Shown here: positions 1 to 64,000 of the stretch, piece by piece | How the letters are laid out: every line of letters starts with the position of its first letter | Numbering within the stretch: position 1 is the stretch's first letter | Assembly: GCA_013823945.1 (NCBI GenBank) | Contig: PNMZ01000002.1 | Location: 248,001 to 312,000 of the forward strand | Direction: 5' to 3' | Length of the DNA stretch: 64,000 nt | Source of the DNA: a bacterium | Lineage (GTDB): Bacteria; Armatimonadota; Fimbriimonadia; Fimbriimonadales; Fimbriimonadaceae | The notes under the pieces: model-generated | The model's database searches: none | Told to the model about the DNA's origin: nothing | Seen by the model: only the letters and a program-made list of their open reading frames with translations | Program-made: the position numbers and the translations under genes

Positions 1-428
1 CTTGCCCCGTTCAGGAGCTTTTTGTTGCCCCAAGTGGATTGTTCGGCAATTCGGTTGAGCGAGGAGACAATGTTGCGGAGTTGGTTTTGGTTAGCTTGGA
101 GTTGGTTGGCGTCAACGACGGCAGTGTTTGCACTGCTTACGGCGAGAGATCGGATGGATTGAAGGAGTCGACTGACTTCTTCGAGCGCGCCTTCGGCCGT
201 TTTTGACATGTTGACGGCATCTTGGGAGTTGCGGATGGCTTGTTGGATTCCGCTAATTTGCGAACGTAGTCCTTCGGATACAACCATGCCGGCGGGATCA
301 TCACCCGCGCTGTTGATGCGCAATCCGGTACTCAGCCGGGTGATGGACATCTGCATGTTGTTCTCGTTGATCGCAATCTGTCGCATTGCGGTCATCGCTG
401 GGATGTTGGTGTTAATCCTTAAACTCAC
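1..428 (-). CDS. fliC: Flagellin, N-terminal part (runs off the left edge)
   Basis: Encodes the first ~142 residues of a flagellin, the secreted subunit of the flagellar filament. The reverse strand reads MSLRINTNIPAM at the start, then the hallmark LSTGLRINSAGDDPAG at about residues 31-46, followed by heptad-rich helices (QISGIQQAIRNSQDAVNM and SLNRIAEQSTWGNKKLLNGA) that form the conserved D0/D1 domain. The start is GTG at 428-426, with an AGGAG Shine-Dalgarno at 439-443, ten bases upstream. The variable centre and C-terminal D0/D1 lie beyond the window, so length and paralogue number are unknown. The gene implies a motile, flagellated cell and type III flagellar export. No other flagellar genes are in the window. 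Confidence 0.93.
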   Translation of the reverse strand, partial: MSLRINTNIPAMTAMRQIAINENNMQMSITRLSTGLRINSAGDDPAGMVVSEGLRSQISGIQQAIRNSQDAVNMSKTAEGALEEVSRLLQSIRSLAVSSANTAVVDANQLQANQNQLRNIVSSLNRIAEQSTWGNKKLLNGA

Positions 429-552
429 TCTTGAACCACTCCTGGTTTTTTTCGAAATTTCTTTCGAGTCTTGTGTGAGATTTTAGGAAGGATGTGGAAC
501 AAACTTTAGTTTGAATTGAAAATTGGGTGGTTGCGGGGTGTATGGTTGGGGA

Positions 553-1533
553 ATGGCGGGTCGATTTCGGTGGGGGATTGTGGGTCCGGGGAACATCGCG
601 CGAAAATTTGGCACGGGAGTACTACTTTCGGAGACGAGCGAAGTTGCCGTGGTCGGGTCACGCGATTTAGGGCGTTCAGAGACATTTTGTGCAGAATTTG
701 GTGGGCGAGCAGTGGGGAGCTATGATGAGGTATTGGGGGCTGAGGATGTTGACGGGGTCTATATTGCAACGCCACATCACCTCCACGCAGAATTGACAAT
801 AGCAGCGGCAAAAGCAGGGAAGAATGTTCTTTGCGAAAAGCCATGCGCGCTAAGAGCTGAGGATGCAGCGAGAGCGATAGAGGCTTGTCAAGCGGCGGGG
901 GTGCTGTTTTGTGAGGCGTATCTGTACCGAACCCATCCTTTGACGGCACAAGTCATGGGGGTGGTGCATTCGGGGAAGTTGGGTGTGATTCGGCACATTG
1001 CAGCGGAGTTTGCATTTGGGGCAGCTGATGACTGGCAGAATGTCCGGACGGTTTTGGAGTATGGGGGAGGGGGCTTGATGGATGTTGGGGTTTATCCTGT
1101 GAGTTATGCGATGATGGTGTTTGGCGGCGAACCAAAGCGAGTGAGCTATTTGTTTGAGAAATCGGAATCGGGATACGACGGCTGGGCTTCAGGTTCAATG
1201 ATTTTTGACGGAGGAAGGACGGTGAGTTTTGGATGCGGTATTCATGTGCAGATGGAGAATCGTGTCCGTATTTATGGAACACATGGGATGCTGGATGTTT
1301 CAAGGCCGTGGGATTGTACGGAGGGGTTCCGGGTGAAGAGTCACGGTTCTGATGATTGGGAAGAGATTGAGGGGATCAAGGCGGATCGATTTGGGAACGA
1401 AGTGGATGTTTTTGTTCGGTCTTTGGATCAAGGATTTGTGGCGTCAATGACTCCGGATGATAGTTTAGCGGTGATACGTACGCTTGATCGGCTGAGAATA
1501 TATGGCGGACTTGATTTTCCCGGAGACCCTTGA
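553..1533 (+). CDS. Gfo/Idh/MocA family NAD(P)-dependent oxidoreductase
   Basis: Predicted cytosolic dehydrogenase of sugars, inositols or related polyols, about 326 residues. An N-terminal Rossmann motif GIVGPGNIA (residues 8-16) is followed by the family signature EKP at about 95-97 in NVLCEKPCAL. The C-terminal half is the usual alpha/beta substrate domain, containing GGGGLMDVGVYPV. The open frame begins 30 bases earlier at 523, but the ATG at 553 (MAGRFRWGIVG) puts the nucleotide-binding strand right at the N-terminus, as is normal. Substrate cannot be read from sequence; the closest feel is the xylose or trans-dihydrodiol dehydrogenase subgroup. It is followed 30 bases later by a DinB-like gene, possibly co-transcribed. 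Confidence 0.88.
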   Translation: MAGRFRWGIVGPGNIARKFGTGVLLSETSEVAVVGSRDLGRSETFCAEFGGRAVGSYDEVLGAEDVDGVYIATPHHLHAELTIAAAKAGKNVLCEKPCALRAEDAARAIEACQAAGVLFCEAYLYRTHPLTAQVMGVVHSGKLGVIRHIAAEFAFGAADDWQNVRTVLEYGGGGLMDVGVYPVSYAMMVFGGEPKRVSYLFEKSESGYDGWASGSMIFDGGRTVSFGCGIHVQMENRVRIYGTHGMLDVSRPWDCTEGFRVKSHGSDDWEEIEGIKADRFGNEVDVFVRSLDQGFVASMTPDDSLAVIRTLDRLRIYGGLDFPGDP

Positions 1534-1563
1534 TTTGGAACTTCGAGAGGGAGAGGTAGTCTG

Positions 1564-2028
1564 ATGAAGAAGATGACGGATCGGGAGTTTTTGGAACAGC
1601 TGGTGGGGTACGAGGTGTGGGCGAATGAACAGTGGCTGGGCACCTTGGGTCGCTTTAAGGATCGCGCCCGAGCGGAAGGGGTAATGCGTCACATCGTGGG
1701 GTGTTATAACGGATGGCTTGGGCTAGTAGCGGAATGGGAAGGTAAGCCTCACGATGAGCTTGATCTTGAAGCAGATATGAAGGACCTGCTTCGGCGATGG
1801 CGGGTTGTAGTTCAGACCAGGGACTTGGATGAAGTCGTTGAATTCACAGGCGGAAAAGGGAACAAACGGCGGTTGTCGGTGCGAGAATTGGTTCACCACG
1901 TTTTGAACCATGGTTCTTATCACCGGGGTCATCTGCGAGGTCTTGCCGAATCAGAGGGGCTCGCAGACTTTCCGGAGACGGATTCGCTTTACTACTTTAT
2001 CCCGCGGCGATCTGAGACCCTGGATTGA
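1564..2028 (+). CDS. DinB/YfiT-like putative metal-dependent protein
   Basis: A 154-residue four-helix-bundle protein of the DinB superfamily. His43 (in MRHIVG) and the histidines of NHGSYHRGH (about 115-123) match the three-histidine metal site of this superfamily. Members include thiol-dependent S-transferases and many proteins of unknown function, so the reaction is not assignable. It starts with ATG 30 bases after the oxidoreductase. Its 3' end overlaps the convergent TadZ-like gene by 32 bases (1997-2028). A second, more divergent DinB-like gene lies at 19970-20452. Confidence 0.82.
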   Translation: MKKMTDREFLEQLVGYEVWANEQWLGTLGRFKDRARAEGVMRHIVGCYNGWLGLVAEWEGKPHDELDLEADMKDLLRRWRVVVQTRDLDEVVEFTGGKGNKRRLSVRELVHHVLNHGSYHRGHLRGLAESEGLADFPETDSLYYFIPRRSETLD

Positions 2029-3142
2029 TCGCCGGGGTGGCGGTGTGGGCGGTCAGCAGGTTCGGGAGGATTTGGGATTGGAGGGATTTGAGGTTTTGAT
2101 TCCACTTATCCCGGGGTTTGAGTCGAGCCAGGGGAGTCCGGCACGACCAAGCTTCCGCCATGAATTTGGAAGGCGGTAACGCTCCGGCGAATTTGAGTTG
2201 GCTGGTATCGGCAGCGACTTGGAGTTTTCGAAACGCAGATTTTGCGACTTCGGCTTTTGGTTGCTGGTTAAACAGAATGTTGATGGGAAGATTGGGATTG
2301 GCCTCCAGTCCGGTTCGGCTGATGACCAGGCTATTGTGAAGACTTGTGGAGTCTGTGCCAGTCAGTAGTAGGAACTGATGGGCGAACTTGAGATAGCTCA
2401 GTTCGGCGTTGTCGATAGTCGAGGGGAGGTCAATGATGATGTGATCAAATTGGGGTGCGAGTTGTGTCGGGGCGGCACCGAGATTGATCAAATCGTCATA
2501 GGTGAGGTGAGCGAGATCGGCGGCTCCAGGCTCGCCAGCGAGAAGCCGGACGCCAGATGTTGTGAGGGTGAGGCTGTCGTAGGCGAGGGACTTCCCTCGG
2601 TGGAGGTCTTGGATTGTCGCAGTTGGTTTTGCTCCCAACGCAATGTGGGCGGTAGGGCGACTGAAATTGGCGTCGATGAGAAGGACGCTTAGATTCTGCT
2701 CGGCGAGTTGGACGGCGAGGTTAGCCGCGACCGTCGTGGCACCGAGTCCTCCGGCGGCTCCCATGACGGCGGTGATGCGGCACGGCTGCCTGGCCCAATC
2801 GATGGGGTTGTTTGGAAGATCATTGGCGAGTTTGGGTCGTTTTGCGGAAAGTGATTCGAGGAAGTCGGTGGCTTCGGGTACGGGGGAGGAGCCGAAGTGG
2901 GTTTCGAATGCGGCGGAGAAGATGTCTTCGGGCACTCGGACGAGGGTGAGGTTCCGACCGAGTTGGAATTGAAGGCGGGTGAGGAAATCAAGGTCGAATG
3001 GACCAGGTCCAGCGCAGACGAGGGTTTGGTGGTCGGCTTTCAGGGGGAGAAGCCGATATTGCCGCGCGGTGGCGGTTGGAAGGAGACGCAGTGCGTCGGG
3101 TTGTGCGATGAGTCTCGCGGATTGAGCGTTGGTTTGGGCCAT
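1997..3142 (-). CDS. TadZ/CpaE-like atypical ParA-family ATPase with N-terminal MshEN-like domain
   Basis: A 381-residue protein. Residues ~1-85 resemble the GspE/PilB N-terminal (MshEN) domain, for example ARQYRLLPLKADHQTLVCAG and LTRLQFQLGRNLTLVRV. The rest is a MinD/ParA fold with PCRITAVMGAAGGLGATT at ~120-137, LLIDANFSRPT and HIIIDLPSTIDNAE. CpaE/TadZ proteins position type IV/Tad pilus machinery at the pole. The P-loop here lacks both the signature lysine and the canonical GKT lysine (GAAGGLGATT), so ATP hydrolysis may be weak or absent, as described for TadZ. The MshEN-like domain sits where CpaE has a receiver-like domain. It follows the cNMP-binding gene on the same strand, with a hairpin terminator ending at its start codon. 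Confidence 0.78.
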   Translation of the reverse strand: MAQTNAQSARLIAQPDALRLLPTATARQYRLLPLKADHQTLVCAGPGPFDLDFLTRLQFQLGRNLTLVRVPEDIFSAAFETHFGSSPVPEATDFLESLSAKRPKLANDLPNNPIDWARQPCRITAVMGAAGGLGATTVAANLAVQLAEQNLSVLLIDANFSRPTAHIALGAKPTATIQDLHRGKSLAYDSLTLTTSGVRLLAGEPGAADLAHLTYDDLINLGAAPTQLAPQFDHIIIDLPSTIDNAELSYLKFAHQFLLLTGTDSTSLHNSLVISRTGLEANPNLPINILFNQQPKAEVAKSAFRKLQVAADTSQLKFAGALPPSKFMAEAWSCRTPLARLKPRDKWNQNLKSLQSQILPNLLTAHTATPAINPGSQIAAG

Positions 3143-3143
3143 G

Positions 3144-3187
3144 AAAAAACAACTCCAGCGGAAGGGTTGTTCCGTCTGGAGTTGTTT
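3144..3187 (-). terminator. Rho-independent terminator after the cNMP-binding gene
   Basis: On the minus strand a 12-bp perfect stem (3176-3187 with 3147-3158) is extended by a further 5-bp inner stem (3170-3174 with 3159-3163) around a six-base loop. A run of T from the A tract at 3144-3149 follows. The stem ends within two bases of the ATG of the TadZ-like gene at 3142, so it either terminates or attenuates read-through into that gene. Confidence 0.8.
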
Positions 3188-3213
3188 GTAATGCCGACAG
3201 GGTTGCGGGTTTT

Positions 3214-3669
3214 TTAGTCGAGTTTGACGACGCTATCGAGGGCGACGTTAGCGGCGCGAAGTCGAGCGGTGAGGATTCGCGAGATGTTGAGGAGGATAAC
3301 TTTTGCGATCTCGGGTTCGTTATTCATGAGGGCCCAGAGGTCGTTGTGGGGGATGGATGCGACTTTGACGTTGCCGGCGGCAGTAACGGTGGCAGATCGG
3401 GGTTTGTCGTCGATGAGAGACATTTCTCCAATCACGGAGCCGGGTCCCGCTTGGGCAATTTCTTCGCCAGAAAAGCCTTTGATTTTAGCGGTACCCTCGA
3501 GGACGATCATGAGGTCAGCGTCTTTGGCGAATTGGCGGACGAGAGTGTCGCCGCCGCTGAATTCCTGATTACTGGCGATTTGGGCGATCATTGAGATCTG
3601 GGCGACGCTGAGGCCTTGCATGAGATAGTTGTTCTGCAGGGCGGTGTTGATATCCATGGCCATCGACAT
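3214..3669 (-). CDS. Cyclic nucleotide-binding (cNMP/CRP-like sensor) domain protein
   Basis: A single-domain protein of ~151 residues consisting of a cupin-like cNMP-binding fold. It shows the phosphate-binding-cassette pattern in GSVIGEMSLIDDKPRSATVTA, preceded by GGDTLVRQFAKDADLMIVLEGTAKI. No helix-turn-helix follows, so it is not a CRP-type DNA-binding regulator. It could be a stand-alone sensor or partner subunit, as often seen near pilus or motility genes. The reading frame opens at 3705, but the ATG at 3669 (MSMAMDINTALQ) is the better start, and in-frame ATGs at 3663 and 3657 are also possible. The terminator at 3144-3187 closes the unit. Confidence 0.82.
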   Translation of the reverse strand: MSMAMDINTALQNNYLMQGLSVAQISMIAQIASNQEFSGGDTLVRQFAKDADLMIVLEGTAKIKGFSGEEIAQAGPGSVIGEMSLIDDKPRSATVTAAGNVKVASIPHNDLWALMNNEPEIAKVILLNISRILTARLRAANVALDSVVKLD

Positions 3670-3702
3670 GGCTGTAGTATGCCAGGGTAGGGGGCTGGGG
3701 CG

Positions 3703-3733
3703 CAAGGGAGCGCGAATCTTTCACGCTCCCTTG
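3703..3733. other. 10-bp inverted repeat between PEP-CTERM and cNMP genes
   Basis: Perfect arms at 3703-3712 and 3724-3733 (core AGGGAGCG/CGCTCCCT) lie 7 bases past the PEP-CTERM stop codon. There is no T-run on the minus strand, so it is at best a weak or Rho-assisted terminator. Confidence 0.4.
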
Positions 3734-3740
3734 ATGTTTA

Positions 3741-4535
3741 TCATGCTTTTCGTTTTTTGCGAGCGACGACGGCTGCGGCAAGGCCCAGGAGCGTCATCGT
3801 TGCCGGTTCGGGCACGGCTTCGAAGTTGGTAAATGCCGAGCCAGTGGCAACGTTGCCAGCACCAAAGTCAATGCCGTATGTGGTGGTGAGGGTGTAACCT
3901 GCGAGAGAATTGGCAACAAGATCGAGTTTGTCTTGATTGGTTGCACCGGGGTCTGATGAAAGAACAGCGAAAGCATTTCCGATTCCTACGTAGATGATTT
4001 CGTCGACTAAAGTCGTCCCATTACCGGATGTGTAGGTGATGTCGTTCCCGTTCCCTTTGATTCCATCAACGTAGTCAATTCCGAATCGCGTGGTTGAGAA
4101 ATTGGCACCAACAAAGTTGCCACTCGTGTTGAGTGTTGGCTGTTCAAGAGATGTCATGCTGTAAGTCAGATTTTGCAAGGCAAATCGTGTTCCAGCAGAA
4201 ACGACTCGGACGCCAAAATGCCATCGCGTTCCGAGTTGATTATCGAATGGTGAAGCGGCTGATGCGGTGCCCATCCAGGAATCGAAGTTGGTGACTAAGT
4301 TGTTCTCGACGCCCCAGGTTTGTCCGTTCGTGTTGAAATACTGAGACGGGCCGGATGCGCCAGTGGTGGCTCCACCATTTTCAATACCGACGAGGGCGTT
4401 GTTGAGATACGAGCCCCAGCTTCCTGATCCAAAGAAGTTTGGCGCAGGACTGGCATAGACATCAATGTTGATTTGGGCTTGGCTGACAGCAATGCCAGCG
4501 AGGGCAACGACGGCAGTCGCGATGAATTTATTCAT
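3741..4535 (-). CDS. PEP-CTERM sorting domain protein, secreted
   Basis: A 264-residue exported protein. The N-terminus is a Sec signal peptide (MNKFIATAVVALAGIAVSQAQ). The body is Gly/Asn/Thr-rich with no recognised enzyme domain. The C-terminus has the PEP-CTERM anchor: VPEPATMTLLGLAAAVVARKKRKA contains the PEP motif, a transmembrane segment and a basic tail. Such proteins are processed by an exosortase and linked to extracellular polysaccharide or surface structures; no exosortase gene is in the window. The frame is open from 4583, but the ATG at 4535 has a GGAGAAG Shine-Dalgarno and begins the signal peptide. The ligand or role of the ectodomain is unknown. Confidence 0.86.
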   Translation of the reverse strand: MNKFIATAVVALAGIAVSQAQINIDVYASPAPNFFGSGSWGSYLNNALVGIENGGATTGASGPSQYFNTNGQTWGVENNLVTNFDSWMGTASAASPFDNQLGTRWHFGVRVVSAGTRFALQNLTYSMTSLEQPTLNTSGNFVGANFSTTRFGIDYVDGIKGNGNDITYTSGNGTTLVDEIIYVGIGNAFAVLSSDPGATNQDKLDLVANSLAGYTLTTTYGIDFGAGNVATGSAFTNFEAVPEPATMTLLGLAAAVVARKKRKA

Positions 4536-4649
4536 GTTGTTCTCTTCTCCTGATTCAAATGAATCGTGTTTGGGAAATCCCAACCAGGCCCCATGGTAAC
4601 AGAGTTTGAGGTGGTTGTCAAGGGGTAAAGCAAAAACATGCGCAAAGGA

Positions 4650-4676
4650 TTAGCACTCTAGTCCCATCTCTGCTAA
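4650..4676. promoter_or_regulatory. CIRCE-like HrcA operator, copy 1 (groESL)
   Basis: The left half TTAGCACTC is a perfect CIRCE half-site. After exactly nine bases comes CTCTGCTAA, which matches six of nine positions of the consensus right half GAGTGCTAA. The total length of 27 bases and its position ~95 bases before groES fit a HrcA-binding operator. Confidence 0.75.
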
Positions 4677-4703
4677 AGAATGGGCGTCTCCCTAAGTAGA
4701 ATG

Positions 4704-4730
4704 TTAGCAAAGGTGCGCGGAGACTGCTAA
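4704..4730. promoter_or_regulatory. CIRCE-like HrcA operator, copy 2 (groESL)
   Basis: A second 27-base element, starting 54 bases after the first. Outer arms TTAGCA and TGCTAA are perfect and correctly spaced. The inner triplets deviate: AAG instead of CTC on the left, and GAC instead of GAG on the right. It lies 40 bases before the groES start, overlapping the likely leader. The pair suggests cooperative HrcA repression. Confidence 0.6.
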
Positions 4731-4770
4731 CGCGGGATGCGCGCCACACATTTCAGGAGATAAGAAACAG

Positions 4771-5064
4771 ATGTCAGCCATTCGACCACTTGGAGACAAG
4801 GTTGTTGTGAAGGTTCTTGAGGCAGAAGAAAAGACGGCGGGGGGAATTATCCTGCCGGATTCGGCCAAGAAGAAACCGACTGAAGGCGAAGTAATCGCCG
4901 TGGGTGAGGGTCGCGTGCTGGAAAATGGCAAGCGAAACTCTTTGACCGTGAAGGTTGGGGATCGCGTGATCTTTAGCAAGTACGGTGGAAATGAAGTGAA
5001 TCTCGGCGGAGATGAAGTGACGATTTTGGATGAAGACCAGATCTACGCAGTTGTGACGAAATAA
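4771..5064 (+). CDS. groES: Co-chaperonin GroES
   Basis: A 97-residue 10-kDa chaperonin, the lid of the GroEL folding chamber in the cytoplasm. It shows [21 protein letters not shown]-type N-terminus, the mobile loop [32 protein letters not shown] and a C-terminal [11 protein letters not shown] strand, all standard. Full family length. The ribosome-binding site is AGGAG before ATG 4771. groEL follows 12 bases later, the normal bicistronic arrangement. The two CIRCE-like sites upstream point to HrcA heat-shock control. Confidence 0.98.
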
Positions 5065-6720
<1,656 letters not shown>

Positions 6721-6745
6721 GGCCCGGGTTGCTTGATTGATTGAC

Positions 6746-6784
6746 TCCCCCCGGGGCCGATGAGGTTCCGGGGGGAACGATTTT
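6746..6784 (+). terminator. Terminator of the groESL operon
   Basis: A perfect 9-bp G+C-rich stem, TCCCCCCGG (6746-6754) with CCGGGGGGA (6768-6776), lies 26 bases after the groEL stop. It is followed by ACGATTTT, giving a short U-tract. Confidence 0.78.
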
Positions 6785-6791
6785 AGGTCAT

Positions 6792-7046
6792 CTAAATAGA
6801 AAGTCGTATTCTTGATATTGAACCTGAACCTCTGCCGCCAGGTAAAAATGAAAATACTGTTAGTGCGAGAGCAATTGTGAATAGGCATGTCGATATCCAG
6901 TAGTGCAAAGTATAGCTTTCGAGCTTTTGGTCGTCTCTGATGTCTCTATTGAGTTCAAATTTTATCGATTGAAGCTTTTGGTTATGAACAAAGTAAAGAA
7001 CCCAGCATAGCAGTCCAGTTCCTAGAATTAGTGGCTGTACAGTCAT
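6792..7046 (-). CDS. Small two-helix membrane protein, paralogue A (unknown function)
   Basis: An 84-residue protein with a first hydrophobic helix (PLILGTGLLCWVLYFVH), a charged middle (KFELNRDIRDDQKL) and a second helix (WISTCLFTIALALTVFSFL), ending in a Gly/Arg/Ser tail. It is clearly related to the 74-residue protein at 7257-7481. Both have the same N-terminal spacing and share LYF-x-H, K-x-E-x-x-x-DI, KL-x-x-YT-[LI]-HYWIS. No characterised family is recognised. The local DNA is AT-richer than the flanks, suggesting an acquired islet. The start ATG at 7046 is preceded in frame by a stop, so the N-terminus is fixed. Confidence 0.7.
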   Translation of the reverse strand: MTVQPLILGTGLLCWVLYFVHNQKLQSIKFELNRDIRDDQKLESYTLHYWISTCLFTIALALTVFSFLPGGRGSGSISRIRLSI

Positions 7047-7055
7047 TGGGATCCA

Positions 7056-7073
7056 TTATACTTGCTGAATCAT
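7056..7073 (-). other. Five-codon leader mini-ORF before paralogue A
   Basis: On the minus strand a strong Shine-Dalgarno GGAGGTG (7079-7085) sits five bases before ATG ATT CAG CAA GTA TAA (7073-7056). The stop is in the same frame as the downstream gene, whose ATG at 7046 is only nine bases further on. The best ribosome-binding site thus serves the mini-ORF, and the small membrane protein may be translated by re-initiation. Confidence 0.35.
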
Positions 7074-7256
7074 CCTGTCACCTCCGTGTCTTTTACAATG
7101 GACAACGTTCTCGATTATGTGTTGGAATTTCGTCCTAGTATATAACAGAAGAGATGGAATTAGTCACAACTCTTTACTAAAGCATGTCGCTCCAATTCCA
7201 GGCTCAGTTCGAGTTAATATGACTATGCGGAGAGCTTTTGGCAGTTGGAACCTAGT

Positions 7257-7481
7257 CTAGTTTGTGAGTGATGGACGGCGAATGGCATACATTATCGAAA
7301 GAACTGCGAGAGCAATCAATCCTTTTGAAATCCAGTAGTGGATCGTGTAGTTGCGCAGCTTCTCTTCACTCTTAATGTCTTTGTCAACTTCGTACTTAGC
7401 GTCTTCCAGAAATTTGGTGTGCATGAAGTATAGGATCCCAAACACGACTGCAAGTCCGAGGGCAATAGCTCTGTCAATCAT
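7257..7481 (-). CDS. Small two-helix membrane protein, paralogue B (unknown function)
   Basis: A 74-residue protein with helix 1 (AIALGLAVVFGILYFMH), a charged loop (KYEVDKDIKSEEKL), YTIHYWIS, and helix 2 (GLIALAVLSIMYAI). It is homologous to the 84-residue protein at 6792-7046 over nearly its whole length, with the same 19 residues before the shared LYF position. The pair therefore arose by duplication. It lies 14 bases downstream of the next small membrane gene on the same strand, so the two are probably one transcript. Function unknown; both termini are predicted on the same membrane face. Confidence 0.7.
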   Translation of the reverse strand: MIDRAIALGLAVVFGILYFMHTKFLEDAKYEVDKDIKSEEKLRNYTIHYWISKGLIALAVLSIMYAIRRPSLTN

Positions 7482-7495
7482 TTTATGAAAGGGCC

Positions 7496-7726
7496 CTATA
7501 TTTGATGAACACCCATGGCTTTTAGATTCGAAATCACTATTCCCGCGATTGCGAGCCAGGCCAAGATGACCAGAATAGAAACACCGGAATCGATTAACTC
7601 GAATGCGTTGGAATTTTCGCTTTCCTTACGGAGCAATCTGATGCCGTACTTTATGTTGCACAGTGCGAAAAGGTTTGCAATCGCTACGACAAGCGATATC
7701 AGGAAACCAAAAAGTGAGAACTCCAT
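7496..7726 (-). CDS. Small two-helix membrane protein (unknown function)
   Basis: A 76-residue protein with two predicted membrane helices (FSLFGFLISLVVAIANLFALC and SGVSILVILAWLAIAGIVI) joined by a basic/acidic loop (YGIRLLRKESENSN). It is not obviously homologous to paralogues A and B, but has the same size and topology and lies 14 bases upstream of paralogue B. No family recognised. It could be a small subunit of a membrane complex or an immunity-type protein; nothing in the sequence decides this. Confidence 0.62.
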   Translation of the reverse strand: MEFSLFGFLISLVVAIANLFALCNIKYGIRLLRKESENSNAFELIDSGVSILVILAWLAIAGIVISNLKAMGVHQI

Positions 7727-7829
7727 GGTGATGATTTTAGCGATTTAGGCTGCTCAAATGCAAATGTGAACTCTGGAGATTCCGATATAAAGTCTTCCAG
7801 ATCCAATTAATGGGGCAAGCTCTTAGTTA

Positions 7830-7898
7830 GTGAATAACTCGAAATGGTACGCCGTTGGCGAAGTGAGCGCAGCCGGTATTGAAGTTGGGGGTGATGAT
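7830..7898 (-). pseudogene. Decayed fragment of the phosphatase C-terminus
   Basis: The minus strand reads IIT...CAHFANGVPF..., which aligns with the end of the phosphatase at 8288-9832 (IITVTP...YRAHLANGELF). On the + strand both copies share CGCCGTTGGCGA and GGGGGTGA-type blocks in the same order. It has no start and no catalytic region, so it is a remnant of a duplicated or rearranged phosphatase 3' end. The rest of 7727-7951 shows nothing else. Confidence 0.45.
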
Positions 7899-7951
7899 AT
7901 TGCAGTGCTACTTAACTTCCCCCTTTATCGGCGAAAAGTTGTGATGTCATT

Positions 7952-8235
7952 TTAATCTCTCGAACCGTACTGAGTGAAGAACCCCACGTTCACGGCTCGT
8001 ACCAGTTGTTTGTTTTGAAATAAACCGAATGCGGCGCATGCAATTACCATTAAGATTAAGAAGCCCAAAATAATCTTCTGAAAGTAGTATTTTCTGAGGA
8101 GATGCTTTGAGGACATTGCCGAATCCACAAATCCTGAATCCTTCGAGAAACGTGAGCTTAATGCGAAGTAAACAAGGATGACCCCCCACCAACAATCATA
8201 GCCAAAATTGAACTAATGAACGGGGATGCCTCCAT
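7952..8235 (-). pseudogene. Frameshifted small two-helix membrane protein
   Basis: From ATG 8235 the frame reads MEASPFISSILAMIVGGG and then stops soon after a run of six G. Shifting by one base at that G run continues as VILVYFALSSRFSKDSGF, completing a membrane helix. It then runs through a charged loop and a second helix (IILGFLILMVIACAAFGLF) to a TAA at 7954-7952. The restored product would be ~94 residues with the same two-helix plan as its neighbours. Either one G is missing (sequencing error or real mutation) or there is slippage at the homopolymer. No good Shine-Dalgarno is seen before 8235. Confidence 0.5.
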
Positions 8236-8287
8236 GGCGATCAGTACGGTGGAAAACCATCCCGCGTTTCGCGACCAAGTCGTTCAG

Positions 8288-9832
8288 TTACTTGTCGATT
8301 GTAAAGGAGTCGAAGAGTTCGCCGTTGGCGAGGTGGGCGCGGTAGGTGATGCGGGTGGGGGTGACGGTGATGATTTGGTAAAGCTGTTTGTACTCTCCGG
8401 TTTTGGTCATGCGGGAGAGGGCGTCTTCGCCGACGTTATACATTTTGGGTCCGGAGACGGAGACGACGAAGTAGGTTTGTCCGACTTGGGCGGTGGCGCC
8501 GGTGGAGAGGTTAGTGATGTTAGGGCCTCGGAAGAGGGGTTCGAGCGGGTTTGAGACCATTGACTTTCGAGTCTGTTTGATTGCATTGTTTTGGTCTCCC
8601 CACCCCTTCCCCTCCCCATCAGGGGAGGGAGTTGACGAAGAATTGATCTGGGTGGACAACCCCTCCCTTACCCTCCCCAAACTTGGGGAGGGAACTGATT
8701 GCGAATATAGGCTTTCTGGGCGTGAGTTCTTATTCTTTTGATCTCCCCGCCCCTTCCCCTCCCCATCAGGGGAGGGAGTTGACGAAGAATTGATCTGGGT
8801 GGACAACCCCTCACTTGCCCTCCCCAAACTTGGGGAGGGAACTGACGAATGCGAATGGGGGAGAGTCATGCGGCCGTAGGAGTGGTCGTGGCCTTGGAGG
8901 ACGAGGTCGACTTTGTGTTTGAGGATGATGGGGAGCCAGAGTTCGCGGAGGGCTTTGTTGTCGCGGCCTTTAGCGGTGCTGTACATCGGGTAGTGGAAGG
9001 TGAGGATTGTCCAGTTAGCCTTGGTTGCGCTGAGGGTTTTGTCGAGCCAAGCGGCTTGCTCGGCGGTTTTTTCAAGAGAGTTGAGGCTAATGATGCGTGC
9101 GCCTTGGAAGTCGATGTAGTAGTTGGTCTCTTCCAGCCCGGGGACACCGTTGCGGGGGTATTCGAATTGGGGAGTCCAGAGGCGGGTGATTTTTCCAGAT
9201 TTGTATTCGTGGTTGCCGGGGGTGGCGACGGAGGGGATGGTGCTGTGGAGCCAGCCGCCAGCATAGAACCACTCGCCCCATTCTTTGTCGGCTTCGGGGA
9301 TGTTGATCAGGTCTCCGGCATGGAGCATGAAATCGGCGTAGGGGGCGTCTTTTTGGGCTTGGCGGATGACGCGGCTCCACATGGATTTGATGTTGTTTTG
9401 GGCGTCGCCGAAATAGATGAAGGTGAATGGGTCATCCATTACGGACGCGGTGGTGAAATCGAACCATTCGGACCACGATTGACCATCGCCGACGCGGTAG
9501 CTGTATTTGGTTTTGGGTTTTAGTCCTTTGAGGGTGGCGGTGTGGTAGTAGGCGGTTGGGCCTTCGGCGAGTTCAAGGGGTTGGGAAGTGGCGTTTTGAG
9601 TGGTGGCGGTTGAAGTGAATCTTGGGTCGCCGGATGAAGGGGCAAATTGGATGAGGGCTTGGGCGACGGGAGCATCGGTTCGCCAGGTGAATGCGGCTTG
9701 GGTGGCGGGGTTTCCGTTCCAGGTGTAGATCACTCTTTGGGGTTCGGTGGTTGCTTGGGTTTGTTTTGTGGCGACGAATGCGGCACTGGCGAGGGAGAGA
9801 GCGGCAACGGTAATTGGGAAAAGTGGTTTCAC
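8288..9832 (-). CDS. Purple-acid-phosphatase-like metallophosphoesterase with repeat insert
   Basis: A 514-residue exported phosphoesterase. A signal peptide (residues 1-~27) is followed by a fibronectin-III-like N-terminal domain typical of purple acid phosphatases, ending near WFDFTT (~127). The metallophosphatase core has the expected ligands: FGD (141-143), GDL (173-175), GNHEY (206-210), FHYP (279-282) and GHDHSYGR (314-321). After GHDH comes an aberrant ~100-residue low-complexity segment (about 327-426) made of two 35-residue copies of VPSPSLGR...GDQ encoded by a DNA repeat. The C-terminal core (TYFVVSVSGPKMY) then resumes. The insert sits in a loop and keeps frame, so the enzyme may still fold. 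Substrate is unknown, probably phosphomonoesters outside the membrane. Confidence 0.88.
   Translation of the reverse strand: MKPLFPITVAALSLASAAFVATKQTQATTEPQRVIYTWNGNPATQAAFTWRTDAPVAQALIQFAPSSGDPRFTSTATTQNATSQPLELAEGPTAYYHTATLKGLKPKTKYSYRVGDGQSWSEWFDFTTASVMDDPFTFIYFGDAQNNIKSMWSRVIRQAQKDAPYADFMLHAGDLINIPEADKEWGEWFYAGGWLHSTIPSVATPGNHEYKSGKITRLWTPQFEYPRNGVPGLEETNYYIDFQGARIISLNSLEKTAEQAAWLDKTLSATKANWTILTFHYPMYSTAKGRDNKALRELWLPIILKHKVDLVLQGHDHSYGRMTLPHSHSSVPSPSLGRASEGLSTQINSSSTPSPDGEGKGRGDQKNKNSRPESLYSQSVPSPSLGRVREGLSTQINSSSTPSPDGEGKGWGDQNNAIKQTRKSMVSNPLEPLFRGPNITNLSTGATAQVGQTYFVVSVSGPKMYNVGEDALSRMTKTGEYKQLYQIITVTPTRITYRAHLANGELFDSFTIDK
8595..8698. repeat. 104-bp palindromic repeat, unit 1, inside the phosphatase gene
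   Basis: Contains two hairpins: CCCTCCCC-ATC-AGGGGAGGG-like and CCCTCCCC-AAACTT-GGGGAGGG. The same 104-bp unit occurs 147 bases further on (8742-8845) with about three differences. The exact 147-base spacing (49 codons) keeps the reading frame. Translated on the minus strand it gives SPSLGR and SPDGEGKG motifs. Confidence 0.85.
8742..8845. repeat. 104-bp palindromic repeat, unit 2, inside the phosphatase gene
   Basis: Near-identical to unit 1. The separating 43 bases differ from the unit and encode an ordinary polar linker (KNSRPESLYSQS). A truncated relative lies at 26344-26364. This looks like a mobile palindromic element that inserts in coding sequence without breaking frame. Confidence 0.85.
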
Positions 9833-9885
9833 GCTTCCTTCAGTTTGGCAGATGTTTTTGTTAAGGGATGGTTGTGGGTGGAGCT

Positions 9886-11226
9886 TTAGAAGATTCCTTG
9901 GAGTCGTCCGGTGGAGTCGCCGAGGTTATCCATTCGAACTCCCATGTTGTCCAACATGTTGAGGAAGAGATTGGTGAGAGGGGTGCCGTTTTGGTATTGG
10001 AGGTGTTGACCGACGGGGACTTTTCCGCCGCCTTTTCCGGCTATGAGAAGGGGAAGATCGTCATGGTTGTGGCGGTCGCCATCGCTGATTCCACCACCGT
10101 AGAGGAGCATTGTGTTATCGAGGAGGGTGCCGTTGCCGTCGTCGATTTTGCTCATGCGGTTGAGGATGTAGGCGAGTTGCTGGGTGTGGTAGACGTCGAT
10201 TTCTTTCTTTTTGAGGAGTTTATCGGGGGCTTTACCGTGGTGGCTGATGTCGTGGTGTCCGTCGGTGATGTTGATTTCTTGGTAGGGTCGGTTGCTGCCT
10301 TCGTTGGCGAACATGAATGTTGCGATTCGGGTGAGGTCGGCTCGGAAGGCGAGGATCATCATATCGCCCATGAGACGGATGTGTTCACCTCGGTCGCGGG
10401 GGACGCCACGGGGCACGTCGATTCCGTCGAGCATCATGGCTTTGCTGGAGGCTTCGTAGTTTTTGAGTCGGAGTTCGATGTCGCGGATAGATGTGAAATA
10501 TTCTTCGATCTTTTGGGCGTCGCGGGTGCCGAGGCTTGTGCGGAGCCTTTGGGCATCCTCGGCGACAAAGTCCAGGATGGAGAGTTCGTACTCGCGGCGT
10601 TTGGCTTGGGATTCAGCGGATTGGCGGTCTCCGGGGGCGCCGAAGAGTCGTTCGAAGAGGACGCGCGGGTTGACTTCTTTGGCGTTGGGGGTGGATTCGG
10701 ATCGCCAGGAGATGCTGCTGGAGTAGGCGCATGAGTAGCCGGAGTCGCAGTTTCCGGCTAGGGCGCCGCGTTCGCATCCGATTTCGAGGCTTGCGAATTT
10801 GGTTCGACTGCCGATCTGCTGGGCAGCGACTTGGTCGGCCGAGATTCCGACTTGGATGTCGGAGCCAGCGGTTTTTCGGGCTTGGACGCCGGTGAGCCAG
10901 GTTGCGGAGGACCGGGCGTGATCGCCGGGGCCGTCGCCGTTGGCGAAGGCTTTCATTTGGCTGAGGCCGGAGATGACACTAAATTCCGATTTGAGGCCGT
11001 TGAGGGGTTGGAGGATTTCGGGGAGTTGGGTGAGGCGACCGGGGTTGGCGGGTCGCCAATGTTGCATGTTGACGCCGTTCGGGACAAATAGGTAGGCCAT
11101 CCGAACCGGGCGTGCGGGAGCGGATACGGCGAGGGCGGATTTGGGTGCGAGGGCTTCGAGGAAGGGGAGGGTGACAAGGGCTCCAGCTCCTCGGAGGATT
11201 GTACGGCGGTCGACTTTTCGGCTCAT
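9886..11226 (-). CDS. DUF1552 family exported protein (Tat signal)
   Basis: A 446-residue protein with a twin-arginine signal (VDRRTILRGAGALVTLPFLEAL) and the DUF1552 body. Recognisable stretches are AYLFVPNGVNMQHWRP, GDHARSSATWLTG, ADQVAAQQIG and the C-terminal LLYGGGISDGDRHNHDDLPLLIAGKGGG, which resembles DUF1501/sulfatase-like folds. It lies 15 bases downstream of the DUF1592 cytochrome-like gene, the pairing known from Planctomycetota and relatives. Function is not established; the pair is assumed to form a periplasmic complex. Start ATG 11226. TatA, the translocon subunit, is encoded at 45998. Confidence 0.88.
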   Translation of the reverse strand: MSRKVDRRTILRGAGALVTLPFLEALAPKSALAVSAPARPVRMAYLFVPNGVNMQHWRPANPGRLTQLPEILQPLNGLKSEFSVISGLSQMKAFANGDGPGDHARSSATWLTGVQARKTAGSDIQVGISADQVAAQQIGSRTKFASLEIGCERGALAGNCDSGYSCAYSSSISWRSESTPNAKEVNPRVLFERLFGAPGDRQSAESQAKRREYELSILDFVAEDAQRLRTSLGTRDAQKIEEYFTSIRDIELRLKNYEASSKAMMLDGIDVPRGVPRDRGEHIRLMGDMMILAFRADLTRIATFMFANEGSNRPYQEINITDGHHDISHHGKAPDKLLKKKEIDVYHTQQLAYILNRMSKIDDGNGTLLDNTMLLYGGGISDGDRHNHDDLPLLIAGKGGGKVPVGQHLQYQNGTPLTNLFLNMLDNMGVRMDNLGDSTGRLQGIF

Positions 11227-11241
11227 TGGATTTGTTCTCTT

Positions 11242-13536
11242 TTAATTGTTGGTTCGTTTTCGGAAGGCATCACTGAGGATGATTTCGGTGATAAGGCGTT
11301 GTAGGGTTGGGTTTTTCTGGCGCTGGGCGAGGTTTGAAATTTGGACGTGATCGGAGGCAGTGAGGCCGCGCCCGAGGGCGTAGGTCATCAGTTTTTCGGT
11401 GAGAGTGCGGGTGAAATCGACTTCTCGGCTCGCGAGATTTTTGCGCAGGTCGGCGAGTCCATTGAGGGTGATTTTGCCCGGGAGTTCACCGATGTTGTCG
11501 ACAGGAAAGGTTCCATCTTTTGTGCGATAACTGCCGACTGCGTCGAAATTTTCAAGTGTGAATCCGTAGGCGTCGAGGGGTCGGTGGCACGAAGCGCAGG
11601 AGGGGTCGGCGCGGTGTTGAGCGAGGCGTTCTCGCATTCGTGTTGCGGTGATGGCTTCTTTGGTGTCGTCTAGTACACCGACGTTGGGAGGTGGGGGTGG
11701 GGGTGGGGTGCCGAGGATTTGCTCCATGATGAACTTGCCTCGCTTGACAGGTGAAGTACGGTTTGGGTTGCTGGTGACGCTGAGAATTGCTCCCATTCCA
11801 AGGAGGCCGCCTCGGTTCTGGGTGGAGACATCGACGCGGCGGAAATTCTGGTCGAAATCGCCGGTGATTCCGTAATGCTTGGCGAGGCGATGGTTGAGAA
11901 ATGTGAACTTGCCGTTGATGAATTCGGTTATCGGACGGTTCTGGGTGAGCATGTCACGGAAGTAGAGATTGACTTCTTGACTGAGGTCATCTTTGAGTTC
12001 TTGCTTGAAGGCGGGGAAAAGTTCGGGGTCGGCATCGTGTTCTTCAAGACGTCGGATTTGGAGCCATTGGGTGCTGAAGTCGGTTGAGAACCGTTCGGCT
12101 TTGGGGTCTGTGAGCATCCGCTGGACTTGGGCTTCGAGGGTTTTGGGTTTGGTGAGTTCTCCCGATGCGGCGAGATCGTAGAGGGTTTGATCCGGGATTG
12201 AGTTCCAGAGGAAGAAACTGAGGCGGGAAGCGAGTTCGTACCCGTTGAGATCACGTGATTTTCCAGCGGGTTCGATTCGGAACAGGAAATTGGGATTGAC
12301 GAGGACGGCTTGAATTGCGACACGAATCCCTTGTTCGTAGCTGTCGTTATTTTTTCGCACCAGTTGGTAGATGGACATGATGCGATTCGATTCTTCGGGC
12401 GAGACGGGTCGGCGATAGGCTCGGGTTGCAAATTTGTCCAGGACTTCTCGGGCGGCGGTCATATGATTCTTTGTCGCGCTGGGGGAGGCAAAGATGAGGC
12501 GGCGGTGCGAATCGGGGAGACCAGTAGTTGTTCCGTCGGGTCCCCGGAGAGTAATTGAGTAAATGTGAAGATTGCGGTCGCGGTTGGCGGGATCGGGGGC
12601 GTTGGGTTGGTAATAGTCGTTTGTGAACGCAACGTCGAGTTTGACGGTTCGAGTTGTGAGTCGGACGGGAATTTTGAACAGAGTTGGGGACAGAGTTTTG
12701 ACGTTAAGGAGTTGGAAGTTTTGGTTATTGATGCGGAGTTGGGCATCTGCGGGGCCGACTCCAGTTGCGGTGGCGGCGAGTTCGACTTCGATTTCATAGT
12801 CACCGGCCTCGACTTCTTGGAATGTGGTTGAGAACACTCCGTTGGCGTACATATTGAGAAAGCCTTCACCGGACATTGCGGAATTTTCGGGGAGGGCGCT
12901 TTTTTCGATGTCAACAGTTCGGATTTTGGGTTGAGGGATGAAAATGGCTTGATCGGTGACGGCTTGTGCCGCTCGGAGATACATTTCAAGGTGGAGCGGG
13001 GTCAGGGTGAGAACATCGCCGATGTTATCGAATCCGTAGCCTACGTCGTCGCTGGGGAAGTCACGACTGAAATCGCCTTCGATGAAGAGGAGGTCTTGGA
13101 TGACGTGATTGTATTCGGTGCGATTGAGGCGGCGAATGGTGGGGTTGGAGGGCTTTTCTTGAGTGGCGAGGGCGCGGGTAAGCCATTGAACCATTCGTTC
13201 TCGGTCGGCGAGAGAGGGGTTTCCGCCCTCGGCGGGGGGCATGACTTGGCTTCTGATGTTTTGGATGACTTTGTCGAATTTTTTGGGATTGGCGGCAACA
13301 TCGGCGGCAGTTGCAAAATCACCCAAGTCCATTCCGGCGGCGGGTTTTTCACCGCTATGGCAGGAGAGACAGTTTTTCTCAAAGAGGTCGTAGATTTCTT
13401 CGTCGAATTGTTTGTTTAAGGATTGGGTTTCGTTGGGGGTTTGAGAAATGGCGGTTTGGGGGGCAAGGGTAGCGGCGGTGAGAACGATTAAGGCAACCGC
13501 AAAGAGAGCGGGAGAAGAAACGATTCGCCAATTCAT
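11242..13536 (-). CDS. DUF1592/DUF1588/DUF1585 cytochrome-like exported protein
   Basis: A 764-residue planctomycete-type multidomain protein. After a signal peptide (MNWRIVSSPALFAVALIVL) comes a c-type haem motif, CLSCH (in LFEKNCLSCHSGEKPAAGMDL). DUF1587 follows (RRLNRTEYNHVIQDLL), then a carbohydrate-binding-like beta domain. DUF1595/DUF1592 (SRLSFFLWNSIPD) and DUF1588 with a proline run (GTPPPPPPPNVG) come next. A second haem-like CASCH (ADPSCASCHRPLDAYGF) precedes DUF1585 at the end (LTEKLMTYALGRGLTASD). It probably binds haem in the periplasm; substrate and electron partners are unknown. The open frame starts at 13563, but ATG 13536 begins the signal peptide. It forms an operon with the DUF1552 gene 15 bases downstream. 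Confidence 0.9.
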   Translation of the reverse strand: MNWRIVSSPALFAVALIVLTAATLAPQTAISQTPNETQSLNKQFDEEIYDLFEKNCLSCHSGEKPAAGMDLGDFATAADVAANPKKFDKVIQNIRSQVMPPAEGGNPSLADRERMVQWLTRALATQEKPSNPTIRRLNRTEYNHVIQDLLFIEGDFSRDFPSDDVGYGFDNIGDVLTLTPLHLEMYLRAAQAVTDQAIFIPQPKIRTVDIEKSALPENSAMSGEGFLNMYANGVFSTTFQEVEAGDYEIEVELAATATGVGPADAQLRINNQNFQLLNVKTLSPTLFKIPVRLTTRTVKLDVAFTNDYYQPNAPDPANRDRNLHIYSITLRGPDGTTTGLPDSHRRLIFASPSATKNHMTAAREVLDKFATRAYRRPVSPEESNRIMSIYQLVRKNNDSYEQGIRVAIQAVLVNPNFLFRIEPAGKSRDLNGYELASRLSFFLWNSIPDQTLYDLAASGELTKPKTLEAQVQRMLTDPKAERFSTDFSTQWLQIRRLEEHDADPELFPAFKQELKDDLSQEVNLYFRDMLTQNRPITEFINGKFTFLNHRLAKHYGITGDFDQNFRRVDVSTQNRGGLLGMGAILSVTSNPNRTSPVKRGKFIMEQILGTPPPPPPPNVGVLDDTKEAITATRMRERLAQHRADPSCASCHRPLDAYGFTLENFDAVGSYRTKDGTFPVDNIGELPGKITLNGLADLRKNLASREVDFTRTLTEKLMTYALGRGLTASDHVQISNLAQRQKNPTLQRLITEIILSDAFRKRTNN

Positions 13537-13593
13537 CGGACTGATTGGCCTATTGTACGGCACTATTGGCTAGACTGTGCATTAGTGAACGTT

Positions 13594-14172
13594 ATGAAGA
13601 CGGCATTTTTCTTGATTTCAGGGTTGGTTTTGCTCGCGGGGTTGGGATACGCGATCCTTCCAAAACAATCCACTCCGAAGGCAGACGATATGAAAAGCTT
13701 GGGCGATTTTTCGATGAAGGACATCAATGGCAAGGAACAGCCGTTGAAGCAGTACGTGGGGAAGACGGTTTTGATCGTCAACACGGCGAGCAAGTGTGGC
13801 TTGACACCGCAGTATGAGGGATTGGAAGCACTTTATGATAAGTACAAAGACCAAGGATTTGTGGTGCTGGGCTTCCCTTGTAATCAGTTTATGGGTCAGG
13901 AACCGGGGACGGAGAAAGAGATTTTGGAGTTCTGCACGACGAAGTTTGACGTGAGCTTCCCGATGTTCTCCAAGGTGAACGTGAAGGGATCGGACGCCCA
14001 TCCTTTATATCAGTGGTTGGTGCATTCAACAGCGGATACAAAAGATGTTGAGTGGAATTTTGGGAAATTCTTAATTGCGAAAGATGGGAAAACGGTTACT
14101 CGATTTGGTAGTCGAACTAACCCGGGTGATGAAGCAATCGTTGCAGCAATCGAAAAGTCGCTCGCCGAATAG
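13594..14172 (+). CDS. Glutathione peroxidase-family thiol peroxidase, membrane-anchored
   Basis: A 192-residue peroxidase that reduces hydroperoxides using thioredoxin- or glutathione-type donors. The N-terminus is a signal/anchor helix (TAFFLISGLVLLAGLGYAIL), placing the enzyme outside the membrane. The catalytic set is visible: Cys68 in NTASKCGLTPQY, Gln98 in FPCNQF and Trp154 in WNFGKF. Peroxidatic residue is Cys, not Sec. A GTG at 13585 is three codons upstream, but ATG 13594 gives the cleaner signal start. It is divergent from the DUF1592 gene, with ~57 bases between starts. The TlpA-like thioredoxin at 19401 could be a donor, although it is not adjacent. Confidence 0.93.
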   Translation: MKTAFFLISGLVLLAGLGYAILPKQSTPKADDMKSLGDFSMKDINGKEQPLKQYVGKTVLIVNTASKCGLTPQYEGLEALYDKYKDQGFVVLGFPCNQFMGQEPGTEKEILEFCTTKFDVSFPMFSKVNVKGSDAHPLYQWLVHSTADTKDVEWNFGKFLIAKDGKTVTRFGSRTNPGDEAIVAAIEKSLAE

Positions 14173-14178
14173 ATGAAT

Positions 14179-14961
14179 TTAGTTCTTGGTTTGAGGAGGG
14201 TCTTGGTCGTCGAGGCTCCCCTCAAACAATTTGCGTAGCCTCTCTCGTTCTTGTCGCTCTTTTTCGCGATCGATGACTTTGGATCGGAAGGAATCGAATT
14301 CACGGTCTTCTTTGGCTTTCTGGCGTTGTTTTTCAAAGGGTGATCTGCCGGGAGTGAGGCCGGGGAATTTGTTTTGACCATAGAACCAGGCGGCAACGAG
14401 GGGTAGGACGAGGAGGACGCCGAAGAGGGGAGCACCGGTTCCAAATCCGAAGAGAACGAGACCCGCTGTTAAGAGAGCGAGCCATTTCATCTTAAGAGGG
14501 AAAAAGAAAAACGTGATTTCTGTTTCGGGTTGGAGGCCGCAGATGACAGTAGTGATGAAGGCGATGGGGAGCCATGCACCGATGAGCACTGCTGCTGTAT
14601 CGGGAATGAGGAGGTGAGCCAGGAAACCAAAGAATGCAAAGAGGAGAGTGCCCGAGAAGAAGTGGATGAGAAGGCTTTGGGTACCAAATCGGTTTTCAAA
14701 GAGTCCTCCGAAGCTGTAAAGCCACATGAGTTGAAGGATGAAAAACAGGAGTCCTTGGCCAGAACCGTTGGTGACAAATGGGTAAGTGAGAATGGCCCAG
14801 GGTTTAGTGAAATTGAAGTCAAATGATAAATTTGGAGTTAACACAGAACCAAATTGGGGAATCCAACAGAGGACGAATCCGATGGCAAGGGCAACAATGA
14901 GACCGATGGTGCCATGGTTTCCGCCCATTGAGCGGGAGTTGAATGCAAATCGTGATGCCAT
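14179..14961 (-). CDS. Rhomboid-like integral membrane protein lacking the catalytic serine
   Basis: A 260-residue polytopic protein with about six hydrophobic segments between residues ~18 and 195, then a highly charged coiled tail (EKQRQKAKEDREFDSF, EKERQERERLRKL). The pattern WAILTYPF, LLFFILQLMWLYSFGGLFENRFG and LLIHFFSGTLLFAF follows the first helices of rhomboid/Der1 proteins. The serine protease motif GxSG is replaced (LIGAWLPIAF) and the partner histidine is not evident. It is therefore probably an inactive rhomboid or Derlin-like protein that binds membrane clients. It converges on the peroxidase gene with six bases between stops. Assignment rests on pattern, not on a motif. Confidence 0.6.
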   Translation of the reverse strand: MASRFAFNSRSMGGNHGTIGLIVALAIGFVLCWIPQFGSVLTPNLSFDFNFTKPWAILTYPFVTNGSGQGLLFFILQLMWLYSFGGLFENRFGTQSLLIHFFSGTLLFAFFGFLAHLLIPDTAAVLIGAWLPIAFITTVICGLQPETEITFFFFPLKMKWLALLTAGLVLFGFGTGAPLFGVLLVLPLVAAWFYGQNKFPGLTPGRSPFEKQRQKAKEDREFDSFRSKVIDREKERQERERLRKLFEGSLDDQDPPQTKN

Positions 14962-15163
14962 TGGCTTTAGATATTATGTCGGTAAAAATGCGGTGATCTT
15001 GTGGGTTTTTGGGTCAAGATGAGAAGAGTTGCACAGGTTTTGCATCACTAGGCGGGCTTGGTTCGTCGTGATGCTAGACGACATTGGTGCGTTTGGGCAG
15101 GTTTGTGACCGGAATTGCTGGTGAAACTGGGACAATGAGCCGAAAAAGGTTGAGGACGACAGA

Positions 15164-15964
15164 ATGCAGTACTTCGTGATTTGGACAGATGGGCAAAAGT
15201 TTGGCCCAGCAGACGTAACGGTTTTGAATGAATGGGCGGCACAAGGTCGCTTAACTCCGACGACGGAATTGGAATCGGTCGTTGACGGAAGCCGTATGCA
15301 AGCGGGGAGCTTGCCCGGACTTGTTTTCCCAGGTGGGGCTAGTACGCCATCGGATCTTGGGCAGCCGGCTCAGCCGAGTCAACCGAGCGAGCCAGTTCAG
15401 CCAACGCAAACTTCGGCTCCGGTGGGGGGCGCAGACAGTTATTTTGTTATTGGTGCGGATGGTTCGAAATATGGTCCGGCGGACGCAGCCACCCTATCCC
15501 AGTGGGCGGCGGATAACCGGTTGAACCCGAATTCTGAACTGGAAAATGCGGCGACCGGAGCCCGGGCGACGGCGAGCATGGTTCCGGGGATCATTTTCCC
15601 AACGGCGGCGGCTCCGGCGGCGAATCCGATGCAACCGATGGGTGGACCATCGACAGGTGGGAGCACAGGACAGTATTCACAGGCACCGACAAACTATCCT
15701 CGTGCCGACTATTCTGATCCGAACGCCGGGAAGACGGAATTTATCGTCTCTTTGGTGATGTCGGCAATTGGTTTGTTGTGCTGTCCGATTGTATTCAGCG
15801 TGACGGGGATTGTTTTGGGGAGCATGGCCAAGAAGAAGGGTCACCCGAATGGTCAGGTCGCGATGATTCTTGGAATCGTCAGTTTAGTTCTCGGTTGTGT
15901 GATCGGTGCCGCAGTTAATATGAGCAATCCGGCCGTTCAATCCCTTATGAATGGGGGACGATAA
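15164..15964 (+). CDS. Membrane protein with two GYF_2-like repeats and a DUF4190-like tail
   Basis: A 266-residue protein. Two ~55-residue copies of a GYF-2-type domain occur at ~1-56 (MQYFVIWTDGQKFGPADV...PGLVFP) and ~91-146 (SYFVIGADGSKYGPADAATL...PGIIFP). They are separated by a Pro/Gln/Ser linker. A Pro/Gly-rich stretch then leads to two C-terminal membrane helices (EFIVSLVMSAIGLLCCPIV; VAMILGIVSLVLGCVIGAA) of the DUF4190 type. GYF_2 domains are thought to bind proline-rich peptides at the cytoplasmic face, so this may be a membrane-tethered adaptor. It is followed 52 bases later by another small membrane protein and the terminator at 16387. Confidence 0.8.
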   Translation: MQYFVIWTDGQKFGPADVTVLNEWAAQGRLTPTTELESVVDGSRMQAGSLPGLVFPGGASTPSDLGQPAQPSQPSEPVQPTQTSAPVGGADSYFVIGADGSKYGPADAATLSQWAADNRLNPNSELENAATGARATASMVPGIIFPTAAAPAANPMQPMGGPSTGGSTGQYSQAPTNYPRADYSDPNAGKTEFIVSLVMSAIGLLCCPIVFSVTGIVLGSMAKKKGHPNGQVAMILGIVSLVLGCVIGAAVNMSNPAVQSLMNGGR

Positions 15965-16016
15965 CAGTTTAAGGTGAAACGCACTGGGAGCGGATTACCT
16001 TAATCGAGGAGGAAAC

Positions 16017-16370
16017 ATGGAATCAAACTATCCACGAGACAACATGGGAGGACAGCCAACAGAGGCTGAACTCAAGCAGTTCAACTGGGGGGCACTCCTG
16101 CTGAACTGGATTTGGGGACTGAACCACAAGCATTACATGGCTTTGCTGTGTTTTATTCCCTGTGTTGGGCTGATTTATGCCATTTACTTGGGCTTCAAAG
16201 GAAACGAGATTGCTTGGCAAAGCGGACGGTTTTCTTCGGCAGAAGAAATGCACAAGTGTCAGGTGATTTGGGCGAAGTGGGGCGTTGGTGTCCTTGTCGC
16301 CGCAATCGTACTCAACATTCTGCAAGTTGTGGTTCTTGGTGCGGCCGTTGCTTCTGGCGCGGCTCGTTAA
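16017..16370 (+). CDS. Small membrane protein (NWGAxLLNWIWG family)
   Basis: A 117-residue protein with a soluble start, the motif FNWGALLLNWIWGLNHKHYMAL, a helix (LLCFIPCVGLIYAIYLGFKG), the motif NEIAW and a second helix (WGVGVLVAAIVLNILQVVVLGAAV). The NWGAFLLNWIWG-type motif recurs in many small uncharacterised membrane proteins, often encoded beside GYF_2/DUF4190 proteins as here. The Shine-Dalgarno AGGAGG lies seven bases before ATG 16017. Probably co-transcribed with the GYF_2 gene. Function unknown. Confidence 0.82.
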   Translation: MESNYPRDNMGGQPTEAELKQFNWGALLLNWIWGLNHKHYMALLCFIPCVGLIYAIYLGFKGNEIAWQSGRFSSAEEMHKCQVIWAKWGVGVLVAAIVLNILQVVVLGAAVASGAAR

Positions 16371-16386
16371 GATTAACTGCTCGAAT

Positions 16387-16418
16387 GAGGGGGGTTCTTT
16401 TGAACCCCCCTCTTTTAT
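16387..16418 (+). terminator. Strong rho-independent terminator
   Basis: Perfect 11-bp stem GAGGGGGGTTC (16387-16397) with GAACCCCCCTC (16402-16412), a TTTT loop and a following TTTTATAT tract. It ends the GYF_2/small membrane protein unit and insulates the metal ATPase gene that starts 52 bases later. Confidence 0.93.
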
Positions 16419-16469
16419 ATCTCAAGGCTATTGCTTTAGTGAAAGTGATATTCCAGGTAAACCTGTGCC

Positions 16470-18320
16470 GTGGTTACGGCATTTCAGCGATTGGGACTCC
16501 GGGGTTGGTTAACACTAGGATGCTTTGTTGCGCTGTTGCTCTGCTTTGTTCCGGGCTTGACGTGGATGGCATATTTGTCGATCTTGTTCGGTAGCGTACT
16601 CGCATTGGGTTCTGCGTGGGAGTCATTGCGTCAGCGACAGTTGGATGTCAATTTGTTGATGGTTTTGGCGGCGGTGGGAGCGGTGACGGTCGGAAGACCG
16701 GAGGATGCGGCGATGCTCCTTTTCCTCTTTAGTTTGAGCTCAACGCTGGAGGACTTTGCTTTGGGCAAGACGAAATCGGCGATTGCGGCGCTTGTGAAGC
16801 TGAGGCCGCAGAGGGCTCTTCGAGTAACTGATTCCGGGACAGTTGAGGTCTCGGTTGAAGAGTTGGTGGTAGGGGATTTAGTGCGTGTGAATTCTTTTGA
16901 GCGGTTGCCAGCAGATGGGGAAGTGGTGAGTGGCGAGAGTTCGGTGGATGCGAGTGCGATGACGGGAGAATCGCAACCGGTGCCAGTCGGGATTGGCCAA
17001 GAGGTTATGGGGGGGACACAGAACTTGGAAGGAACCTTGACGGTAAGAGTGAGCCGAAGGGTGGGTGATTCGGCCCTTGACCGGATCGTGGGATTGGTCG
17101 CAGACGCGCAGGAAAATAAGGCAAGTGGGGAGCGGATTTCGGCTTGGTTTGGTCAGTGGTATACGATCTTGGTTTTGTTGGCGTTTGGGGTGTCGTTAGG
17201 TATTCGGTTGTGGCTGGGCCAGGGGTGGGACTCGGCATTCTATGCGGCACTTGTTCTTTTGGTGGGAATGAGTCCGTGTGCCTTGGTCATTTCTGTCCCG
17301 GCATCAACTTTGAGTGCGTTGGCGCACGCGGCAAGGCGAGGGATTTTGGTGCGGGGAGGAGCGTATATTGAGGCGGCGGCGAGGGTGGATTTTGTGGCGG
17401 TGGATAAGACGGGGACTTTAACGGTTGGTCGACCGGAAATGATTTCGGGGTGGGTTTTTTCTCAAAAGGGCTTACAGGATTGGCGGGTAGTGCCTGAATT
17501 CATGCGTCGGGTGGCGGCGGTTGAAGCAGGGAGTTCGCATCCATTGGCGAAGGCACTTGTACGGTCAGTTGATGAGACAGTTGTAGGGGTGGAGATACGG
17601 ACGATTCCGGGGAAGGGGTTGGTTGGTACTGTTGATGGACAGGAGATTTGGGTGGGGAATGATCGGCTTTTGATGGAGCAAGGATTTGAACTCCCGCCGG
17701 AGATTCAAGCAAAAGCGGCAGAGGAGAAAGCGCAAGGACGCACGATGGTTTATGCTGCAGGTTCAGGATATGTGGCTTTGGCGACTTTTGCGGATGAAAT
17801 TCGGAAAGATGCTCGCGAGGTTTTAGAAGATCTCCGGAATTTGGGGGTCAAGGAAGTAGTGATGCTCACGGGGGACAAGCCAGAAACAGCCGCAATTGTC
17901 GCCAAGGAAGTGGGGATTGATAGGGTTGATGCGGCATTGCTGCCAGAAGATAAAGTGACCCATATTCAGGAATTGGCTAGGAAAGGATCGGTTTTGATGG
18001 TTGGGGATGGGGTGAACGATGCACCCAGTTTGGCTCAAGCGACGATAGGAGTGGCGATGGGAGGGCTGGGTTCGGATGTCGCTTTGGAAGCGGCGGATGT
18101 GGTTTTGGCGAGTGACCAGTTGAACCGGATTCCGGAATTGATCCGATTGGGGCGGAGGACGAAAGGGGTTATTTTGGCTAATTTGGTGATCGCGGGGACA
18201 GTGATTGTGGTTTTGATTTTAAGTTCATTTCTATTCAAGTTGCCGCTTCCGGTGGCGGTTGTGGCGCATGAAGGTTCGACCCTCTTGGTGATTTTGAATG
18301 GGCTTCGGCTCTTGCGGTGA
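16470..18320 (+). CDS. P1B-type (P1B-4-like) heavy-metal translocating ATPase
   Basis: A 616-residue polytopic efflux pump. It has no N-terminal metal-binding (HMA) domain. Visible landmarks are the actuator motif TGES (in DASAMTGESQPVPV), the membrane metal motif SPC at ~268 (GMSPCALVISVPAS), the phosphorylation site DKTGTLT at ~311, GDGVNDAPSLAQATIGVAMG at ~511, and HEGST in the last helix (~600). SPC together with HEG(G/S)T defines the P1B-4 group (CoaT, CtpD, PfeT), which exports Co2+, Fe2+, Zn2+ or related ions. The ion cannot be decided here. No metalloregulator gene is adjacent. The stop overlaps the open frame of the next gene, but that gene's likely ATG is 35 bases after it. Confidence 0.92.
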   Translation: MVTAFQRLGLRGWLTLGCFVALLLCFVPGLTWMAYLSILFGSVLALGSAWESLRQRQLDVNLLMVLAAVGAVTVGRPEDAAMLLFLFSLSSTLEDFALGKTKSAIAALVKLRPQRALRVTDSGTVEVSVEELVVGDLVRVNSFERLPADGEVVSGESSVDASAMTGESQPVPVGIGQEVMGGTQNLEGTLTVRVSRRVGDSALDRIVGLVADAQENKASGERISAWFGQWYTILVLLAFGVSLGIRLWLGQGWDSAFYAALVLLVGMSPCALVISVPASTLSALAHAARRGILVRGGAYIEAAARVDFVAVDKTGTLTVGRPEMISGWVFSQKGLQDWRVVPEFMRRVAAVEAGSSHPLAKALVRSVDETVVGVEIRTIPGKGLVGTVDGQEIWVGNDRLLMEQGFELPPEIQAKAAEEKAQGRTMVYAAGSGYVALATFADEIRKDAREVLEDLRNLGVKEVVMLTGDKPETAAIVAKEVGIDRVDAALLPEDKVTHIQELARKGSVLMVGDGVNDAPSLAQATIGVAMGGLGSDVALEAADVVLASDQLNRIPELIRLGRRTKGVILANLVIAGTVIVVLILSSFLFKLPLPVAVVAHEGSTLLVILNGLRLLR

Positions 18321-18354
18321 CTTAGGAGCGGTCTTTGGGGCAAAATGGGGAGTG

Positions 18355-19341
18355 ATGAAGAATTGGCTTATTGGTGGTGTCGCAGCTCTTGCGATGGCAA
18401 TGGTTGGATGTTCGGCTCCGGCTGCAGGTGGCGGTGAAACACCAGATCCGGCTAAGGAGGGCGAAGCAAAGAAGTTTAAGATTGCGGTGAGCATCCCAAC
18501 AGCGACGCACGGTTGGACGGCGGGGGTTGTTGATTGGGCGGAGAAAGCAAAAGAGAAGTTTGCTGGTGATGCAGAGATCACGATTTATGCTTCGGAGTCC
18601 GTTGACGACCAAGCGGATAAATTGGGAACGCTGGCCACCCAGGGCTACGATGGACTTGTGATTTTGTCATTTGATCCAGCGGCGGTCACTCCGGCGGTCA
18701 AGATGAACCGAGATTCATTTGGTTACATTGTGAGTGTTGACCGGGGCTTGGCGGAACCAATTGCGGATGTTTGGATGCGGGGTGACAATATGAAATTTGG
18801 CTCAGAAGCGGCGAAGTTCATGTCGGAAAAATTGGGGGGTAAAGGGAACATCTTGGTTCTGCGCGGGATGGCTGGTCCAGTTGACGAAGATCGAGTGAAA
18901 GGCTTTGAAGAAGTGATGAAAGGATTCCCGGATATCAAGATATTGGCAATGCAGCCGGGTGATTGGAATCAGGATAAGGCATTCACGGTAACGCAGAACC
19001 TTCTTTTGAAGCACAAAGATGTTGATGCAATCTGGGCCGCGGATGACGACATGGCTTTGGGTGCTGAGAAAGCCCTCACTGAAGCTGGTTTGTCAGATGT
19101 ATGGCTTGTCGGTGGTGGAGGAAGTAAAGTAGTTGTGAAGCGGGTTATGGATGGGGACAAGATGTTCCCGGCGACCGTGACCTACTCGCCGAAGATGATT
19201 GAACTTGCGATTGAGCGGATGGTTATGGATTTGAAAGCAGGGAAAAAGCCGAGTGGTACCCAAGTGGATGAAGTCTTGCCGGTGGATTTGGTATTGCCAG
19301 CCAATGCAAAGGATCACTATTTCGAAGACTCTGTTTACTAG
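18355..19341 (+). CDS. Sugar-type periplasmic substrate-binding lipoprotein (RbsB-like)
   Basis: A ~328-residue lipoprotein. Signal peptide KNWLIGGVAALAMAMVGC ends in a lipobox Cys, followed by an Ala/Gly-rich linker. The body is a type-I periplasmic binding fold of the ribose/galactose class: KIAVSIPTATHGWTAG, YDGLVILSFDPAAV, GGKGNILVLRGMAGP..DRVKGFEEVM, DAIWAADDDMALGAEKAL. Such proteins deliver sugars to an ABC permease, but no permease or ATPase genes are next to it, so it is an orphan in this window. The frame is open from 18298, but ATG 18355 begins the lipoprotein signal. Terminator at 19355. Confidence 0.88.
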   Translation: MKNWLIGGVAALAMAMVGCSAPAAGGGETPDPAKEGEAKKFKIAVSIPTATHGWTAGVVDWAEKAKEKFAGDAEITIYASESVDDQADKLGTLATQGYDGLVILSFDPAAVTPAVKMNRDSFGYIVSVDRGLAEPIADVWMRGDNMKFGSEAAKFMSEKLGGKGNILVLRGMAGPVDEDRVKGFEEVMKGFPDIKILAMQPGDWNQDKAFTVTQNLLLKHKDVDAIWAADDDMALGAEKALTEAGLSDVWLVGGGGSKVVVKRVMDGDKMFPATVTYSPKMIELAIERMVMDLKAGKKPSGTQVDEVLPVDLVLPANAKDHYFEDSVY

Positions 19342-19354
19342 GAGTTGAAACGAG

Positions 19355-19396
19355 AAAGCCCCCCAGTTCAGCGGCGAACGGGGGGGCTTTTTATTT
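19355..19396. terminator. Bidirectional terminator between convergent genes
   Basis: Stem AAAGCCCCCC (19355-19364) with GGGGGGCTTT (19381-19390), followed on the + strand by TTATTTT and on the minus strand by a CTTTC stretch. It serves the sugar-binding lipoprotein and, less strongly, the convergent thioredoxin gene. Confidence 0.88.
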
Positions 19397-19400
19397 TAAG

Positions 19401-19928
19401 TTAGTTCCTTTGGGCTTTACTGGTGGAAATGATTTGCTCAAGTTTTTCGGTGGTGAGAGGATCCTCTTGAGCATTGGGGAAGCCTTGGAACCGAACAACT
19501 TTGTCGGCACTGATGACCATGACGTGCGGAATTCCCTTTACGCCGAGAGCCTTGCTCATTTTCTTGGCGGGATCGGATGTGATGATGTACTTCGTCTCGT
19601 GGTTTTCGAGGAATGGGTTAAGGGTTGATGCTGGCTCGTCGGAGACCCCAACGATGACGAGGTCATCGCCGAATTTGGTTTGCCATTCGTTGAGTTTGGG
19701 GGAGAAGGCTCGGCAGGGTCCGCACCAAGTTGCCCAGAAGTCGACCAGGACAACTTTGCCTTTGAGATCGGGGACTTTACCTTTGATGTTTTCGCCAAAG
19801 AACATTTCGGGAGCGGCTTTTCCCCGGAAATCGTTGGTGGCGTAGAGTTCCTTCTTAATGTCGGTTGCTGGGTAGCCCTTATCGGGGGTTGCGAGGATTA
19901 CAGAAGCGAGGGCGAGGGTCGTGATCAT
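19401..19928 (-). CDS. TlpA-like thioredoxin-family protein
   Basis: A 175-residue secreted thiol-disulfide oxidoreductase. A short signal peptide (ITTLALASVILAT) is followed by a TlpA/ResA-type thioredoxin fold with the active site WCGPC (Cys69 and Cys72 in DFWATWCGPCRAF), an AhpC/TSA-like DEPASTLNPFL region and the cis-proline in GVKGIPHVMVI. TlpA-like proteins reduce disulfides in the periplasm, for example during cytochrome maturation, or repair oxidised proteins. It may supply electrons to the exported peroxidase at 13594, by inference only. Start ATG 19928. Confidence 0.9.
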   Translation of the reverse strand: MITTLALASVILATPDKGYPATDIKKELYATNDFRGKAAPEMFFGENIKGKVPDLKGKVVLVDFWATWCGPCRAFSPKLNEWQTKFGDDLVIVGVSDEPASTLNPFLENHETKYIITSDPAKKMSKALGVKGIPHVMVISADKVVRFQGFPNAQEDPLTTEKLEQIISTSKAQRN

Positions 19929-19969
19929 GGTTTTGTTATCCTTAAGACGGTTCTATTGTACTGAATGCT

Positions 19970-20452
19970 TTAGTGGCGAGGAAAGTTCGGCGCAGTAGTG
20001 ATCATGTAGACCTGTCCGTGGTGGTAGCCGGGGTGGAATCCGAGACGGACAAATGCACCTTCGCCTGGGATGATGGGGCCGAGGGCGGACTTGAGCTCTT
20101 TGGTTCGAAGTGATTCCCCTTGGGCATACAGTTTTTCTATCCATTGATCAGCGATCTCAAGAGCTTGGTTGACGAAAGAGGGTGTGATTTCATCTTCTGT
20201 GAAGGGGAAGGGAAGTTCATTGACGGCTCCGTCGGTCGCGGCTGATTTGATTCTGTCCTCTAGAGAGGTTAATTCGGCATCGAAAAGTTGAGAAGCAAAT
20301 GAGATTTCGACTCCGGCAACGTGGATGGCCATTTCGCCGATGGTGAGGGTGTTTTCGTGGAGGCGGAAGTTGAGTTGGCCCTGGGACAGGGATTTGATTG
20401 AGTCGGTGAATCGGGATCGGCTGAGGGCGCGGGTGGCGATGAAGTCTTGCAT
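19970..20452 (-). CDS. DinB-like protein, second copy
   Basis: A ~160-residue DinB-superfamily four-helix protein. The start MQDFIATRALSRSRFTDSI and the histidines in MAIHVAGVEISF and FHPGYHHGQVYMI give the usual three-His metal-site pattern. The open frame extends upstream to 20593 but would overlap the divergent hydrolase gene, so ATG 20452 is chosen. It is distinct from the DinB-like protein at 1564, with low similarity. The enzymatic role of this subgroup is unknown. Confidence 0.8.
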   Translation of the reverse strand: MQDFIATRALSRSRFTDSIKSLSQGQLNFRLHENTLTIGEMAIHVAGVEISFASQLFDAELTSLEDRIKSAATDGAVNELPFPFTEDEITPSFVNQALEIADQWIEKLYAQGESLRTKELKSALGPIIPGEGAFVRLGFHPGYHHGQVYMITTAPNFPRH

Positions 20453-20504
20453 TCGAGGATTATTTTGACTCGTATTTTTAACCAAGTAGTGGTAGTTTGC
20501 AATT

Positions 20505-21326
20505 ATGATTTGGATGCTCGGTGTAATGGCAATTGGATTCGGGAATGAGGGCGAGTCTACAGAATCGGCTCGATTTGACGTGATGAGTTTCAATATTCGA
20601 TATGGCGATGCAGCGGATGGTCCAGATCGTTGGGAGTTAAGACGGGATGGGGTTGTTGACCGTGTGAAGGCGCCTCAGCCAATGGTCTTTGGGGTTCAAG
20701 AAGCCTTGGGATACCAGGTGGAGTTCATTGCGGAACGCTTCCCTGACTATGAATGGGTTGGAGTCGGACGTGATGACGGAAAAATGAAAGGTGAATTATC
20801 GGCAATCTTTGTCCGGAAAGGGTTGCGAGTTGGTGATCGGTCGGGAACCCGGTGGATTAGCCCGACTCCGGAAGTAGCAGGGTCTTTGGGGGGTGATGCA
20901 ACACTGCCGAGAGTTTTTACTTGGGTTGTGGTTCGGGTGGAAGGGAAAGAGATTTTGGTGATCAATACCCATTGGGATCATCGTTCTGAGTCGGCGAGAC
21001 TTTTGGGAGCGGAGCAAATTTCAGCTTTTGCGGACAACCATTCTGGAATGCGCACCGTTTTAATGGGTGATTTCAACTGTGAATTGAATTCTGCGCCGGT
21101 AAGAAAATTGATTGAAGTTGGATTCAATCCGTTGGGGATACAATCTGGACCGAAATTTACGTTCAATGCTTTCAATCCCGATGCGACGAGCGGCGGTTTG
21201 ATTGACCATATTTTCTACCGGGGGGCACTGAGCTCCGAGGGGGTGGTGGTAGATGATTCGAAAATGCACAACGGAAGGTTTCCGAGTGATCATTTTCCGG
21301 TGGTCGCATCATTTGTTCTCAAATGA
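20505..21326 (+). CDS. Endonuclease/exonuclease/phosphatase (EEP) family hydrolase, probably exported
   Basis: A 273-residue metal-dependent phosphodiesterase or phosphatase. A short hydrophobic start (MIWMLGVMAIGFG) suggests export. EEP signatures are present: DVMSFNIRYG, FGVQEAL (metal Glu), NTHWDHRSESAR, MGDFNCELNSAP and the C-terminal SDHFPVVASF (Asp-His pair). The combination resembles secreted EEP proteins annotated as hydrolases in polysaccharide or nucleic-acid scavenging rather than DNA repair. It diverges from the DinB-like gene with 52 bases between starts, and its stop lies two bases from the convergent MFS gene. Confidence 0.88.
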   Translation: MIWMLGVMAIGFGNEGESTESARFDVMSFNIRYGDAADGPDRWELRRDGVVDRVKAPQPMVFGVQEALGYQVEFIAERFPDYEWVGVGRDDGKMKGELSAIFVRKGLRVGDRSGTRWISPTPEVAGSLGGDATLPRVFTWVVVRVEGKEILVINTHWDHRSESARLLGAEQISAFADNHSGMRTVLMGDFNCELNSAPVRKLIEVGFNPLGIQSGPKFTFNAFNPDATSGGLIDHIFYRGALSSEGVVVDDSKMHNGRFPSDHFPVVASFVLK

Positions 21327-21328
21327 CT

Positions 21329-22492
21329 TTAATCTGATTTCTCGTCCGGGTTGGCTTTGACAACCTTGATTCGGTGGGCGAGGATGGGGATATTGGGGAG
21401 CAGAAGGGCGGACGATGCGAGCATGGCCCATCGGAACCCAGCGAATTGGGAGATGGAACCTAGGACGGGGCCGCTGAGAATTTCTCCGAAGCTGTGGGCT
21501 TGCCCGGCGAAACTGAGGACGGTGGCTCGGACATTGGATTCGGCACGGCGGTTGAGCCAGGCTTTGATAAGGGGATCGAGAGCGCGTCGGGCGATGCGGA
21601 CGGCGAAGAATGCACAGATGACAACCGGGAAGATGTCGGCCCAGCCAAACACGACCATCCCGACAGCGATTGAGATGACGAGACCGAGGATGATCTGAAG
21701 GATTTTGAGCGGAGGGAGTTCAGTTTTGGCACGATTGACGATGGCGAGAACGATGATTGTTCCGAGCATGACTCCGCTTTGGAGCAGGGCCCAGATTCCT
21801 TCGGGGTTGTTGAACAGGGTTGGGAGGTCGAATGAGTCGAGGAATCTCTTTTGCCAAAGGCGATCCATGGCTTCGGAACTGAATCCGACGAACATAGTCG
21901 TGAGGACGACGGCAACAAGAGCGGCTCGAGTTTTGATGAGATTGAAGCCGTCTTTAAGGGTTTGAATGAGGTCGCCGAAATTGTGAGTGTGATCAGGGGC
22001 GCGGTGAAATCCCTTTTCGGTGGCAAGTAGCTGATAGACGACGCCGAGGATGATGAAAGCGACTGCTCCGGCAAGAATGGATGCGCGAAGGGAGATGAAG
22101 CTGAATCCGAATGCGGCCCAAACACCGATGAATCGTCCCGCGAGGCTGTATTGGTTTCCGCTGATGAAGGCTTGGTCAGCAGATATTTCTGGGGTGACGG
22201 CGGTGAGTTCGTCGGCGATCCAGGCTTCTCGAGCACCGGAAAGGAAAGTCTCGGAGATTCCCCAAACGACGGCTCCGAGAGCGAGAAGTGCGAAGGGGGT
22301 GCTGAAGCCGGTGATGAGGAACGCTACGCCGGCGAGGAGGTAGCTGAGGGTGACGCTGAGTTTGCGGCTGTAGACGTCGGCGATTACACCGGTGGGGACT
22401 TCACCGAGGAATATTGTGATCTCGAAGATGGTTCCGAGGATGACGAGTTGGAAATCGTTGAGGTTGGCTTCTTTGATAAAGTAGACCGCCAT
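21329..22492 (-). CDS. Major facilitator superfamily transporter
   Basis: A polytopic transporter, 387 residues from ATG 22492, with ~11-12 hydrophobic segments. The MFS signature between helices 2 and 3 is seen in GEVPTGVIADVYSRKLSV. An acid/aromatic pattern GISETFLSGAREAWIADEL resembles drug or metabolite permeases of the tetracycline-like group. Upstream of the ATG the frame stays open for 27 codons (LKLYRALLFTDGIINSIIGTL) and reads like the missing first half of helix 1, although no ATG, GTG or TTG is present there. A GGAA precedes ATG 22492. Substrate unknown. Convergent with the EEP hydrolase gene. Confidence 0.85.
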   Translation of the reverse strand: MAVYFIKEANLNDFQLVILGTIFEITIFLGEVPTGVIADVYSRKLSVTLSYLLAGVAFLITGFSTPFALLALGAVVWGISETFLSGAREAWIADELTAVTPEISADQAFISGNQYSLAGRFIGVWAAFGFSFISLRASILAGAVAFIILGVVYQLLATEKGFHRAPDHTHNFGDLIQTLKDGFNLIKTRAALVAVVLTTMFVGFSSEAMDRLWQKRFLDSFDLPTLFNNPEGIWALLQSGVMLGTIIVLAIVNRAKTELPPLKILQIILGLVISIAVGMVVFGWADIFPVVICAFFAVRIARRALDPLIKAWLNRRAESNVRATVLSFAGQAHSFGEILSGPVLGSISQFAGFRWAMLASSALLLPNIPILAHRIKVVKANPDEKSD

Positions 22493-22622
22493 GAGGGTTC
22501 CGATGATGGAGTTGATGATCCCGTCGGTGAAAAGCAGGGCTCGATAGAGTTTTAGCGGTTTGATTGCGGGATATTACTTGGTTAGCCGGGGTCAGAAAGG
22601 AGATATTTGTGGTTACGAGTTT

Positions 22623-22664
22623 GAAAAAATGAACCCCCTGAACCGAATTGAGTTACAGGGGGTT
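22623..22664 (-). terminator. Terminator of the rplJL operon
   Basis: Minus-strand stem of nine base pairs (22656-22664 with 22632-22640; AACCCCCTG/CAGGGGGTT) followed by ATTTTTTC. It lies 22 bases after the rplL stop. Confidence 0.87.
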
Positions 22665-22685
22665 TTGAGTTCTTGTAAGGGAATC

Positions 22686-23069
22686 TTACTTGACTTCGAC
22701 TTTTGCGCCGGCTTCTTCGAGCTTGGCTTTGAGTGCATCGGCTTCGTCTTTGCCGACTCCTTCCTTGAGCTTTTGGGGAGCGGTGTCGACCATGTCTTTT
22801 GCTTCCTTGAGTCCGAGGCCGAGGGCTTCTTTGACGACTTTGATGACGCCGAGTTTGTTGCCGCCTGCTTCTGCGAGGATGACATCAAATTCGGTCTTTT
22901 CTTCAGCGGCTTCGGCCGGTGCTCCACCACCCATCATCATGGGCATGCCCATCATGGGAGCGGCTGCGGTGACGCCGAACTTGTCTTCGAGAGCGGTTTT
23001 GAGTTCGCTCAATTCGAGAGCGGTCATTCCGCTGATTGATTCAACTAATTCTTCAACTTTGGTTGCCAT
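22686..23069 (-). CDS. rplL: 50S ribosomal protein L7/L12
   Basis: A 127-residue ribosomal stalk protein that recruits translational GTPases. The N-terminal dimerisation helices ([29 protein letters not shown]) are followed by a flexible Ala/Pro/Met hinge that is unusually methionine-rich ([12 protein letters not shown]), then the standard C-terminal domain ([44 protein letters not shown]). Full length. It lies 72 bases after rplJ in the normal order, followed by a terminator. Here rplJL is detached from rplKA and rpoB, which are usual neighbours. Confidence 0.98.
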
Positions 23070-23141
23070 TGTTTTGTTTGTTTTGTTTTTTTGGTCTTGG
23101 CCCGGTTGGGGGCGGAGGGATGAAACTGTTTGAGCCTTGGC

Positions 23142-23687
23142 TTATGCAGCGGATTCGTTGACTTTGTCGCTGACGGCACCAATAACGCGGATTGGATCTG
23201 CGTAAAGGGCTTCGACGACGCCGACGAGGTTGGAGAGCGGAGCGGCCACGGCGCCAATAACTTGGGCAATGAGCACTTCTCGCGGCGGGAGCTTGCTGAG
23301 CACATCAACACTTTCGGCAGAGTAGGGTTTTCCATCAAGGAGTCCTCCTTTGACGACGAGTTTTTTGCTCGTCCTGGCGAAGTCCACAAGAACTTTTGCG
23401 CAGTCGGCTTCGTTTTCGTAAACGAATGCGTACGCGGTTGTTCCGTTGGTCATTTCTTCGCCGAGTTTGTTGGCGTCATCCCCAATTGCCTTTCGGAACA
23501 GGGTGTTTTTGATGACGTGCAGCTCCCCACCTTTTGCCTTGAGTTCTTTCCTCAAGGTTTGGATCTCCTTCACCGAGAGGCCACGGTAATCCGCGAAATA
23601 GACGCCGGCCGCACGCTGGTATTTCTCCTGCGTGGTGTCGACGACATTTGCCTTGGCTTGGATTTGGGGTTTTAGGGCTACTTCCAT
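23142..23687 (-). CDS. rplJ: 50S ribosomal protein L10
   Basis: A 181-residue protein that anchors the L7/L12 dimers to 23S rRNA. It shows VYFADYRGLSVKEIQTLRKELKAKGGELHVIKNTL and the C-terminal helix region LIAQVIGAVAAPLSNLVGVVEAL that binds L12. Start ATG 23687. It is preceded by a leader with an L10-leader-like core (23807-23858) and an intrinsic terminator hairpin (23719-23770). That fits autogenous regulation in which L10(L12)4 binds the leader. rplL follows 72 bases downstream. Confidence 0.98.
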   Translation of the reverse strand: MEVALKPQIQAKANVVDTTQEKYQRAAGVYFADYRGLSVKEIQTLRKELKAKGGELHVIKNTLFRKAIGDDANKLGEEMTNGTTAYAFVYENEADCAKVLVDFARTSKKLVVKGGLLDGKPYSAESVDVLSKLPPREVLIAQVIGAVAAPLSNLVGVVEALYADPIRVIGAVSDKVNESAA

Positions 23688-23718
23688 TTTGCCTTTGGAT
23701 ATTTTTGTTGTTGGTCAA

Positions 23719-23770
23719 CAAAAAAGGTCGGCTCTTGTCCAAGGTTTGAGGGACAGGAACCGACCTTTTG
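23719..23770 (-). terminator. Attenuator hairpin in the rplJ leader
   Basis: Minus-strand stem: 10 bp (23760-23769 with 23722-23731; AAAAGGTCGG/CCGACCTTTT) plus an inner 7 bp (23751-23757 with 23734-23740; CCTGTCC/GGACAAG). It is followed directly by a T-run from the A tract at 23720-23725. The hairpin ends 32 bases before the rplJ ATG and lies inside its leader, so it should act as a premature terminator. Confidence 0.78.
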
Positions 23771-23806
23771 AAACTGATTTCGCTGGGTTGTTTCGGTCTC
23801 TTTTTT

Positions 23807-23858
23807 CCTCGGCGGGCTGGTTTCTTATAGTTGCTTAATTGCAACGCCTGCTGTCTTT
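23807..23858 (-). promoter_or_regulatory. L10-leader-like RNA element upstream of rplJ
   Basis: The minus strand carries AAGACAGCAGGCG near 23846-23858 and CCCGCCGAGG near 23807-23816. These conserved blocks and their order resemble those I recall for the Rfam L10 leader, where L10 binds a kink-turn-like motif. Between them is a short TTGC...GCAA stem-loop. Combined with the terminator just downstream, this suggests transcriptional attenuation of rplJL by L10. Confidence 0.6.
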
Positions 23859-23921
23859 GGTTTTTGAGCCGTGTCGATTATGGCACGTTCAAGGCTTTGT
23901 TTGAATGGGACTGGAGGGTGA

Positions 23922-24479
23922 TTAGGGCTCGTGGTCTTCGGGGTGAGGGGTGAAATTCCAGTCGAAGTAGTTCATGAGGTCGGCGAGGGTGGGGTCAAAA
24001 TGTGGATGGTATGGGTGGATGTGGGGGAATGGGATTTCGACTTTGCCGGGTAAAAAACCGATTGATTTGAGGCTAAGGATTGCGGGATTAAGGTCGGGGG
24101 AATAGTAGTAGATGAGATTGTGGAAGTCGTAGACGATTTGGGTTTTTGATGGTTCGGAGTAGACCCAGATTTCGTGGCGGGCGTCGCCTTCGATGAACGA
24201 TTGGAAGGTCGTGAGGAATTCGTTCAGTTCGGTGTGCGTGAGCCAGGGGGATTGGTAGCGTCCGGGGAGGATTTCTTCATCGCGGGGGACATTGAGAACA
24301 TAGAGGATCGCGAATGGTTCGGGGAGATTTTGTTTGAGGAGATTGATAATTCGAATCGCGTTCTCTTGGAGGCCGATAACGAGGCGGTTGGGTTCAATTT
24401 CAAAGTGTCTGGGATAGTGATAGGCGGATGGTTTGGGGCCGGGGATGCCGAATTTGAAATTGAGATTGTCTTCGGTCAT
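23922..24479 (-). CDS. Hypothetical protein
   Basis: A 185-residue soluble protein with no signal peptide or membrane segment. It is rich in Pro, His and Tyr (AYHYPRHFEIEPNRLVIGLQ, PFPHIHPYHPHFDP), and the centre reads as mixed alpha/beta (FAILYVLNVPRDEEILPGRY, HEIWVYSEPSKTQIVYDFH). No family is recognised. It diverges from the PIN-like gene at 24519, with 39 bases between starts, so the two could be controlled together. Start ATG 24479. Confidence 0.7.
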   Translation of the reverse strand: MTEDNLNFKFGIPGPKPSAYHYPRHFEIEPNRLVIGLQENAIRIINLLKQNLPEPFAILYVLNVPRDEEILPGRYQSPWLTHTELNEFLTTFQSFIEGDARHEIWVYSEPSKTQIVYDFHNLIYYYSPDLNPAILSLKSIGFLPGKVEIPFPHIHPYHPHFDPTLADLMNYFDWNFTPHPEDHEP

Positions 24480-24518
24480 GGGAGCGAGTTTACTTGCTCA
24501 GATGGTTAAATTGGGGTT

Positions 24519-24848
24519 GTGAAAGTGTTGTTGGATGAGACGATTCCGGAGGGGTTGGCGGAACGGATGAGCGGGTTCAATGTTCTGGTTGCGCGGCGGA
24601 TGGGGATGGTGGGGAAGAGTCAGGGGGCGGTTTTGCGGGAGGTGGAGGATTCGGCGTTTGATGTGGTGGTGACGGCGGACCGGCGGATGAAATTTCCGGG
24701 GAGTAACCCGTATCCTCGGTTTGGGATTGTGGTGTTGGACATTTTGCCAGCGACGGAGGAGGGGTATTTGGAGCAGATGGATCGGATTCGGTCGGCGATT
24801 TTGGGGTCGAAGCCGGGGGTTGTGAGTACGGTTCGGTGGCCTCGGTGA
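24519..24848 (+). CDS. DUF5615-type PIN-like protein
   Basis: A 109-residue PIN-like domain. The acidic positions of the family are visible: LLDETIPEGLAERM near the N-terminus, the central Glu/Asp region LREVEDSAFDVVVTADRRM and the C-terminal half FGIVVLDILPATEEGYL. DUF5615 proteins are presumed ribonucleases and are often toxins paired with a DUF433 antitoxin, but no DUF433 gene is adjacent. The start may be GTG 24519 (GTGAAAGTGTTG). Together with the divergent hypothetical gene it might be an unrecognised toxin-antitoxin pair; this is speculative. Confidence 0.75.
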   Translation: MKVLLDETIPEGLAERMSGFNVLVARRMGMVGKSQGAVLREVEDSAFDVVVTADRRMKFPGSNPYPRFGIVVLDILPATEEGYLEQMDRIRSAILGSKPGVVSTVRWPR

Positions 24849-24934
24849 ATTGGATGTTTGTAGGCTATTTATATTGGTTTTGTACTATTCGTTCAAGTGA
24901 TTCGAACTGCGATGCCTTACCAGGAACAGCCACA

Positions 24935-24969
24935 CCTGGGTGGCACTGGTGCAACCAGTGCCACCCAGG
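24935..24969. repeat. Perfect 16-bp palindrome just after ispG
   Basis: Arms 24935-24950 and 24954-24969 (CCTGGGTGGCACTGGT and its exact complement) with a three-base loop. It begins one base beyond the ispG stop. No T-run follows on either strand, so it resembles a REP-type element or RNA 3'-end stabiliser more than an intrinsic terminator. Confidence 0.85.
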
Positions 24970-24970
24970 A

Positions 24971-26227
24971 TTAGGAATTGACTAATTCTGGTTCTGACCA
25001 AACGCCGTCGGATTTGAGGAGGTTGACCAACTCCTCGACACCGTGTTCCTGGGGGATGCCGGATTTGACGACGTCGCGTTTGCGATACAGCGTGATTTTG
25101 CCACCAGCGGCGCCGACATAGCCGTAATCGGCGTCGGCCATTTCGCCCGGGCCGTTGACGATGCACCCCATGACCGCGATATCAAGGCCGTTGAGGTGGC
25201 GGGTGGCATCGCGCACTTGGTTGAGAACTGTGGGGAGGTCGAACTTGGTGCGTCCGCATGACGGGCAGGCGATGTATTCCACCTGGGTTTTGCGGAGGTT
25301 CATGGCCTGGAGGATTTCATAGCAGGCGGGGATTTCGTTGATAGGGTCTTCGGAGAGGCTGACGCGGATGGTGTCGCCAATGCCTTCGGCGAGGAGAGTA
25401 GCGATTCCAGCGGTGGATTTGATGCGGGCGTATTGACCGTCCCCGGCTTCGGTGACGCCAAGGTGGAGGGGGTAATTCATGCCTTCTTCGTCGAGGCGCA
25501 TCGCCATGAGGCGGTTGCTGGCGATCATGACGGGGACGCGGCTGGCTTTGGCGGAGATGTTGAGGTTGTAGTAGCCTTGGGCTTCGCAGATGCGGAGGTA
25601 TTCAAGGGCGGATTCGACGAGGCCACGGGGGGTGTCGCCGTAGGTGATGAGGATGCGTTCGCTGAGGGAGCCATGGTTGACGCCGACGCGCATGGCACGG
25701 TCGTACTTTTTGCAGGCTTCGATCACGGGGACGAAATCTTCTTCGATGGCGTCGAGTTCGCGTTGCCATTCTTCGGTGGAGTAGGCGAGGGCGGAGCGGA
25801 GGGCTTCGACGCTTGTAAGGTCTTCGTCGGTTCGTCCGCGCATGTCGTCGCCGCGCTTGCCGTGGTGTTTGAAGACGAATAGGCCGGGATTGACGCGGAT
25901 TTCATCGACGTATTTGGCGGCTTCGATGGCGATTTTTGTACCTTGGTGGTGGACGTCGGCGGTCATGGGGACGTCGGTGTGTTGTTCGCGGACTTTGGCT
26001 TTGATTTCTTCGAGGCAGGATGCTTCGCCGAGGGTGGGGGTGGTGACGCGGACGATTTCTGATCCGGCTCGGTGAAGGGCGATGATTTGTTCGACACAGG
26101 CGTCGATGTTGCGGGTTTCTTCGGTGATCATGGACTGGACGACGACGGGATGTCCGTTGCCCATGGTGATGGATCCGACGCGGCAGGGTTTGGTTTTTCG
26201 GCGGGGGTAGGTGACGTCGAGGTTCAT
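24971..26227 (-). CDS. ispG: 4-hydroxy-3-methylbut-2-en-1-yl diphosphate synthase (IspG/GcpE)
   Basis: A 418-residue iron-sulfur enzyme of the non-mevalonate (MEP) isoprenoid pathway; it converts MEcPP to HMBPP in the cytosol. The TIM-barrel half contains [41 protein letters not shown] and [12 protein letters not shown]. The C-terminal [4Fe-4S] domain has Cys321 and Cys324 in [13 protein letters not shown] and Cys355 in [20 protein letters not shown], with the catalytic Glu. Slightly longer than the ~370-residue E. coli enzyme because of an insert at ~120-165. Start ATG 26227. uppS at 29718 uses products of the same pathway. Confidence 0.97.
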
Positions 26228-26343
26228 CGCTTGGTTTATTTTACGCTTTGGGGGTGATTGAGTTCGCGCGGGGCCTGGGGTTGCTTTGTTTTGCCTTCTC
26301 TTTGAGTTGTGTGGGCGGGGATCTTAGATCTTTCAATGGTGGA

Positions 26344-26364
26344 TCTCCCCACCAGGGGAGGGAG
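26344..26364. repeat. Truncated copy of the phosphatase palindromic repeat
   Basis: TCTCCCCACC followed by AGGGGAGGGAG matches the ends of the first hairpin of the 104-bp repeat at 8595, with 16 internal bases missing; a GACGA block follows in both. It lies in the 281-base ispG-carB intergenic region, which otherwise holds only the carB ribosome-binding site (GGTAGGAT before 26509). Confidence 0.5.
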
Positions 26365-26508
26365 AGACGACGATTTTTTCTGAGATTTGTCTGTTTATTG
26401 CCCACTCCGAAGTCTCCCAGTTCGAGCGAGGGGCAAGCTCTCTTCAGTTTTTGGCAAGGAGTGTAACTTCTCCAAAGGTTCAGGAATCCGTGATGGGGAA
26501 GGTAGGAT

Positions 26509-28182
26509 ATGGGTTTAGTGAAAGACACGGTTGTTGTACTGGGTTCGGGGCCGATTCGGATTGGGCAGGGGATTGAATTTGACTACAGTTGCGTGCATTG
26601 CGTTTGGACTTTGCAAGCGATGGGGTACCGGGCGGCGATTATTAATAACAATCCGGAGACGGTGAGTACGGATTTTGATACGGGGGACGGGCTTTATTTT
26701 GAGCCAGTTGCACTCGATGAAGTTTTGGATGTGGTTGAGCACGAGAAGGCGATTGGCGTGGTTTGCCAGTTTGGGGGACAGACAGCAATCAATTTGGCGG
26801 ATGAGCTTGAGGAAGCAGGGGTGAAGGTTTTGGGTACTCAGCCGAGTGCGATTGCGGCGGCGGAGGATCGGGATCAGTTTGAACGGCTACTGAACCGACT
26901 GGGGATACCGAAACCTCAGGGACGGGCGGTGCGGAGTTTGGGCGAGGCTCTGGTGGTTGCGGAAGAAGTTGGCTATCCGGTTTTGGTGCGTCCGAGTTTT
27001 GTATTGGGGGGTCGGGCGATGGCGATTATCCATGATGCTGACCATCTGCGCGGGTTTTATCAGGAGGCGGAGGATGCGAATCCCGGTCAGCCGGTCTTGG
27101 TTGATAAGTATTACTTTGGCCAGGAAGCGGAAGTTGATGTGATCAGTGATGGGGTGGATACGCTCGTGCCGGGGATTATGGAGCACGTAGAGCGGGCGGG
27201 AATTCACTCGGGGGATTCGATGGCGGTTTTTCCTCCGGTGGGGATTGATTCGGCATTGCAAGCAAAAATGGTGGATTATGCGTGCTTGATTGCGCGTGAG
27301 CTCGGGGTTCGGGGAATGATGAATATCCAGTTTGTTCTAGTGGATGGGGAGGCTTATGTTTTGGAAGTAAATCCCCGGGCGAGCCGTACAGTTCCTTATT
27401 TGAGCAAGGTGACAGGAGTGCCGATGGTCCAATTGGCGACGCGGTGCATGATGGGGCAGAGTTTGCGGGATTTGGGCTATGCGAGCGGGTTGTGGGAACT
27501 CGGTTCGACTGATGGGCATGTGGTTGAAGGAGGCGAAGAGCCGCCGCGGGCGGATGGTTCGGTTCGGACGAGTGAGCAGGTTCGGGCGGGAGTCGGTAAC
27601 GCGCGGCTTTATGCAGTTAAGGCACCAGTTTTTAGTTTCCAGAAACTGGCGATGGTGGAACCGAGTTTGGGCCCTGAGATGAAGTCAACGGGTGAAGTTT
27701 TGGGGATTGATTCTAGCTATGAAGCGGCACTTTTTAAGGCATTGGTGGCGAGTGGTATCACGTTCAAGTCAAAGGGTCAGGTGATCTTGACGGTTTGTGA
27801 TGAAGATAAGGCGGATGCGGTGGGGATTGCGCAGTTGCTCACCGAGCGCGGATATCCGTTGGCAGCCACCGGCGGGACTTGTGATGCGATTCGAGCGGCG
27901 GGGATTGAATGTGAGCGGTTGAACAAGATCAAGGACGGGTCGCCAACTCTGCTTGATCGGCTGTATGCGGGGGAAGTGAGTTTAATGGTGAACACTCCGG
28001 GACCGGGTCAGGTGATGGGAAGTGATGCGAGCCGAATTCGCCGGGCGTGCATTGAAACGGGAGTTGCTTGTGTGACCAGTGTGGATACTGCGCGGGCGCT
28101 GGCGAAGGCTTTAGCGGTCTTTGAGAATCAGGAATTGGCAAGTTGCCGCACGATCCGGGAGCACGTTTCTGGGCGCAGTTAA
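26509..28182 (+). CDS. carB: Carbamoyl-phosphate synthase large subunit, C-terminal half only (split CarB)
   Basis: A 557-residue protein equal to the second half of a normal ~1070-residue CarB. It opens with VVVLGSGPIRIGQGIEFDYSCVH, the start of the carbamate-phosphorylating ATP-grasp domain. It continues through RPSFVLGGRAM, GIMEHVERAGIHSGDS and EVNPRASRTVPYLSKVTGVP and ends with the MGS-like allosteric domain (YPLAATGGTCDAIRAAGIE, NTPGPGQVMGSDASRIRRACIE). The glutamine-amide-using carboxyphosphate domain and the oligomerisation domain are absent and not encoded upstream. Split CarB is known in Aquifex and Methanocaldococcus. The partner must be elsewhere; carA is at 38552. It catalyses the final ATP step of carbamoyl phosphate synthesis. 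Confidence 0.93.
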   Translation: MGLVKDTVVVLGSGPIRIGQGIEFDYSCVHCVWTLQAMGYRAAIINNNPETVSTDFDTGDGLYFEPVALDEVLDVVEHEKAIGVVCQFGGQTAINLADELEEAGVKVLGTQPSAIAAAEDRDQFERLLNRLGIPKPQGRAVRSLGEALVVAEEVGYPVLVRPSFVLGGRAMAIIHDADHLRGFYQEAEDANPGQPVLVDKYYFGQEAEVDVISDGVDTLVPGIMEHVERAGIHSGDSMAVFPPVGIDSALQAKMVDYACLIARELGVRGMMNIQFVLVDGEAYVLEVNPRASRTVPYLSKVTGVPMVQLATRCMMGQSLRDLGYASGLWELGSTDGHVVEGGEEPPRADGSVRTSEQVRAGVGNARLYAVKAPVFSFQKLAMVEPSLGPEMKSTGEVLGIDSSYEAALFKALVASGITFKSKGQVILTVCDEDKADAVGIAQLLTERGYPLAATGGTCDAIRAAGIECERLNKIKDGSPTLLDRLYAGEVSLMVNTPGPGQVMGSDASRIRRACIETGVACVTSVDTARALAKALAVFENQELASCRTIREHVSGRS

Positions 28183-28213
28183 AACATGAATTGACCTGGT
28201 AATCTGGACAGGT

Positions 28214-28714
28214 ATGGCAGAAGAGCGGCGCGAGGAGCCGGAAGATTTTGATCAACCGCCGTCGTTTTTTCCTTATGAAGAAGCGGCAGAGCTAGATGCG
28301 ATTGAATCAATGGGGGAGCCGGTGGAGGTTCAGGTTGAGGCGGTGTTTGCGGCTCAGTCTCAGGATGCGATTCAGCGTTTTGTTCTGCTTAGTGATGGAA
28401 GCCGGAAGTTGCCAATCGTGATTGGGGGGTTTGAGGCGATGGCGATTAGTTTACATTTGGATAAGCATCAGCCGGATCGCCCGATGACTCATGACTTGTT
28501 GGCGCGGGTAGTTGAGAAGTTGGGGGGGCAGGTTTTGCGGATTATCATTGATGACTTTCTGGGGTCAACATATTATGCGAAAGTTGTTTTGGAAGATGCT
28601 ACGGCGGAGGAGATGGTGATCGATTCGAGACCGAGTGATGCAATTGCATTAGCGGTGCGGGCAGGGGCTCCAATCTTCGTGGCGGAAGGGATTTTAGAGC
28701 AACACGGACACTAG
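28214..28714 (+). CDS. Bifunctional nuclease domain (BFN, DUF151) protein
   Basis: A 166-residue protein. After an acidic ~35-residue lead (EERREEPEDFDQPPSFF) comes the BFN/DUF151 fold: LPIVIGGFEAMAISLHLDKHQPDRPMTHDLL, IIIDDFLGSTYYAKVVLED and IDSRPSDAIALAVRAGAPIFVAEGIL. Some members of this family show DNase and RNase activity in plants; in bacteria the physiological role is uncertain, so function is left open. It starts 31 bases after carB on the same strand and may be co-transcribed. Its stop is one base from the convergent lysozyme-like gene. Confidence 0.9.
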   Translation: MAEERREEPEDFDQPPSFFPYEEAAELDAIESMGEPVEVQVEAVFAAQSQDAIQRFVLLSDGSRKLPIVIGGFEAMAISLHLDKHQPDRPMTHDLLARVVEKLGGQVLRIIIDDFLGSTYYAKVVLEDATAEEMVIDSRPSDAIALAVRAGAPIFVAEGILEQHGH

Positions 28715-28715
28715 T

Positions 28716-29591
28716 TCAGTCGATTGACTGGTTGAATGCTACTTCTGAACCAAGTTCTCGTGCCTCTTGGGATTTGATCTCATCCATGCGCATTTGCAGA
28801 TCTTCTGGGATATAAAGCAACGGCCAATTGGTGAGATTAGTGCCGTGGAGGGCGACGTAGGCATCGGGCAGGAATTTGGTGAAGAGTTGACCGTAATCGA
28901 GTGGCATGGCTTCTTCCCATGATGTGCCGCGCCAATTGACGGGGCCGGTATTGTATTCGTGGGCGATTACGGCAAGCTTATGAGTCGTCCAGCGGTATGT
29001 GTTGGGATCTTGACATGCGAGGCGATTTGACTGCGTAAGGGCGTCTTGAAGGTGCCGTGCGCCATCAAGGATTTGGGTCGTTTCGTTTTGCTGATAATTT
29101 CGGGCGTACGTCATGCGTTGCCAGTGGTTGTCGAGACCCAATTTTTCGGGATCTTGCTGGACTTGCATGATGCCCATGCTTGTTCGTCGTCCGAAGCCAA
29201 CGAAAAGGTCTCGACTGGCGGAATCATTGAGTCGCCAAGCTCCAGGAAGGCCCTGAGCGGTTTCGACGTAGATGATGGTGGCAATCATCCAATCGGGCAC
29301 GTTGAATGCGCGTGAAGCGAGTTGAATATCGTCTTTATTGCGCTCAACAATAGCCCGGGCTTCATCGCGGTTGTAGTCTAGCGATTGCAAGAACGACTTG
29401 ACGGGGTTAGGAGAATGTGTTTCAACCGAGTTGTTGATCGGAGTTTTTGGGAGAGACGCGTCAGCTGCGGCAGGAAAGTAGATTGTTGGTGTCCAAAGCG
29501 CGATAGGCAACAAGAGAGCCATGCGAAGAGACTTCAGATTTCGGATCGAAGTCTGAGTTTTTTGGTGCTTTGCGCGGTTGTTTGTGCTCAT
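28716..29591 (-). CDS. Lytic transglycosylase-like (SLT/lysozyme fold) exported protein
   Basis: A 291-residue protein with an N-terminal basic region and hydrophobic segment (MALLLPIALWTPTIYFPAAA, from residue ~24), consistent with a signal peptide. The body carries the lysozyme-like pattern: a candidate catalytic Glu in MIATIIYVETAQGLPGAW, MGIMQVQ (the SLT-type GxMQ), LDGARHLQDAL, and VIAHEYNTGPVNW in place of the usual AYNAG. It may cleave peptidoglycan glycan strands. The motif spacing is looser than in well-characterised transglycosylases, so the assignment is a fold-level one. ATG 29591 is used; ATG near 29522 is the alternative, closer to the signal peptide. Confidence 0.68.
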   Translation of the reverse strand: MSTNNRAKHQKTQTSIRNLKSLRMALLLPIALWTPTIYFPAAADASLPKTPINNSVETHSPNPVKSFLQSLDYNRDEARAIVERNKDDIQLASRAFNVPDWMIATIIYVETAQGLPGAWRLNDSASRDLFVGFGRRTSMGIMQVQQDPEKLGLDNHWQRMTYARNYQQNETTQILDGARHLQDALTQSNRLACQDPNTYRWTTHKLAVIAHEYNTGPVNWRGTSWEEAMPLDYGQLFTKFLPDAYVALHGTNLTNWPLLYIPEDLQMRMDEIKSQEARELGSEVAFNQSID

Positions 29592-29717
29592 TGAAGCTGG
29601 CCTATCTGAAAGGATCTTGGAGAAGGGACTACGGCAAATGTTCGGCTTGTGCTGGATAGGATACGACAGAAAAGACGATTGCGGGGGTCGGTTGGTTGTT
29701 GAACCTGGAAAAGGTCC

Positions 29718-30473
29718 TTACTGCAGGTCTGCAAGTCCACCAAATTTGCGGATCCGCTTTTGGTAGTGGGCGACTGCTTCGAGGAGTTCTTTTTCTTTGA
29801 ACTCAGGCCATGTTGTTTCAGTGACGAAGAGTTCGGAATAAGCGGCTTGCCAGATCAGGAAGTTCGACCATCTGAGTTCGCCAGCGGTGCGGATGAGAAG
29901 ATCAGGTTCGGGAAGGGTCGGGTCGTATAAGGCGGCATTGATGGATTCTTCAGTTATTTCGCCTGCGGGATTATCTTTTATGATTGTTTTGATCGCATCA
30001 AGGATTTCGGCGCGTCCGCCATAGTTGATGGCCAGGGTAAAGACGATTCCCGTGTTGTTTTGGGTGTCCTCCTTCATTTCTTGAAGGGCTTCTTGGAGTC
30101 CGAGTGGTACTTCGTGGAGGCGTCCGATGGCTTGTGCCCGAACATTGTTTTCTTTGAGACCCCGGAGTTCGTGGCGAGCAGCCTCTTCGATGAGGGCCAT
30201 GAGCCCACCGACTTCATCTTCGGGGCGACGCCAGTTTTCTGCCGAGAATGCGTAGACCGTGAGGTACTTGATGCCAAGTTGAGCGGCAGTCAGGAGGACA
30301 TTTTTGAGAGTCTTGTATCCTTGGCGGTGGCCCCAAAGTCTTTGGAATCCGTTGCCCTGGGCGAACCGACCGTTACCGTCCATGATGATCGCGATATGGG
30401 CGGGTAGAGCATCAAGATTGATGCCTTGTTGAAGTGCGTTGGTTTGGACAGAGTTGAGGGCGGATGCGGCCAC
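29718..30473 (-). CDS. uppS: Isoprenyl (undecaprenyl) diphosphate synthase
   Basis: A cis-prenyltransferase that makes the C55 lipid carrier for peptidoglycan. Signatures: HIAIIMDGNGRFAQ (catalytic Asp), GHRQGYKTLKNVL, YAFSAENWRRPEDEV, and LLIRTAGELRWSNFLIWQAAYSELFVTETTWPEF. The last is a close variant of the usual RTSGExRxSNFLLWQ, with Ala in place of Ser. The frame is open to 30542, but those first codons overlap frr and give only a Lys-rich tail. GTG 30473 gives a ~251-residue protein of normal size, 13 bases after the frr stop. It follows frr, as in many bacteria. Confidence 0.95.
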   Translation of the reverse strand: MAASALNSVQTNALQQGINLDALPAHIAIIMDGNGRFAQGNGFQRLWGHRQGYKTLKNVLLTAAQLGIKYLTVYAFSAENWRRPEDEVGGLMALIEEAARHELRGLKENNVRAQAIGRLHEVPLGLQEALQEMKEDTQNNTGIVFTLAINYGGRAEILDAIKTIIKDNPAGEITEESINAALYDPTLPEPDLLIRTAGELRWSNFLIWQAAYSELFVTETTWPEFKEKELLEAVAHYQKRIRKFGGLADLQ

Positions 30474-30486
30474 TGAAGTGTCGCCC

Positions 30487-31041
30487 TTAGATTTCCATGA
30501 CTTCGGCTTCTTTAACCTTTTGGACTTCGTGCGTTTTTGCAACGTATTTGTCGGTGAGGTCTTGGACGCGCTTTTCTAGCCCTTTTAGATCATCTTCGGT
30601 GATCTCTTTATTCTTTTGCATTTCGCGGAGTTCGTTTATGGCGTGGTGGCGTACATTTCGGATTGCGATGATCCCTTCTTCCGCTCTTTTGGCGACTTCT
30701 TTGCTGAGGTCTTTTCGTCGCTCTTCGGTCATTGGCGGGAAGTTGAGGCGGATGCCTGTTCCGTCGTTGTTGGGGTTGATGCCGAGATCAGAATTTTGGA
30801 TCGCACGCTCAATTGCTCCGGTCATCGATTTGTCGTATGGACTGATGAGGATTTGGCGCGGTTCGGGCACGCTGACGTTGGCGCATTGGGTGATGGGAGT
30901 CGGAGTTCCGTAATAGTCCACCATGATGGGTTCGAGAATTTGCGCACTGGCTCGTCCGGTGCGGATTCGTCCGAAATCGTGGACGGTGGCCTCGACAGCA
31001 CTTTTCATTTTCCTTTCGGCTTCGTTCAGAACTTCACTCAT
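30487..31041 (-). CDS. frr: Ribosome recycling factor
   Basis: A 184-residue two-domain factor that splits post-termination ribosomes together with EF-G. Typical features: FGRIRTGRASAQILEPIMVDYYGTPTPI, PEPRQILISPYDKSM, GIRLNFPPMTEERRKDLSKEVAKRAEEG and the C-terminal helix ELREMQKNKEITEDDLKGLEKRVQDLTDKYV. Full length. It lies nine bases after pyrH in the conserved order rpsB-tsf-pyrH-frr-uppS. Confidence 0.98.
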   Translation of the reverse strand: MSEVLNEAERKMKSAVEATVHDFGRIRTGRASAQILEPIMVDYYGTPTPITQCANVSVPEPRQILISPYDKSMTGAIERAIQNSDLGINPNNDGTGIRLNFPPMTEERRKDLSKEVAKRAEEGIIAIRNVRHHAINELREMQKNKEITEDDLKGLEKRVQDLTDKYVAKTHEVQKVKEAEVMEI

Positions 31042-31050
31042 TGTGTTATT

Positions 31051-31776
31051 TTATCCTCCTTGGACGAGGGTGCCTTCTGGTTCGCCTTTCAGGGCGCGGG
31101 CCATTCCTCCGGATCGGTTCAAATCGAGAACGACGACGGGCATTCCGTGCTCGCGGCACATAGTGAACGCGGTTTGATCCATCACGGCAAGGTTCTGGTT
31201 GATCGCCTCGGTGAATGTCAGAGTGTCGTATTTGGTAGCGTCGGCGTGTTTACGCGGATCTTTGTTGTAGACGCCGTCTACTTTGGTAGCTTTGAAAAGG
31301 GCATCGGCGTCAATTTCGAGCGCACGGAGTACTGATGCCGTATCGGTAGTGAAATAGGGGTTGCCAGTGCCTCCGGCGAAGACGACAACGCGGCCTTTTT
31401 CGAGGTGGCGAATTGCGCGTCGTCGGATAAATGGTTCGGCAACAGCAGAGATATCGAGGGCGGACTGGACTCGGGTTGCGATTCCGGCTTTTTCGATAGC
31501 AGATTGGAGGGCGAGACCGTTCATGATCGTGCCCATCATTCCCATGTGATCGGCGACGGTTCGGTTAATGCCTCCGGTTTCGCTGAAAGCGGAGCCACGA
31601 ACAAAATTGCCGCCTCCGACCACGATGGCCACTTGGGCGCCGAGGTCGTAGACGGCTTTGATTTCTTGAGCGATGTAATCAAGAGTATCGGTGTCAAGTC
31701 CGACTCCGGACTCTCCGCCGAGCATTTCCCCACTGATTTTCAGAAGGACTCGGCTGAAGCGGATTCCATCGCTCAT
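31051..31776 (-). CDS. pyrH: UMP kinase
   Basis: A ~241-residue hexameric nucleoside monophosphate kinase that phosphorylates UMP to UDP. Motifs: RVLLKISGEMLGG (ATP phosphate loop), VVGGGNFVRGSAF, DHMGMMGTIMNGLALQSAIE, VVFAGGTGNPYFTTDTA and KATKVDGVYNKDPR. The open frame extends upstream to 31881 into tsf, but ATG 31776 (MSDGIRFSRVLLKISGE) is the proper start, seven bases after the tsf stop. A PyrH in the translation-factor operon couples nucleotide supply with ribosome production. Confidence 0.97.
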   Translation of the reverse strand: MSDGIRFSRVLLKISGEMLGGESGVGLDTDTLDYIAQEIKAVYDLGAQVAIVVGGGNFVRGSAFSETGGINRTVADHMGMMGTIMNGLALQSAIEKAGIATRVQSALDISAVAEPFIRRRAIRHLEKGRVVVFAGGTGNPYFTTDTASVLRALEIDADALFKATKVDGVYNKDPRKHADATKYDTLTFTEAINQNLAVMDQTAFTMCREHGMPVVVLDLNRSGGMARALKGEPEGTLVQGG

Positions 31777-31783
31777 TTTTGAA

Positions 31784-32626
31784 TTATGCCTCTTCGGTTG
31801 CTTCTTCGCTGGATTGTCCAACGGCGAGGAGGTGGTATTGGGTGATTGATCCGCCGCCATTTTGGCTGAGATAGTCAACAACCTTGGTTTTGTTGTCCAG
31901 GTAGATCAGTTGTTCCAGCAAGACGGTTTCTTGATAGAATTCTTTGTTGATCCGGCCCTTGGCAATGTTTTCGGCGATGTTTTCAGGCTTTCCTTCTTCG
32001 AGTGCTCGTCGCTTTTGGAGGTTAAATTCTGCGTCGATAACTTCTTGCGGAATATCCTCCTTTTTGAGGAAGCTCGGCTTGAAAGCGACCACGTTGACGG
32101 CGACTTGTTTACCGGCTTCGTCGTTGTCACCAGTGTAGGTGACGACGGATGCCCATTTGCCATCATGGTGGTTGTAGGAGAGCAATTTGCCTTCGCTTGC
32201 GGTGTAGAACTCTGATGCGCGGACTTGGATGTTTTCACGAATCTTTCCAACGGCCTCGGCGATGTGCTGTTCGATGGTCAGACCATCGACGACGACATCG
32301 GTTCCAGCTTTGCCAGCGGTTAGCATTCCGTTGACCATTTTGTCAACCATGGCTTTGAAGTCATCGTTGCGGCTGACGAAGTCGGTTTCGCATTCGACGA
32401 TGATTCCGGCGGCGGATTTTCCGTCAGCGGCGACAACGACTTTTGCTATTCCTTCTTTGGTTGCACGTCCGGCTTTCTTTTGTCCGGCGGCGGCACCTTT
32501 TTCACGAAGGATGTCTTTTGCTCGGTCGATATCACCGTCGGCTTCCTCGAGAGCCTTTTTACAGTCCATCATGGGCGCGTCTGTGAGTTCGCGCAGCTTT
32601 TTGACATCTTGTGCGGTGATCGGCAT
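31784..32626 (-). CDS. tsf: Elongation factor Ts
   Basis: A 280-residue nucleotide exchange factor for EF-Tu. The N-terminal UBA-like domain ([26 protein letters not shown]) and the TDFVSRND motif (IIVECETDFVSRNDDFKAM) that contacts EF-Tu are intact. The C-terminal dimerisation region includes QTVLLEQLIYLDN. Its ATG overlaps the rpsB stop (TAATG at 32624-32628), implying translational coupling. Full length. Confidence 0.98.
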   Translation of the reverse strand: MPITAQDVKKLRELTDAPMMDCKKALEEADGDIDRAKDILREKGAAAGQKKAGRATKEGIAKVVVAADGKSAAGIIVECETDFVSRNDDFKAMVDKMVNGMLTAGKAGTDVVVDGLTIEQHIAEAVGKIRENIQVRASEFYTASEGKLLSYNHHDGKWASVVTYTGDNDEAGKQVAVNVVAFKPSFLKKEDIPQEVIDAEFNLQKRRALEEGKPENIAENIAKGRINKEFYQETVLLEQLIYLDNKTKVVDYLSQNGGGSITQYHLLAVGQSSEEATEEA

Positions 32627-33573
32627 TAGTTTGTTTCCTCTGTTTTGGCGGCTTCTTCGGCAGGAGCTTCGGTTGCGGCCTCTTCTTTTACGTCTTCGAC
32701 GGGGACTTCAGCGACGGCATCGACTTTTGCCTCAGCGGGTGCTTCGGTGGTCTTGGCTTTGGTGGATTCCTCGAAGGATCGCAGAAATTCTTGTTCCACT
32801 TCGCCGAAAGCTACGGGAGCAGACTCTTCGCCGTCAATTTCAGTTTCGGCTTCGGTTTCGGCAAGGAATCCATCTTCATCGCCTTCTTTTTCGATGGGTT
32901 TGACTTCGAGGATTGCTTCGCAGAATTTGCTGGTGACGAGGCGAATTGATCGGATAGCGTCGTCGTTGCCGGGGATGACGATATCGGCATCATCGGGATC
33001 GCAGTTGGTATCGACGATGGCCACGATGGGGATTCCGAGTTTGCGGGCTTCGAGAACAGCAATGGATTCTTTGTTGAGGTCAACAATGAAGATGCACGAG
33101 GGCATGGATTCCATTGTTCGGATACCGTCGAAATATCGGGCGAGTTTGTCTCGCTCTTCCATGCGCTTGAGACCTTCTTTTTTTGGAAGTCGGGCCAAGT
33201 AGCCTTCTTCGATCATGCGATCGAGTTCTTTCAGGCGAACGATGCGCTGGCTGATGGTCTCCCAGTTGGTGAGCATTCCGCCGAGCCAGCGGTCGGTGAT
33301 GTAGTACTGACCGGACTTGGTTGCGGCTTCTTTAATCGCAGCTTGGGCTTGCTTCTTGGTTCCAACGAAGAGGACGGAGCCGCCATCTTTGACGATGTTT
33401 TGGACGAAGTCGAGACCATCTTGGAACAGTTTGATGGTTTGGTGGAGGTCAAGGATGTAGATTCCGTTGCGTGCGCCATAGATATAGCGCTTCATCTTGG
33501 GATTCCAACGTCGGGTTTGGTGACCAAAGTGGACGCCTGCTTCAAGCAGGTCTTTCATACTGAGTTCGGGCAT
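32626..33573 (-). CDS. rpsB: 30S ribosomal protein S2 with acidic C-terminal extension
   Basis: A 315-residue S2. The first ~225 residues are a standard S2 ([77 protein letters not shown]). A further ~85-residue tail follows, dominated by Glu and Ala ([30 protein letters not shown]), which canonical S2 lacks. First gene of the rpsB-tsf-pyrH-frr-uppS run; stop and tsf start overlap. The 186-base upstream region (33574-33759) shows a short CTCAG/CTGAG hairpin but no convincing promoter. Confidence 0.97.
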
Positions 33574-33759
33574 TTATTTTGTTTTCCTTTTGTGGGTTTT
33601 AGCCGCCGGATCGCCGTCTCTTGATGCGCCCTACCTCGCCTTTGTTGTGGCGACCCAGGGGGCACGGTGATCCGTGAGAATTTGACTCAGGTTCAACTGA
33701 GCCGGAAGGATAATACCGTTTTTGCTGGAGTGAATGAGGCGGGTGTGACCCTTGGACCT

Positions 33760-34380
33760 TTAGCTGGAGGCACTTGTGGATGTGAACTGGAGTCGAGAGG
33801 AAATGAGATCATTCAGGCGGTCTTGTACGACTGACCATTCGGGACGGATGACGCTGAAGTAGACAGTGTCGCGGAAAGTGCCGTCGTGGATGAGTCGGTC
33901 GCGGCGGAGGGTGCCTTCTCGGGTGAGGCCGATGTTTTCCATCGCTCGCTGGGAACGGAGGTTTTTACTACTGGTGACGAATTGGACACGCTCGGCTCCC
34001 ATGTCATTGAAGGCGGCTTGAATCATGGCGATTTTGACGATCGGGTTTAGGTTGGTACCTCGGTAGGGGGCGGCGACCCAGGTGTAGCCGATTTCGAGGG
34101 AATGGTTTTCGTGGGAGATGTTGTAATAGCTCGAAGAGCCGAGGACGTCGCCGGCGGAATTGACGAACACTTGGGCCATATTCGGGGACGCGATTCGGGC
34201 GGTAATGAACTCGCGAATGTGTTCGGGAGATGTGGATTTGGGCGGGAAACTGTAGAGATCCATCGTTGTGGGATCGATCAAGAGGGCGGCGTAATAGGCG
34301 TCGAAATGACCAAGGGTCAGGGGCTCGATTGTGACTCCGTGGAGAATCTTGGTGATTGGCGCGGGGGTGAAAGGTGACAC
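33760..34380 (-). CDS. GNAT family N-acetyltransferase (RimJ/RimL-like)
   Basis: A 206-residue acetyltransferase of the RimJ/RimL type. Features: VTIEPLTLGHFDAYYAALL start, LGSSSYYNISHENHSLEIGYTWVAAPYRGTNLNPIVKI (acetyl-CoA binding region of this subgroup) and VQFVTSSKNLRSQRAMENIGLTREGTLRRD. Members acetylate protein N-termini, ribosomal proteins or small amines; the substrate cannot be assigned. Start ATG 34380. Encoded after the rpsB leader on the same strand but upstream of it, transcribed separately. Confidence 0.88.
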   Translation of the reverse strand: MSPFTPAPITKILHGVTIEPLTLGHFDAYYAALLIDPTTMDLYSFPPKSTSPEHIREFITARIASPNMAQVFVNSAGDVLGSSSYYNISHENHSLEIGYTWVAAPYRGTNLNPIVKIAMIQAAFNDMGAERVQFVTSSKNLRSQRAMENIGLTREGTLRRDRLIHDGTFRDTVYFSVIRPEWSVVQDRLNDLISSRLQFTSTSASS

Positions 34381-34537
34381 TGTGTGGCGTCATTTTACTA
34401 TGCTCTACTGCCCGGGAGCGAATTCAACTTTCCTGGAGGGTCAGTGCATGACAAGTCAAGGTCAGTGGTTATGCAAATTGATTTGGAGTTGCGAAGTCAG
34501 GAAACCAAATTGCAGAGAGTTTCGTATCCTGCTTAGC

Positions 34538-35848
34538 ATGTTGACCCCCTTGGTTTTTTCGTTCCTGCTTGCGCAGTCCGATCCTGTTGAGACCGTTGTC
34601 CAGAAGCACCTTGATTCGGGGCTTTTGGGCGTTGGAGTTGCCGTTGTGGAGGATGGCAAAGTGAGGCATTTGAAGACTTATGGAAAAGGGGCGACGGCGA
34701 AGAATGATGGACATTATCGGCTAGCATCGGTGAGTAAGCAGTTTACGGCGGGGGTGATTGTTCGGCTGGTTCGGGATAAGAAGTTTGGATACGAGGATAC
34801 GTTGGGCAAGTTGATGCCGGATACTCCTGCAGCATGGCATAAGGTAACGGTACGACAGTTGTTGACACATACGAGCGGGATTCCGAGTTATACGGATTCG
34901 GAGAGATTTGGGTCGGTGGTCATGAATCCGGTGACTCCGGATGGAATTTGGCAGTTTATGAAGGATGATCCGATGGATTTTGAACCGGGCACGGCATTTA
35001 AGTACAACAACACAGGTTATTGTTTGCTGGGTTCATTGATTGAGCGGACGGCAAAGAAGGATTTTTATTCGGCACTTGATTCAATTTTGCTGAAGCCAGC
35101 GGGGATGAGGGCAACCGGATCTGAGAAAAAGTTCAAAATTGTGGAGAGCTTTGGGGAGGATGGAAAATCGAGTTTTCCTCTGAATATGGACTGGCCTTAC
35201 GCAGCGGGAGCGATTGTTTCTACGTTGGGAGACATGGTTAAGTGGGATCAGGCTTTAGCCGGTGCAAAGCTCTTTACAGAGGCGGAAAAGCAGTTGATGT
35301 TCAATCCGGATCCCGTAGCGAAGAGGACGGGCAACGATTATGGGTTTGGGTGGGATTCTCAATATGTTGAAGGGAAATTGTATAGTCATTCGCACACGGG
35401 GGGAATTCCGGGATTTTCTACGATAATTGAGCGGACGGTTGGTGGGGTTACAGTGATCGTTTTGGCAAACCACGAGTATTCCGGAGTTGGTGTGATGAGC
35501 AGCGAGATTCGCGAACTATTTGACCCCAAGCCAAAGCCAAAAGTCGTTGAAGATGCCTTTCCCGAATTGACAGCGAAGCATCGGAAAATGATTGATGAGC
35601 TTGTTGCCGGGAAATGTGATGAGACTCTGTTTTCGCCGGAGTTTCTCCAGAAAGCTCCTCCCGCCATGCTTCTTGCTACTTCTCAGCGATTTGCGGAGTT
35701 TGGTCCGCTGACGGAATTTGTGCTTGTGAAGTCGGAAGGAGAGAAAGCCGTTCGTAGGACTTATCGCCTCGTCTTCGGCACGACTCCCTTGACCCTGCAA
35801 GTTGCGGTTGGCGTGGATGGATTGATCACAGGAATGGTCATTCGGTAG
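34538..35848 (+). CDS. Serine hydrolase, beta-lactamase class C-like, secreted
   Basis: A ~436-residue exported serine hydrolase of the penicillin-binding-protein/class C beta-lactamase fold. A short signal (LTPLVFSFLLAQ) precedes the catalytic domain. The SxxK nucleophile is in SVSKQF at ~64, the Tyr-x-Asn motif in KYNNTGYCLLG at ~156, and the third motif as HTGGIPG at ~286. A C-terminal ~130-residue region (LTAKHRKMIDELVAGK...) resembles domains appended to such esterases or D-aminopeptidases. ATG 34538 is chosen; the open frame from 34331 overlaps the GNAT gene. Convergent with the S9 peptidase gene, three bases between stops. Confidence 0.88.
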   Translation: MLTPLVFSFLLAQSDPVETVVQKHLDSGLLGVGVAVVEDGKVRHLKTYGKGATAKNDGHYRLASVSKQFTAGVIVRLVRDKKFGYEDTLGKLMPDTPAAWHKVTVRQLLTHTSGIPSYTDSERFGSVVMNPVTPDGIWQFMKDDPMDFEPGTAFKYNNTGYCLLGSLIERTAKKDFYSALDSILLKPAGMRATGSEKKFKIVESFGEDGKSSFPLNMDWPYAAGAIVSTLGDMVKWDQALAGAKLFTEAEKQLMFNPDPVAKRTGNDYGFGWDSQYVEGKLYSHSHTGGIPGFSTIIERTVGGVTVIVLANHEYSGVGVMSSEIRELFDPKPKPKVVEDAFPELTAKHRKMIDELVAGKCDETLFSPEFLQKAPPAMLLATSQRFAEFGPLTEFVLVKSEGEKAVRRTYRLVFGTTPLTLQVAVGVDGLITGMVIR

Positions 35849-35851
35849 CGA

Positions 35852-38050
35852 TCAATTGTTCCATTGCGGGGGAGTGACCCCGTGAAGGTGGCGGATGAAG
35901 AAGTCTCGGCGTTTGCGTTCGCCGAAGGCTCCACCTCCGGTATGGTCGTATCCGGGAAGGTAGACGAATTCAAAGTCTTTATTAGCTTTGATAAGGGCAT
36001 CGGCAAGGCGGAAGGTGGACTCGGGCGGAACGTTTGAGTCGATTTCGCCCACCATGAGGAGGAGATTGCCTTGGAGCTTGGCGGCATTGGTGATATTGGA
36101 TTGATCGTTGTAATGGGGGCCAACGGGGTATCCCATCCACTGTTCGTTCCACCAGAACTTGTCCATCCGGTTGTCGTGACAACCACATGAGCTCACGGCG
36201 ACTTTATAGAACTCTGGGTGGAAGAGGAGGGCCCCGGTGGAGTTTTGGCCACCGGCGGAAGTTCCGTAGATGCCGACGCGGGAAGTGTCCATTTGGGGGA
36301 ATTTCTCGGCGGCGGCTTTGATCCAAGCGATGCGGTCGGGGAGTCCGGCATCGGCGACATTTTTCCAGGCGACATCATGGAATATTTTGCCTCGGTTGGC
36401 AGTGCCCATTCCGTCAATTTGGACGACGATGAATCCTAGTTCGGCAAGTCGTTGATTCCCGAATATGGCGGTAAAAGCTTTGGGGACGTGGCTATCGTGG
36501 GGGCCAGCGTAGATGTCTTCGATGATGGGATAGGATTTTGCCGGATCCATTTGGGTGGGGAAATGGATGATGCCGTAGATGTCGGTGGCTCCGTCGCGTC
36601 CTTTAGCGACGAATTCGGTGGGGCCAGCGATTCCGGCTTCGCGGAGGGGCTTGGCGTCACTTGACTCGATGGGGGAGATGGATTTTCCGGTTCGGTCGCG
36701 AAGGATGTAGGTTGGTGCCTTGGAAACAGTGCTGGATTTGTCGATGAAGTAGGTGAAATTAGGGTTGAAGGTTGCTTGGTGGTGGCCCGGACTGGGGGTC
36801 AGGTGAGTGAGACCAGTTCCATTCAATTGGGTTCGGTAGTAGTGAATGAAGTAAGGATCGCCCGGTTCGCGGTGATTGGCGGAGAAGATGACTTCGTCGT
36901 TGGTAAGATGCTCAATGTCACGGACGACGTAGTTGCCGGACGTTACGGGGTTAGATTTTCCGGGAGCTGTGTAACGGTAAAGGTGGCTCCAGCCTGTGCG
37001 CTCGGATTGAAAAATCAGACTTTTTTCATCGGGAGTGGGACGAAAGAAAAAGTTGCTGAGATGGATGAACGTGGGGGATTTTTCGTCAATCCACTCTGTG
37101 ACCTGCGCGGATTCAGGGTTAATTTCGATTACTTTCTTTTGTTGGAAGCCGCGAATGTCGAACTCGATGAGAATGGTTGGGTTTTCTCGGTAGTACCATG
37201 TCCGCATTGGAGGTGGCGATGACCAGGGATGTCCACCGCAGATGATGGGTTCGTGGGCAACCTTTGTCACTTTTCGTGAAGCGAAGTTATAGATATGGGT
37301 TTCGCTCGCGTCGAGTTTGTCGCCGGGCTGATCGTAAAGACGGGTGGTGAGAACTGCTCGGGTGGCATTTGGAGTTGCAGAATTGAGAAATGAGACGGTT
37401 TTTCGGTCGCCAGGGATTTGAGTTTGGGCGATGATGTAGCGCGAATCAGGTGACCATAGGATGCGGTTGAGGTGGGGGATTGTGGCGACAGTCATCCACT
37501 CGGAGTCGGGTTGGTTGGGGCGGATTTGGAGATCACTTTCGTTGACGCGGGCACGGGATTGACGGTCTGGAGATAACTGGCCGCTATTGTTTTGAATTAC
37601 TGGGGCTGGTTGTGGAGTATCGGTAAGGGTATTGGTCTTGGCGTCCCAGTTATATGATTTGCCTTGATTGGTGAGGGTGATGTTTTCGCCGTTGACCCGG
37701 GTGATTTGGATTGGAAGGCGATCTGGGGAAACTTCGCGGTTCAGTTTGAGAGCGAGGGCAGAAGCGAGTTTTGTGTGGTCAAAAAGGTCGGATTTGGACT
37801 TTGTGTTGACAGAGAATACGGTGAATCGGTGGGTATCGGAAGTGAGCTGTCGGCGGTAATAGAAACGGTCGTTGTCAATCCATGTGAAGGTCAGATTCCA
37901 ATTGAGGACTTGGTTCGTGACTTGGTTTCCGAGGTTTGCGGAGCGACGCTGAAGTTCAGATATTTCTTGGGTGGTTGGTTGGTAAGGGGGAAGTTTGGCG
38001 GATGCAATTGTTACGACAAAGGCTATCGGCAGAAGGGCGAACGCTCGCAT
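35852..38050 (-). CDS. S9 family dipeptidyl-peptidase IV-like peptidase, secreted
   Basis: A 732-residue exported serine peptidase. A signal peptide (RAFALLPIAFVVTIASA) leads into a DPPIV_N beta-propeller (~50-480; repeated tracts such as RILWSPDSRYIIAQT and SLIFQSERTGWSHLYRYT). The alpha/beta-hydrolase domain follows: nucleophile Ser in GTSAGGQNS at ~595, Asp in VGEIDSNVPPES at ~670, His in YDHTGGG at ~700. Such enzymes remove N-terminal dipeptides, often Xaa-Pro, from peptides in the periplasm or outside the cell. No transmembrane helix beyond the signal. Divergent from the lipoprotein gene at 38114. Confidence 0.9.
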   Translation of the reverse strand: MRAFALLPIAFVVTIASAKLPPYQPTTQEISELQRRSANLGNQVTNQVLNWNLTFTWIDNDRFYYRRQLTSDTHRFTVFSVNTKSKSDLFDHTKLASALALKLNREVSPDRLPIQITRVNGENITLTNQGKSYNWDAKTNTLTDTPQPAPVIQNNSGQLSPDRQSRARVNESDLQIRPNQPDSEWMTVATIPHLNRILWSPDSRYIIAQTQIPGDRKTVSFLNSATPNATRAVLTTRLYDQPGDKLDASETHIYNFASRKVTKVAHEPIICGGHPWSSPPPMRTWYYRENPTILIEFDIRGFQQKKVIEINPESAQVTEWIDEKSPTFIHLSNFFFRPTPDEKSLIFQSERTGWSHLYRYTAPGKSNPVTSGNYVVRDIEHLTNDEVIFSANHREPGDPYFIHYYRTQLNGTGLTHLTPSPGHHQATFNPNFTYFIDKSSTVSKAPTYILRDRTGKSISPIESSDAKPLREAGIAGPTEFVAKGRDGATDIYGIIHFPTQMDPAKSYPIIEDIYAGPHDSHVPKAFTAIFGNQRLAELGFIVVQIDGMGTANRGKIFHDVAWKNVADAGLPDRIAWIKAAAEKFPQMDTSRVGIYGTSAGGQNSTGALLFHPEFYKVAVSSCGCHDNRMDKFWWNEQWMGYPVGPHYNDQSNITNAAKLQGNLLLMVGEIDSNVPPESTFRLADALIKANKDFEFVYLPGYDHTGGGAFGERKRRDFFIRHLHGVTPPQWNN

Positions 38051-38113
38051 TGGCGTAATTTACCCTCAATGATTTAGGGTTAAAGCATTGAAATTTTGGG
38101 GTTTATTGGGGAT

Positions 38114-38494
38114 GTGCGGAATTGGTTGCTTTGTCTTATCGCGGGATTGGCGATGGTGGGATGCGTTGCCGAGCCGCCTGAGGCCCCTGGAGCAGTCCAA
38201 GTTGATATTTCAGTGGGTTTCCGGAATCAGGAGGCTTTGCGGGAGCACTGGTCTAAGCACGGGCGACAGTGGGGCAAGGTGACGATGGGGGAGTATTTGT
38301 ACTTAGCTCAAGAACTTCGAGACACGGAGGCTGACGGGAGGAATGTGATTGTGGGGTTTCGGAATGATGGGGTGGTGACGAAGTTTGATCGGCGGGATGG
38401 TGAGTTTATTGCGTACAACCGGAATAAGGTGATTCGGACGTTTTTCAAGCCGGATGATGGGGAGCGGTATTTTAGTCGGCAGATGCGGCGATGA
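38114..38494 (+). CDS. Small lipoprotein with a nuclease-toxin-like (PBECR-type) domain
   Basis: A ~126-residue protein. Signal RNWLLCLIAGLAMVGC ends in a lipobox Cys, so the mature part is lipid-anchored. The C-terminal ~95 residues show REHWSKHGRQWGKVTMGEYLYLAQEL, VIVGFRNDGVVTKFDRRDGEFIAYN and a terminal IRTFFKPDDGERYFSRQ. That pattern (KHG, EYL-x-x-A, TFFKP, Y-F) is shared with barnase/EndoU/ColicinE5-D/RelE-like nuclease domains of phages and polymorphic toxins. A TTG at 38096 extends the frame six codons; GTG 38114 with an upstream GGGGA is preferred. The role of such a domain on a lone lipoprotein is unknown. Confidence 0.62.
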   Translation: MRNWLLCLIAGLAMVGCVAEPPEAPGAVQVDISVGFRNQEALREHWSKHGRQWGKVTMGEYLYLAQELRDTEADGRNVIVGFRNDGVVTKFDRRDGEFIAYNRNKVIRTFFKPDDGERYFSRQMRR

Positions 38495-38551
38495 CGAAGT
38501 ATTTACTGGGGATGGGTTTGGCTTGCAGGTAGAGTGAGCTTTTAGAAGCGT

Positions 38552-39655
38552 ATGGAATCCAAGTTATTGCTGGGGGATGGGTTTGAGGTTGCGGGACGTC
38601 GCTTGGGGGCGAGTGGTGATGCGGTGGGGGAAGTTGTTTTCAATACGGGGATGACTGGGTATCAGGAGATTTTGACCGACCCAAGTTACGCGGGGCAGAT
38701 TGTGGTTTTTACCTATCCGATGATTGGGAATTACGGAATCAACGAGGATGATTTTGAGAGTGATCGCATTCAGGTCGCGGGGATTGTCGTCAGGGAAGCT
38801 TGCAAAGATCCAAGCAATTGGCGGAGTCGGCGTACATTAGGTGAGTTGCTCGAGGAACGGGGTATTCCGGCGATTGAGGGGGTTGATACTCGGGCGTTGA
38901 CACGTCGGATTCGGTCAGCGGGGGTCACTATGGGTTTGGTTACGAATGAGCTAGGTGGTGCGGCTGAGCGGCTTGGAGCTGCCGAGAACTATGGAGATCA
39001 GGAATTTGTTGGCGTTGTATCGACAAAAGAGAATTACGGTTGGGGGTATGGGGGTCGCGAAGACTTTGGAGAGTCGGGCGATGGCTATAAAGCGACCTTG
39101 GCGGTTCTGGACTGTGGTTTGAAGTTCAACATTTTGCGTCGGTTTGCGGCCTTGGGAATCCAGAGCAAAGTGTTCCCGCATACGGCGAGCGCGGATGAGA
39201 TTTTGGCGAGTGGTGCCCATGGTGTTTTGCTCAGTCCGGGGCCTGGCGACCCGGCAAAACTGGCAGGGGTTGTCGAGACGGCCAAGAAATTGCTCGGGCA
39301 AAGACCGATGTTTGGCATTTGTTTAGGCAACCAAATTTTATGTCAGGCGGTTGGGGGATCAACTTACAAATTGAAGTTTGGACACCGTGGGAGTAATCAT
39401 CCGGTGAAGGATTTGGAGGATGGTTCGGTTACGATAACTTCTCAGAATCACGGCTATGCGGTGGATGCAGACTCGCTAGATGAGTCGGTTGCAGTAGTTA
39501 CCCAATTGAATGTAAATGATGGAACGGTTGAGGGAATCCGGGTTAAGGAGGCGGATGCGAGTTCGATTCAGTATCATCCGGAGGCGGCACCGGGGCCCTG
39601 GGATAGTCGGAAATATTTTGTTCAGTTTGTTGATCGGATGATTCAGGCGAAATAA
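38552..39655 (+). CDS. carA: Carbamoyl-phosphate synthase small subunit
   Basis: A 367-residue glutaminase subunit that supplies ammonia to CarB for pyrimidine and arginine synthesis. The N-terminal domain contains GEVVFNTGMTGYQEILTDPSYAGQIVVFTYPMIGNYG and EGVDTRALTRRIR. The class I amidotransferase domain has SPGPGDP, the nucleophile Cys in FGICLGNQILCQ (the usual His after LG is Asn) and FGHRGSNHPVKD, and ends with YHPEAAPGPWDS. Full length. It is 10 kb from the half-length carB at 26509, so the enzyme's three chains are encoded at separate loci. Confidence 0.96.
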   Translation: MESKLLLGDGFEVAGRRLGASGDAVGEVVFNTGMTGYQEILTDPSYAGQIVVFTYPMIGNYGINEDDFESDRIQVAGIVVREACKDPSNWRSRRTLGELLEERGIPAIEGVDTRALTRRIRSAGVTMGLVTNELGGAAERLGAAENYGDQEFVGVVSTKENYGWGYGGREDFGESGDGYKATLAVLDCGLKFNILRRFAALGIQSKVFPHTASADEILASGAHGVLLSPGPGDPAKLAGVVETAKKLLGQRPMFGICLGNQILCQAVGGSTYKLKFGHRGSNHPVKDLEDGSVTITSQNHGYAVDADSLDESVAVVTQLNVNDGTVEGIRVKEADASSIQYHPEAAPGPWDSRKYFVQFVDRMIQAK

Positions 39656-39692
39656 CGCGACTTTTTGGGTTATAGCCGGGTAGGTTAACGTT

Positions 39693-42197
39693 ATGAACGT
39701 TCGGACGTTATCGGCGATTGCTTTGGGGTTAATGGGGGCATTTGCGCTTGCGGGTTCAGGAATGACTCGCGATGAGGTGTTGAAAGCGGAAGGGTACATC
39801 AAACCATCAGCGGAGATTGAAAAAGCTGTGATGGCTCCTTGGAACAAAAATGTTATGGGAGGATCGCTCAATTCTCAGAAGACACACATGCTCATTACCG
39901 ATGCAGGCGGACTCGTTGGTTTGGAAGCTTTGGGACGGAATCACCGAATTTTGGGGGGAATGGCGATTGATTTGGTCGCCGAGCGCGATCGTGATTTGAC
40001 GATCCGATCGTTGGATGGGATGAGCGTGATTGAAGTCGCCACGGGAGCAGTTATTGCAATTCAGTTGCCGAAGGGTGTTGAAGCAAACGGGCCAAGGTGG
40101 TCTCCGGACGGGCTCAAGATAGCATTTGTGGGGGTGACGGAACGAGAGACTTCTCTTTATGTTGCAGATGCAAAGACGGGAAAGGTCAAAAAGGTGATGG
40201 ATGGCCTGCGGATGACGGAAGTCACGTCCATGGACTGGTTGGCAGATTCCAAGCGGGTTGTGGTTCCGGTTCGTCCTGAAGGATTGAAGATGCCCGTGTT
40301 TGGTCAGCTTCCGATGGGGCCAAAGGTGCGGAACAGCGATGTGAAGCCGGATCCGTTGCGAACCTGGCAGAGCATGTTGGAGACGCCTGAAGATATCGCG
40401 CTTCTGAAGTATTTGCTTACGGCACAAATTGGAATTGTTGATACGGACAACGGTCGAATGAAGCGTATTGGAGAGCCAAGAATGTTGATGTCAGTGGATG
40501 CGGGGCCGTTTGCAAAGGGGTTTATTGTGAATGAGCACGAAGGCGAATTCAGTTATCTTTTCCCGGCAAGCTCAATGGCAACCAAGCGTTCTTTGCTGGA
40601 TGAAAATGGCAAGGAAGTCGCGGTGTTGGCTTATTCTGGTCGCCGAGAAGTACCGATCAAAAAGGAAGATCAGCCAATTACTCGGACTGGTTTGCAATGG
40701 CGACCGGACGGAGCGGGCTTGAGTTACCTTCGGGATGAAGAATTACCGAAAGACTCCAAAGAGAAAGCAAAGAAGCAACTTGTTTTGTGGAAGGCACCTT
40801 TTGGTAAGGATGATATTGAGGTTGTTTTTGAGCAAGCTGATGCCTTTAGCCTTGTCGGCTACGGAAGTGACGAACAGTCGGTCGCGATTAGCAAAGTGAA
40901 CGGAAAGAAGACGGAGTTTTCCGTGTTTAAGCTGGGAGACAAGACTGAGCCAAAGAAAGTATGGGAGACAAGTTCTGACACTGATTTTTACTCTTCGCCG
41001 GGCACGTTGATGTTTGAAACGAAACCGGGGTTTGGTCGAGTCGTTCGGATGTCTGCGGATGCAGGGTCGGTTTTCTTGAGCGGCACTCGGTACTTCAAGA
41101 ACCCCGAGGAACTGGCCCCCAGACCGTTTGTTGATCGGCTGAAACTTGATGGTGAGATGAAGCCGGAGCGACTTTGGGAAAGTTCGGCGGATGCATTTGA
41201 GTCTGTGGATATGCTCGACGATGGGACGAAGTGGTTGATCAATCGCCAAAGTGCGACGATGATGCCTCAGATATTCTTTAAGTCTGGCAGTAGCGAAAAA
41301 CAACTCACGAACAATGTGGATTACCTTCCGGAAATATCGGGTGCGACCCGGAAACGCATTGTGGTGACCCGTGCGGATGGGTTCAAATTCCATGTGAATG
41401 TGACGATTCCGGCGGGAGCATATAAGGCTCCGGCGTTCTTCTGGTTTTATCCCACTGAATACACTGACCAAAAAGTTTATGATGAGAGTCAGCGGACTCA
41501 CAACAAGAATCGATTCCCGGTCGTGAGGAGTTCATCGCCAGAGATTCTTCTGAAGGAAGGTTACGTTGTCGTTGATCCAGAGTGCCCGATTACGGGGTCA
41601 GAGACTGAAGCGAATAACACGTTTACTCACCAGCTTCGGAATAACTTGAGCGCGGTTATTGATGCGCTGGCCGAGGAAGGATGGATTGATCGTAACAAGC
41701 TTTCGATAGGAGGTCACTCTTACGGTGCATTTGGCACGGCAACGGCCCTGATTCACACTCCGTTCTTCAAGGCTGGGATTGCGGGGGCAGGGAACTACAA
41801 TCGTTCTTACACCCCGTTTGGGTTCCAACGCGAGCCACGATCATTGTGGGTTGCGCGAGAGATGTATCAAGACATTTCTGCGGTCTGGCACGCAGAGAAG
41901 TTGACGGGGGCGCTGCTGATGTACCACGGTATGCAAGATCAGAATATGGGAACGTTCCCTGAACACTCTGAGCGAATGTTTATGGCATTGGAAGCACTTG
42001 GTAAACCGGCGGCTCTCTACATGTATCCCTTTGAAGATCATGGTCAGATTGCGATGGAAACGCGGTTGGACATGTGGGCCCGCTGGATTGCTTGGTTAGA
42101 CAAATGGGTCAAGAATCCGGATGTTCCCAAGCAAGAAGAATCAAAGCCTGAAGGTGGAATCCCGCCTTTGGCGTGGAAAGTGGATTTGCAGGGCTAA
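39693..42197 (+). CDS. Prolyl oligopeptidase (S9) family peptidase, large, secreted
   Basis: An 834-residue exported serine peptidase. A signal peptide (RTLSAIALGLMGAFALAGSG) is followed by a long beta-propeller-like region (~50-560) and a C-terminal alpha/beta-hydrolase domain. The nucleophile elbow is GGHSYGAFGTATAL at ~673; a candidate Asp is in YHGMQDQNMGTFPEHSERM and the His in PFEDHGQIA. The pattern DGFKFHVNVTIPAG...PAFFWFYPTEY marks the domain junction seen in glutamyl- and acylaminoacyl-peptidase-like S9 enzymes. Its last four bases overlap the convergent HEAT-repeat-like gene. Part of a peptidase-rich stretch. Confidence 0.9.
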   Translation: MNVRTLSAIALGLMGAFALAGSGMTRDEVLKAEGYIKPSAEIEKAVMAPWNKNVMGGSLNSQKTHMLITDAGGLVGLEALGRNHRILGGMAIDLVAERDRDLTIRSLDGMSVIEVATGAVIAIQLPKGVEANGPRWSPDGLKIAFVGVTERETSLYVADAKTGKVKKVMDGLRMTEVTSMDWLADSKRVVVPVRPEGLKMPVFGQLPMGPKVRNSDVKPDPLRTWQSMLETPEDIALLKYLLTAQIGIVDTDNGRMKRIGEPRMLMSVDAGPFAKGFIVNEHEGEFSYLFPASSMATKRSLLDENGKEVAVLAYSGRREVPIKKEDQPITRTGLQWRPDGAGLSYLRDEELPKDSKEKAKKQLVLWKAPFGKDDIEVVFEQADAFSLVGYGSDEQSVAISKVNGKKTEFSVFKLGDKTEPKKVWETSSDTDFYSSPGTLMFETKPGFGRVVRMSADAGSVFLSGTRYFKNPEELAPRPFVDRLKLDGEMKPERLWESSADAFESVDMLDDGTKWLINRQSATMMPQIFFKSGSSEKQLTNNVDYLPEISGATRKRIVVTRADGFKFHVNVTIPAGAYKAPAFFWFYPTEYTDQKVYDESQRTHNKNRFPVVRSSSPEILLKEGYVVVDPECPITGSETEANNTFTHQLRNNLSAVIDALAEEGWIDRNKLSIGGHSYGAFGTATALIHTPFFKAGIAGAGNYNRSYTPFGFQREPRSLWVAREMYQDISAVWHAEKLTGALLMYHGMQDQNMGTFPEHSERMFMALEALGKPAALYMYPFEDHGQIAMETRLDMWARWIAWLDKWVKNPDVPKQEESKPEGGIPPLAWKVDLQG

Positions 42198-43177
42198 GCC
42201 GGAATTTCTTCGGGAAAGATCGGCTCGGATTTGTGGTCGTGGGCGCCTGATTCAATGTCGGAAGCTTGGCTGAGGGCGAATTCTCTGAGAAGGGGTTCGC
42301 TTTCTGTTTCGGCAGATTCTCGCAGAGCTCGAACAACTTGAGATCGGTGGTCGGGTAACCACTCGACAAGATGGAAAACCGCGTGCATGGCGGAACGTCG
42401 CCCAATTTTGCTCGGAGAAGTGAGGCAGGCGATGAGAGCTTCGGCGGCGGGTTCGTTGCAGAAGTGTCCGCCTAGGACGACTCCGGCTTTATAGATTGTT
42501 CGAGCGAAGTCATCGGGGGCGTGAGCCATCAAATTGTGGACGGCGGTCACAACGGCTTGGACTTCAGCTTCCGAACGGCAGAAAGCTTTGTAATCTTCAA
42601 GCATGTCAAGGACACACCACTGGGCCGTGCGGCGGTTGGGGTGGAGATTATCGCTGAGGATAGTAACGAAAGCTTCGGCAAATTGAACCCGCGAAGCTCG
42701 CTTTTCAATTTCAATAACGGCGGTGTAAGCGACATCACGATCATCAGCAAAAAGCAGGGCTGCGAGTTGCGGATTGGAGAGCTCACTGATTTGACCGTGG
42801 AAGCGATTTTCCAACCCGATGGCCCGGCTTATCGAGTCCATTCTTTCAAACCATGGGGCGGCGCCGCTTTCGAGTTCGGCTAGGACTTCATCGAGTGATG
42901 AACCTCGAGCTTCGTTCCAGAGGTTGATGATTCGCCCAAAAAGTCCCTGTTCGGTTTCGGCCCATTGGACTTCGTATTCCTCACCTCGGAAGATGTGGGA
43001 ACTCGATTCTCTCCAGTCACTAGACGTCACATGGTAGTCCCGGCTGATTGCGTGTGGGGGCCAATGAAACGCATGGCGATGACCGGGGTCGAGAGCAGGC
43101 ACAGGCTGACCGAGAGGGTTTGCCCGTTTAATTGCTTCGGTAACTCCGGCGAGGACTTCTTTCGAGGTTGCGTTCAT
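42194..43177 (-). CDS. HEAT-repeat-like protein
   Basis: A 327-residue soluble protein. The N-terminal ~110 residues are mixed (HAFHWPPHAISRDYHVTSSDWRES), and the rest is helical with repeat-like units: LAALLFADDRDVAYTAVIEIEK, NRRTAQWCVLDMLEDYKAF, RTIYKAGVVLGGHFCNEPAAEALIACL, KIGRRSAMHAVFHLVEWLPDH. This spacing fits HEAT repeats used as protein-binding scaffolds. No catalytic motif. It lies 19 bases after the DUF5117 metalloprotease gene on the same strand, so the two may be co-transcribed. Confidence 0.72.
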   Translation of the reverse strand: MNATSKEVLAGVTEAIKRANPLGQPVPALDPGHRHAFHWPPHAISRDYHVTSSDWRESSSHIFRGEEYEVQWAETEQGLFGRIINLWNEARGSSLDEVLAELESGAAPWFERMDSISRAIGLENRFHGQISELSNPQLAALLFADDRDVAYTAVIEIEKRASRVQFAEAFVTILSDNLHPNRRTAQWCVLDMLEDYKAFCRSEAEVQAVVTAVHNLMAHAPDDFARTIYKAGVVLGGHFCNEPAAEALIACLTSPSKIGRRSAMHAVFHLVEWLPDHRSQVVRALRESAETESEPLLREFALSQASDIESGAHDHKSEPIFPEEIPA

Positions 43178-43196
43178 TCCTTGATTTCGTATAGCG

Positions 43197-45872
43197 TTAT
43201 GGGGCTTCCTCAGGTTCCAAGATTTCGGCGATAGACTTAGCCATCGCTTTGAGATGGAGGGTTGTCATTTGATCGAGCCCTGGTTGTTTTAGTTTAGCCG
43301 CGATTTGGGGTTGGAGAGTTTCCAGCCAGAGATTGGCGATGAGTTTTCCATCGGGGTGTATGGTTCCCGCTTCAGCGTCAACTTGGTTGATCAGATTTTC
43401 GAGTGAGTAGGTTTGGAGGTCACGGCGGAGTGGTGTAATTGACCCGGGTTTGGTCAACTCAGCGAAAATGCCCTCGACGAATAGCTTGTAGTGGGTTTGC
43501 AGGGTGTATTTTGGTTGATTGCCCTTGAGCTTGAATTCGTTCTCCAAGATATTGGCAATTCGATCTGGACTCATGAGGTCAGCGGCGGTCAGCATTTGCT
43601 GGGTTGCGATGTAGTTGCGGAGAGGGGCATTGTAATCGCTCCCTCCAGCATTGGGGTCTTGAGCCATGTTCAGAAGCACCTCTTGACTTAAATTGAGGGA
43701 GTTGACGCTCAGGGCCGTATCCATGATGAAGTTCATCGCATCGGTTTGCTGCTTTGCGCTTACTGGTTGGAGATTTGGCATTTCACTGGTATCTCCTCGG
43801 AGATGGCGTCGGAATTCGATTCCACCGATGGTTCGAGATGCCACAGAAGCGTTGCGGAAGGTTGTCCGAATGGTTCGCAGGAGGAGGCTATTTCGACGGG
43901 CGTAGCTCTCTCCGAAGCTGGTGGCGTTATTGATCGCATAGTTTCGGAGGAGGGTGGCGGCTCGATCGTTGACTTTAAGCGATTCGACGAGGTCGGAGCC
44001 GAGATCCCAACGGACGCTGAGAGGATTGAGGCCGTCGGCATCTTCATCGGTGAGGTAGAGCAAACCAGGTTGACCGTATTTGCGGGCGATCTCTCCGAGG
44101 GTGAATTTTTCGCCTTCGGTTGTTCGATTTGTAATCTCGCTGTAGCCGTACTCGATGGCCCAGTTGTCATATGGTCCAACGACGGGGTTGTAGTAGCCAG
44201 GGTGACCTTCGAGAATCGCAACGAGGTTAAGGGGGGTGTAATCCATAACGCTTGCGGCAACGGCGGAATTCTTGATGCCTTCGTAATCTTTGAGGTCTTG
44301 CGTTGACTTGTAGGTTGATGCAGCAAAGTTGTGTCGCAGACCAAGACAGTGCCCAACTTCGTGGGCGACAAGGTCGGCAACCATGAGTCGGACATATTCT
44401 TTTTCGTCGACGGGAACACCCTTGGCTTTCATCAAGTTGTAGGCGAAAGCGGCATTTTCGGCAAGTCCGTTGGCATGATTGCAGTTCGTCCGACTAAATC
44501 CGTGCTTGTGGAGTGTTGGGTCAACTTGGGTTTGAATCAGAGATTCTTTGGACTCCGAATCGAACCACGGTTTGTGTTGAGTACGACCGATGACTTCGTC
44601 TCGGAATTCCGTGAATGCACCGGCGGGGTAGTTAGCATCAATGGTCACGCCAGAATTCAAGATTTCTCCGGTGATGGGGTCGGGCCGGAACCATGCGACT
44701 GCATAGGCTTGGTCGGTGGTCATCGTCCATCGGACGACGTTATAGCGACCATCAGCATGGTTGAAATCATCGTGATTCGGGGCATCTCTAACAACGAGAG
44801 CGTTTTTGAACCCAGCTTTTTCGAAAGCGGATTGCCAATAGAGGATGCCATCACGGACGCCTTGACGGTAGTACTCGGGGATTGAGTCATCTAGGTACCA
44901 AACGATCGGTTTAACCGGTTCGGACAGTGCGGCGGAGGGGTCTTTCTTCTTGAGGTTATAGCGTTGGATCAGACGGGTTGTTCGGTCGGGAGTATTGAAC
45001 TTAGCGACGTCGAAGAAGTCTGTAGTGAAATAGCCGACTCGGGGATCGGCGAGTCGGGGTTGGTAGCCAGTATCGCGGCGAAACCAGAGATTGTAGTTGA
45101 TGGTGAGGGGAAGGCTTCGCGAATCGGCTAGGGGCGGGCCGGAGATTCCAAACAGGGCCGCGAGGAGCGCAGCAAGGCCACCGTCATCACCCCCGCCAAG
45201 TTTTTTGAAATGGAGTTGATACCGAACGACGGAGTTTTCGGGGAAACTGCGGATTGACTCGACGGCAAAGTTTTGCTTGTCGGGAATGTATCCTGGTCCA
45301 GCGACTCCGGTTGCCGAACGAACGTTGAAGAGTTCACCGTGGAAGAAGTCGGTCGCGTTGATAAGGATGAGTTTTTTGATCGGGTCCTCTGCTTCGATGG
45401 AGTAGTTTTCGAGAATTGCGTGAGGGAATGATCTTTCACTTGTCGTGGCCAAAGGGTTTGACTTGTCGAATCGATACTTGAGATTTGGTTTGACGAGCTG
45501 AATGTCTTCGGCGGGTCCACGTCGGAATTCGAACACGTCTATTGCATCGGCGTTGAGGGGGTCTCCGGCTTGGAGGCCATCGGTACCGACACCCACGGCA
45601 ATGGTGGCTTGGGCGCAGAAAAGCTTGCCGAGTTGATCGTGGGTGAGTTCGATGAGGATTTCGTTCTTGCGTTGATAAAATGTGAAATCGCCAGTGAATT
45701 TCTTGAGATCTTTGATTTTCTCAGCGTATTTTTGGGCGGCTTTTTGATCTTCGGTGAGTTCTGGTTTGGCGGGTTGCTCTTGGGGCTTGGTTTCGGGTTT
45801 TGATTGAGCGGGGGCGAGGGATGGTGTTCCGAGAATTGCGGCAAGGGCTAGAACGGCGAGAAGATTGCGCAT
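43197..45872 (-). CDS. Zinc-dependent metalloprotease (DUF5117/DUF5118 type), secreted
   Basis: An 891-residue exported metallopeptidase. A signal peptide (RNLLAVLALAAILGTPSLAPA) and a Pro/Gln/Glu-rich linker are followed by a DUF5118/DUF5117-like region (LKKFTGDFTFYQRKNEILIELTHDQLGKLFCAQA). The metzincin-type zinc site HEVGHCLGLRHNF lies at about residue 504, with the downstream Met-turn region near AASVMDYTPLN. The long C-terminal part is characteristic of this family, common in Bacteroidota, Acidobacteriota and Armatimonadota. Probably an extracellular or periplasmic protease. Start ATG 45872. Confidence 0.9.
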   Translation of the reverse strand: MRNLLAVLALAAILGTPSLAPAQSKPETKPQEQPAKPELTEDQKAAQKYAEKIKDLKKFTGDFTFYQRKNEILIELTHDQLGKLFCAQATIAVGVGTDGLQAGDPLNADAIDVFEFRRGPAEDIQLVKPNLKYRFDKSNPLATTSERSFPHAILENYSIEAEDPIKKLILINATDFFHGELFNVRSATGVAGPGYIPDKQNFAVESIRSFPENSVVRYQLHFKKLGGGDDGGLAALLAALFGISGPPLADSRSLPLTINYNLWFRRDTGYQPRLADPRVGYFTTDFFDVAKFNTPDRTTRLIQRYNLKKKDPSAALSEPVKPIVWYLDDSIPEYYRQGVRDGILYWQSAFEKAGFKNALVVRDAPNHDDFNHADGRYNVVRWTMTTDQAYAVAWFRPDPITGEILNSGVTIDANYPAGAFTEFRDEVIGRTQHKPWFDSESKESLIQTQVDPTLHKHGFSRTNCNHANGLAENAAFAYNLMKAKGVPVDEKEYVRLMVADLVAHEVGHCLGLRHNFAASTYKSTQDLKDYEGIKNSAVAASVMDYTPLNLVAILEGHPGYYNPVVGPYDNWAIEYGYSEITNRTTEGEKFTLGEIARKYGQPGLLYLTDEDADGLNPLSVRWDLGSDLVESLKVNDRAATLLRNYAINNATSFGESYARRNSLLLRTIRTTFRNASVASRTIGGIEFRRHLRGDTSEMPNLQPVSAKQQTDAMNFIMDTALSVNSLNLSQEVLLNMAQDPNAGGSDYNAPLRNYIATQQMLTAADLMSPDRIANILENEFKLKGNQPKYTLQTHYKLFVEGIFAELTKPGSITPLRRDLQTYSLENLINQVDAEAGTIHPDGKLIANLWLETLQPQIAAKLKQPGLDQMTTLHLKAMAKSIAEILEPEEAP

Positions 45873-45936
45873 AGCGGTTGGGATATTTTGGACGAGTTGA
45901 GGTTCAAAAAACCAGATTTGGTAGCGATTGAGTCCA

Positions 45937-45977
45937 AATAAAAAACTCCGGAAAACACGGCGGGTGTTCCGGAGTTT
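45937..45977 (-). terminator. Terminator after tatA
   Basis: Minus-strand 10-bp stem (45968-45977 with 45943-45952; AAACTCCGGA/TCCGGAGTTT), further extended by CAC/GTG, followed by TTTTTATTT. It lies 20 bases beyond the tatA stop. Confidence 0.88.
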
Positions 45978-45997
45978 GTGATTGAGTTCCAGCTTAA

Positions 45998-46219
45998 TTA
46001 GTTAGCTTTTGCGTTGGGCTCGTCGTCATCGACGGTTTTGAGTTCATCAAATGAGCGTTTGCCTTCTTCGACACCTTTTTTGAATTCGCCCATGCCCCGA
46101 CCGAGTCCGCGCATCATTTGGGGAATTTTTGCTCCGCCAAAGAATAGTAGGATGAGGACGCCGATGGCGATGAGCTCGGGGGTGCCAAGAAATGCGATGC
46201 TGTTGAGGAGAATGCTCAT
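45998..46219 (-). CDS. tatA: Sec-independent protein translocase TatA/E
   Basis: A 73-residue Tat pore component: a short periplasmic start, one membrane helix (TPELIAIGVLILLFFGGAKIP), then an amphipathic helix with the family pattern LPxLARGLGxGxxEFKK (here IPQMMRGLGRGMGEFKKGVEEGK) and an acidic tail. It exports folded proteins with twin-arginine signals, such as the DUF1552 protein at 9886. tatC is not in the window. Monocistronic with its own terminator. Confidence 0.96.
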   Translation of the reverse strand: MSILLNSIAFLGTPELIAIGVLILLFFGGAKIPQMMRGLGRGMGEFKKGVEEGKRSFDELKTVDDDEPNAKAN

Positions 46220-46259
46220 GGTTTTAATTCCGCCGCTTTAGGTTATTATACGGTGGTTT

Positions 46260-46285
46260 GCCCCTGAACTAGACGGTTCAGGGGC
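46260..46285. other. 10-bp palindromic hairpin downstream of a pilin-like gene
   Basis: Arms GCCCCTGAAC (46260-46269) and GTTCAGGGGC (46276-46285) with a six-base loop, 18 bases after the stop of the minus-strand gene at 46304. No clear T-run, so a Rho-independent role is doubtful. Confidence 0.5.
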
Positions 46286-46303
46286 GGTTTGGTTCAATTT
46301 TGC

Positions 46304-46942
46304 TTATTGATTGATGTCAACTTTGGTCTTTTTGCCGGTTTGATCGGTGACGACCATTTCACCGTCCGTACCCATTCGGTACCACCCTCGGGGTTGGCCC
46401 ATCATTTTAGGGGAATCCTTGAAATCTTTCTCCTTGAACGGCTCAGCGATGTTGCGTCCGGTGGATGTTGTTTCAAAGAACATTACTGTATCGGCAGGAT
46501 CTTTGAGATCCGTGATCTTTTTGCCCGCGATTTCGGGGTTGTATGCGATGTACGTGTTTACACCCGTGGTGCTACATTTGAAGTCACCGGATATGTCGCT
46601 CACGTTGCCCCAATCTTTCATTGGGCCAGGGGCGTCCTTCAACTCATCCTTCATGCTAGTTGAGTGCTTGGTGTAGTAGGGAGCAAGTTCATCCTGCCAA
46701 GACTCGGCGGGCGGGAAGACACCCTTCTCTCTGACGTATTCGTCCATCGCTTTATCGAGCGTGGCGAGGGAGAACATGCACGGAAACATATCTTTTGTTT
46801 GGTTGAAAACGGTTGCAGTCATCGCACCAAATGCGATGATAGCGATACAGCAGAATGCGCCGAGGGCAACGAAAATCCAAACGAGGGGGTTAGTCCCTTG
46901 CTTTTTGGGGACACCCATTCCAGGGGGCGGAGCATAAGTCAT
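46304..46942 (-). CDS. Pilin-like single-pass membrane protein
   Basis: A 212-residue protein. A short Pro/Gly-rich cytoplasmic start (YAPPPGMGVPKKQGTNP) is followed by one helix (LVWIFVALGAFCCIAIIAFGAM) and an extracellular domain. That domain carries the pattern LDKAMDEYVREKGVFPPAESWQDELAPYY and DPADTVMFFETTSTGRN, which resembles globular domains of the DUF1559 / H-X9-DG pseudopilins. There is no class III prepilin cleavage site, so it is probably a membrane-anchored relative rather than a pilus subunit. Start ATG 46942, divergent from selA. Confidence 0.68.
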   Translation of the reverse strand: MTYAPPPGMGVPKKQGTNPLVWIFVALGAFCCIAIIAFGAMTATVFNQTKDMFPCMFSLATLDKAMDEYVREKGVFPPAESWQDELAPYYTKHSTSMKDELKDAPGPMKDWGNVSDISGDFKCSTTGVNTYIAYNPEIAGKKITDLKDPADTVMFFETTSTGRNIAEPFKEKDFKDSPKMMGQPRGWYRMGTDGEMVVTDQTGKKTKVDINQ

Positions 46943-46982
46943 TTCAATAGAATATACCGAAGTGAGATAGACTCAGGTTGCA

Positions 46983-48290
46983 ATGAACCTTGAGAAGTCT
47001 TATCCGCCGGGTGTTGACAAGTTGGCGAGATTGATCAACGATGATGCCGATTTGCATGTTTATGCGGTGATGGCGGCACGGGAGGCAGTTCAGGCGAATG
47101 GAGATTGGGAAGCGATGGCTCGAGAACGGTTTTTGCGGCGCGTTTCGCCGGGATTATCTCCGGTGATCAACATGAGCGGGGTGGTTTTGCACACGGGACT
47201 AGGGCGAGCCAGGTTGGCTCCCGAGGTTGCGGATGCGGTGGCGAGTGCGGCGGGTAGTCACTCGCCGGTTGAGTATGATTTGGACTCTGGTCAGCGTGGG
47301 GATCGCCAGGATCATGTTCGGTGGTTACTCACGGAATTGACAGGCGCGGAGGATGCGCTGGTGGTGAATAATTGTGCGGCGGCAGTCGTATTGGCTCTAT
47401 CGGCGGTGGCGGGAGGGGGTGTGGTTGCGCTTTCTCGGGGGCAGATGGTGGAGATCGGTGGTCACTTCAGGATGCCGGACATTATTAAGATGTCGGGGTG
47501 TCAGTTGGTGGAGGTGGGGTGTACAAACCGAACGCATCTCATTGATTTTGAGACGGCGATGGGTGAAGAGCCGGGAGTACTTTTGCGCTGTCATCAGAGC
47601 AATTTTGCTCAAGTAGGTTTTGTGAGTCAGCCAGATCCCGCTGAGCTCGCTCAATTGGCGAAATCGAGAGGTTGGCGATTTGTGGATGACTTGGGGAGCG
47701 GTTGCTTGGTGGATACAGTTCGATATGGATTACCGAAAGAGCGGACGTTGCGGGAGGCGGTCAGTGATGGGGCTGATTTGGTTTTGGCGAGCGGGGACAA
47801 ACTTTTGGGTGGCCCTCAGGCGGGGATTTTAGTCGGTAGTCGCGAAATGATTGGACTCTGTAAAGCCCATCCATTGGCGCGGGCGATGAGGGTAGATAAG
47901 TTGACACTTGCGGGTCTGGAAGCAACATTGCGGATGTACTTGGAGGGGCGGGAGACGGAGATTCCGGTTTGGGCGGCGTGCTCGAAGTCCTTGGATGAGA
48001 TTCGGCGGGATTGTTTGGCATTGAAGAAGGCTTGGGGATCAGGAGTTGTTGGTATTGGTACGACTGAACTCGGTGGTGGGAGTTTTCCGGGGGTTGGAGT
48101 GCCAACTTGGCGATTCGGACTGGGGACAGGTACAGAGGATGTCGCAAGGCGTTTGAGAAAAGCGGGGATTATTGGACGGATCGAAGATGGTCAGATTTGG
48201 CTTGATCCGAGGACGGCTACTACTGAGGAGATTCGGGAGGCCCGTTGGGTTTTGAAGGCAATCCGGGAGAATGAATCAGATGAGATTTGA
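46983..48290 (+). CDS. selA: L-seryl-tRNA(Sec) selenium transferase (SelA)
   Basis: A 435-residue PLP enzyme that converts Ser-tRNA(Sec) to Sec-tRNA(Sec) using selenophosphate. It shows SPVINMSGVVLHTGLGRARLA, LSRGQMVEIGGHFRMPDIIKMSGCQLVEVGCTNRTH, CHQSNFAQVGFV, the PLP lysine in LASGDKLLGGPQAGILVG (~272), and AMRVDKLTLAGLEATLRMYL. All core motifs of SelA are present, though single positions differ from the usual consensus (INMSG for INATG, VGCTN for VGTTN). A SelA-like enzyme of other function cannot be excluded because selB, selC and selD are not in the window. Two small genes overlap its end in tandem. Confidence 0.88.
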   Translation: MNLEKSYPPGVDKLARLINDDADLHVYAVMAAREAVQANGDWEAMARERFLRRVSPGLSPVINMSGVVLHTGLGRARLAPEVADAVASAAGSHSPVEYDLDSGQRGDRQDHVRWLLTELTGAEDALVVNNCAAAVVLALSAVAGGGVVALSRGQMVEIGGHFRMPDIIKMSGCQLVEVGCTNRTHLIDFETAMGEEPGVLLRCHQSNFAQVGFVSQPDPAELAQLAKSRGWRFVDDLGSGCLVDTVRYGLPKERTLREAVSDGADLVLASGDKLLGGPQAGILVGSREMIGLCKAHPLARAMRVDKLTLAGLEATLRMYLEGRETEIPVWAACSKSLDEIRRDCLALKKAWGSGVVGIGTTELGGGSFPGVGVPTWRFGLGTGTEDVARRLRKAGIIGRIEDGQIWLDPRTATTEEIREARWVLKAIRENESDEI

Positions 48291-48750
48291 TATAGAGCGA
48301 GCAGAAGGGGCGCGGATGACGGCACTGGGGGCGGAAAGTGAACTGTGGCTGAGATATTTGAGGATTCGGGACTGGGTGATGAAGCTGGGGCCGGTTATGG
48401 GAATGAAGCCGGAGGATGAGCTGGGCTGGCGGACGTTTGTTTTGGTCGTGGACTGCTTTCCGGGGGAACCAGAGGATCAGGAACTCGAAGCGGAGGCTAC
48501 GGCTTTTCTCAGGGAATGGATGAAGCCTGGGCATCCAGCTTTGCTTGATTCGCATGAGGCGGTTTTGCTGCTTGATGAGTTGATGGAGCAGGAGAAGATT
48601 CCGGCGGATGAGGCACTCGACCGGATGGGGAATTTGAAGGAATTGCCGCTGAGCGATGAGGTGATGGCGGGTTTGATGGCGGTTGTTCCGCAACCGGAGC
48701 CAGACATGATGGCGATTCCGGAGGACGTTCTTGGCACGAACGAGATCTGA
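48280..48750 (+). CDS. Helical protein, paralogue 1 of a selA-linked pair (unknown function)
   Basis: A ~156-residue, acidic, all-helical protein. It overlaps the selA stop; ATG 48280 (MRFDIERAEG) is used, with an in-frame ATG at 48271. The central part WVMKLGPVMGMKPEDELGWRTFVLVVDCF is similar to the next gene's VMVVAMGDALGMDEAELWGWRTVLVVGEA. Both share LREWM/LPEWM further on, so the two are paralogues. The helix pattern resembles HD/HD-GYP domains (LxLxxxLGLxxxEXXXLRxAALLHDIG) but lacks the His-Asp pair. Function unknown; tight overlap implies co-expression with selA. Confidence 0.68.
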   Translation: MRFDIERAEGARMTALGAESELWLRYLRIRDWVMKLGPVMGMKPEDELGWRTFVLVVDCFPGEPEDQELEAEATAFLREWMKPGHPALLDSHEAVLLLDELMEQEKIPADEALDRMGNLKELPLSDEVMAGLMAVVPQPEPDMMAIPEDVLGTNEI

Positions 48751-49135
48751 GGTTTTGCGGGGGTTGGCGGTTGACTCTGGCGCAGTTGACCGGATTGATC
48801 GACTCCAGGTGATGGTCGTGGCGATGGGGGACGCCCTTGGGATGGATGAGGCGGAACTGTGGGGGTGGCGGACGGTCTTAGTTGTGGGAGAAGCAGGCCA
48901 GAGTTTGGGGGCGGAAGCGTTTGGGGAGATTTTGCCGGAGTGGATGGAAACTCGGGAGGAATATTTGTTCCGGCAGAGTTGTTTGGTAGCGGAAGCTTGG
49001 GATTCGGCGTGGCTGGCGGATGAGGAGGATTTGCGACGGGTGGTTGTCGGTGCCGTGGGGTCGGCAGTTGACGAACGGGTTTTGTCGGCGTTTGAGTCGG
49101 TGGTAGATGCGATTGTGCCGCTGAGGAAGGGGTGA
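48731..49135 (+). CDS. Helical protein, paralogue 2 of a selA-linked pair (unknown function)
   Basis: A 134-residue acidic helical protein starting with TTG 48731 (ARTRSEVLRGLAV), overlapping the previous gene by 20 bases. Its middle shares GM-x-x-x-EL-x-GWRT-x-LVV and the EWM motif with the upstream paralogue, and both continue into a helix ending near Leu/Ala-rich stretches (RQSCLVAEAWDSAWLADEED). No metal-binding HD pair, no helix-turn-helix and no signal peptide. Possibly a pair of regulatory or scaffold proteins. The unit selA-48280-48731 looks like one operon with coupled translation. Confidence 0.65.
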   Translation: MARTRSEVLRGLAVDSGAVDRIDRLQVMVVAMGDALGMDEAELWGWRTVLVVGEAGQSLGAEAFGEILPEWMETREEYLFRQSCLVAEAWDSAWLADEEDLRRVVVGAVGSAVDERVLSAFESVVDAIVPLRKG

Positions 49136-49176
49136 TTTATTGTTCAACGGCTCATCGGGTAGGAATTCGAATATTA

Positions 49177-50424
49177 TTAGCTGAGCCAGTCTTGGGCCGC
49201 GGTATCTCCGGCAACAAAGCCGGTGGCCCAGGCGGCCTGAAGGTTGTATCCGCCGACAGGGCCAGCGATGTCGAGGACTTCACCGGCGAGGTAGAGCCCC
49301 TGGACGATTTGGGAACGCATGGTTTGGTTATCAACTTCATCCAGGCTGACGCCTCCGGCAACGACTTCACCTTTATCGAGAATGACTTCTTCCACTTCGC
49401 CAATTTGCCAGAACTTCATGGTTTGGGCAAGGATGTTGAGTTGTTTTTTGGAGACGGCTTGGGCTCGGGCATCTTCGGGGATTTCTGCCACGGCGAGAAG
49501 AAAGGGTGCAACTGAGTTAGGTACGAATTCTTCGACAATGGGGCGGATGAAGTGATTTGGTTTTTGGGCTTTGAAAGTTTGGAGATCGGATTGGAACTCT
49601 TCGAGTTTCACGGTTGGGAGAAGGTCAATTTCAAGGTTTGCGGCGGCGGTGTGCCAATGATCGCTGACCTCACGGGATATTCCGAGTGCGCATGGGCCGG
49701 AGACTCCGTGGTGGGTAAAGAGGAGGTCGCCTTGCCATCGGGCGATTTCTTTGTTGTTCACTCGAGCTTTGAGAATAATGTTTCGGAGAGAGACGCCCGC
49801 TTTGACGGCTTGCCGTTTGAGGCCGATCTCCATGGGGGCGAGGGCGGCGCGGATGGGGACGATGGTGTGACCGAGGGTTTTGGCCCAGGGGAATCCATCA
49901 CCCGTGGTGCCGGATCGTGGATAGCTGGAACCCCCAGTACAGAGAATGACGTGCTCGGTGGGGATGAGATCAGACTCGGTTCGCACTGCGGAAATTCTGC
50001 CTCCGGGGGCGACAATTTCGGTGACGGGGGAATGGAATTTGATCTTTACCCCGGCTTCATCGAGATAGGTGTGGAGGATGCGGACGACATCTTTGGCGGT
50101 TTGATCAACGGGGAAGATGCGGCCATCGGGGCGGGTGTAGACGCGGAGTCCCCGTTCGGTGAGCATGTCAATGATTCGCGTATTGAGGAATCGGTAACAG
50201 GCGGGGCGAATGAAATTTGCTTCGTTTTTGCGGAAAGCTTTCAGGACGTGCTCGATTGGGCCGTCGTGAGTGATGTTGCATTTCCCTCCGCCCGAGATGA
50301 GAATTTTTGTGCCGATGCGGTCGGTTTTTTCGAGAAGGAGTACGGGTACGCCTTGGGTCGCTAATGTGTGGCTCGCGATGATTCCGGCGGCTCCGGCCCC
50401 GATGACGACGACCGGTTGCTTCAT
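49177..50424 (-). CDS. HI0933/YhiN-family FAD-dependent oxidoreductase
   Basis: A 415-residue flavoprotein of the HI0933 (YhiN, BaiN-like) family. The N-terminal dinucleotide-binding GAGAAGIIAS and VLLLEKTDRIGTKILISGGGKCNITHDG are diagnostic. A central region carries LCTGGSSYPRSGTTGDGFPWAKTLGH, and the C-terminal FAD motif reads GLYLAGEVLDIAGPVGGYNLQAAWATGFVAG. Substrates of the family are unclear (aminoacetone or steroid-type dehydrogenation has been suggested), so only the cofactor is certain. Start ATG 50424. The C-terminus ends 38 bases from the convergent paralogue-2 gene. Confidence 0.92.
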   Translation of the reverse strand: MKQPVVVIGAGAAGIIASHTLATQGVPVLLLEKTDRIGTKILISGGGKCNITHDGPIEHVLKAFRKNEANFIRPACYRFLNTRIIDMLTERGLRVYTRPDGRIFPVDQTAKDVVRILHTYLDEAGVKIKFHSPVTEIVAPGGRISAVRTESDLIPTEHVILCTGGSSYPRSGTTGDGFPWAKTLGHTIVPIRAALAPMEIGLKRQAVKAGVSLRNIILKARVNNKEIARWQGDLLFTHHGVSGPCALGISREVSDHWHTAAANLEIDLLPTVKLEEFQSDLQTFKAQKPNHFIRPIVEEFVPNSVAPFLLAVAEIPEDARAQAVSKKQLNILAQTMKFWQIGEVEEVILDKGEVVAGGVSLDEVDNQTMRSQIVQGLYLAGEVLDIAGPVGGYNLQAAWATGFVAGDTAAQDWLS

Positions 50425-50448
50425 GTCATCCGCATGATACCGGGTGAC

Positions 50449-50841
50449 TTAAAGAAGGTTGTGGTTGGGTCGGGCTTGCCACCAATCCACATCGCGACCG
50501 CGGAAGGTTGGAGTTTGGCCGATCTGACGGGCATTGTAGACACCAGGAATTGGACCGACGGGCCACTTTTGCAGATATTGCCTTGTTACGAGGTTATTGT
50601 TGCTGCATCGCCCGGTCTGACCGCTCCGGAGTCCTTCTTCGAGAGCGCATCGGCTCTTGGCATCGTCAATTTGTTTGAGATTAGCGATGATGGTCTTGAG
50701 GCGTGTTGCCTTTCTGGCCTTGAGAAGATTTGGAACTGCGATGGCGAGAAGCATCCCGATGATCAGGATTACGACCATCACTTCCACGAGGGTGAAAGCT
50801 CTTGATTTTTGATTGGTCGTTTGGTTGAACAGCATCGGCAC
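50449..50841 (-). CDS. Type IV prepilin-like protein
   Basis: A 130-residue type IV pilin-like protein. A positively charged leader (LFNQTTNQKSRA) precedes the class III cleavage motif, here A/FTLVE, followed by the hydrophobic N-terminal helix (VMVVILIIGMLLAIAVPNLLKAR). The short globular part has the RLKTIIANLKQIDDAKSRCALEEG pattern and the C-terminal RDVDWWQARPNH. The usual Gly at position -1 is Ala, so processing by prepilin peptidase may be inefficient, although Ala is tolerated in some systems. It lies 24 bases upstream of the flavoprotein gene on the same strand, perhaps co-transcribed. Confidence 0.85.
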   Translation of the reverse strand: MPMLFNQTTNQKSRAFTLVEVMVVILIIGMLLAIAVPNLLKARKATRLKTIIANLKQIDDAKSRCALEEGLRSGQTGRCSNNNLVTRQYLQKWPVGPIPGVYNARQIGQTPTFRGRDVDWWQARPNHNLL

Positions 50842-50983
50842 TTCCGAAGGGGTCAGACTGACCCAGGTAAATGTTCGGATGCTGAATTAGTTGTCTTTAG
50901 TGATTTTTGCATTTGGGAGTGAACATGGTCAAAGGTATTGGAGAGGAGTAGGGTAACTTTCGCCATGGATCAGTTGGTTTTTC

Positions 50984-51667
50984 ATGGTCAGTTTTGGCAA
51001 AAAGAGTGCGGTTTCGAAACAAGAGTTTGCGATTGTTGGGCTTGGCCGGTTTGGAACAAGTCTGGGTCGGAAGCTCGTCGAGACGGGACATACGGTGTTG
51101 GGTTGTGACCGAGACCCGGGCTTGGTGCAACGCTATTCGCACCTCCTGACGCAGACAATCGCTTTAGATTCGACCGATGAAGAAGCTTTGAAAGAGATTG
51201 ACATCGTCAGTTACGATACGGTCGTGGTGGCAATTGGAACAAATTTTGAGGCTAATCTGTTAACATCTGTCGGCTTGAAGTCGCTTGGCGTTCGGAATTT
51301 GATCTGTAAAGCAACGACTGAGATGCAGCGTGACATTTTGCTGCGGGTTGGGGTTGACCGGGTGGTGCTGCCTGAGTTTGAGGCGGGGGAACGGCTTGCG
51401 ACTTTGATTACTTCGCCAACGGTGGTTTCACAAATGATACTGTGCCCCGGATACCGGATCAGTGAGGTGGCTGTACCGAAAGGGATGGTTGACCGGAGCT
51501 TGGAAGATGCAGATATCCAAGGGAGGTTTGGATTAACGGTGGTTGCATTGCAACGAGGCGCAAGCGTAATCCCGACACCGAAGAAGTCGACGGTTTTGCG
51601 TGAAGAAGATTTGTTGGTTGTTCTAGGTTCCGATGAAGCAGTTCAGAAACTCAGTAGCCACGTCTAG
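50984..51667 (+). CDS. Potassium uptake regulatory subunit (KtrA/TrkA-like)
   Basis: A 227-residue cytoplasmic gating ring protein of a Ktr-type K+ system. The RCK/TrkA_N domain has GLGRFGTSLGRKLVETGHTVLGCDRDPG (NAD(H)/ATP-binding), VVVAIGTNFEANLLTSVGLK and RVVLPEFEAGERLA. A TrkA_C domain (ISEVAVPKGMVDRSLEDADI...RGASVIPTPKK...EDLLVVLGSDEAV) follows. It overlaps the 5' end of the channel subunit gene by 35 bases, so the two are translated together and act as one complex. Start ATG 50984. Confidence 0.95.
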   Translation: MVSFGKKSAVSKQEFAIVGLGRFGTSLGRKLVETGHTVLGCDRDPGLVQRYSHLLTQTIALDSTDEEALKEIDIVSYDTVVVAIGTNFEANLLTSVGLKSLGVRNLICKATTEMQRDILLRVGVDRVVLPEFEAGERLATLITSPTVVSQMILCPGYRISEVAVPKGMVDRSLEDADIQGRFGLTVVALQRGASVIPTPKKSTVLREEDLLVVLGSDEAVQKLSSHV

Positions 51668-53012
51668 GTTTTCGGCTCTGAGTCGGCGAGTCCCAATTGC
51701 GGTGCGGTTGGTGTTGGGATTGGTGCTTTTGGTTCTCGTCGGGACGACCCTTTTGAGTATGCCAATGTCAGATATTGGCGGAGCGGTGTCAGTACAGGAG
51801 GCACTTTTTACTTCGGTCAGTGCGTTGGCAGTGACGGGTTTATCAACGATCACGCCATCAACTGATTTGTCGCCAGCGGGGAAAGTTATATTGATGTTGT
51901 TGATTCAAGTAGGAGGGGTGGGCTATATGGTTTTAGCGATACTGGTATTTAGATTGTTGGGTCGGAGCATTTCGCTGACCGATCGGATGGCATTGCAAGA
52001 TTCGCTCGGTTTGATCAATTTGGGCGGGATTGTTCAGCTTTCGATTCGGGTTTTTATGACGGTTTTGGTCATAGAGTTTATTGGCGCGGTACTGCTCTTT
52101 TTCCTGTGGAGCAATTCTGGGCCCCTGGTCGGTAAGCCGCCGGGTTACATTGCATTTTTCGCAATGTTTCATGCGGTGTCAAGTTTTTGTAATGCCGGCT
52201 TTGATATTTTCAATGGGAAATACGTTTTCCCCACTGATACGGGGACTTTGGCAATTCTGAGCTCATTGATTTATGTAGGTGGCCTGGGGATTCCGGTTTT
52301 ATTTGATGCAATTACGACTCGGAATATCCGGAAATTCAGTTTGCATTCTAAGTTGACGTTGCTTGTTGCGACAGGGCTTGTTTTTTGGGGTGCCTTTGCG
52401 ATTTTTGTATCAGAGTCTGTTCCGGGTGGGATGCTTGACGGCCTTTCTTTCTGGCGGGCTTTTGAACTATCTTTGGCCCAGTCAGTGAGCTGCCGAACGG
52501 CGGGATTTGCGTTCATGGGCTCGTTAGGCGAATTGCAATCATCTTCAGTGATGGTTATGGTGACTTTGATGTTTGTGGGATGTGGACCGGCATCAATGGG
52601 GGGTGGAATCACCACGGGGACATTTGTATGCCTTGTTTTGGCATTGGTGAGTTATGTGAAGCGCCGAGATACACCGGTGGTTTGGGGGAAAGCAATTCCG
52701 GGAGAAATGGTTCGCAAGGCGGCGGCGGTTTTGACGGTTGGCTTATTTGTTGTTTTGACGGCAACTTGGCTGATCTTGATCACACATCCAGGCTGGAGTT
52801 TGGAAGAAGCAGTATTTGAAGTTGTTTCAGCGTTTGCGACATGCGGACTGACTTTGGATCGCACCCTTGACCTTTCGATTTTTGGGCAATATGTGATTAT
52901 GTTTATGATGTTTTGGGGTCGCTTGGGGGCTTTGACAATTTTGTTTGCCTTTACCCGACCGAGCGGCCCCAAGCGGCTTCGCTATCCGGAAGAAAAGATT
53001 CTGATCGGTTAA
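51633..53012 (+). CDS. Potassium uptake channel subunit (KtrB/TrkH-like)
   Basis: A 459-residue SKT-family membrane protein with four M1-P-M2 repeats. The four filter regions are recognisable: SVSALAVTGLST, AVSSFCNAGFDIF, QSVSCRTAGFAF and SAFATCGLTLD, each with the conserved Gly of the selectivity filter. It pairs with the overlapping KtrA-like gating subunit for Na+- or H+-linked K+ uptake. Overlap of 35 bases with the preceding gene indicates translational coupling. Start ATG 51633 within the ktrA end. Stop overlaps the convergent next gene by four bases. Confidence 0.94.
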   Translation: MKQFRNSVATSRFSALSRRVPIAVRLVLGLVLLVLVGTTLLSMPMSDIGGAVSVQEALFTSVSALAVTGLSTITPSTDLSPAGKVILMLLIQVGGVGYMVLAILVFRLLGRSISLTDRMALQDSLGLINLGGIVQLSIRVFMTVLVIEFIGAVLLFFLWSNSGPLVGKPPGYIAFFAMFHAVSSFCNAGFDIFNGKYVFPTDTGTLAILSSLIYVGGLGIPVLFDAITTRNIRKFSLHSKLTLLVATGLVFWGAFAIFVSESVPGGMLDGLSFWRAFELSLAQSVSCRTAGFAFMGSLGELQSSSVMVMVTLMFVGCGPASMGGGITTGTFVCLVLALVSYVKRRDTPVVWGKAIPGEMVRKAAAVLTVGLFVVLTATWLILITHPGWSLEEAVFEVVSAFATCGLTLDRTLDLSIFGQYVIMFMMFWGRLGALTILFAFTRPSGPKRLRYPEEKILIG

Positions 53013-53512
53013 AGATCGTAGGTTGTTTTTTTGGCGACGGCAACGGTTCCGCCATCTTCTTTGCGTTGAAGTTGGAGTTCGAGGAAATCGTAAAGTTTGT
53101 TGACGCTGGGGACAAGGACGAAGAACACGACAGAGGCGAGGATTGCCATTCCGATGGCAAAGACCCACCAGGCATTGAAGAACGCCCATGCTGCGAGGCC
53201 GGCAATTGCGGGGAGTTCGTAGATTGCACCGGCGGTAATGATTTTGCCTTTGACGACATCAGAACTGAAGTCGTTATGGTTTTCCAGGCTAGCAAGTAGG
53301 GGTTTGATGGCGATGGGGAAACCGACGGCGGCGATGACGATTCCGGCGATCAAACAAAAGAGGGGAAGGGTGAGTTCAGCATCTTTTTGAGCCAATGATG
53401 GGGCGAGGAAATAGGCACCCACTCCAAGGCCACCCATAAGGATGACGAACCAGATCACGACGAGTCGGAGGTTTTGGCGTTGGTCGGCGTAGGGTGATTT
53501 CGGGTTAGCCAT
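53009..53512 (-). CDS. Four-helix membrane protein (unknown function)
   Basis: A ~167-residue polytopic protein. ATG 53512 (ANPKSPYADQRQNLRLV) is chosen over the more upstream frame start. Four hydrophobic segments: LVVIWFVILMGGLGVGAYFL, LTLPLFCLIAGIVIAAVGFPI, AGAIYELPAIAGLAAWAFF and VFAIGMAILASVVFFVLVPSV. Motif-poor. It converges on the K+ channel subunit and overlaps its stop by four bases. No family recognised. Confidence 0.68.
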   Translation of the reverse strand: MANPKSPYADQRQNLRLVVIWFVILMGGLGVGAYFLAPSLAQKDAELTLPLFCLIAGIVIAAVGFPIAIKPLLASLENHNDFSSDVVKGKIITAGAIYELPAIAGLAAWAFFNAWWVFAIGMAILASVVFFVLVPSVNKLYDFLELQLQRKEDGGTVAVAKKTTYDL

Positions 53513-53586
53513 GATAGTTGTGTTCTTGCCCGCAATTGTATCCCAGGTCACGATGATGGTGGGTCAGGGAATGATTAATCTTTAGA

Positions 53587-54708
53587 TCATTGGGCTTCGA
53601 GAGGGACGCCGTACTCGGCTCCGACGGCAAAAATGTGGTCGTCTTTGTTGACGAGCTTGACTGTGTGGGAGTCGGCTTCACCTACTGGAACGGCGGACTG
53701 CCAGACTGGGGAGGTTGTTTCGCGGTGGTAGACCACATATTTGATTCCGGGCGTTGCTTTCCATGTGATCGTAGTGTCGTGGGTTTGGTCGCGTTTGATT
53801 TGGACTTCTTGTGGTGAGTCGCCCGCTTGGGCTAAGGTCGCCATGACGGCAAGGTTTGCGGCGGCAACACGGGCGAGGTAGTCGAAATCCATTTTGTCGA
53901 TAGTGTCATCGGGAGTGTGCTGGTGAGCGAACTCTTCGTGGACTTCGATGAACCGGACGGCGTTGAAACCGGCGCTGGCGAAGGGGGTATGGTCGCCTCC
54001 TCGACCGAATCGGTCACGCCGAAAGACGAGTTTCGCGCGGAATTCTGGTTGGGTTTCGCGGATGATGAGTTCGACAAATCGGGCGAGTTCGCGGGAGTTG
54101 TGGGTTTCGGCTTCTTCGGAGAAAATGCGGATGCTTTGATCGTCCTTTTGACCGCTGAGGTTGGAGGAAGAGCCGACTGTGTCGTTGTTGAGCATGGCGT
54201 CGATGATCCAGTTTTCGGACTTGGCGCGGGCGGCGAGGGCGGTTGCTCCGAGGAGGCCCTGTTCTTCGCCGGTGAAGGCGATGAATTGGAGCGTGTTGGG
54301 ATGAGATTTGGCGGCAAGGATTCGGGCGATTTCCGCTGTGACCGCGACTCCACTAGCGTCATCGTTGGCACCGGGGGCGGGGCCTTCTTCAGGTTTGACG
54401 CTCAGGTTAAGGCTGTCGAGGTGTCCGCCGATGAGGATTCGGTTAGGCCTGGTTCCGGGAAGGGTGGCGATGACCTGAGTGCATGGAGTGGGTTCAGGGA
54501 TGCGCCGCCCCTGGGGGAGGGTGTAGTCCATCAGTTCGACCTGGAGGGCATTGTGTTGGTGGAGTTGGGCTTTGAGGGCTTCGCAAGCGGGGCGGAGGTT
54601 GGGAGAGAGGGAGTTTCGGGTGGGGAAAGCGGTGAGAAGTTCGACGGTTTGGCGGAGGTGTTTGGGGTTGGGGATGTCGAGGGGGGCGAGGATGGCTTTG
54701 AGGTTCAC
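53587..54708 (-). CDS. M28-family metallopeptidase
   Basis: A ~373-residue zinc aminopeptidase-like protein. Zinc-site landmarks: GGHLDS (His, Asp), GANDDASGVAV (second metal Asp), FTGEEQGLLG (catalytic Glu plus metal Glu), NNDTVG and GGDHTPFASAGFNAV (metal His). The final ~75 residues are a separate beta domain (VVYHRETTSPVWQSAVPVG). GTG 54708 (NLKAILAPLDIPNPKHL) fits the conserved N-terminus; an ATG at 54780 adds ~24 unconserved residues. No signal peptide is evident. Releases N-terminal amino acids or processes peptides; specificity unknown. Confidence 0.88.
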   Translation of the reverse strand: MNLKAILAPLDIPNPKHLRQTVELLTAFPTRNSLSPNLRPACEALKAQLHQHNALQVELMDYTLPQGRRIPEPTPCTQVIATLPGTRPNRILIGGHLDSLNLSVKPEEGPAPGANDDASGVAVTAEIARILAAKSHPNTLQFIAFTGEEQGLLGATALAARAKSENWIIDAMLNNDTVGSSSNLSGQKDDQSIRIFSEEAETHNSRELARFVELIIRETQPEFRAKLVFRRDRFGRGGDHTPFASAGFNAVRFIEVHEEFAHQHTPDDTIDKMDFDYLARVAAANLAVMATLAQAGDSPQEVQIKRDQTHDTTITWKATPGIKYVVYHRETTSPVWQSAVPVGEADSHTVKLVNKDDHIFAVGAEYGVPLEAQ

Positions 54709-54868
54709 GGGTTTAGGTTGGCATATTTGCTTAGGTCGCACAATCTGAACTTTTCGGCATGGAATTAAATCAATTGTCATGCATTTGATGCCAAACAGTT
54801 CGAGACACTTATACCGAAGCTGATCTATTTGTTGAAGTGAAGCGAGGTTCTTGTCGTATCATTCAGGA

Positions 54869-55675
54869 ATGGATGCGCGGGAGGTTTTTGCGGGGGAAGG
54901 GTATTGGGTGGAGCGGGGGTTGTTTTCGCGAGATGAGATTGAGCGGGTGAGAGAGCGATTTGGGGAGATCAACCAGGAGCGGCGGGGCGTGGTGGATGAT
55001 GGGGTAATTGCGGGTGACCCGCTGGCGGAGTTTCCCCGAGTGATGATGCCGCACAAGTTTGATGCTTTGAGCCGGGATTGGCTGCTGGACAAGCGGTTGA
55101 GACAGGTATTTGAGAGACTATTGGGAGCGGCACCCGTGGCGGTGCAGACGATGTTCTATTTTAAGCCGCCCGGGGCACGAGGGCAGGCTTTGCACCAGGA
55201 TAACTTTTATTTGCTTGCACAGCCGGGGACGTGCGTCGCGGCTTGGATGGCGGTGGATGATTGCGATAAGGAAAACGGGTGTATGCGGATTGTGCGGGGG
55301 AGTCAGGATTTGCCGACTCTCTGCACGGTGGGGGCGGATACTGCGGAAAGTTTTACGGATGTGACGGTTCCGGTTCCGCAAGGGATGACGGTGGAGTCGA
55401 TTGAAATGCAGGCGGGTGATGTGTTGTTTTTCAATGGATCGGTGATTCATGGGAGCGGTCCGAATCGGTCGGCGGATCGGTTCCGGAGGGCGTTGATCGG
55501 GCATTATGTGACGTCAGAGGCGACGGAGGTTTCTCGTTACTATCATCCTTGCCTGGACTTTGAAGGGAACGAAGTGTCGTTGGGTGAAGCGGTTGGGGGT
55601 GGGGTGTGTGGGGAGTTTGTGGGGGGTGAGGTGCGGATGGTGGGGGTGGATGTTTCGGGACGGGGGAATCACTGA
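54869..55675 (+). CDS. Phytanoyl-CoA dioxygenase (PhyH)-family protein
   Basis: A ~268-residue Fe(II)/2-oxoglutarate-dependent oxygenase-like protein. The metal facial triad is visible as HQD (in ALHQDNFYL) and a distal His (in FNGSVIHGSGPNRS), with the 2-oxoglutarate Arg in RFRRALIGHYV. The cupin core GDVLFFNG and WMAVDDCDKENGCMRIVRGSQ are typical of PhyH members. Substrate unknown. ATG 54869 is used; TTG 54851 is an alternative start with no better ribosome-binding site. The stop lies six bases from a palindromic repeat. Confidence 0.85.
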   Translation: MDAREVFAGEGYWVERGLFSRDEIERVRERFGEINQERRGVVDDGVIAGDPLAEFPRVMMPHKFDALSRDWLLDKRLRQVFERLLGAAPVAVQTMFYFKPPGARGQALHQDNFYLLAQPGTCVAAWMAVDDCDKENGCMRIVRGSQDLPTLCTVGADTAESFTDVTVPVPQGMTVESIEMQAGDVLFFNGSVIHGSGPNRSADRFRRALIGHYVTSEATEVSRYYHPCLDFEGNEVSLGEAVGGGVCGEFVGGEVRMVGVDVSGRGNH

Positions 55676-55683
55676 GCCATTTA

Positions 55684-55749
55684 CCTCACCCCCTTAATCC
55701 CTTCCTCCCTTCGCAGGGACAGTCTCTCTACATCAAAACGGAGAGGGGG
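55684..55749. repeat. 66-bp imperfect palindromic repeat, copy a
   Basis: CCTCACCCCCTTAATC-type left part and a TCAAAACGGAGAGGGGG end. The second copy (55767-55832) has the same length and the same right end, giving two tandem units separated by 17 bases between the dioxygenase and clpB. The units form C-rich/G-rich hairpins. Confidence 0.75.
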
Positions 55750-55766
55750 AATTGGTGAATTTCTAA

Positions 55767-55832
55767 CCTCTCCCCCTCGATCCCGCCCTTCCTCCACAGG
55801 GACAGGCTCTCTCCATCAAAACGGAGAGGGGG
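55767..55832. repeat. 66-bp imperfect palindromic repeat, copy b
   Basis: Same length and right end as copy a, with the shared core AGGGACAG-GCTCTCT and TCAAAACGGAGAGGGGG. It ends eight bases before the clpB stop. Inverted C-rich and G-rich ends could fold as a hairpin, but no T-run follows on the minus strand. Unrelated in sequence to the 104-bp repeat at 8595, but of the same palindromic type. Confidence 0.75.
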
Positions 55833-55840
55833 AGGATTGG

Positions 55841-58417
55841 CTACTTTGAAGTGAAGTTGAAGGCCCCGTCGGAGTAATCCGCGACGATGTGGGAGCCGTC
55901 GTGGACATCGCCGCTGAGGACGCGCATGGCGAGCGGGTTGAGGATTTCTTTTTGGATGGCGCGTTTGAGTGGACGGGCACCGTAGACCGGGTCATATCCG
56001 GCGGTTGCGATTTGGGTTTTTGCGGCATCGGTGAGTTCAAGGGTTATGCGGCGGTCGGCGAGGCGATCTACAAGTCCAGCGAGTTGGATTTCGACGATCT
56101 GCTTGATTTGGGGAACGCCAAGAGCACGGAAAACCACGATGTCATCCAGCCGGTTGATGAACTCGGGGCGGAAGTGGAACCGGAGTTCTTCGATCACTTT
56201 GGATTTGATTTCTTCGAACTTCTCGGCATCGAGGAAGCTGTCGCCGTAGTGGTGGCTTCCGATGTTTGAAGTGAGAATTACGACAGTGTTCTTGAAGTCC
56301 ACGGTTCGGCCTTGACCATCGGTGAGGCGTCCGTCATCCAGGAGCTGAAGTAGGACGTTGAAGACGTCGGGGTGGGCTTTCTCGACTTCATCGAGGAGAA
56401 TGACGCTGTAAGGTCGTCGGCGGACGATTTCGGTGAGTTGGCCGCCTTCTTCGTATCCGACGTATCCCGGAGGGGCACCGATGAGGCGGGCGACGGAATG
56501 CTTCTCGCCATATTCCGACATATCGATTCTGACCATTGCGCGGTCGTCATCGAAGAGGAGTTCGGCAAGGGCTTTGGCAGTTTCGGTTTTTCCGACACCA
56601 GTGGGGCCGAGAAAAAGGAAGCTTCCGATCGGACGGTTGGGGTCGCTGATTCCGGCGCGGTTTCGGCGGATTGCGTCACTGAGAATGGTGAGAGCTTCGT
56701 CTTGGCCGACCACCCGACGGCGGAGCATTTCTTCCATTTGGACGAGCTTTTGGAGCTCGCCTTCCATGAGTTTGGCGACGGGAACGCCCGTCCATCGGGA
56801 GACGATGCTGGCGATGTCTTCTTCGGTGACTTCTTCTTTGAGGAGGGCCGACTCGGCAGTTTTGTTGCCTTCAGCGAGTTGGGCTTCGAGCTTGGGGAGT
56901 TGTCCATGTTGGATTTCGGCGGCGCGGCCCCAATCGGCGTCTCGCTCGGCGGTTTGGAGTTCGGCGCGGAGTTGTTCTATCTGTTCTCTGAGCCCTCGAA
57001 GGGACTCAATCTTATCTTTTTCGGATTGCCACCGGGCTCGCATGGAATCGGCTTGTTCTTTAAGCTCGCTCAGTTTTGCTTCGGTTTCGGTAAGGCGCTG
57101 TTTACTCGCGGAATCAGCCTCTTTTTTGAGGGCTTCTCGGTCAATTTCGAGCTGGCGCATTTGGCGTTCGATGACATCTAGCTCGTGGGGGACAGAGTCT
57201 ATTTCGATTTTGAGTCGGGAAGCGGCTTCGTCGACCAGGTCAATCGCTTTGTCCGGGAGTTTGCGGTCCGTGATGTACCGGTTAGAGAGAGTTGCGGCGG
57301 CGACGATGGCAGAGTCAGTGATGCGGACACCGTGGTGGATTTCGTACCGTTCTTTGAGACCGCGAAGGATGCTGATGGCTTCGCTCACGGTGGGCTCTTC
57401 GACGATGACGGTCTGGAATCGGCGTTCGAGAGCCTTATCTTTTTCAACGTAGAGTCGGTATTCATTGAGGGTGGTGGCCCCGACACAGCGGAGTTCGCCC
57501 CGGGCGAGCATGGGCTTGAGCATGTTGGCGGCGTCCAGGGAGCCTTCGGCTTTGCCTGCGCCGACGAGGGTGTGCATTTCATCGATGAAGAGGATGATTT
57601 GACCGGCGGCTTGCTTGATTTCGTCGAGGACCGCTTTTAGCCGTTCTTCGAATTCGCCCCGGAACTTTGCGCCGGCGACGAGGGCACCCATGTCGAGAGC
57701 GACGACAGACTTTCCTCGTAACCCTTCTGGGACGTCTCCGGCGATGATTCGTTGTGCAAGGCCCTCGGCGACAGCGGTTTTTCCTACGCCAGGTTCACCG
57801 ATGAGGACAGGGTTATTCTTGGTTCGCCGCGAGAGGACCTGGATGACGCGGCGAATTTCTTCGTTGCGACCGATGACAGGGTCGAGTTTGCCTTGGCGAG
57901 CGCGTTCGGTGAGATCAATGCCGTACTTTTCAAGAGCTTGGAGGTTGGACTCGGCGTTAGCGTCGGTGATGCGTCGGCCTTGGCGAATTTCTTCGAGGGC
58001 CTTGCTGAGGCGTTCTTTGGTGGTTCCATTGGCGTTGAGAATTTTTCCGGCTGATCCTTTGTCGTCGGCAAGAGCGAGGAGGAGGTGATCAGACGAAACG
58101 TACTCGTCACCGAGTTTGGAGGCGGCATCGAAGGCGGAGTTGAATGCAGATTGGGTTCGTGAGCCGAGGGTTGCGCCATAGTTGGCGGATCCTGAGACTT
58201 TTGCGGCTTGGTTAAGAGCGTTGTAGAGGTCGGCTTTGATTGTTTTGGGATCTGCCCCCGCTTTTTGGATCAGCGATATTGCGATGCCTTCTGAATCCGC
58301 GAGCAGTCCGTAGAGAAGGTGTTCTGGTTCAATGGATTGCTGTTGGAATTCGGTGGCGGCTTGTTGAGCGGCTTGGAATGCTTCTTGTGCTTTTATTGTG
58401 AGTCGGTCAAATCGCAT
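55841..58417 (-). CDS. clpB: ATP-dependent disaggregase ClpB
   Basis: An ~858-residue Hsp100 disaggregase working with DnaK to rescue aggregated proteins. It has the N-terminal repeat domain ([17 protein letters not shown]), NBD1 ([19 protein letters not shown], Walker [16 protein letters not shown]), the long coiled-coil M domain (~400-530, rich in Glu/Lys/Arg) and NBD2 ([43 protein letters not shown]). The open frame begins at a TTG at 58438, but ATG 58417 gives the conserved N-terminus. A HAIR-like operator (58419-58439) lies directly before the start, predicting HspR control. Two palindromic repeats follow the stop. Confidence 0.98.
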
Positions 58418-58418
58418 A

Positions 58419-58439
58419 CTTGAGTCTCTTATTGTCAAG
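58419..58439. promoter_or_regulatory. HAIR-like HspR operator at the clpB start
   Basis: On the + strand CTTGAGT (58419-58425) is a perfect half-site of the HspR-associated inverted repeat CTTGAGT-N7-ACTCAAG. Exactly seven bases later comes TGTCAAG (58433-58439), matching five of seven consensus positions. It ends one base before the clpB ATG at 58417, so repressor binding would cover the ribosome-binding region or promoter downstream end. Confidence 0.68.
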
Positions 58440-58586
58440 TGACGTGTAAGTAGTAGTGATACGTTTCAGTTTTGGGACTAATTTTTTTGAGGAATTGTGG
58501 CTTGGGTACAGGAATTTTACGGTGATCTACCGACGTTAAATGATGAGTACTGGGCTCGATGAGTGCGGCGGTACACTGAGAATCAG

Positions 58587-59852
58587 ATGGCGGACGAAAA
58601 GCAACCGGAGTATTTGCAATTTGGGGGGATGGCGGTGCCGGAAGGGGTGATGATGCGTTCGCCGAAATATTATGCGGTGGCGTGCCGGGCCCCGAACGGA
58701 GAGATTATTGTTAAGACCGAGCCACTAGAAAAGACTTGGCTAGGGAAATTAGATTTTTTGAAGAAGCCGTTTTTGCGAGGCTCGCTGGCTTTGCTCGACA
58801 CGATGGCATTGGGGATGCGGGCGATGAACTTTGCAAGTTCGGTTGCGCTTGATCCGAAATATGTGGCGGAAGAAGAACGCGAGAAAGTTGAAAAGGAAAA
58901 TGCCGAGCAAGCCAAGGCAACGCCAAAAGAGTATCGGAATATGGCGATTGCGACCGTGGTTTCGGGGTTGATTGCCGCGTTCTTATTCAACCGATGGTCA
59001 CCGATTTTGAGTGGAGCTTCCTTTGATCCGAACACGATGTTGGCGCCGCTTTTGGCGAGTGTTTTGACGGTTTTGCTGTTAATTTTCACCGTGTTCTGGG
59101 GCCCAATCAAAATGGCTCTCAGTACGAACGAGAAACTGGCGATTGGGGTGGCGATTGTCTTCTCGATTGGGTTTGGTTTTGTGGTTTTCAAAGCACTGCC
59201 GGAGAGTGCAGCGGAGTTTGTGACGGGGCACCGACCCAGTGAATTGGCGCAGGCGACTTATTTGGAAGGTGTTTTGACAAACTTTGTAGCGGAGTCTCTC
59301 AAAGTCATTATGTTCATTGGGTATCTGGCGTTGATCCGGCGGATTCCGGCGATTTTGGATACTTTTCGTTACCATGGGGCGGAACATAAAGCGATCAACA
59401 CGATCGAGGCTGAGGAGGAGCTGACGGCGGGCAACTGCATGGCTCAGACCCGGTTGCACCCTCGCTGTGGGACGAACTTTGCGATTATCGTTGTGATCAT
59501 TGGGTTCTTGAGTTCGGTTTGGGTGCCGAGGTATCCGGTGCTTTTTGGTTACGAAGTGACAGGTGCGTTTGCAGTTATTTTGCGTCTGATTCTGGAACTC
59601 CTGATCTTTATGCCTATCATTGCGGGGGTTAGTTACGAGGTGATTCGGGCGGCAGGGAAGATGAAGGATGCGAAGTGGGTCAATATTTTGCTCAAGCCGG
59701 GTTTGGCGACTCAGTTGATCACCACGGAGGAGCCGGAAGAGAAGCATGTTGAAGTCGCGATCCGGAGTTTGCAGGCGGTTTTGACGGCGGAGGAGACGGG
59801 TGAGTGTGAGAATACGGAAGTTGCGGCGGTGGTCAGTCCTCAGCCTGGATAA
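58587..59852 (+). CDS. DUF1385-family membrane protein
   Basis: A ~421-residue polytopic protein. It begins with YLQFGGMAVPEGVMMRSPKYYAVACRAP, the DUF1385 start (variant of GGQAVxEGVMMR), followed by an acidic linker. Several membrane helices lie between ~120 and 375, with the conserved loop RYHGAEHKAINTIEAEEELTAG and HPRCGTNFAIIVVIIG. DUF1385 proteins are predicted metal-dependent enzymes of unknown reaction. ATG 58587 (MADEKQPEYLQF) is taken as the start; the frame opens eight codons upstream at 58563. Divergent from clpB. Confidence 0.86.
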   Translation: MADEKQPEYLQFGGMAVPEGVMMRSPKYYAVACRAPNGEIIVKTEPLEKTWLGKLDFLKKPFLRGSLALLDTMALGMRAMNFASSVALDPKYVAEEEREKVEKENAEQAKATPKEYRNMAIATVVSGLIAAFLFNRWSPILSGASFDPNTMLAPLLASVLTVLLLIFTVFWGPIKMALSTNEKLAIGVAIVFSIGFGFVVFKALPESAAEFVTGHRPSELAQATYLEGVLTNFVAESLKVIMFIGYLALIRRIPAILDTFRYHGAEHKAINTIEAEEELTAGNCMAQTRLHPRCGTNFAIIVVIIGFLSSVWVPRYPVLFGYEVTGAFAVILRLILELLIFMPIIAGVSYEVIRAAGKMKDAKWVNILLKPGLATQLITTEEPEEKHVEVAIRSLQAVLTAEETGECENTEVAAVVSPQPG

Positions 59853-59861
59853 CCAATTACG

Positions 59862-60458
59862 TCATTTGCTCAGTGCGACGATCCTAGATTGAATCAAAGC
59901 TTTTGGTTCTTCCTTGATTGCTTCTAGGAGCCTGAGGGTTTGAATCGCAGCGTCTGGATTTTTCGTTTTCTGGACTGCAACTTCATCTGCGTCGAGATTG
60001 ATCTTTAGATTATTCTTATGGCTCACAAATATGTAGCCACATAATGTGCTGAAAGAGACAATTGCGGCGATTGCTTGGTACTGGGTGCCAAGGAATATTG
60101 ATAGCAGTATGACAGGAATAAAAATAAAGAAAAATTTGAAGTAGATTTTCCCCTCTATCTTTGAGTGAAATTTCCCTTGAAGCAGGACAAATTTCAGTTG
60201 CTCGTCGTCAAGATCAGTTAGTGTGCGGACTGTTGTTGTACACCAGATTTCAGAAAATGTAAAGAAGACTCGATTGCCCTTTCTTATAACGAGCAGCTTT
60301 ACCTCGGGAAGAATAGATTGGATCCTCGCAAGTGCTTTGGTATATTCTTCTCCTTTCAAAGCACTTGCTCGACGAGCTTCCAATCGGCGAAGTTTTGGAA
60401 CACACAGCGCCAAACATAACAAAGCAAAAGCGAACCCGAATAAAGCCAGCGGTATCAC
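59862..60458 (-). CDS. Degenerate M48-like membrane protein (no HExxH)
   Basis: A 198-residue protein with an N-terminal helix (LALFGFAFALLCLALCVPKL), a soluble stretch (YTKALARIQSILPEVKLL) and a second membrane pair (FKFFFIFIPVILLSIFL, AIAAIVSFSTLCGYIFV). Around these runs an HtpX/BlaR1-like pattern: RTLTDLDDEQLKFVLLQGKFHSK (where active enzymes have HExxH) and INLDADEVAVQKTKNPDAAIQTLRLLEAI (equivalent to the ExxAD helix). The zinc-binding His pair is missing, so it is probably a non-catalytic relative. Local DNA is AT-richer than its neighbours. It overlaps nothing and may be monocistronic. Confidence 0.55.
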   Translation of the reverse strand: MIPLALFGFAFALLCLALCVPKLRRLEARRASALKGEEYTKALARIQSILPEVKLLVIRKGNRVFFTFSEIWCTTTVRTLTDLDDEQLKFVLLQGKFHSKIEGKIYFKFFFIFIPVILLSIFLGTQYQAIAAIVSFSTLCGYIFVSHKNNLKINLDADEVAVQKTKNPDAAIQTLRLLEAIKEEPKALIQSRIVALSK

Positions 60459-60498
60459 GTTTCAATGATACCAATTTAAGTGACATCGAAATTTGTTT

Positions 60499-60529
60499 AC
60501 GCTCAAGGTGAGTCGACCACATTGAGCGT
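60499..60529. other. 8-bp inverted repeat downstream of era
   Basis: Arms ACGCTCAA (60499-60506) and TTGAGCGT (60522-60529) lie six bases after the era stop. No U-tract on the minus strand, so terminator activity is uncertain. Confidence 0.35.
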
Positions 60530-60534
60530 CGAAT

Positions 60535-61431
60535 CTAAATATAGTCGAGTTCTTTGAGCCAGCGGGGGGATTGTCGCCAGTCGGCGCGGACTTTAACGAA
60601 GAGTTCGAGGAAGACTTGTTCGCCGACCATTTCTTCGATTTCACGGCGGGCTTGGATGCCGATTTCTTTGATCATGGCTCCTTTGTGACCGAGAATGATG
60701 GCTTTTTGACCATCGCGTTCGGTGAGGATGACGACGCGGATGAGGAGTCGGTTGTCGGTTTCGTCGCGAGTCCATTCTTCGCAGTAGGTTGCGATTGAGT
60801 GAGGGATTTCTTCACGGGTGAGGTGGAGGGCTTTTTCGCGGACGGACTCGGCGGCGAGGAACGCCATGGGTTGATCGGTGTAGATGTCGTCGGGATAGAA
60901 AGTAGGATTTTCGGGGAGAAGTTTGACGATGAGGCCCTGGAGAATATCAAGATTTTGCTCGCGGGTCAAAGAGGTCATGACGATGTTCTCGGTTGGAAAA
61001 AGTTCTTTGTATGCTTCGTATACTCGCTCGACGTCTTCGGCTTTGAGCTTATCCATCTTGTTCAGACAAAGGATCAGTTTTTCGGGCTGGTTGAGGGCAC
61101 CGGATTCTTTGAGGATACGAGAGACGTTTTTATCCTCGTCTGCGGGCATCCGGGAGCAATCGGTCATCACGAGGACGAGGTCAACATCGTGGACTGACTG
61201 CTGAGCGGTTTCATTGAGGGCGGCTCCGAGTTTGTGTTTGGCTTTGTGGATTCCGGGAGTATCCACGAAGATGATTTGGAAATCATCGGTTGTGGCGATG
61301 CCCAGAACACGTTTGCGCGTGGTCTGGACTTTGTCGCTGACAATACTGACTTTGTGGCCAACGATTGCGTTGATCAGAGTAGATTTCCCGACGTTTGGTT
61401 TTCCAACAACTGCGACAAGTCCAGCTTTCAT
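60535..61431 (-). CDS. era: GTPase Era
   Basis: A 298-residue essential GTPase for 30S assembly and 16S rRNA 3'-end processing. G motifs: GKPNVGKSTLINAIVG (G1), DTPGIHKAKHKLG (G3), LCLNKMDKL (G4) and TSLTREQNL (G5). The C-terminal KH domain includes IILGHKGAMIKEIGIQARREIEEMVGEQVFLELFVKV. Full length. Its start is three bases after the stop of the large glycoside-hydrolase-like gene, so translation is likely coupled to it. Confidence 0.98.
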   Translation of the reverse strand: MKAGLVAVVGKPNVGKSTLINAIVGHKVSIVSDKVQTTRKRVLGIATTDDFQIIFVDTPGIHKAKHKLGAALNETAQQSVHDVDLVLVMTDCSRMPADEDKNVSRILKESGALNQPEKLILCLNKMDKLKAEDVERVYEAYKELFPTENIVMTSLTREQNLDILQGLIVKLLPENPTFYPDDIYTDQPMAFLAAESVREKALHLTREEIPHSIATYCEEWTRDETDNRLLIRVVILTERDGQKAIILGHKGAMIKEIGIQARREIEEMVGEQVFLELFVKVRADWRQSPRWLKELDYI

Positions 61432-61434
61432 GGC

Positions 61435-64000
61435 TTAGTCTCGCTTCCGGAAGAGAACGCTGACTCCGGTTTGTCCGAATGACTCGTTCCCTTTTTGTTT
61501 TTCAGGGGAGCGACGTCGGCGTTGGCGTCGGCGACCAGATGTGCGGTCGTCATCGGATGTCCGTTCGGATCGCCGGCGAGGGGCTAGGGATTCATCGTCT
61601 TCGGATTCATCCATGTCGGTGACCATGGAGGGCTTAATCAGGAGGTCATCGGCCATTTCCTCAGACCATGCTTCTTCAACCCATTCATCGAGTTTCATGA
61701 TGGCGACATCGAAGGCAACACTATTCCATTCGACGGTATTGTCAGGTCGGATGATCGGTTCGGATACCTTGAGAAGGTCATCAGGATTTGCGTTTAAGAT
61801 GGCTTGAACGTCGCCCATTGTTCCGACGAGGAAGGTGTGAGTGCTTCCATCAACGGCTTTGAATTTGACGGTGGCATTCTCGACGGGCATGTACTCTTGG
61901 TGATCCAAGTGGTAGGCGACCCAGTGGTCTGGCAACATGAGGGATCGGGGGCCAGTTCCGTTACAGTGGACAGTAACGAAAGGAACGTTGGCGTGGACAA
62001 GGTCGTTGTCAAAGCTCCAAACGTGGGCTCCATTCTTTTGGGCCATAGCTCGGAAGAGCCCAGGGGTGACCATAGGTTCACCGAGGAAGACCGAATTCCA
62101 TCGTTCGGCGGGGGTGCCTTCGTTGTATGAGTTAATGACGAAGCTTGGAAGACCAGTTTCGGTGTATTCGCCGAGAATCGTGGTCAACTGCTCGGGGATG
62201 GCAAAGAAACTTGGCTCGAGTTGTCCTCCGAGGGCGAGTTCGGATTGCTCTAGGTGCTGGCTGAACTCGTCCCGGGTGTTGATCAGGGTTGTGCCGGGCT
62301 TGTAGTTAAACGGCTGAGGTCGGAGGGCTATCCCGGTGACTTCTCGTACTCGTTCGAGGCTGTCACGACCTGCTTCGAAAAGGCCAGCGGTGTATAGCCA
62401 GAAGAGAGTTTTACCGTCACGTTGAAGACGCTGCTTGATAGCGGAGCGGACTTCTGGACGGATGTCCCAGGCGTTGACGAAGAGGTATAGCGAGCATTCG
62501 GGGAAGTTTTCGCGGTGAGCGAGATCGCTGAGAAGGTAGAAACCGACGTTCAATCCGGAACGAAGAAGGGCTTCGCGAGTTTGTTGAACGAGGATTTCAA
62601 AAGCTCTTGGATCTGTGAGGTAGGCCAGGGATCGCTCATCAATGAAGAGGGCAACGTCTGGCTTTGGAGTTCCGGCAGAAAGTCGGCGGGCGAGGAGATT
62701 GGTGATATCTTTGCCGCGCTCCCAGATTCCGGGGCTGTTGAGCCAGCCGCCACCGTGAGAATCCATCCAAATAACTCCGCCTTCGTGGGCAAGAGCCCCA
62801 CCCACGCCGCGCCAGTGAGCGCTTTCAAGGGCTTGGGGGGTTTTCATGATAGGGTTGCGTGATTCGTTAGGGTTTTCGCGGCCTGAGATGGGGGTTCGGA
62901 AGTCTTCTTCGCTCATGTAAAGCTTGCCGTTGAGGGCAAAGCTGTCCACTGGGAATGGGAATGCGGCGGTTCCACCCGGTTCTCGATCGCGGTAACTGGA
63001 AGGGCCGGCGGCGTAATCAAGTTCGTTACAGCGGAGGAGTTTGCCGAGGCTGAGGTGACCACTGAACGGGTGCGACCACTCAAACGTAAATCCATAGCTC
63101 ACACCAACGAGGTAATCGCCGCTAGATGCTTTCTTGACCGTGTAGCACATTTTGGCGATGCGGTCTACGATTTCATCGCTGATGAAGAGGTGGTAGTCAA
63201 CCCATCGACGGGCTTTGCGGTCGGTGCGGAGGAAATCTTCGCCGCCCAGCCCTTCTTTGAAGTCAGGAATGTCGATTCGGTCGAATTCGGCGGAACCGTC
63301 GTACCAGGAAGCGCGGAGGGAAACGATGTCGTTTCGGTAACGCATCCGGAGCCACCGGCGGAATTTTTCGACACTTGCGGTTGAAATATCGTAGCCGTCT
63401 TCTTCATCGAGGAACCACTCGTTTTGGTCGAGATGGACGCCCATAATGTTGTCGGCGTGTTTGGAGGCTCGAAGTCCTTCGATGAATGCGGTGAGAGTTG
63501 TTTCGGCTTCGCTCCAGTAAGCATCATCACTGACGCTGGGGTCGGCAGTCTCGCCGTTGACATACTTGTAGTGAGCATCGGGGAACTTTTCTTTCCAACC
63601 GAGTGGGGTTTGGAAGGATATGCGCGGGATGATCTGGAGGTCGCTTTTGATCGCTACCGCAGCGGAGATCACCATATCTGCGAATTCGAGAACGAGAGGG
63701 ATGGTATCGGGATCAACGGTGATGATGAGCCGGAATGAAAAGATTTTGAGGCCCTGATCAGTGGCTTCTTTGAGTTCCTCCATGACGGTGGCGCGTTGAT
63801 CTTTGGTCGTTGCGTCCGCGTGGAAAATGATTGGGGAGTAGGCGATCTTGTTTTTAATGATCGTCGGGTGATTTTTGTGGAGGGCAACTTGAGCGGCCTC
63901 TTCTCTCCGTTCAATGGGAAGTCTCGGGGTCTCCTTTGCAACGGGCTCGGGCAATTCGACAATCACGGGCGGCGGCTCGACGGCTTTTTTAGATCGTGAC
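61435..64000 (-). CDS. Large glycoside-hydrolase-like protein with basic tail (runs off the right edge)
   Basis: The frame is open from the right edge, giving at least 855 residues; the N-terminus lies outside the window. The first third resembles a (beta/alpha)8 hydrolase of the GH42/beta-galactosidase type: QIIPRISFQTPLGWKEKFPDAHYKYVNG, IMGVHLDQNEWFLDEEDGY and VGVSYGFTFEWSHPFSGHL. A glutamine-amidotransferase-like second region follows (DVALFIDERSLAYL...QTREALLRSGLNVGFYLLSDL). The last ~60 residues are low-complexity and strongly basic (RRRSERTSDDD, SGRRRQRRRRSPEKQ), unlike secreted enzymes. It precedes era by three bases. Substrate unknown; a non-catalytic or cytosolic role is possible. 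Confidence 0.68.
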   Translation of the reverse strand, partial: SRSKKAVEPPPVIVELPEPVAKETPRLPIERREEAAQVALHKNHPTIIKNKIAYSPIIFHADATTKDQRATVMEELKEATDQGLKIFSFRLIITVDPDTIPLVLEFADMVISAAVAIKSDLQIIPRISFQTPLGWKEKFPDAHYKYVNGETADPSVSDDAYWSEAETTLTAFIEGLRASKHADNIMGVHLDQNEWFLDEEDGYDISTASVEKFRRWLRMRYRNDIVSLRASWYDGSAEFDRIDIPDFKEGLGGEDFLRTDRKARRWVDYHLFISDEIVDRIAKMCYTVKKASSGDYLVGVSYGFTFEWSHPFSGHLSLGKLLRCNELDYAAGPSSYRDREPGGTAAFPFPVDSFALNGKLYMSEEDFRTPISGRENPNESRNPIMKTPQALESAHWRGVGGALAHEGGVIWMDSHGGGWLNSPGIWERGKDITNLLARRLSAGTPKPDVALFIDERSLAYLTDPRAFEILVQQTREALLRSGLNVGFYLLSDLAHRENFPECSLYLFVNAWDIRPEVRSAIKQRLQRDGKTLFWLYTAGLFEAGRDSLERVREVTGIALRPQPFNYKPGTTLINTRDEFSQHLEQSELALGGQLEPSFFAIPEQLTTILGEYTETGLPSFVINSYNEGTPAERWNSVFLGEPMVTPGLFRAMAQKNGAHVWSFDNDLVHANVPFVTVHCNGTGPRSLMLPDHWVAYHLDHQEYMPVENATVKFKAVDGSTHTFLVGTMGDVQAILNANPDDLLKVSEPIIRPDNTVEWNSVAFDVAIMKLDEWVEEAWSEEMADDLLIKPSMVTDMDESEDDESLAPRRRSERTSDDDRTSGRRRQRRRRSPEKQKGNESFGQTGVSVLFRKRD

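What the first reader, a model, noticed from the sequence alone, without database searches (positions are those of the whole stretch)
6792..8235. AT-richer islet of small two-helix membrane proteins
Four consecutive minus-strand reading frames encode 74-94-residue proteins with two membrane helices. Two are clear paralogues sharing a YT-[LI]-HYWIS motif. None resembles a known family. The cluster lies between groEL and a phosphatase and differs in base composition from both flanks, suggesting acquisition. Size and multiplicity recall small membrane effectors or immunity proteins.
Basis: partly seen in the sequence, partly recalled or inferred. Interest (0 to 1): 0.6.

Follow-up and report, generated by a model that had tools for sequence, protein, structure and literature searches.

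The report
Genus-restricted small two-helix membrane proteins
Next to the groEL gene of a little-known freshwater bacterium lies a short cluster of genes for tiny two-helix membrane proteins; three are real genes kept by selection, known only from this genus and matching no named family, while the fourth is out of frame here and very different in the sister species.

Summary
The observation largely holds. Three intact minus-strand genes (84, 74 and 76 aa) encode predicted two-helix hairpins; ORF1 and ORF2 are paralogues (34% identity). ORF1-3 evolve under purifying selection (dN/dS 0.09-0.21, dS about 0.3-0.4), so they are real proteins. Three such frames on one strand never appeared in 300 shuffles, nor elsewhere in 200 kb of this genome. 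They match no Pfam, NCBIfam, PADLOC or PDB entry and are confined to two species (ORF1/2) or three (ORF3) of one genus. The foreign-composition argument is weak: only ORF1 has odd third-position GC. ORF4 is strongly diverged between sister species and is bracketed by a decayed copy of the phosphatase 3' end, which suggests local cassette exchange. I tested whether groEL's 3' side is a defence hotspot; a control site (ispG) carried defence-type genes too, so no enrichment is shown. Function remains inferred: accessory inner-membrane hairpins, possibly conflict-related (immunity or phage exclusion). Modest interest.

The parts
6792..7046 (-). ORF1, 84 aa, two-helix membrane protein; paralogue of ORF2; GC3 0.32
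   Evidence: (dN/dS 0.145)
7047..7060 (-). candidate leaderless -10 element TATAAT, 8 nt before the ORF1 ATG; conserved in G006
   Evidence: pattern only, not mapped
7257..7481 (-). ORF2, 74 aa, two-helix membrane protein; AlphaFold hairpin, mean pLDDT 83.8
   Evidence: (dN/dS 0.095)
7496..7726 (-). ORF3, 76 aa, two-helix membrane protein; 14 nt upstream of ORF2; relative in G005; AlphaFold hairpin, mean pLDDT 83.8
   Evidence: (dN/dS 0.205)
7727..7739 (-). candidate leaderless -10 element TAAAAT, 7 nt before the ORF3 ATG (CAAAAT in G006)
   Evidence: pattern only
7830..7894 (-). decayed copy of the phosphatase 3' end (cf. 8301-8364); absent in G006
   Evidence: (score 27, shuffle maximum 14)
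7952..8235 (-). ORF4, frame-disrupted relative of the 94-aa gene of G006; the conserved part is the C-terminal tail

Best explanation
A cluster of genus-restricted accessory genes for small helical-hairpin inner-membrane proteins. Shown: ORF1-3 are real, selected genes; ORF1 and ORF2 are paralogues; ORF4 differs between sister species far more than its neighbours, and a fragment of the phosphatase 3' end flanks it, as expected if this end of the cluster is exchanged by recombination. Inferred: ORF1 and the ORF3-ORF2 pair are transcribed from leaderless promoters; the proteins sit in the cytoplasmic membrane as hairpins, perhaps as oligomers, with a charged loop of about 23-29 residues, and act by binding or blocking another membrane component. 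My preferred role is conflict-type: self-protection against a membrane-acting agent, or exclusion of phage entry. That last step is a guess from size, multiplicity and allele turnover.
For: Purifying selection on ORF1-3. Two-helix frames beyond chance and unique in 200 kb. Confined to one genus: 2 genomes for ORF1/2 and 3 for ORF3 of 291 in the phylum search. ORF4 about 33% identical between species while its neighbours are 82-95% identical. Phosphatase remnant flanking ORF4, absent in G006. Helical hairpins predicted. The G005 relative of ORF3 has a weak match to phrog_23420, a phage moron membrane protein (E 1.5e-4).
Against: No neighbouring toxin, bacteriocin or defence gene in the window; the window's own ORF3 does not match phrog_23420; no relatives in phage, plasmid or viral searches; the defence-hotspot idea failed its control; ORF1 and ORF2 are constrained rather than fast-evolving, which suits a fixed partner as well.
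Confidence: 0.3

Rival explanations
1. Lineage-specific accessory subunits or regulators of a housekeeping membrane complex (transporter, respiratory or envelope-stress component), with no role in conflict; like many small membrane proteins they modulate a larger partner.
For: Strong constraint on ORF1/2 (dN/dS 0.145 and 0.095); conserved place beside groEL in two species; intergenic sequence between ORF1 and ORF2 also well conserved.
Against: Absent from the other six genomes of the genus for ORF1/2, so not needed for a core complex; ORF4 turnover.
Confidence: 0.35
2. Recently born or relic orphan membrane proteins: AT-rich intergenic DNA tends to encode hydrophobic segments, and these hairpins may give small, generic membrane effects without a specific partner.
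For: No relatives outside the genus; AT-rich span; literature precedent for membrane proteins emerging from thymine-rich sequence (PMC7005711, listed, abstract only).
Against: Paralogy and clear purifying selection; ORF3 has a 33%-identical relative in G005, so it is not very recent.
Confidence: 0.15
3. Holin-like or hydrophobic toxins left from a mobile element, which permeabilise the membrane when expressed.
For: Size and two helices.
Against: No lysis, phage or recombinase gene in the cluster; no PHROG match for the window's proteins at a meaningful E-value; three members kept under selection.
Confidence: 0.07
4. Not genes: chance open frames in AT-rich DNA.
For: Short ORFs, no database matches.
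Against: 0 of 300 shuffles give even two such frames on one strand; synonymous bias with p 3.9e-6 for ORF1 and 4.8e-6 for ORF2.
Confidence: 0.03

Closest known systems
Lineage-restricted small membrane proteins (ORFans) of bacteria in general
   Same: Short, hydrophobic, AT-rich, no homologues outside the lineage, under selection
   Different: Clustered as several members, two of them paralogues, with one strongly diverged allele between sister species
Small immunity or superinfection-exclusion membrane proteins (for example those of phages and bacteriocin producers)
   Same: Size, two helices, allele diversity at one member
   Different: No sequence match; no cognate toxin or prophage beside them; function untested
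phrog_23420 (moron, membrane protein)
   Same: The G005 relative of ORF3 matches over 56 residues, E 1.5e-4
   Different: The window's own ORF3 does not match it; hydrophobic segments inflate such scores
Two-helix holins
   Same: Size and helix number
   Different: No lysis module; no sequence match; topology undecided

Membership tests
Immunity or superinfection-exclusion membrane proteins | Sequence similarity to a known member | tested here: not met
   Pfam, NCBIfam, PADLOC and PHROG scans of the window's proteins gave no significant match
Immunity or superinfection-exclusion membrane proteins | Cognate toxin, bacteriocin or prophage in the neighbourhood | tested here: not met
   Neighbours are groES/groEL, phosphatase, DUF1552 and DUF1592-type genes; no peptide conserved in both species stood out in the gaps
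Immunity or superinfection-exclusion membrane proteins | Protection phenotype | not testable with these tools
   Needs expression or deletion experiments
Two-helix holins | Lysis-module context or holin family match | tested here: not met
   No PHROG or Pfam holin match; no lysis genes nearby
Two-helix holins | Lethal membrane permeabilisation | not testable with these tools
   Needs expression in a laboratory strain
Anti-phage defence genes in a hotspot at groEL 3' side | Enrichment of defence genes at the site over a control site | tested here: inconclusive
   A few PADLOC-matching proteins at 24 groEL sites, and several at 30 ispG control sites
Lineage-restricted small membrane proteins (ORFans) | Real coding under selection, no homologues outside the lineage | tested here: met

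The most novel reading that the evidence does not exclude
A new type of exchangeable small-membrane-protein cassette: several co-selected hairpin proteins with one allele-swapping member, acting together as a minimal membrane-level immunity or exclusion system in Armatimonadota.
Probability: 0.07. Interest if true: 0.7.

Novelty: new member of a known kind. Interest (0 to 1): 0.28.

Why it matters
If the genes have a shared role, they would be a compact, testable set of small membrane proteins in a poorly studied phylum, with one member apparently exchanged between sister species. Otherwise they add a few undescribed genus-level families to the large pool of small orphan membrane proteins.

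Tried and rejected
1. Defence hotspot at the groEL 3' side: relatives carry a Drt6/Drt4-like reverse transcriptase (G001), DUF2971 plus serine recombinase plus OLD-like ATPase (G004), Cas9 (G008) and a PDC-S34 match (G085), but the control ispG 3' site in 30 genomes also gave OLD/Gabija-like, reverse-transcriptase and other PADLOC matches; no enrichment shown. 2. Other small hydrophobic frames beside groEL in G007 and G003: unrelated in sequence and without clear homologues in 85 genomes, so they cannot be shown to be genes and were not used as evidence. 3. Structure: hairpins predicted, but Foldseek gave no significant match in PDB or viral models. 4. Rfam: nothing. 5. Viral, phage, plasmid and genome scans: no relatives except the sister genome. 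6. Antisense 77-aa frame opposite ORF3 also shows some bias (dN/dS 0.31), but ORF3 is the strand with a homologue in G005. 7. ORF1-4 as one superfamily: profile comparisons not significant.

Full report
What is there. The window lies in a 3.16 Mb genome (G000, 19 contigs). Its closest relative in the collection, G006, corresponds by position and contig length to Armatimonadetes bacterium Uphvl-Ar1, CP021423, a Microcystis-associated genome placed in the Fimbriimonadaceae (PMC5629041). Between groEL and a purple acid phosphatase-type gene are three intact minus-strand ORFs of 84, 74 and 76 codons, each with two hydrophobic segments. ORF1 and ORF2 are 34% identical and share the YT[LI]HYWIS motif. 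Profile comparison does not link ORF3 or ORF4 to them or to each other.

The fourth frame. G006 has an intact 94-aa gene there. The two versions are about 33% identical, with the C-terminal tail QLVR[AS]VNVGFF[TS]QY best kept, and synonymous change is saturated, whereas ORF1-3 are 82-95% identical between the species. Whether the frame change is biological or an assembly error cannot be told from one sequence.

Are they genes? Against G006, dN/dS is 0.145, 0.095 and 0.205 for ORF1-3 with dS 0.28-0.42, comparable with the dS of groEL (0.30) and the CAP-like gene (0.50) nearby. Fisher tests give 3.9e-6 for ORF1 and 4.8e-6 for ORF2. In 300 Markov shuffles of the span, never more than one such two-helix frame lay on a strand, and no other place in 200 kb of the genome has two or more within 1.6 kb. 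ORF1 has TATAAT and ORF3 TAAAAT 7-8 nt before the ATG; TANNNT just upstream of start codons is enriched among local genes, which suggests leaderless transcription. This is a pattern, not a mapped promoter, and the generic promoter scan found no excess.

Distribution. The ORF1/2 profile finds only G000 and G006 among 85 family genomes (the weak other rows have E 0.05-0.1) and among 291 phylum genomes. ORF3 has one further relative, in G005, about 3.3 kb downstream of groEL and likewise convergent with it. No relatives were found in the genome contigs beyond the sister genome, in viral contigs, or in the phage and plasmid searches made. No significant Pfam, NCBIfam, PADLOC or PDB match was found. 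The only lead is a weak PHROG match of the G005 relative to a moron membrane protein.

Composition and history. The span is 42.4% GC, lower than nearly all 1.4-kb stretches in 200 kb. Split by codon position, ORF2, ORF3 and ORF4 have ordinary GC3, so their low GC comes from positions 1 and 2, which reflect amino-acid content; only ORF1 (GC3 0.32) stands out. The ORF1-3 block predates the split of the two sister species. A 65-bp remnant of the phosphatase 3' end lies at 7830-7894, on the far side of ORF4 from the phosphatase, and is not detectable in G006. This fits insertion or replacement of ORF4 by recombination at the phosphatase end.

Is the site a defence hotspot? In relatives, groEL is followed by different genes, among them a Drt6/Drt4-like reverse transcriptase, Cas9 and a DUF2971-recombinase-ATPase group. 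I ran the same extraction for ispG as a control. The groEL side gave PADLOC matches at a few of 24 sites and the ispG side also gave several at 30 sites (the tool counts families, not sites, so exact rates are not available). I therefore do not claim a hotspot, and guilt by association adds little.

How it may work. AlphaFold models of ORF2 and ORF3 are helical hairpins (mean pLDDT 84 from very shallow alignments) with no significant structural neighbour. Charge counts leave the topology open: the loop carries the most charged residues, but the ORF1/2 tails have the higher net positive charge. The likeliest classes are accessory partners of a membrane complex or conflict-type proteins. Clustering, narrow distribution and ORF4 turnover lean toward the latter; the strong constraint on ORF1/2 leans toward the former, and the two are close in weight.

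Verdict. A real, undescribed, genus-restricted cluster of small two-helix membrane proteins.

Noticed in passing
window 8585-8845: Two 114-nt direct repeats (96% alike), each with the palindrome CCCTCCCCAAACTTGGGGAGGG, lie in frame inside the phosphatase ORF; G006 has one copy of the palindrome there. They look like REP-type elements inserted in a coding region.
   Followed up: partly
G000:C2:160001-360000 (L072-L081): TANNNT lies 6 nt before the first ATG in 10% of 154 long ORFs against about 1% at most other spacings, and SD-like motifs occur in only 19%: leaderless transcription may be common in this genus.
   Followed up: partly
L111:2025-3227: The N-terminal part of a Cas9 gene begins about 290 nt downstream of groEL in genome G008.
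   Followed up: no
L071:6868-8670: A Drt6/Drt4-like reverse transcriptase (PADLOC E 4e-122) ends the intergenic gap directly downstream of groEL in genome G001.
   Followed up: no
L069:2603-8578: Downstream of groEL in genome G004: a DUF2971 protein, a large serine recombinase and an OLD/AriA-like ATPase, which look like a mobile defence-type segment.
   Followed up: no
G000:C2:194001-196500 (in L073): The only other stretch in the 200 kb examined that is as AT-rich as the islet; not examined.
   Followed up: no

Follow-up and report, generated by a model that had tools for sequence, protein, structure and literature searches.

The clpB locus

The window, a 64,000-nucleotide stretch (C2:248001-312000) of the 3.16-Mb assembly G000 from the Fimbriimonadaceae (Armatimonadota), harbors clpB on the reverse strand and two CIRCE-like sites ahead of groES (Table 1). 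The clpB start bearing the conserved MRFD is the ATG at 58417-58415; a mechanical list of open reading frames places the start at a TTG (58436-58438) within the adjoining inverted repeat, for a product of 865 aa. This repeat, separated from the ATG by one base (58418), reads CTTGACAATAAGAGACTCAAG on the clpB strand and CTTGAGT-CTCTTAT-TGTCAAG on the forward strand. In the latter orientation, the left arm agrees with the HAIR consensus CTTGAGT-N7-ACTCAAG (as given in the accessible text of PMC7464140) at 7/7 positions and the right arm at 5/7, giving 12 of 14 arm bases around an N7 spacer. A sequence-only reading of this DNA had described a perfect CTTGAGT half, exact N7 spacing, and a 5/7 second half one base before the clpB ATG, all of which is confirmed in the letters.

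On the clpB strand, the region is laid out as GAAAC-N18-CGTCA-CTTGACA-ATAAGAG-ACTCAAG-T-ATG, with the ribosome-binding region putatively placed within the HAIR spacer and right arm. The site is predicted to be a HAIR operator for the HspR repressor of the same genome, with a probability of about 0.92.

Table 1. Positions of the features discussed, numbered from the first base of the window
Feature	Position	Strand	Basis
clpB, 858 aa	55841..58417	-	TIGR03346, 1355.2 bits (cut-off 1232.1)
HAIR-like predicted HspR operator, CTTGACA-ATAAGAG-ACTCAAG (clpB strand)	58419..58439	-	Consensus match and sister-genome conservation
Proposed ECF-type -10 element CGTCA, abutting HAIR	58440..58444	-	Mean major-base frequency 0.95 in 8 same-genus genomes
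Proposed ECF-type -35 element GAAAC, 18 bases from CGTCA	58463..58467	-	Mean major-base frequency 0.90 in 8 same-genus genomes; 17/18 spacing preference
CIRCE-like site 1 upstream of groES	4650..4676	+	3 mismatches of 18
CIRCE-like site 2 upstream of groES	4704..4730	+	4 mismatches of 18

HspR and HrcA

The search for hspR that the sequence-only reading had called for returns one HspR in the genome above the NCBIfam equivalog cut-off (NF047375, 113.1 bits vs 105). The protein is of the MerR type and matches PF13411. Its sequence matches the HspR of the near relative 'Armatimonadetes bacterium Uphvl-Ar1' (CP021423) at 100% identity and those of Fimbriimonadaceae MAGs at 86-92%, which places the genome in this family. 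A second MerR protein (L002) was considered and rejected, as its 44.3 bits fall under the HspR cut-off of 105. The hspR gene is located directly downstream of dnaJ, and a HAIR site, CTTAAGTGTAATAGGCTCAAG, lies 44 bases before dnaJ, that is, ahead of hspR's own operon. The genome also has a HAIR site at dnaK, where the same reading had proposed to look. Of 61 genomes, 59 (counting the present one) have a match to HspR, a few of these matches being weak or contig-end fragments (G001, G029, and G043).

The genome encodes one HrcA (PF01628, 136.8 bits; cut-off 22.2), whose 215-residue stretch alone scores 111.8 with TIGR00331, below the whole-protein cut-off of 197.2. The CIRCE pattern TTAGCACTC-N9-GAGTGCTAA is found at groESL as the two sites of Table 1, both ahead of the groES start at 4772 and the only ones in the window with at most 4 mismatches. 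The two CIRCE-like sites claimed earlier are thus real. The accompanying proposal that one genome runs both HrcA and HspR circuits is supported as plausible, since HspR, its HAIR sites at clpB, dnaK, and dnaJ-hspR, and HrcA are all present.

Conservation of the HAIR sites

For each promoter, the 200-300 bases ahead of the start codon were searched for the best HAIR-like site, which was then compared with 200 shuffles of that promoter; the own genome is part of the counts. The shuffles preserve base content only, the related genomes are not independent of one another, and start codons were chosen by simple expressions rather than curated. The clpB set comprises 49 of the 61 genomes (all except G008, G015, G029, G036, G039, G043, G047, G049, G053, G054, G057, and G059). 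The start was not found in 7 of 41 loci for dnaK or in 12 of 30 for dnaJ.

At clpB, the best site reaches p<=0.05 in 39 of the 49 promoters read; a lack of conservation in sister species, named beforehand as an outcome that would speak against the operator, is therefore not what is seen. Six further promoters (L048, L049, L057, L202, L209, and L223) carry a weaker site at the usual place (p 0.125 to 0.695), and four of the 49 (L046, L062, L205, and L210) have no HAIR-like site. HspR is matched in the genomes of all four (G021 and G052 for L046 and L062, as well as G046 and G042); clpB is therefore not always part of the regulon, which suggests that it was lost from HspR control in these sister genomes.

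At dnaK, all 34 promoters have a site at p<=0.05, the best-scoring one in L197 being at an unusual place. At dnaJ-hspR, 16 of 18 promoters do so, and the other two have a weak site at the usual place. The significant dnaJ-hspR sites are located 33-44 bases before the start in 13 cases and elsewhere in three (L083, L086, and L091). In the regions upstream of dnaJ (L063-L092), many promoters seem to have a third, TTGAGC-like HAIR half a few bases past the full site, so that two or more HspR dimers may bind at this autoregulated promoter.

Within the own family, dnaK is usually located away from dnaJ-hspR. Several genomes of the order's other families (e.g., G052 and G037) have dnaK and hspR about 1-2 kb from each other on the same contig, an arrangement that fits an operon of the dnaK-dnaJ-hspR type, judged from this distance rather than from the full operon.

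Proposed promoter elements upstream of HAIR

The pattern GRAAC-N17/18-YGTY occurs upstream of the HAIR sites in 25 of 48 clpB, 12 of 24 dnaK, and 14 of 18 dnaJ-hspR promoters. Other adjacent spacing pairs in the same sets have means of 0.72, 0.28, and 0.44 and maxima of 4, 2, and 1 for clpB, dnaK, and dnaJ, respectively. Before clpB in the 8 same-genus genomes, the GRAAC (0.90) and CGTYA (0.95) blocks are conserved, and the spacer between them (0.56) is not (mean major-base frequency). GRAAC-N17-CGTT can be rewritten as GRAACN-N17-GTT, the form of the Mycobacterium tuberculosis SigH consensus GGAAYR-N17-GTT (PMC4803200, accessible text). The genome's own promoters deviate from that consensus: clpB has GAAAC-N18-CGTC, and dnaK has GCAAC in place of GRAAC. 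The pairing of an ECF-type promoter with the HspR operator is given even to slightly better than even odds.

At clpB, HAIR directly follows the proposed -10 element, so the predicted start point falls within the left arm, where HspR would cover it. By eye, the proposed -10 of several dnaJ promoters lies inside HAIR. Many sister promoters also have TATAAT-like stretches near the two elements, and sigma-A may therefore act on them as well.

Candidate sigma factors

There are 26 matches to sigma region 2 in the genome. Among the nine of these proteins that were scanned with the SigH/SigR model TIGR02947, none reaches the cut-off of 251.55. Several of these nine ECF-type proteins resemble SigH/SigE: L252 scores 136.9 bits, the SigH-like protein near dnaJ-hspR (L222:5312-5875) 134.0, and three others 106 to 118. 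An attempt to pin the ECF role on a single sigma factor failed, as L222:5312-5875 does not outscore L252.

Judged by coordinates, the sigma gene at L222:5312-5875 and hspR are no more than about 3 kb apart in G000, G003, G004, G005, G006, and G007, and in G002 its counterpart is on the contig with dnaJ; no such nearness is seen in other genera. Position is the sole feature that makes this candidate attractive, and this holds for the genus alone. The segment divergent to dnaJ-hspR (L222:4362-6601, G000:C4) holds an HDOD-domain gene, the ECF sigma gene (best NCBIfam match SigH_actino, below cut-off), and a gene whose anti-sigma matches are only very weak. The gene that follows this nearest candidate has no Pfam match.

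Chance expectation and alternative explanations

The clpB site is the sole one in the window with at most 2 mismatches to the HAIR consensus. First-order Markov copies of the window contain a mean of 0.22 such sites, and 9 of the 60 copies have one or more, so the letters by themselves are not decisive, and the site is judged real because of its position at the start codon and its conservation in sister genomes. Across the genome, 35 distinct sites have at most 2 mismatches to CTTGASTN7ASTCAAG. Among the 24 examined as loci, 19 are inside ATG-initiated open reading frames of at least 100 aa and five are outside them, namely those at clpB, dnaK, and dnaJ-hspR as well as L009 and L012, which have no evident heat-shock connection. 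The HAIR-pattern total in the genome is no higher than that of the reversed-pattern control (360 vs 646 per strand with 3 or fewer mismatches); thus, the evidence is the placement and conservation of the sites, not their number. The genome's other 1-mismatch site (C2:613303, L007) is inside an ltrA coding frame and was set aside as chance. In most of 14 genomes scanned, sites with at most 1 mismatch do not exceed the control, and none of the 6 extra places checked at that threshold is a convincing further target. One sister genome has a perfect HAIR-like palindrome (L313:1304-1324, G007:C342) 59 bases before a gene that resembles, by eye, homoserine O-acetyltransferase; it may be chance or a terminator.

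These expectations and totals speak for a functionless near-palindrome before clpB. Against this, most sister genomes have the repeat at the corresponding position ahead of clpB, its arms preserved and the upstream spacer variable, and like sites stand at dnaK and dnaJ-hspR. Conservation at three HspR-type target operons in effect refutes a chance origin, which is accordingly rated as very improbable. A role at the RNA level, with the repeat forming a hairpin or RNA thermometer across the clpB start of the mRNA, is given an equally slight chance. The structure predicted for 46 nt does not improve on that of shuffled sequences (z 0.11), the minimum-energy structure leaves the HAIR arms unpaired with each other, and the arms at clpB can pair at only 5/7 positions, although the repeat does span the ribosome-binding region and stops a single base short of the ATG. 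Should the ECF promoter prove correct, transcription would moreover begin inside the left arm. The fold prediction thus lends the hairpin no support.

A more serious, if still doubtful, alternative keeps HspR on HAIR and assigns transcription to an ordinary sigma-A promoter, with the ECF motif unused in this species. The TATAAT-like stretches of the sister promoters are in its favor, as is the genome-wide count of the ECF pattern in G000, which is not enriched (49 vs 65 for the reversed control) when N16-17 is allowed; the own clpB promoter is beyond the reach of that pattern because its spacing is N18. Against it, the 17/18 spacing preference is sharp at three promoter sets, the 8 same-genus genomes retain the GAAAC and CGTYA blocks, and no sigma-70-like promoter was found in 58400-58620.

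Proposed mechanism

With the clpB site read as an HspR operator, repression would proceed as follows. In unstressed cells, HspR would occupy the HAIR sites at clpB, dnaK, and dnaJ-hspR and block transcription, probably with DnaK as co-repressor, as in known cases. At clpB, the bound repressor would cover both the presumed start point and the ribosome-binding region. Upon heat shock, HspR would release the DNA, allowing the promoters to be read, probably in part by a SigH/SigE-type ECF sigma factor recognizing GRAAC-N17/18-YGTY. HspR would also repress its own operon, and groESL would be under separate HrcA/CIRCE control. Whether the Fimbriimonadales have such a three-layer circuit, in which a SigH-like ECF factor drives clpB, dnaK, and dnaJ-hspR, HspR covers the same promoters, and HrcA controls groESL, is an evenly balanced proposition.

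Comparison with known systems

The sequence-only reading had placed HspR control mainly in Actinobacteria and a few other phyla. The actinobacterial part stands, with HspR at clpB described in PMC6102357, PMC8223512, and PMC4803200 (here and below, as far as the accessible portions of the cited articles go). This view is qualified by established cases outside that phylum: Campylobacter jejuni, where HspR overlaps the Pclp core promoter (PMC7464140), and Deinococcus, which enters here as the title of a reference cited in PMC6102357. Because HspR is known at clpB in Actinobacteria and at Campylobacter Pclp, the switch belongs to a type already described. No treatment of HspR in Armatimonadota was found in a literature search with subscription journals mostly outside it; the accessible text of PMC7448276 names HspR and the phylum in unrelated passages. 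The present analysis extends a well-described heat-shock switch to this little-studied phylum with clear comparative support and predicts a compact regulon of clpB, dnaK, and dnaJ-hspR.

In Streptomyces, HspR recognizes CTTGAGT-N7-ACTCAAG, acts on the dnaK operon and on clpB, and is autoregulated (PMC6102357 and PMC8223512). The predicted regulon shares the consensus, both targets, and the autoregulation. In contrast to Streptomyces, dnaK and dnaJ-hspR form separate operons in the own family, and a HAIR precedes each of the two. The role of DnaK as HspR co-repressor is described from Actinobacteria (PMC8223512).

C. jejuni likewise harbors HspR and HrcA in one genome, with CIRCE at groESL (PMC7464140). 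However, no joint HspR-HrcA promoter is evident here, HAIR being found at clpB, dnaK, and dnaJ-hspR and CIRCE at groESL.

The M. tuberculosis clpB has a SigH promoter overlapped by an HspR site (PMC4803200), an arrangement that the proposed ECF-type promoter and HAIR of the present locus would match. In contrast to M. tuberculosis, the candidate sigma factors fall well short of the SigH_actino cut-off. What deserves pursuit is the possible SigH-like composite promoter in Armatimonadota. The possible pairing raises the question of whether combining a repressor with a stress sigma factor at a single promoter is an old design. If the three-layer circuit is true, the mycobacterial SigH-HspR composite promoter would exist in a distant phylum and would be either ancient or have arisen twice.
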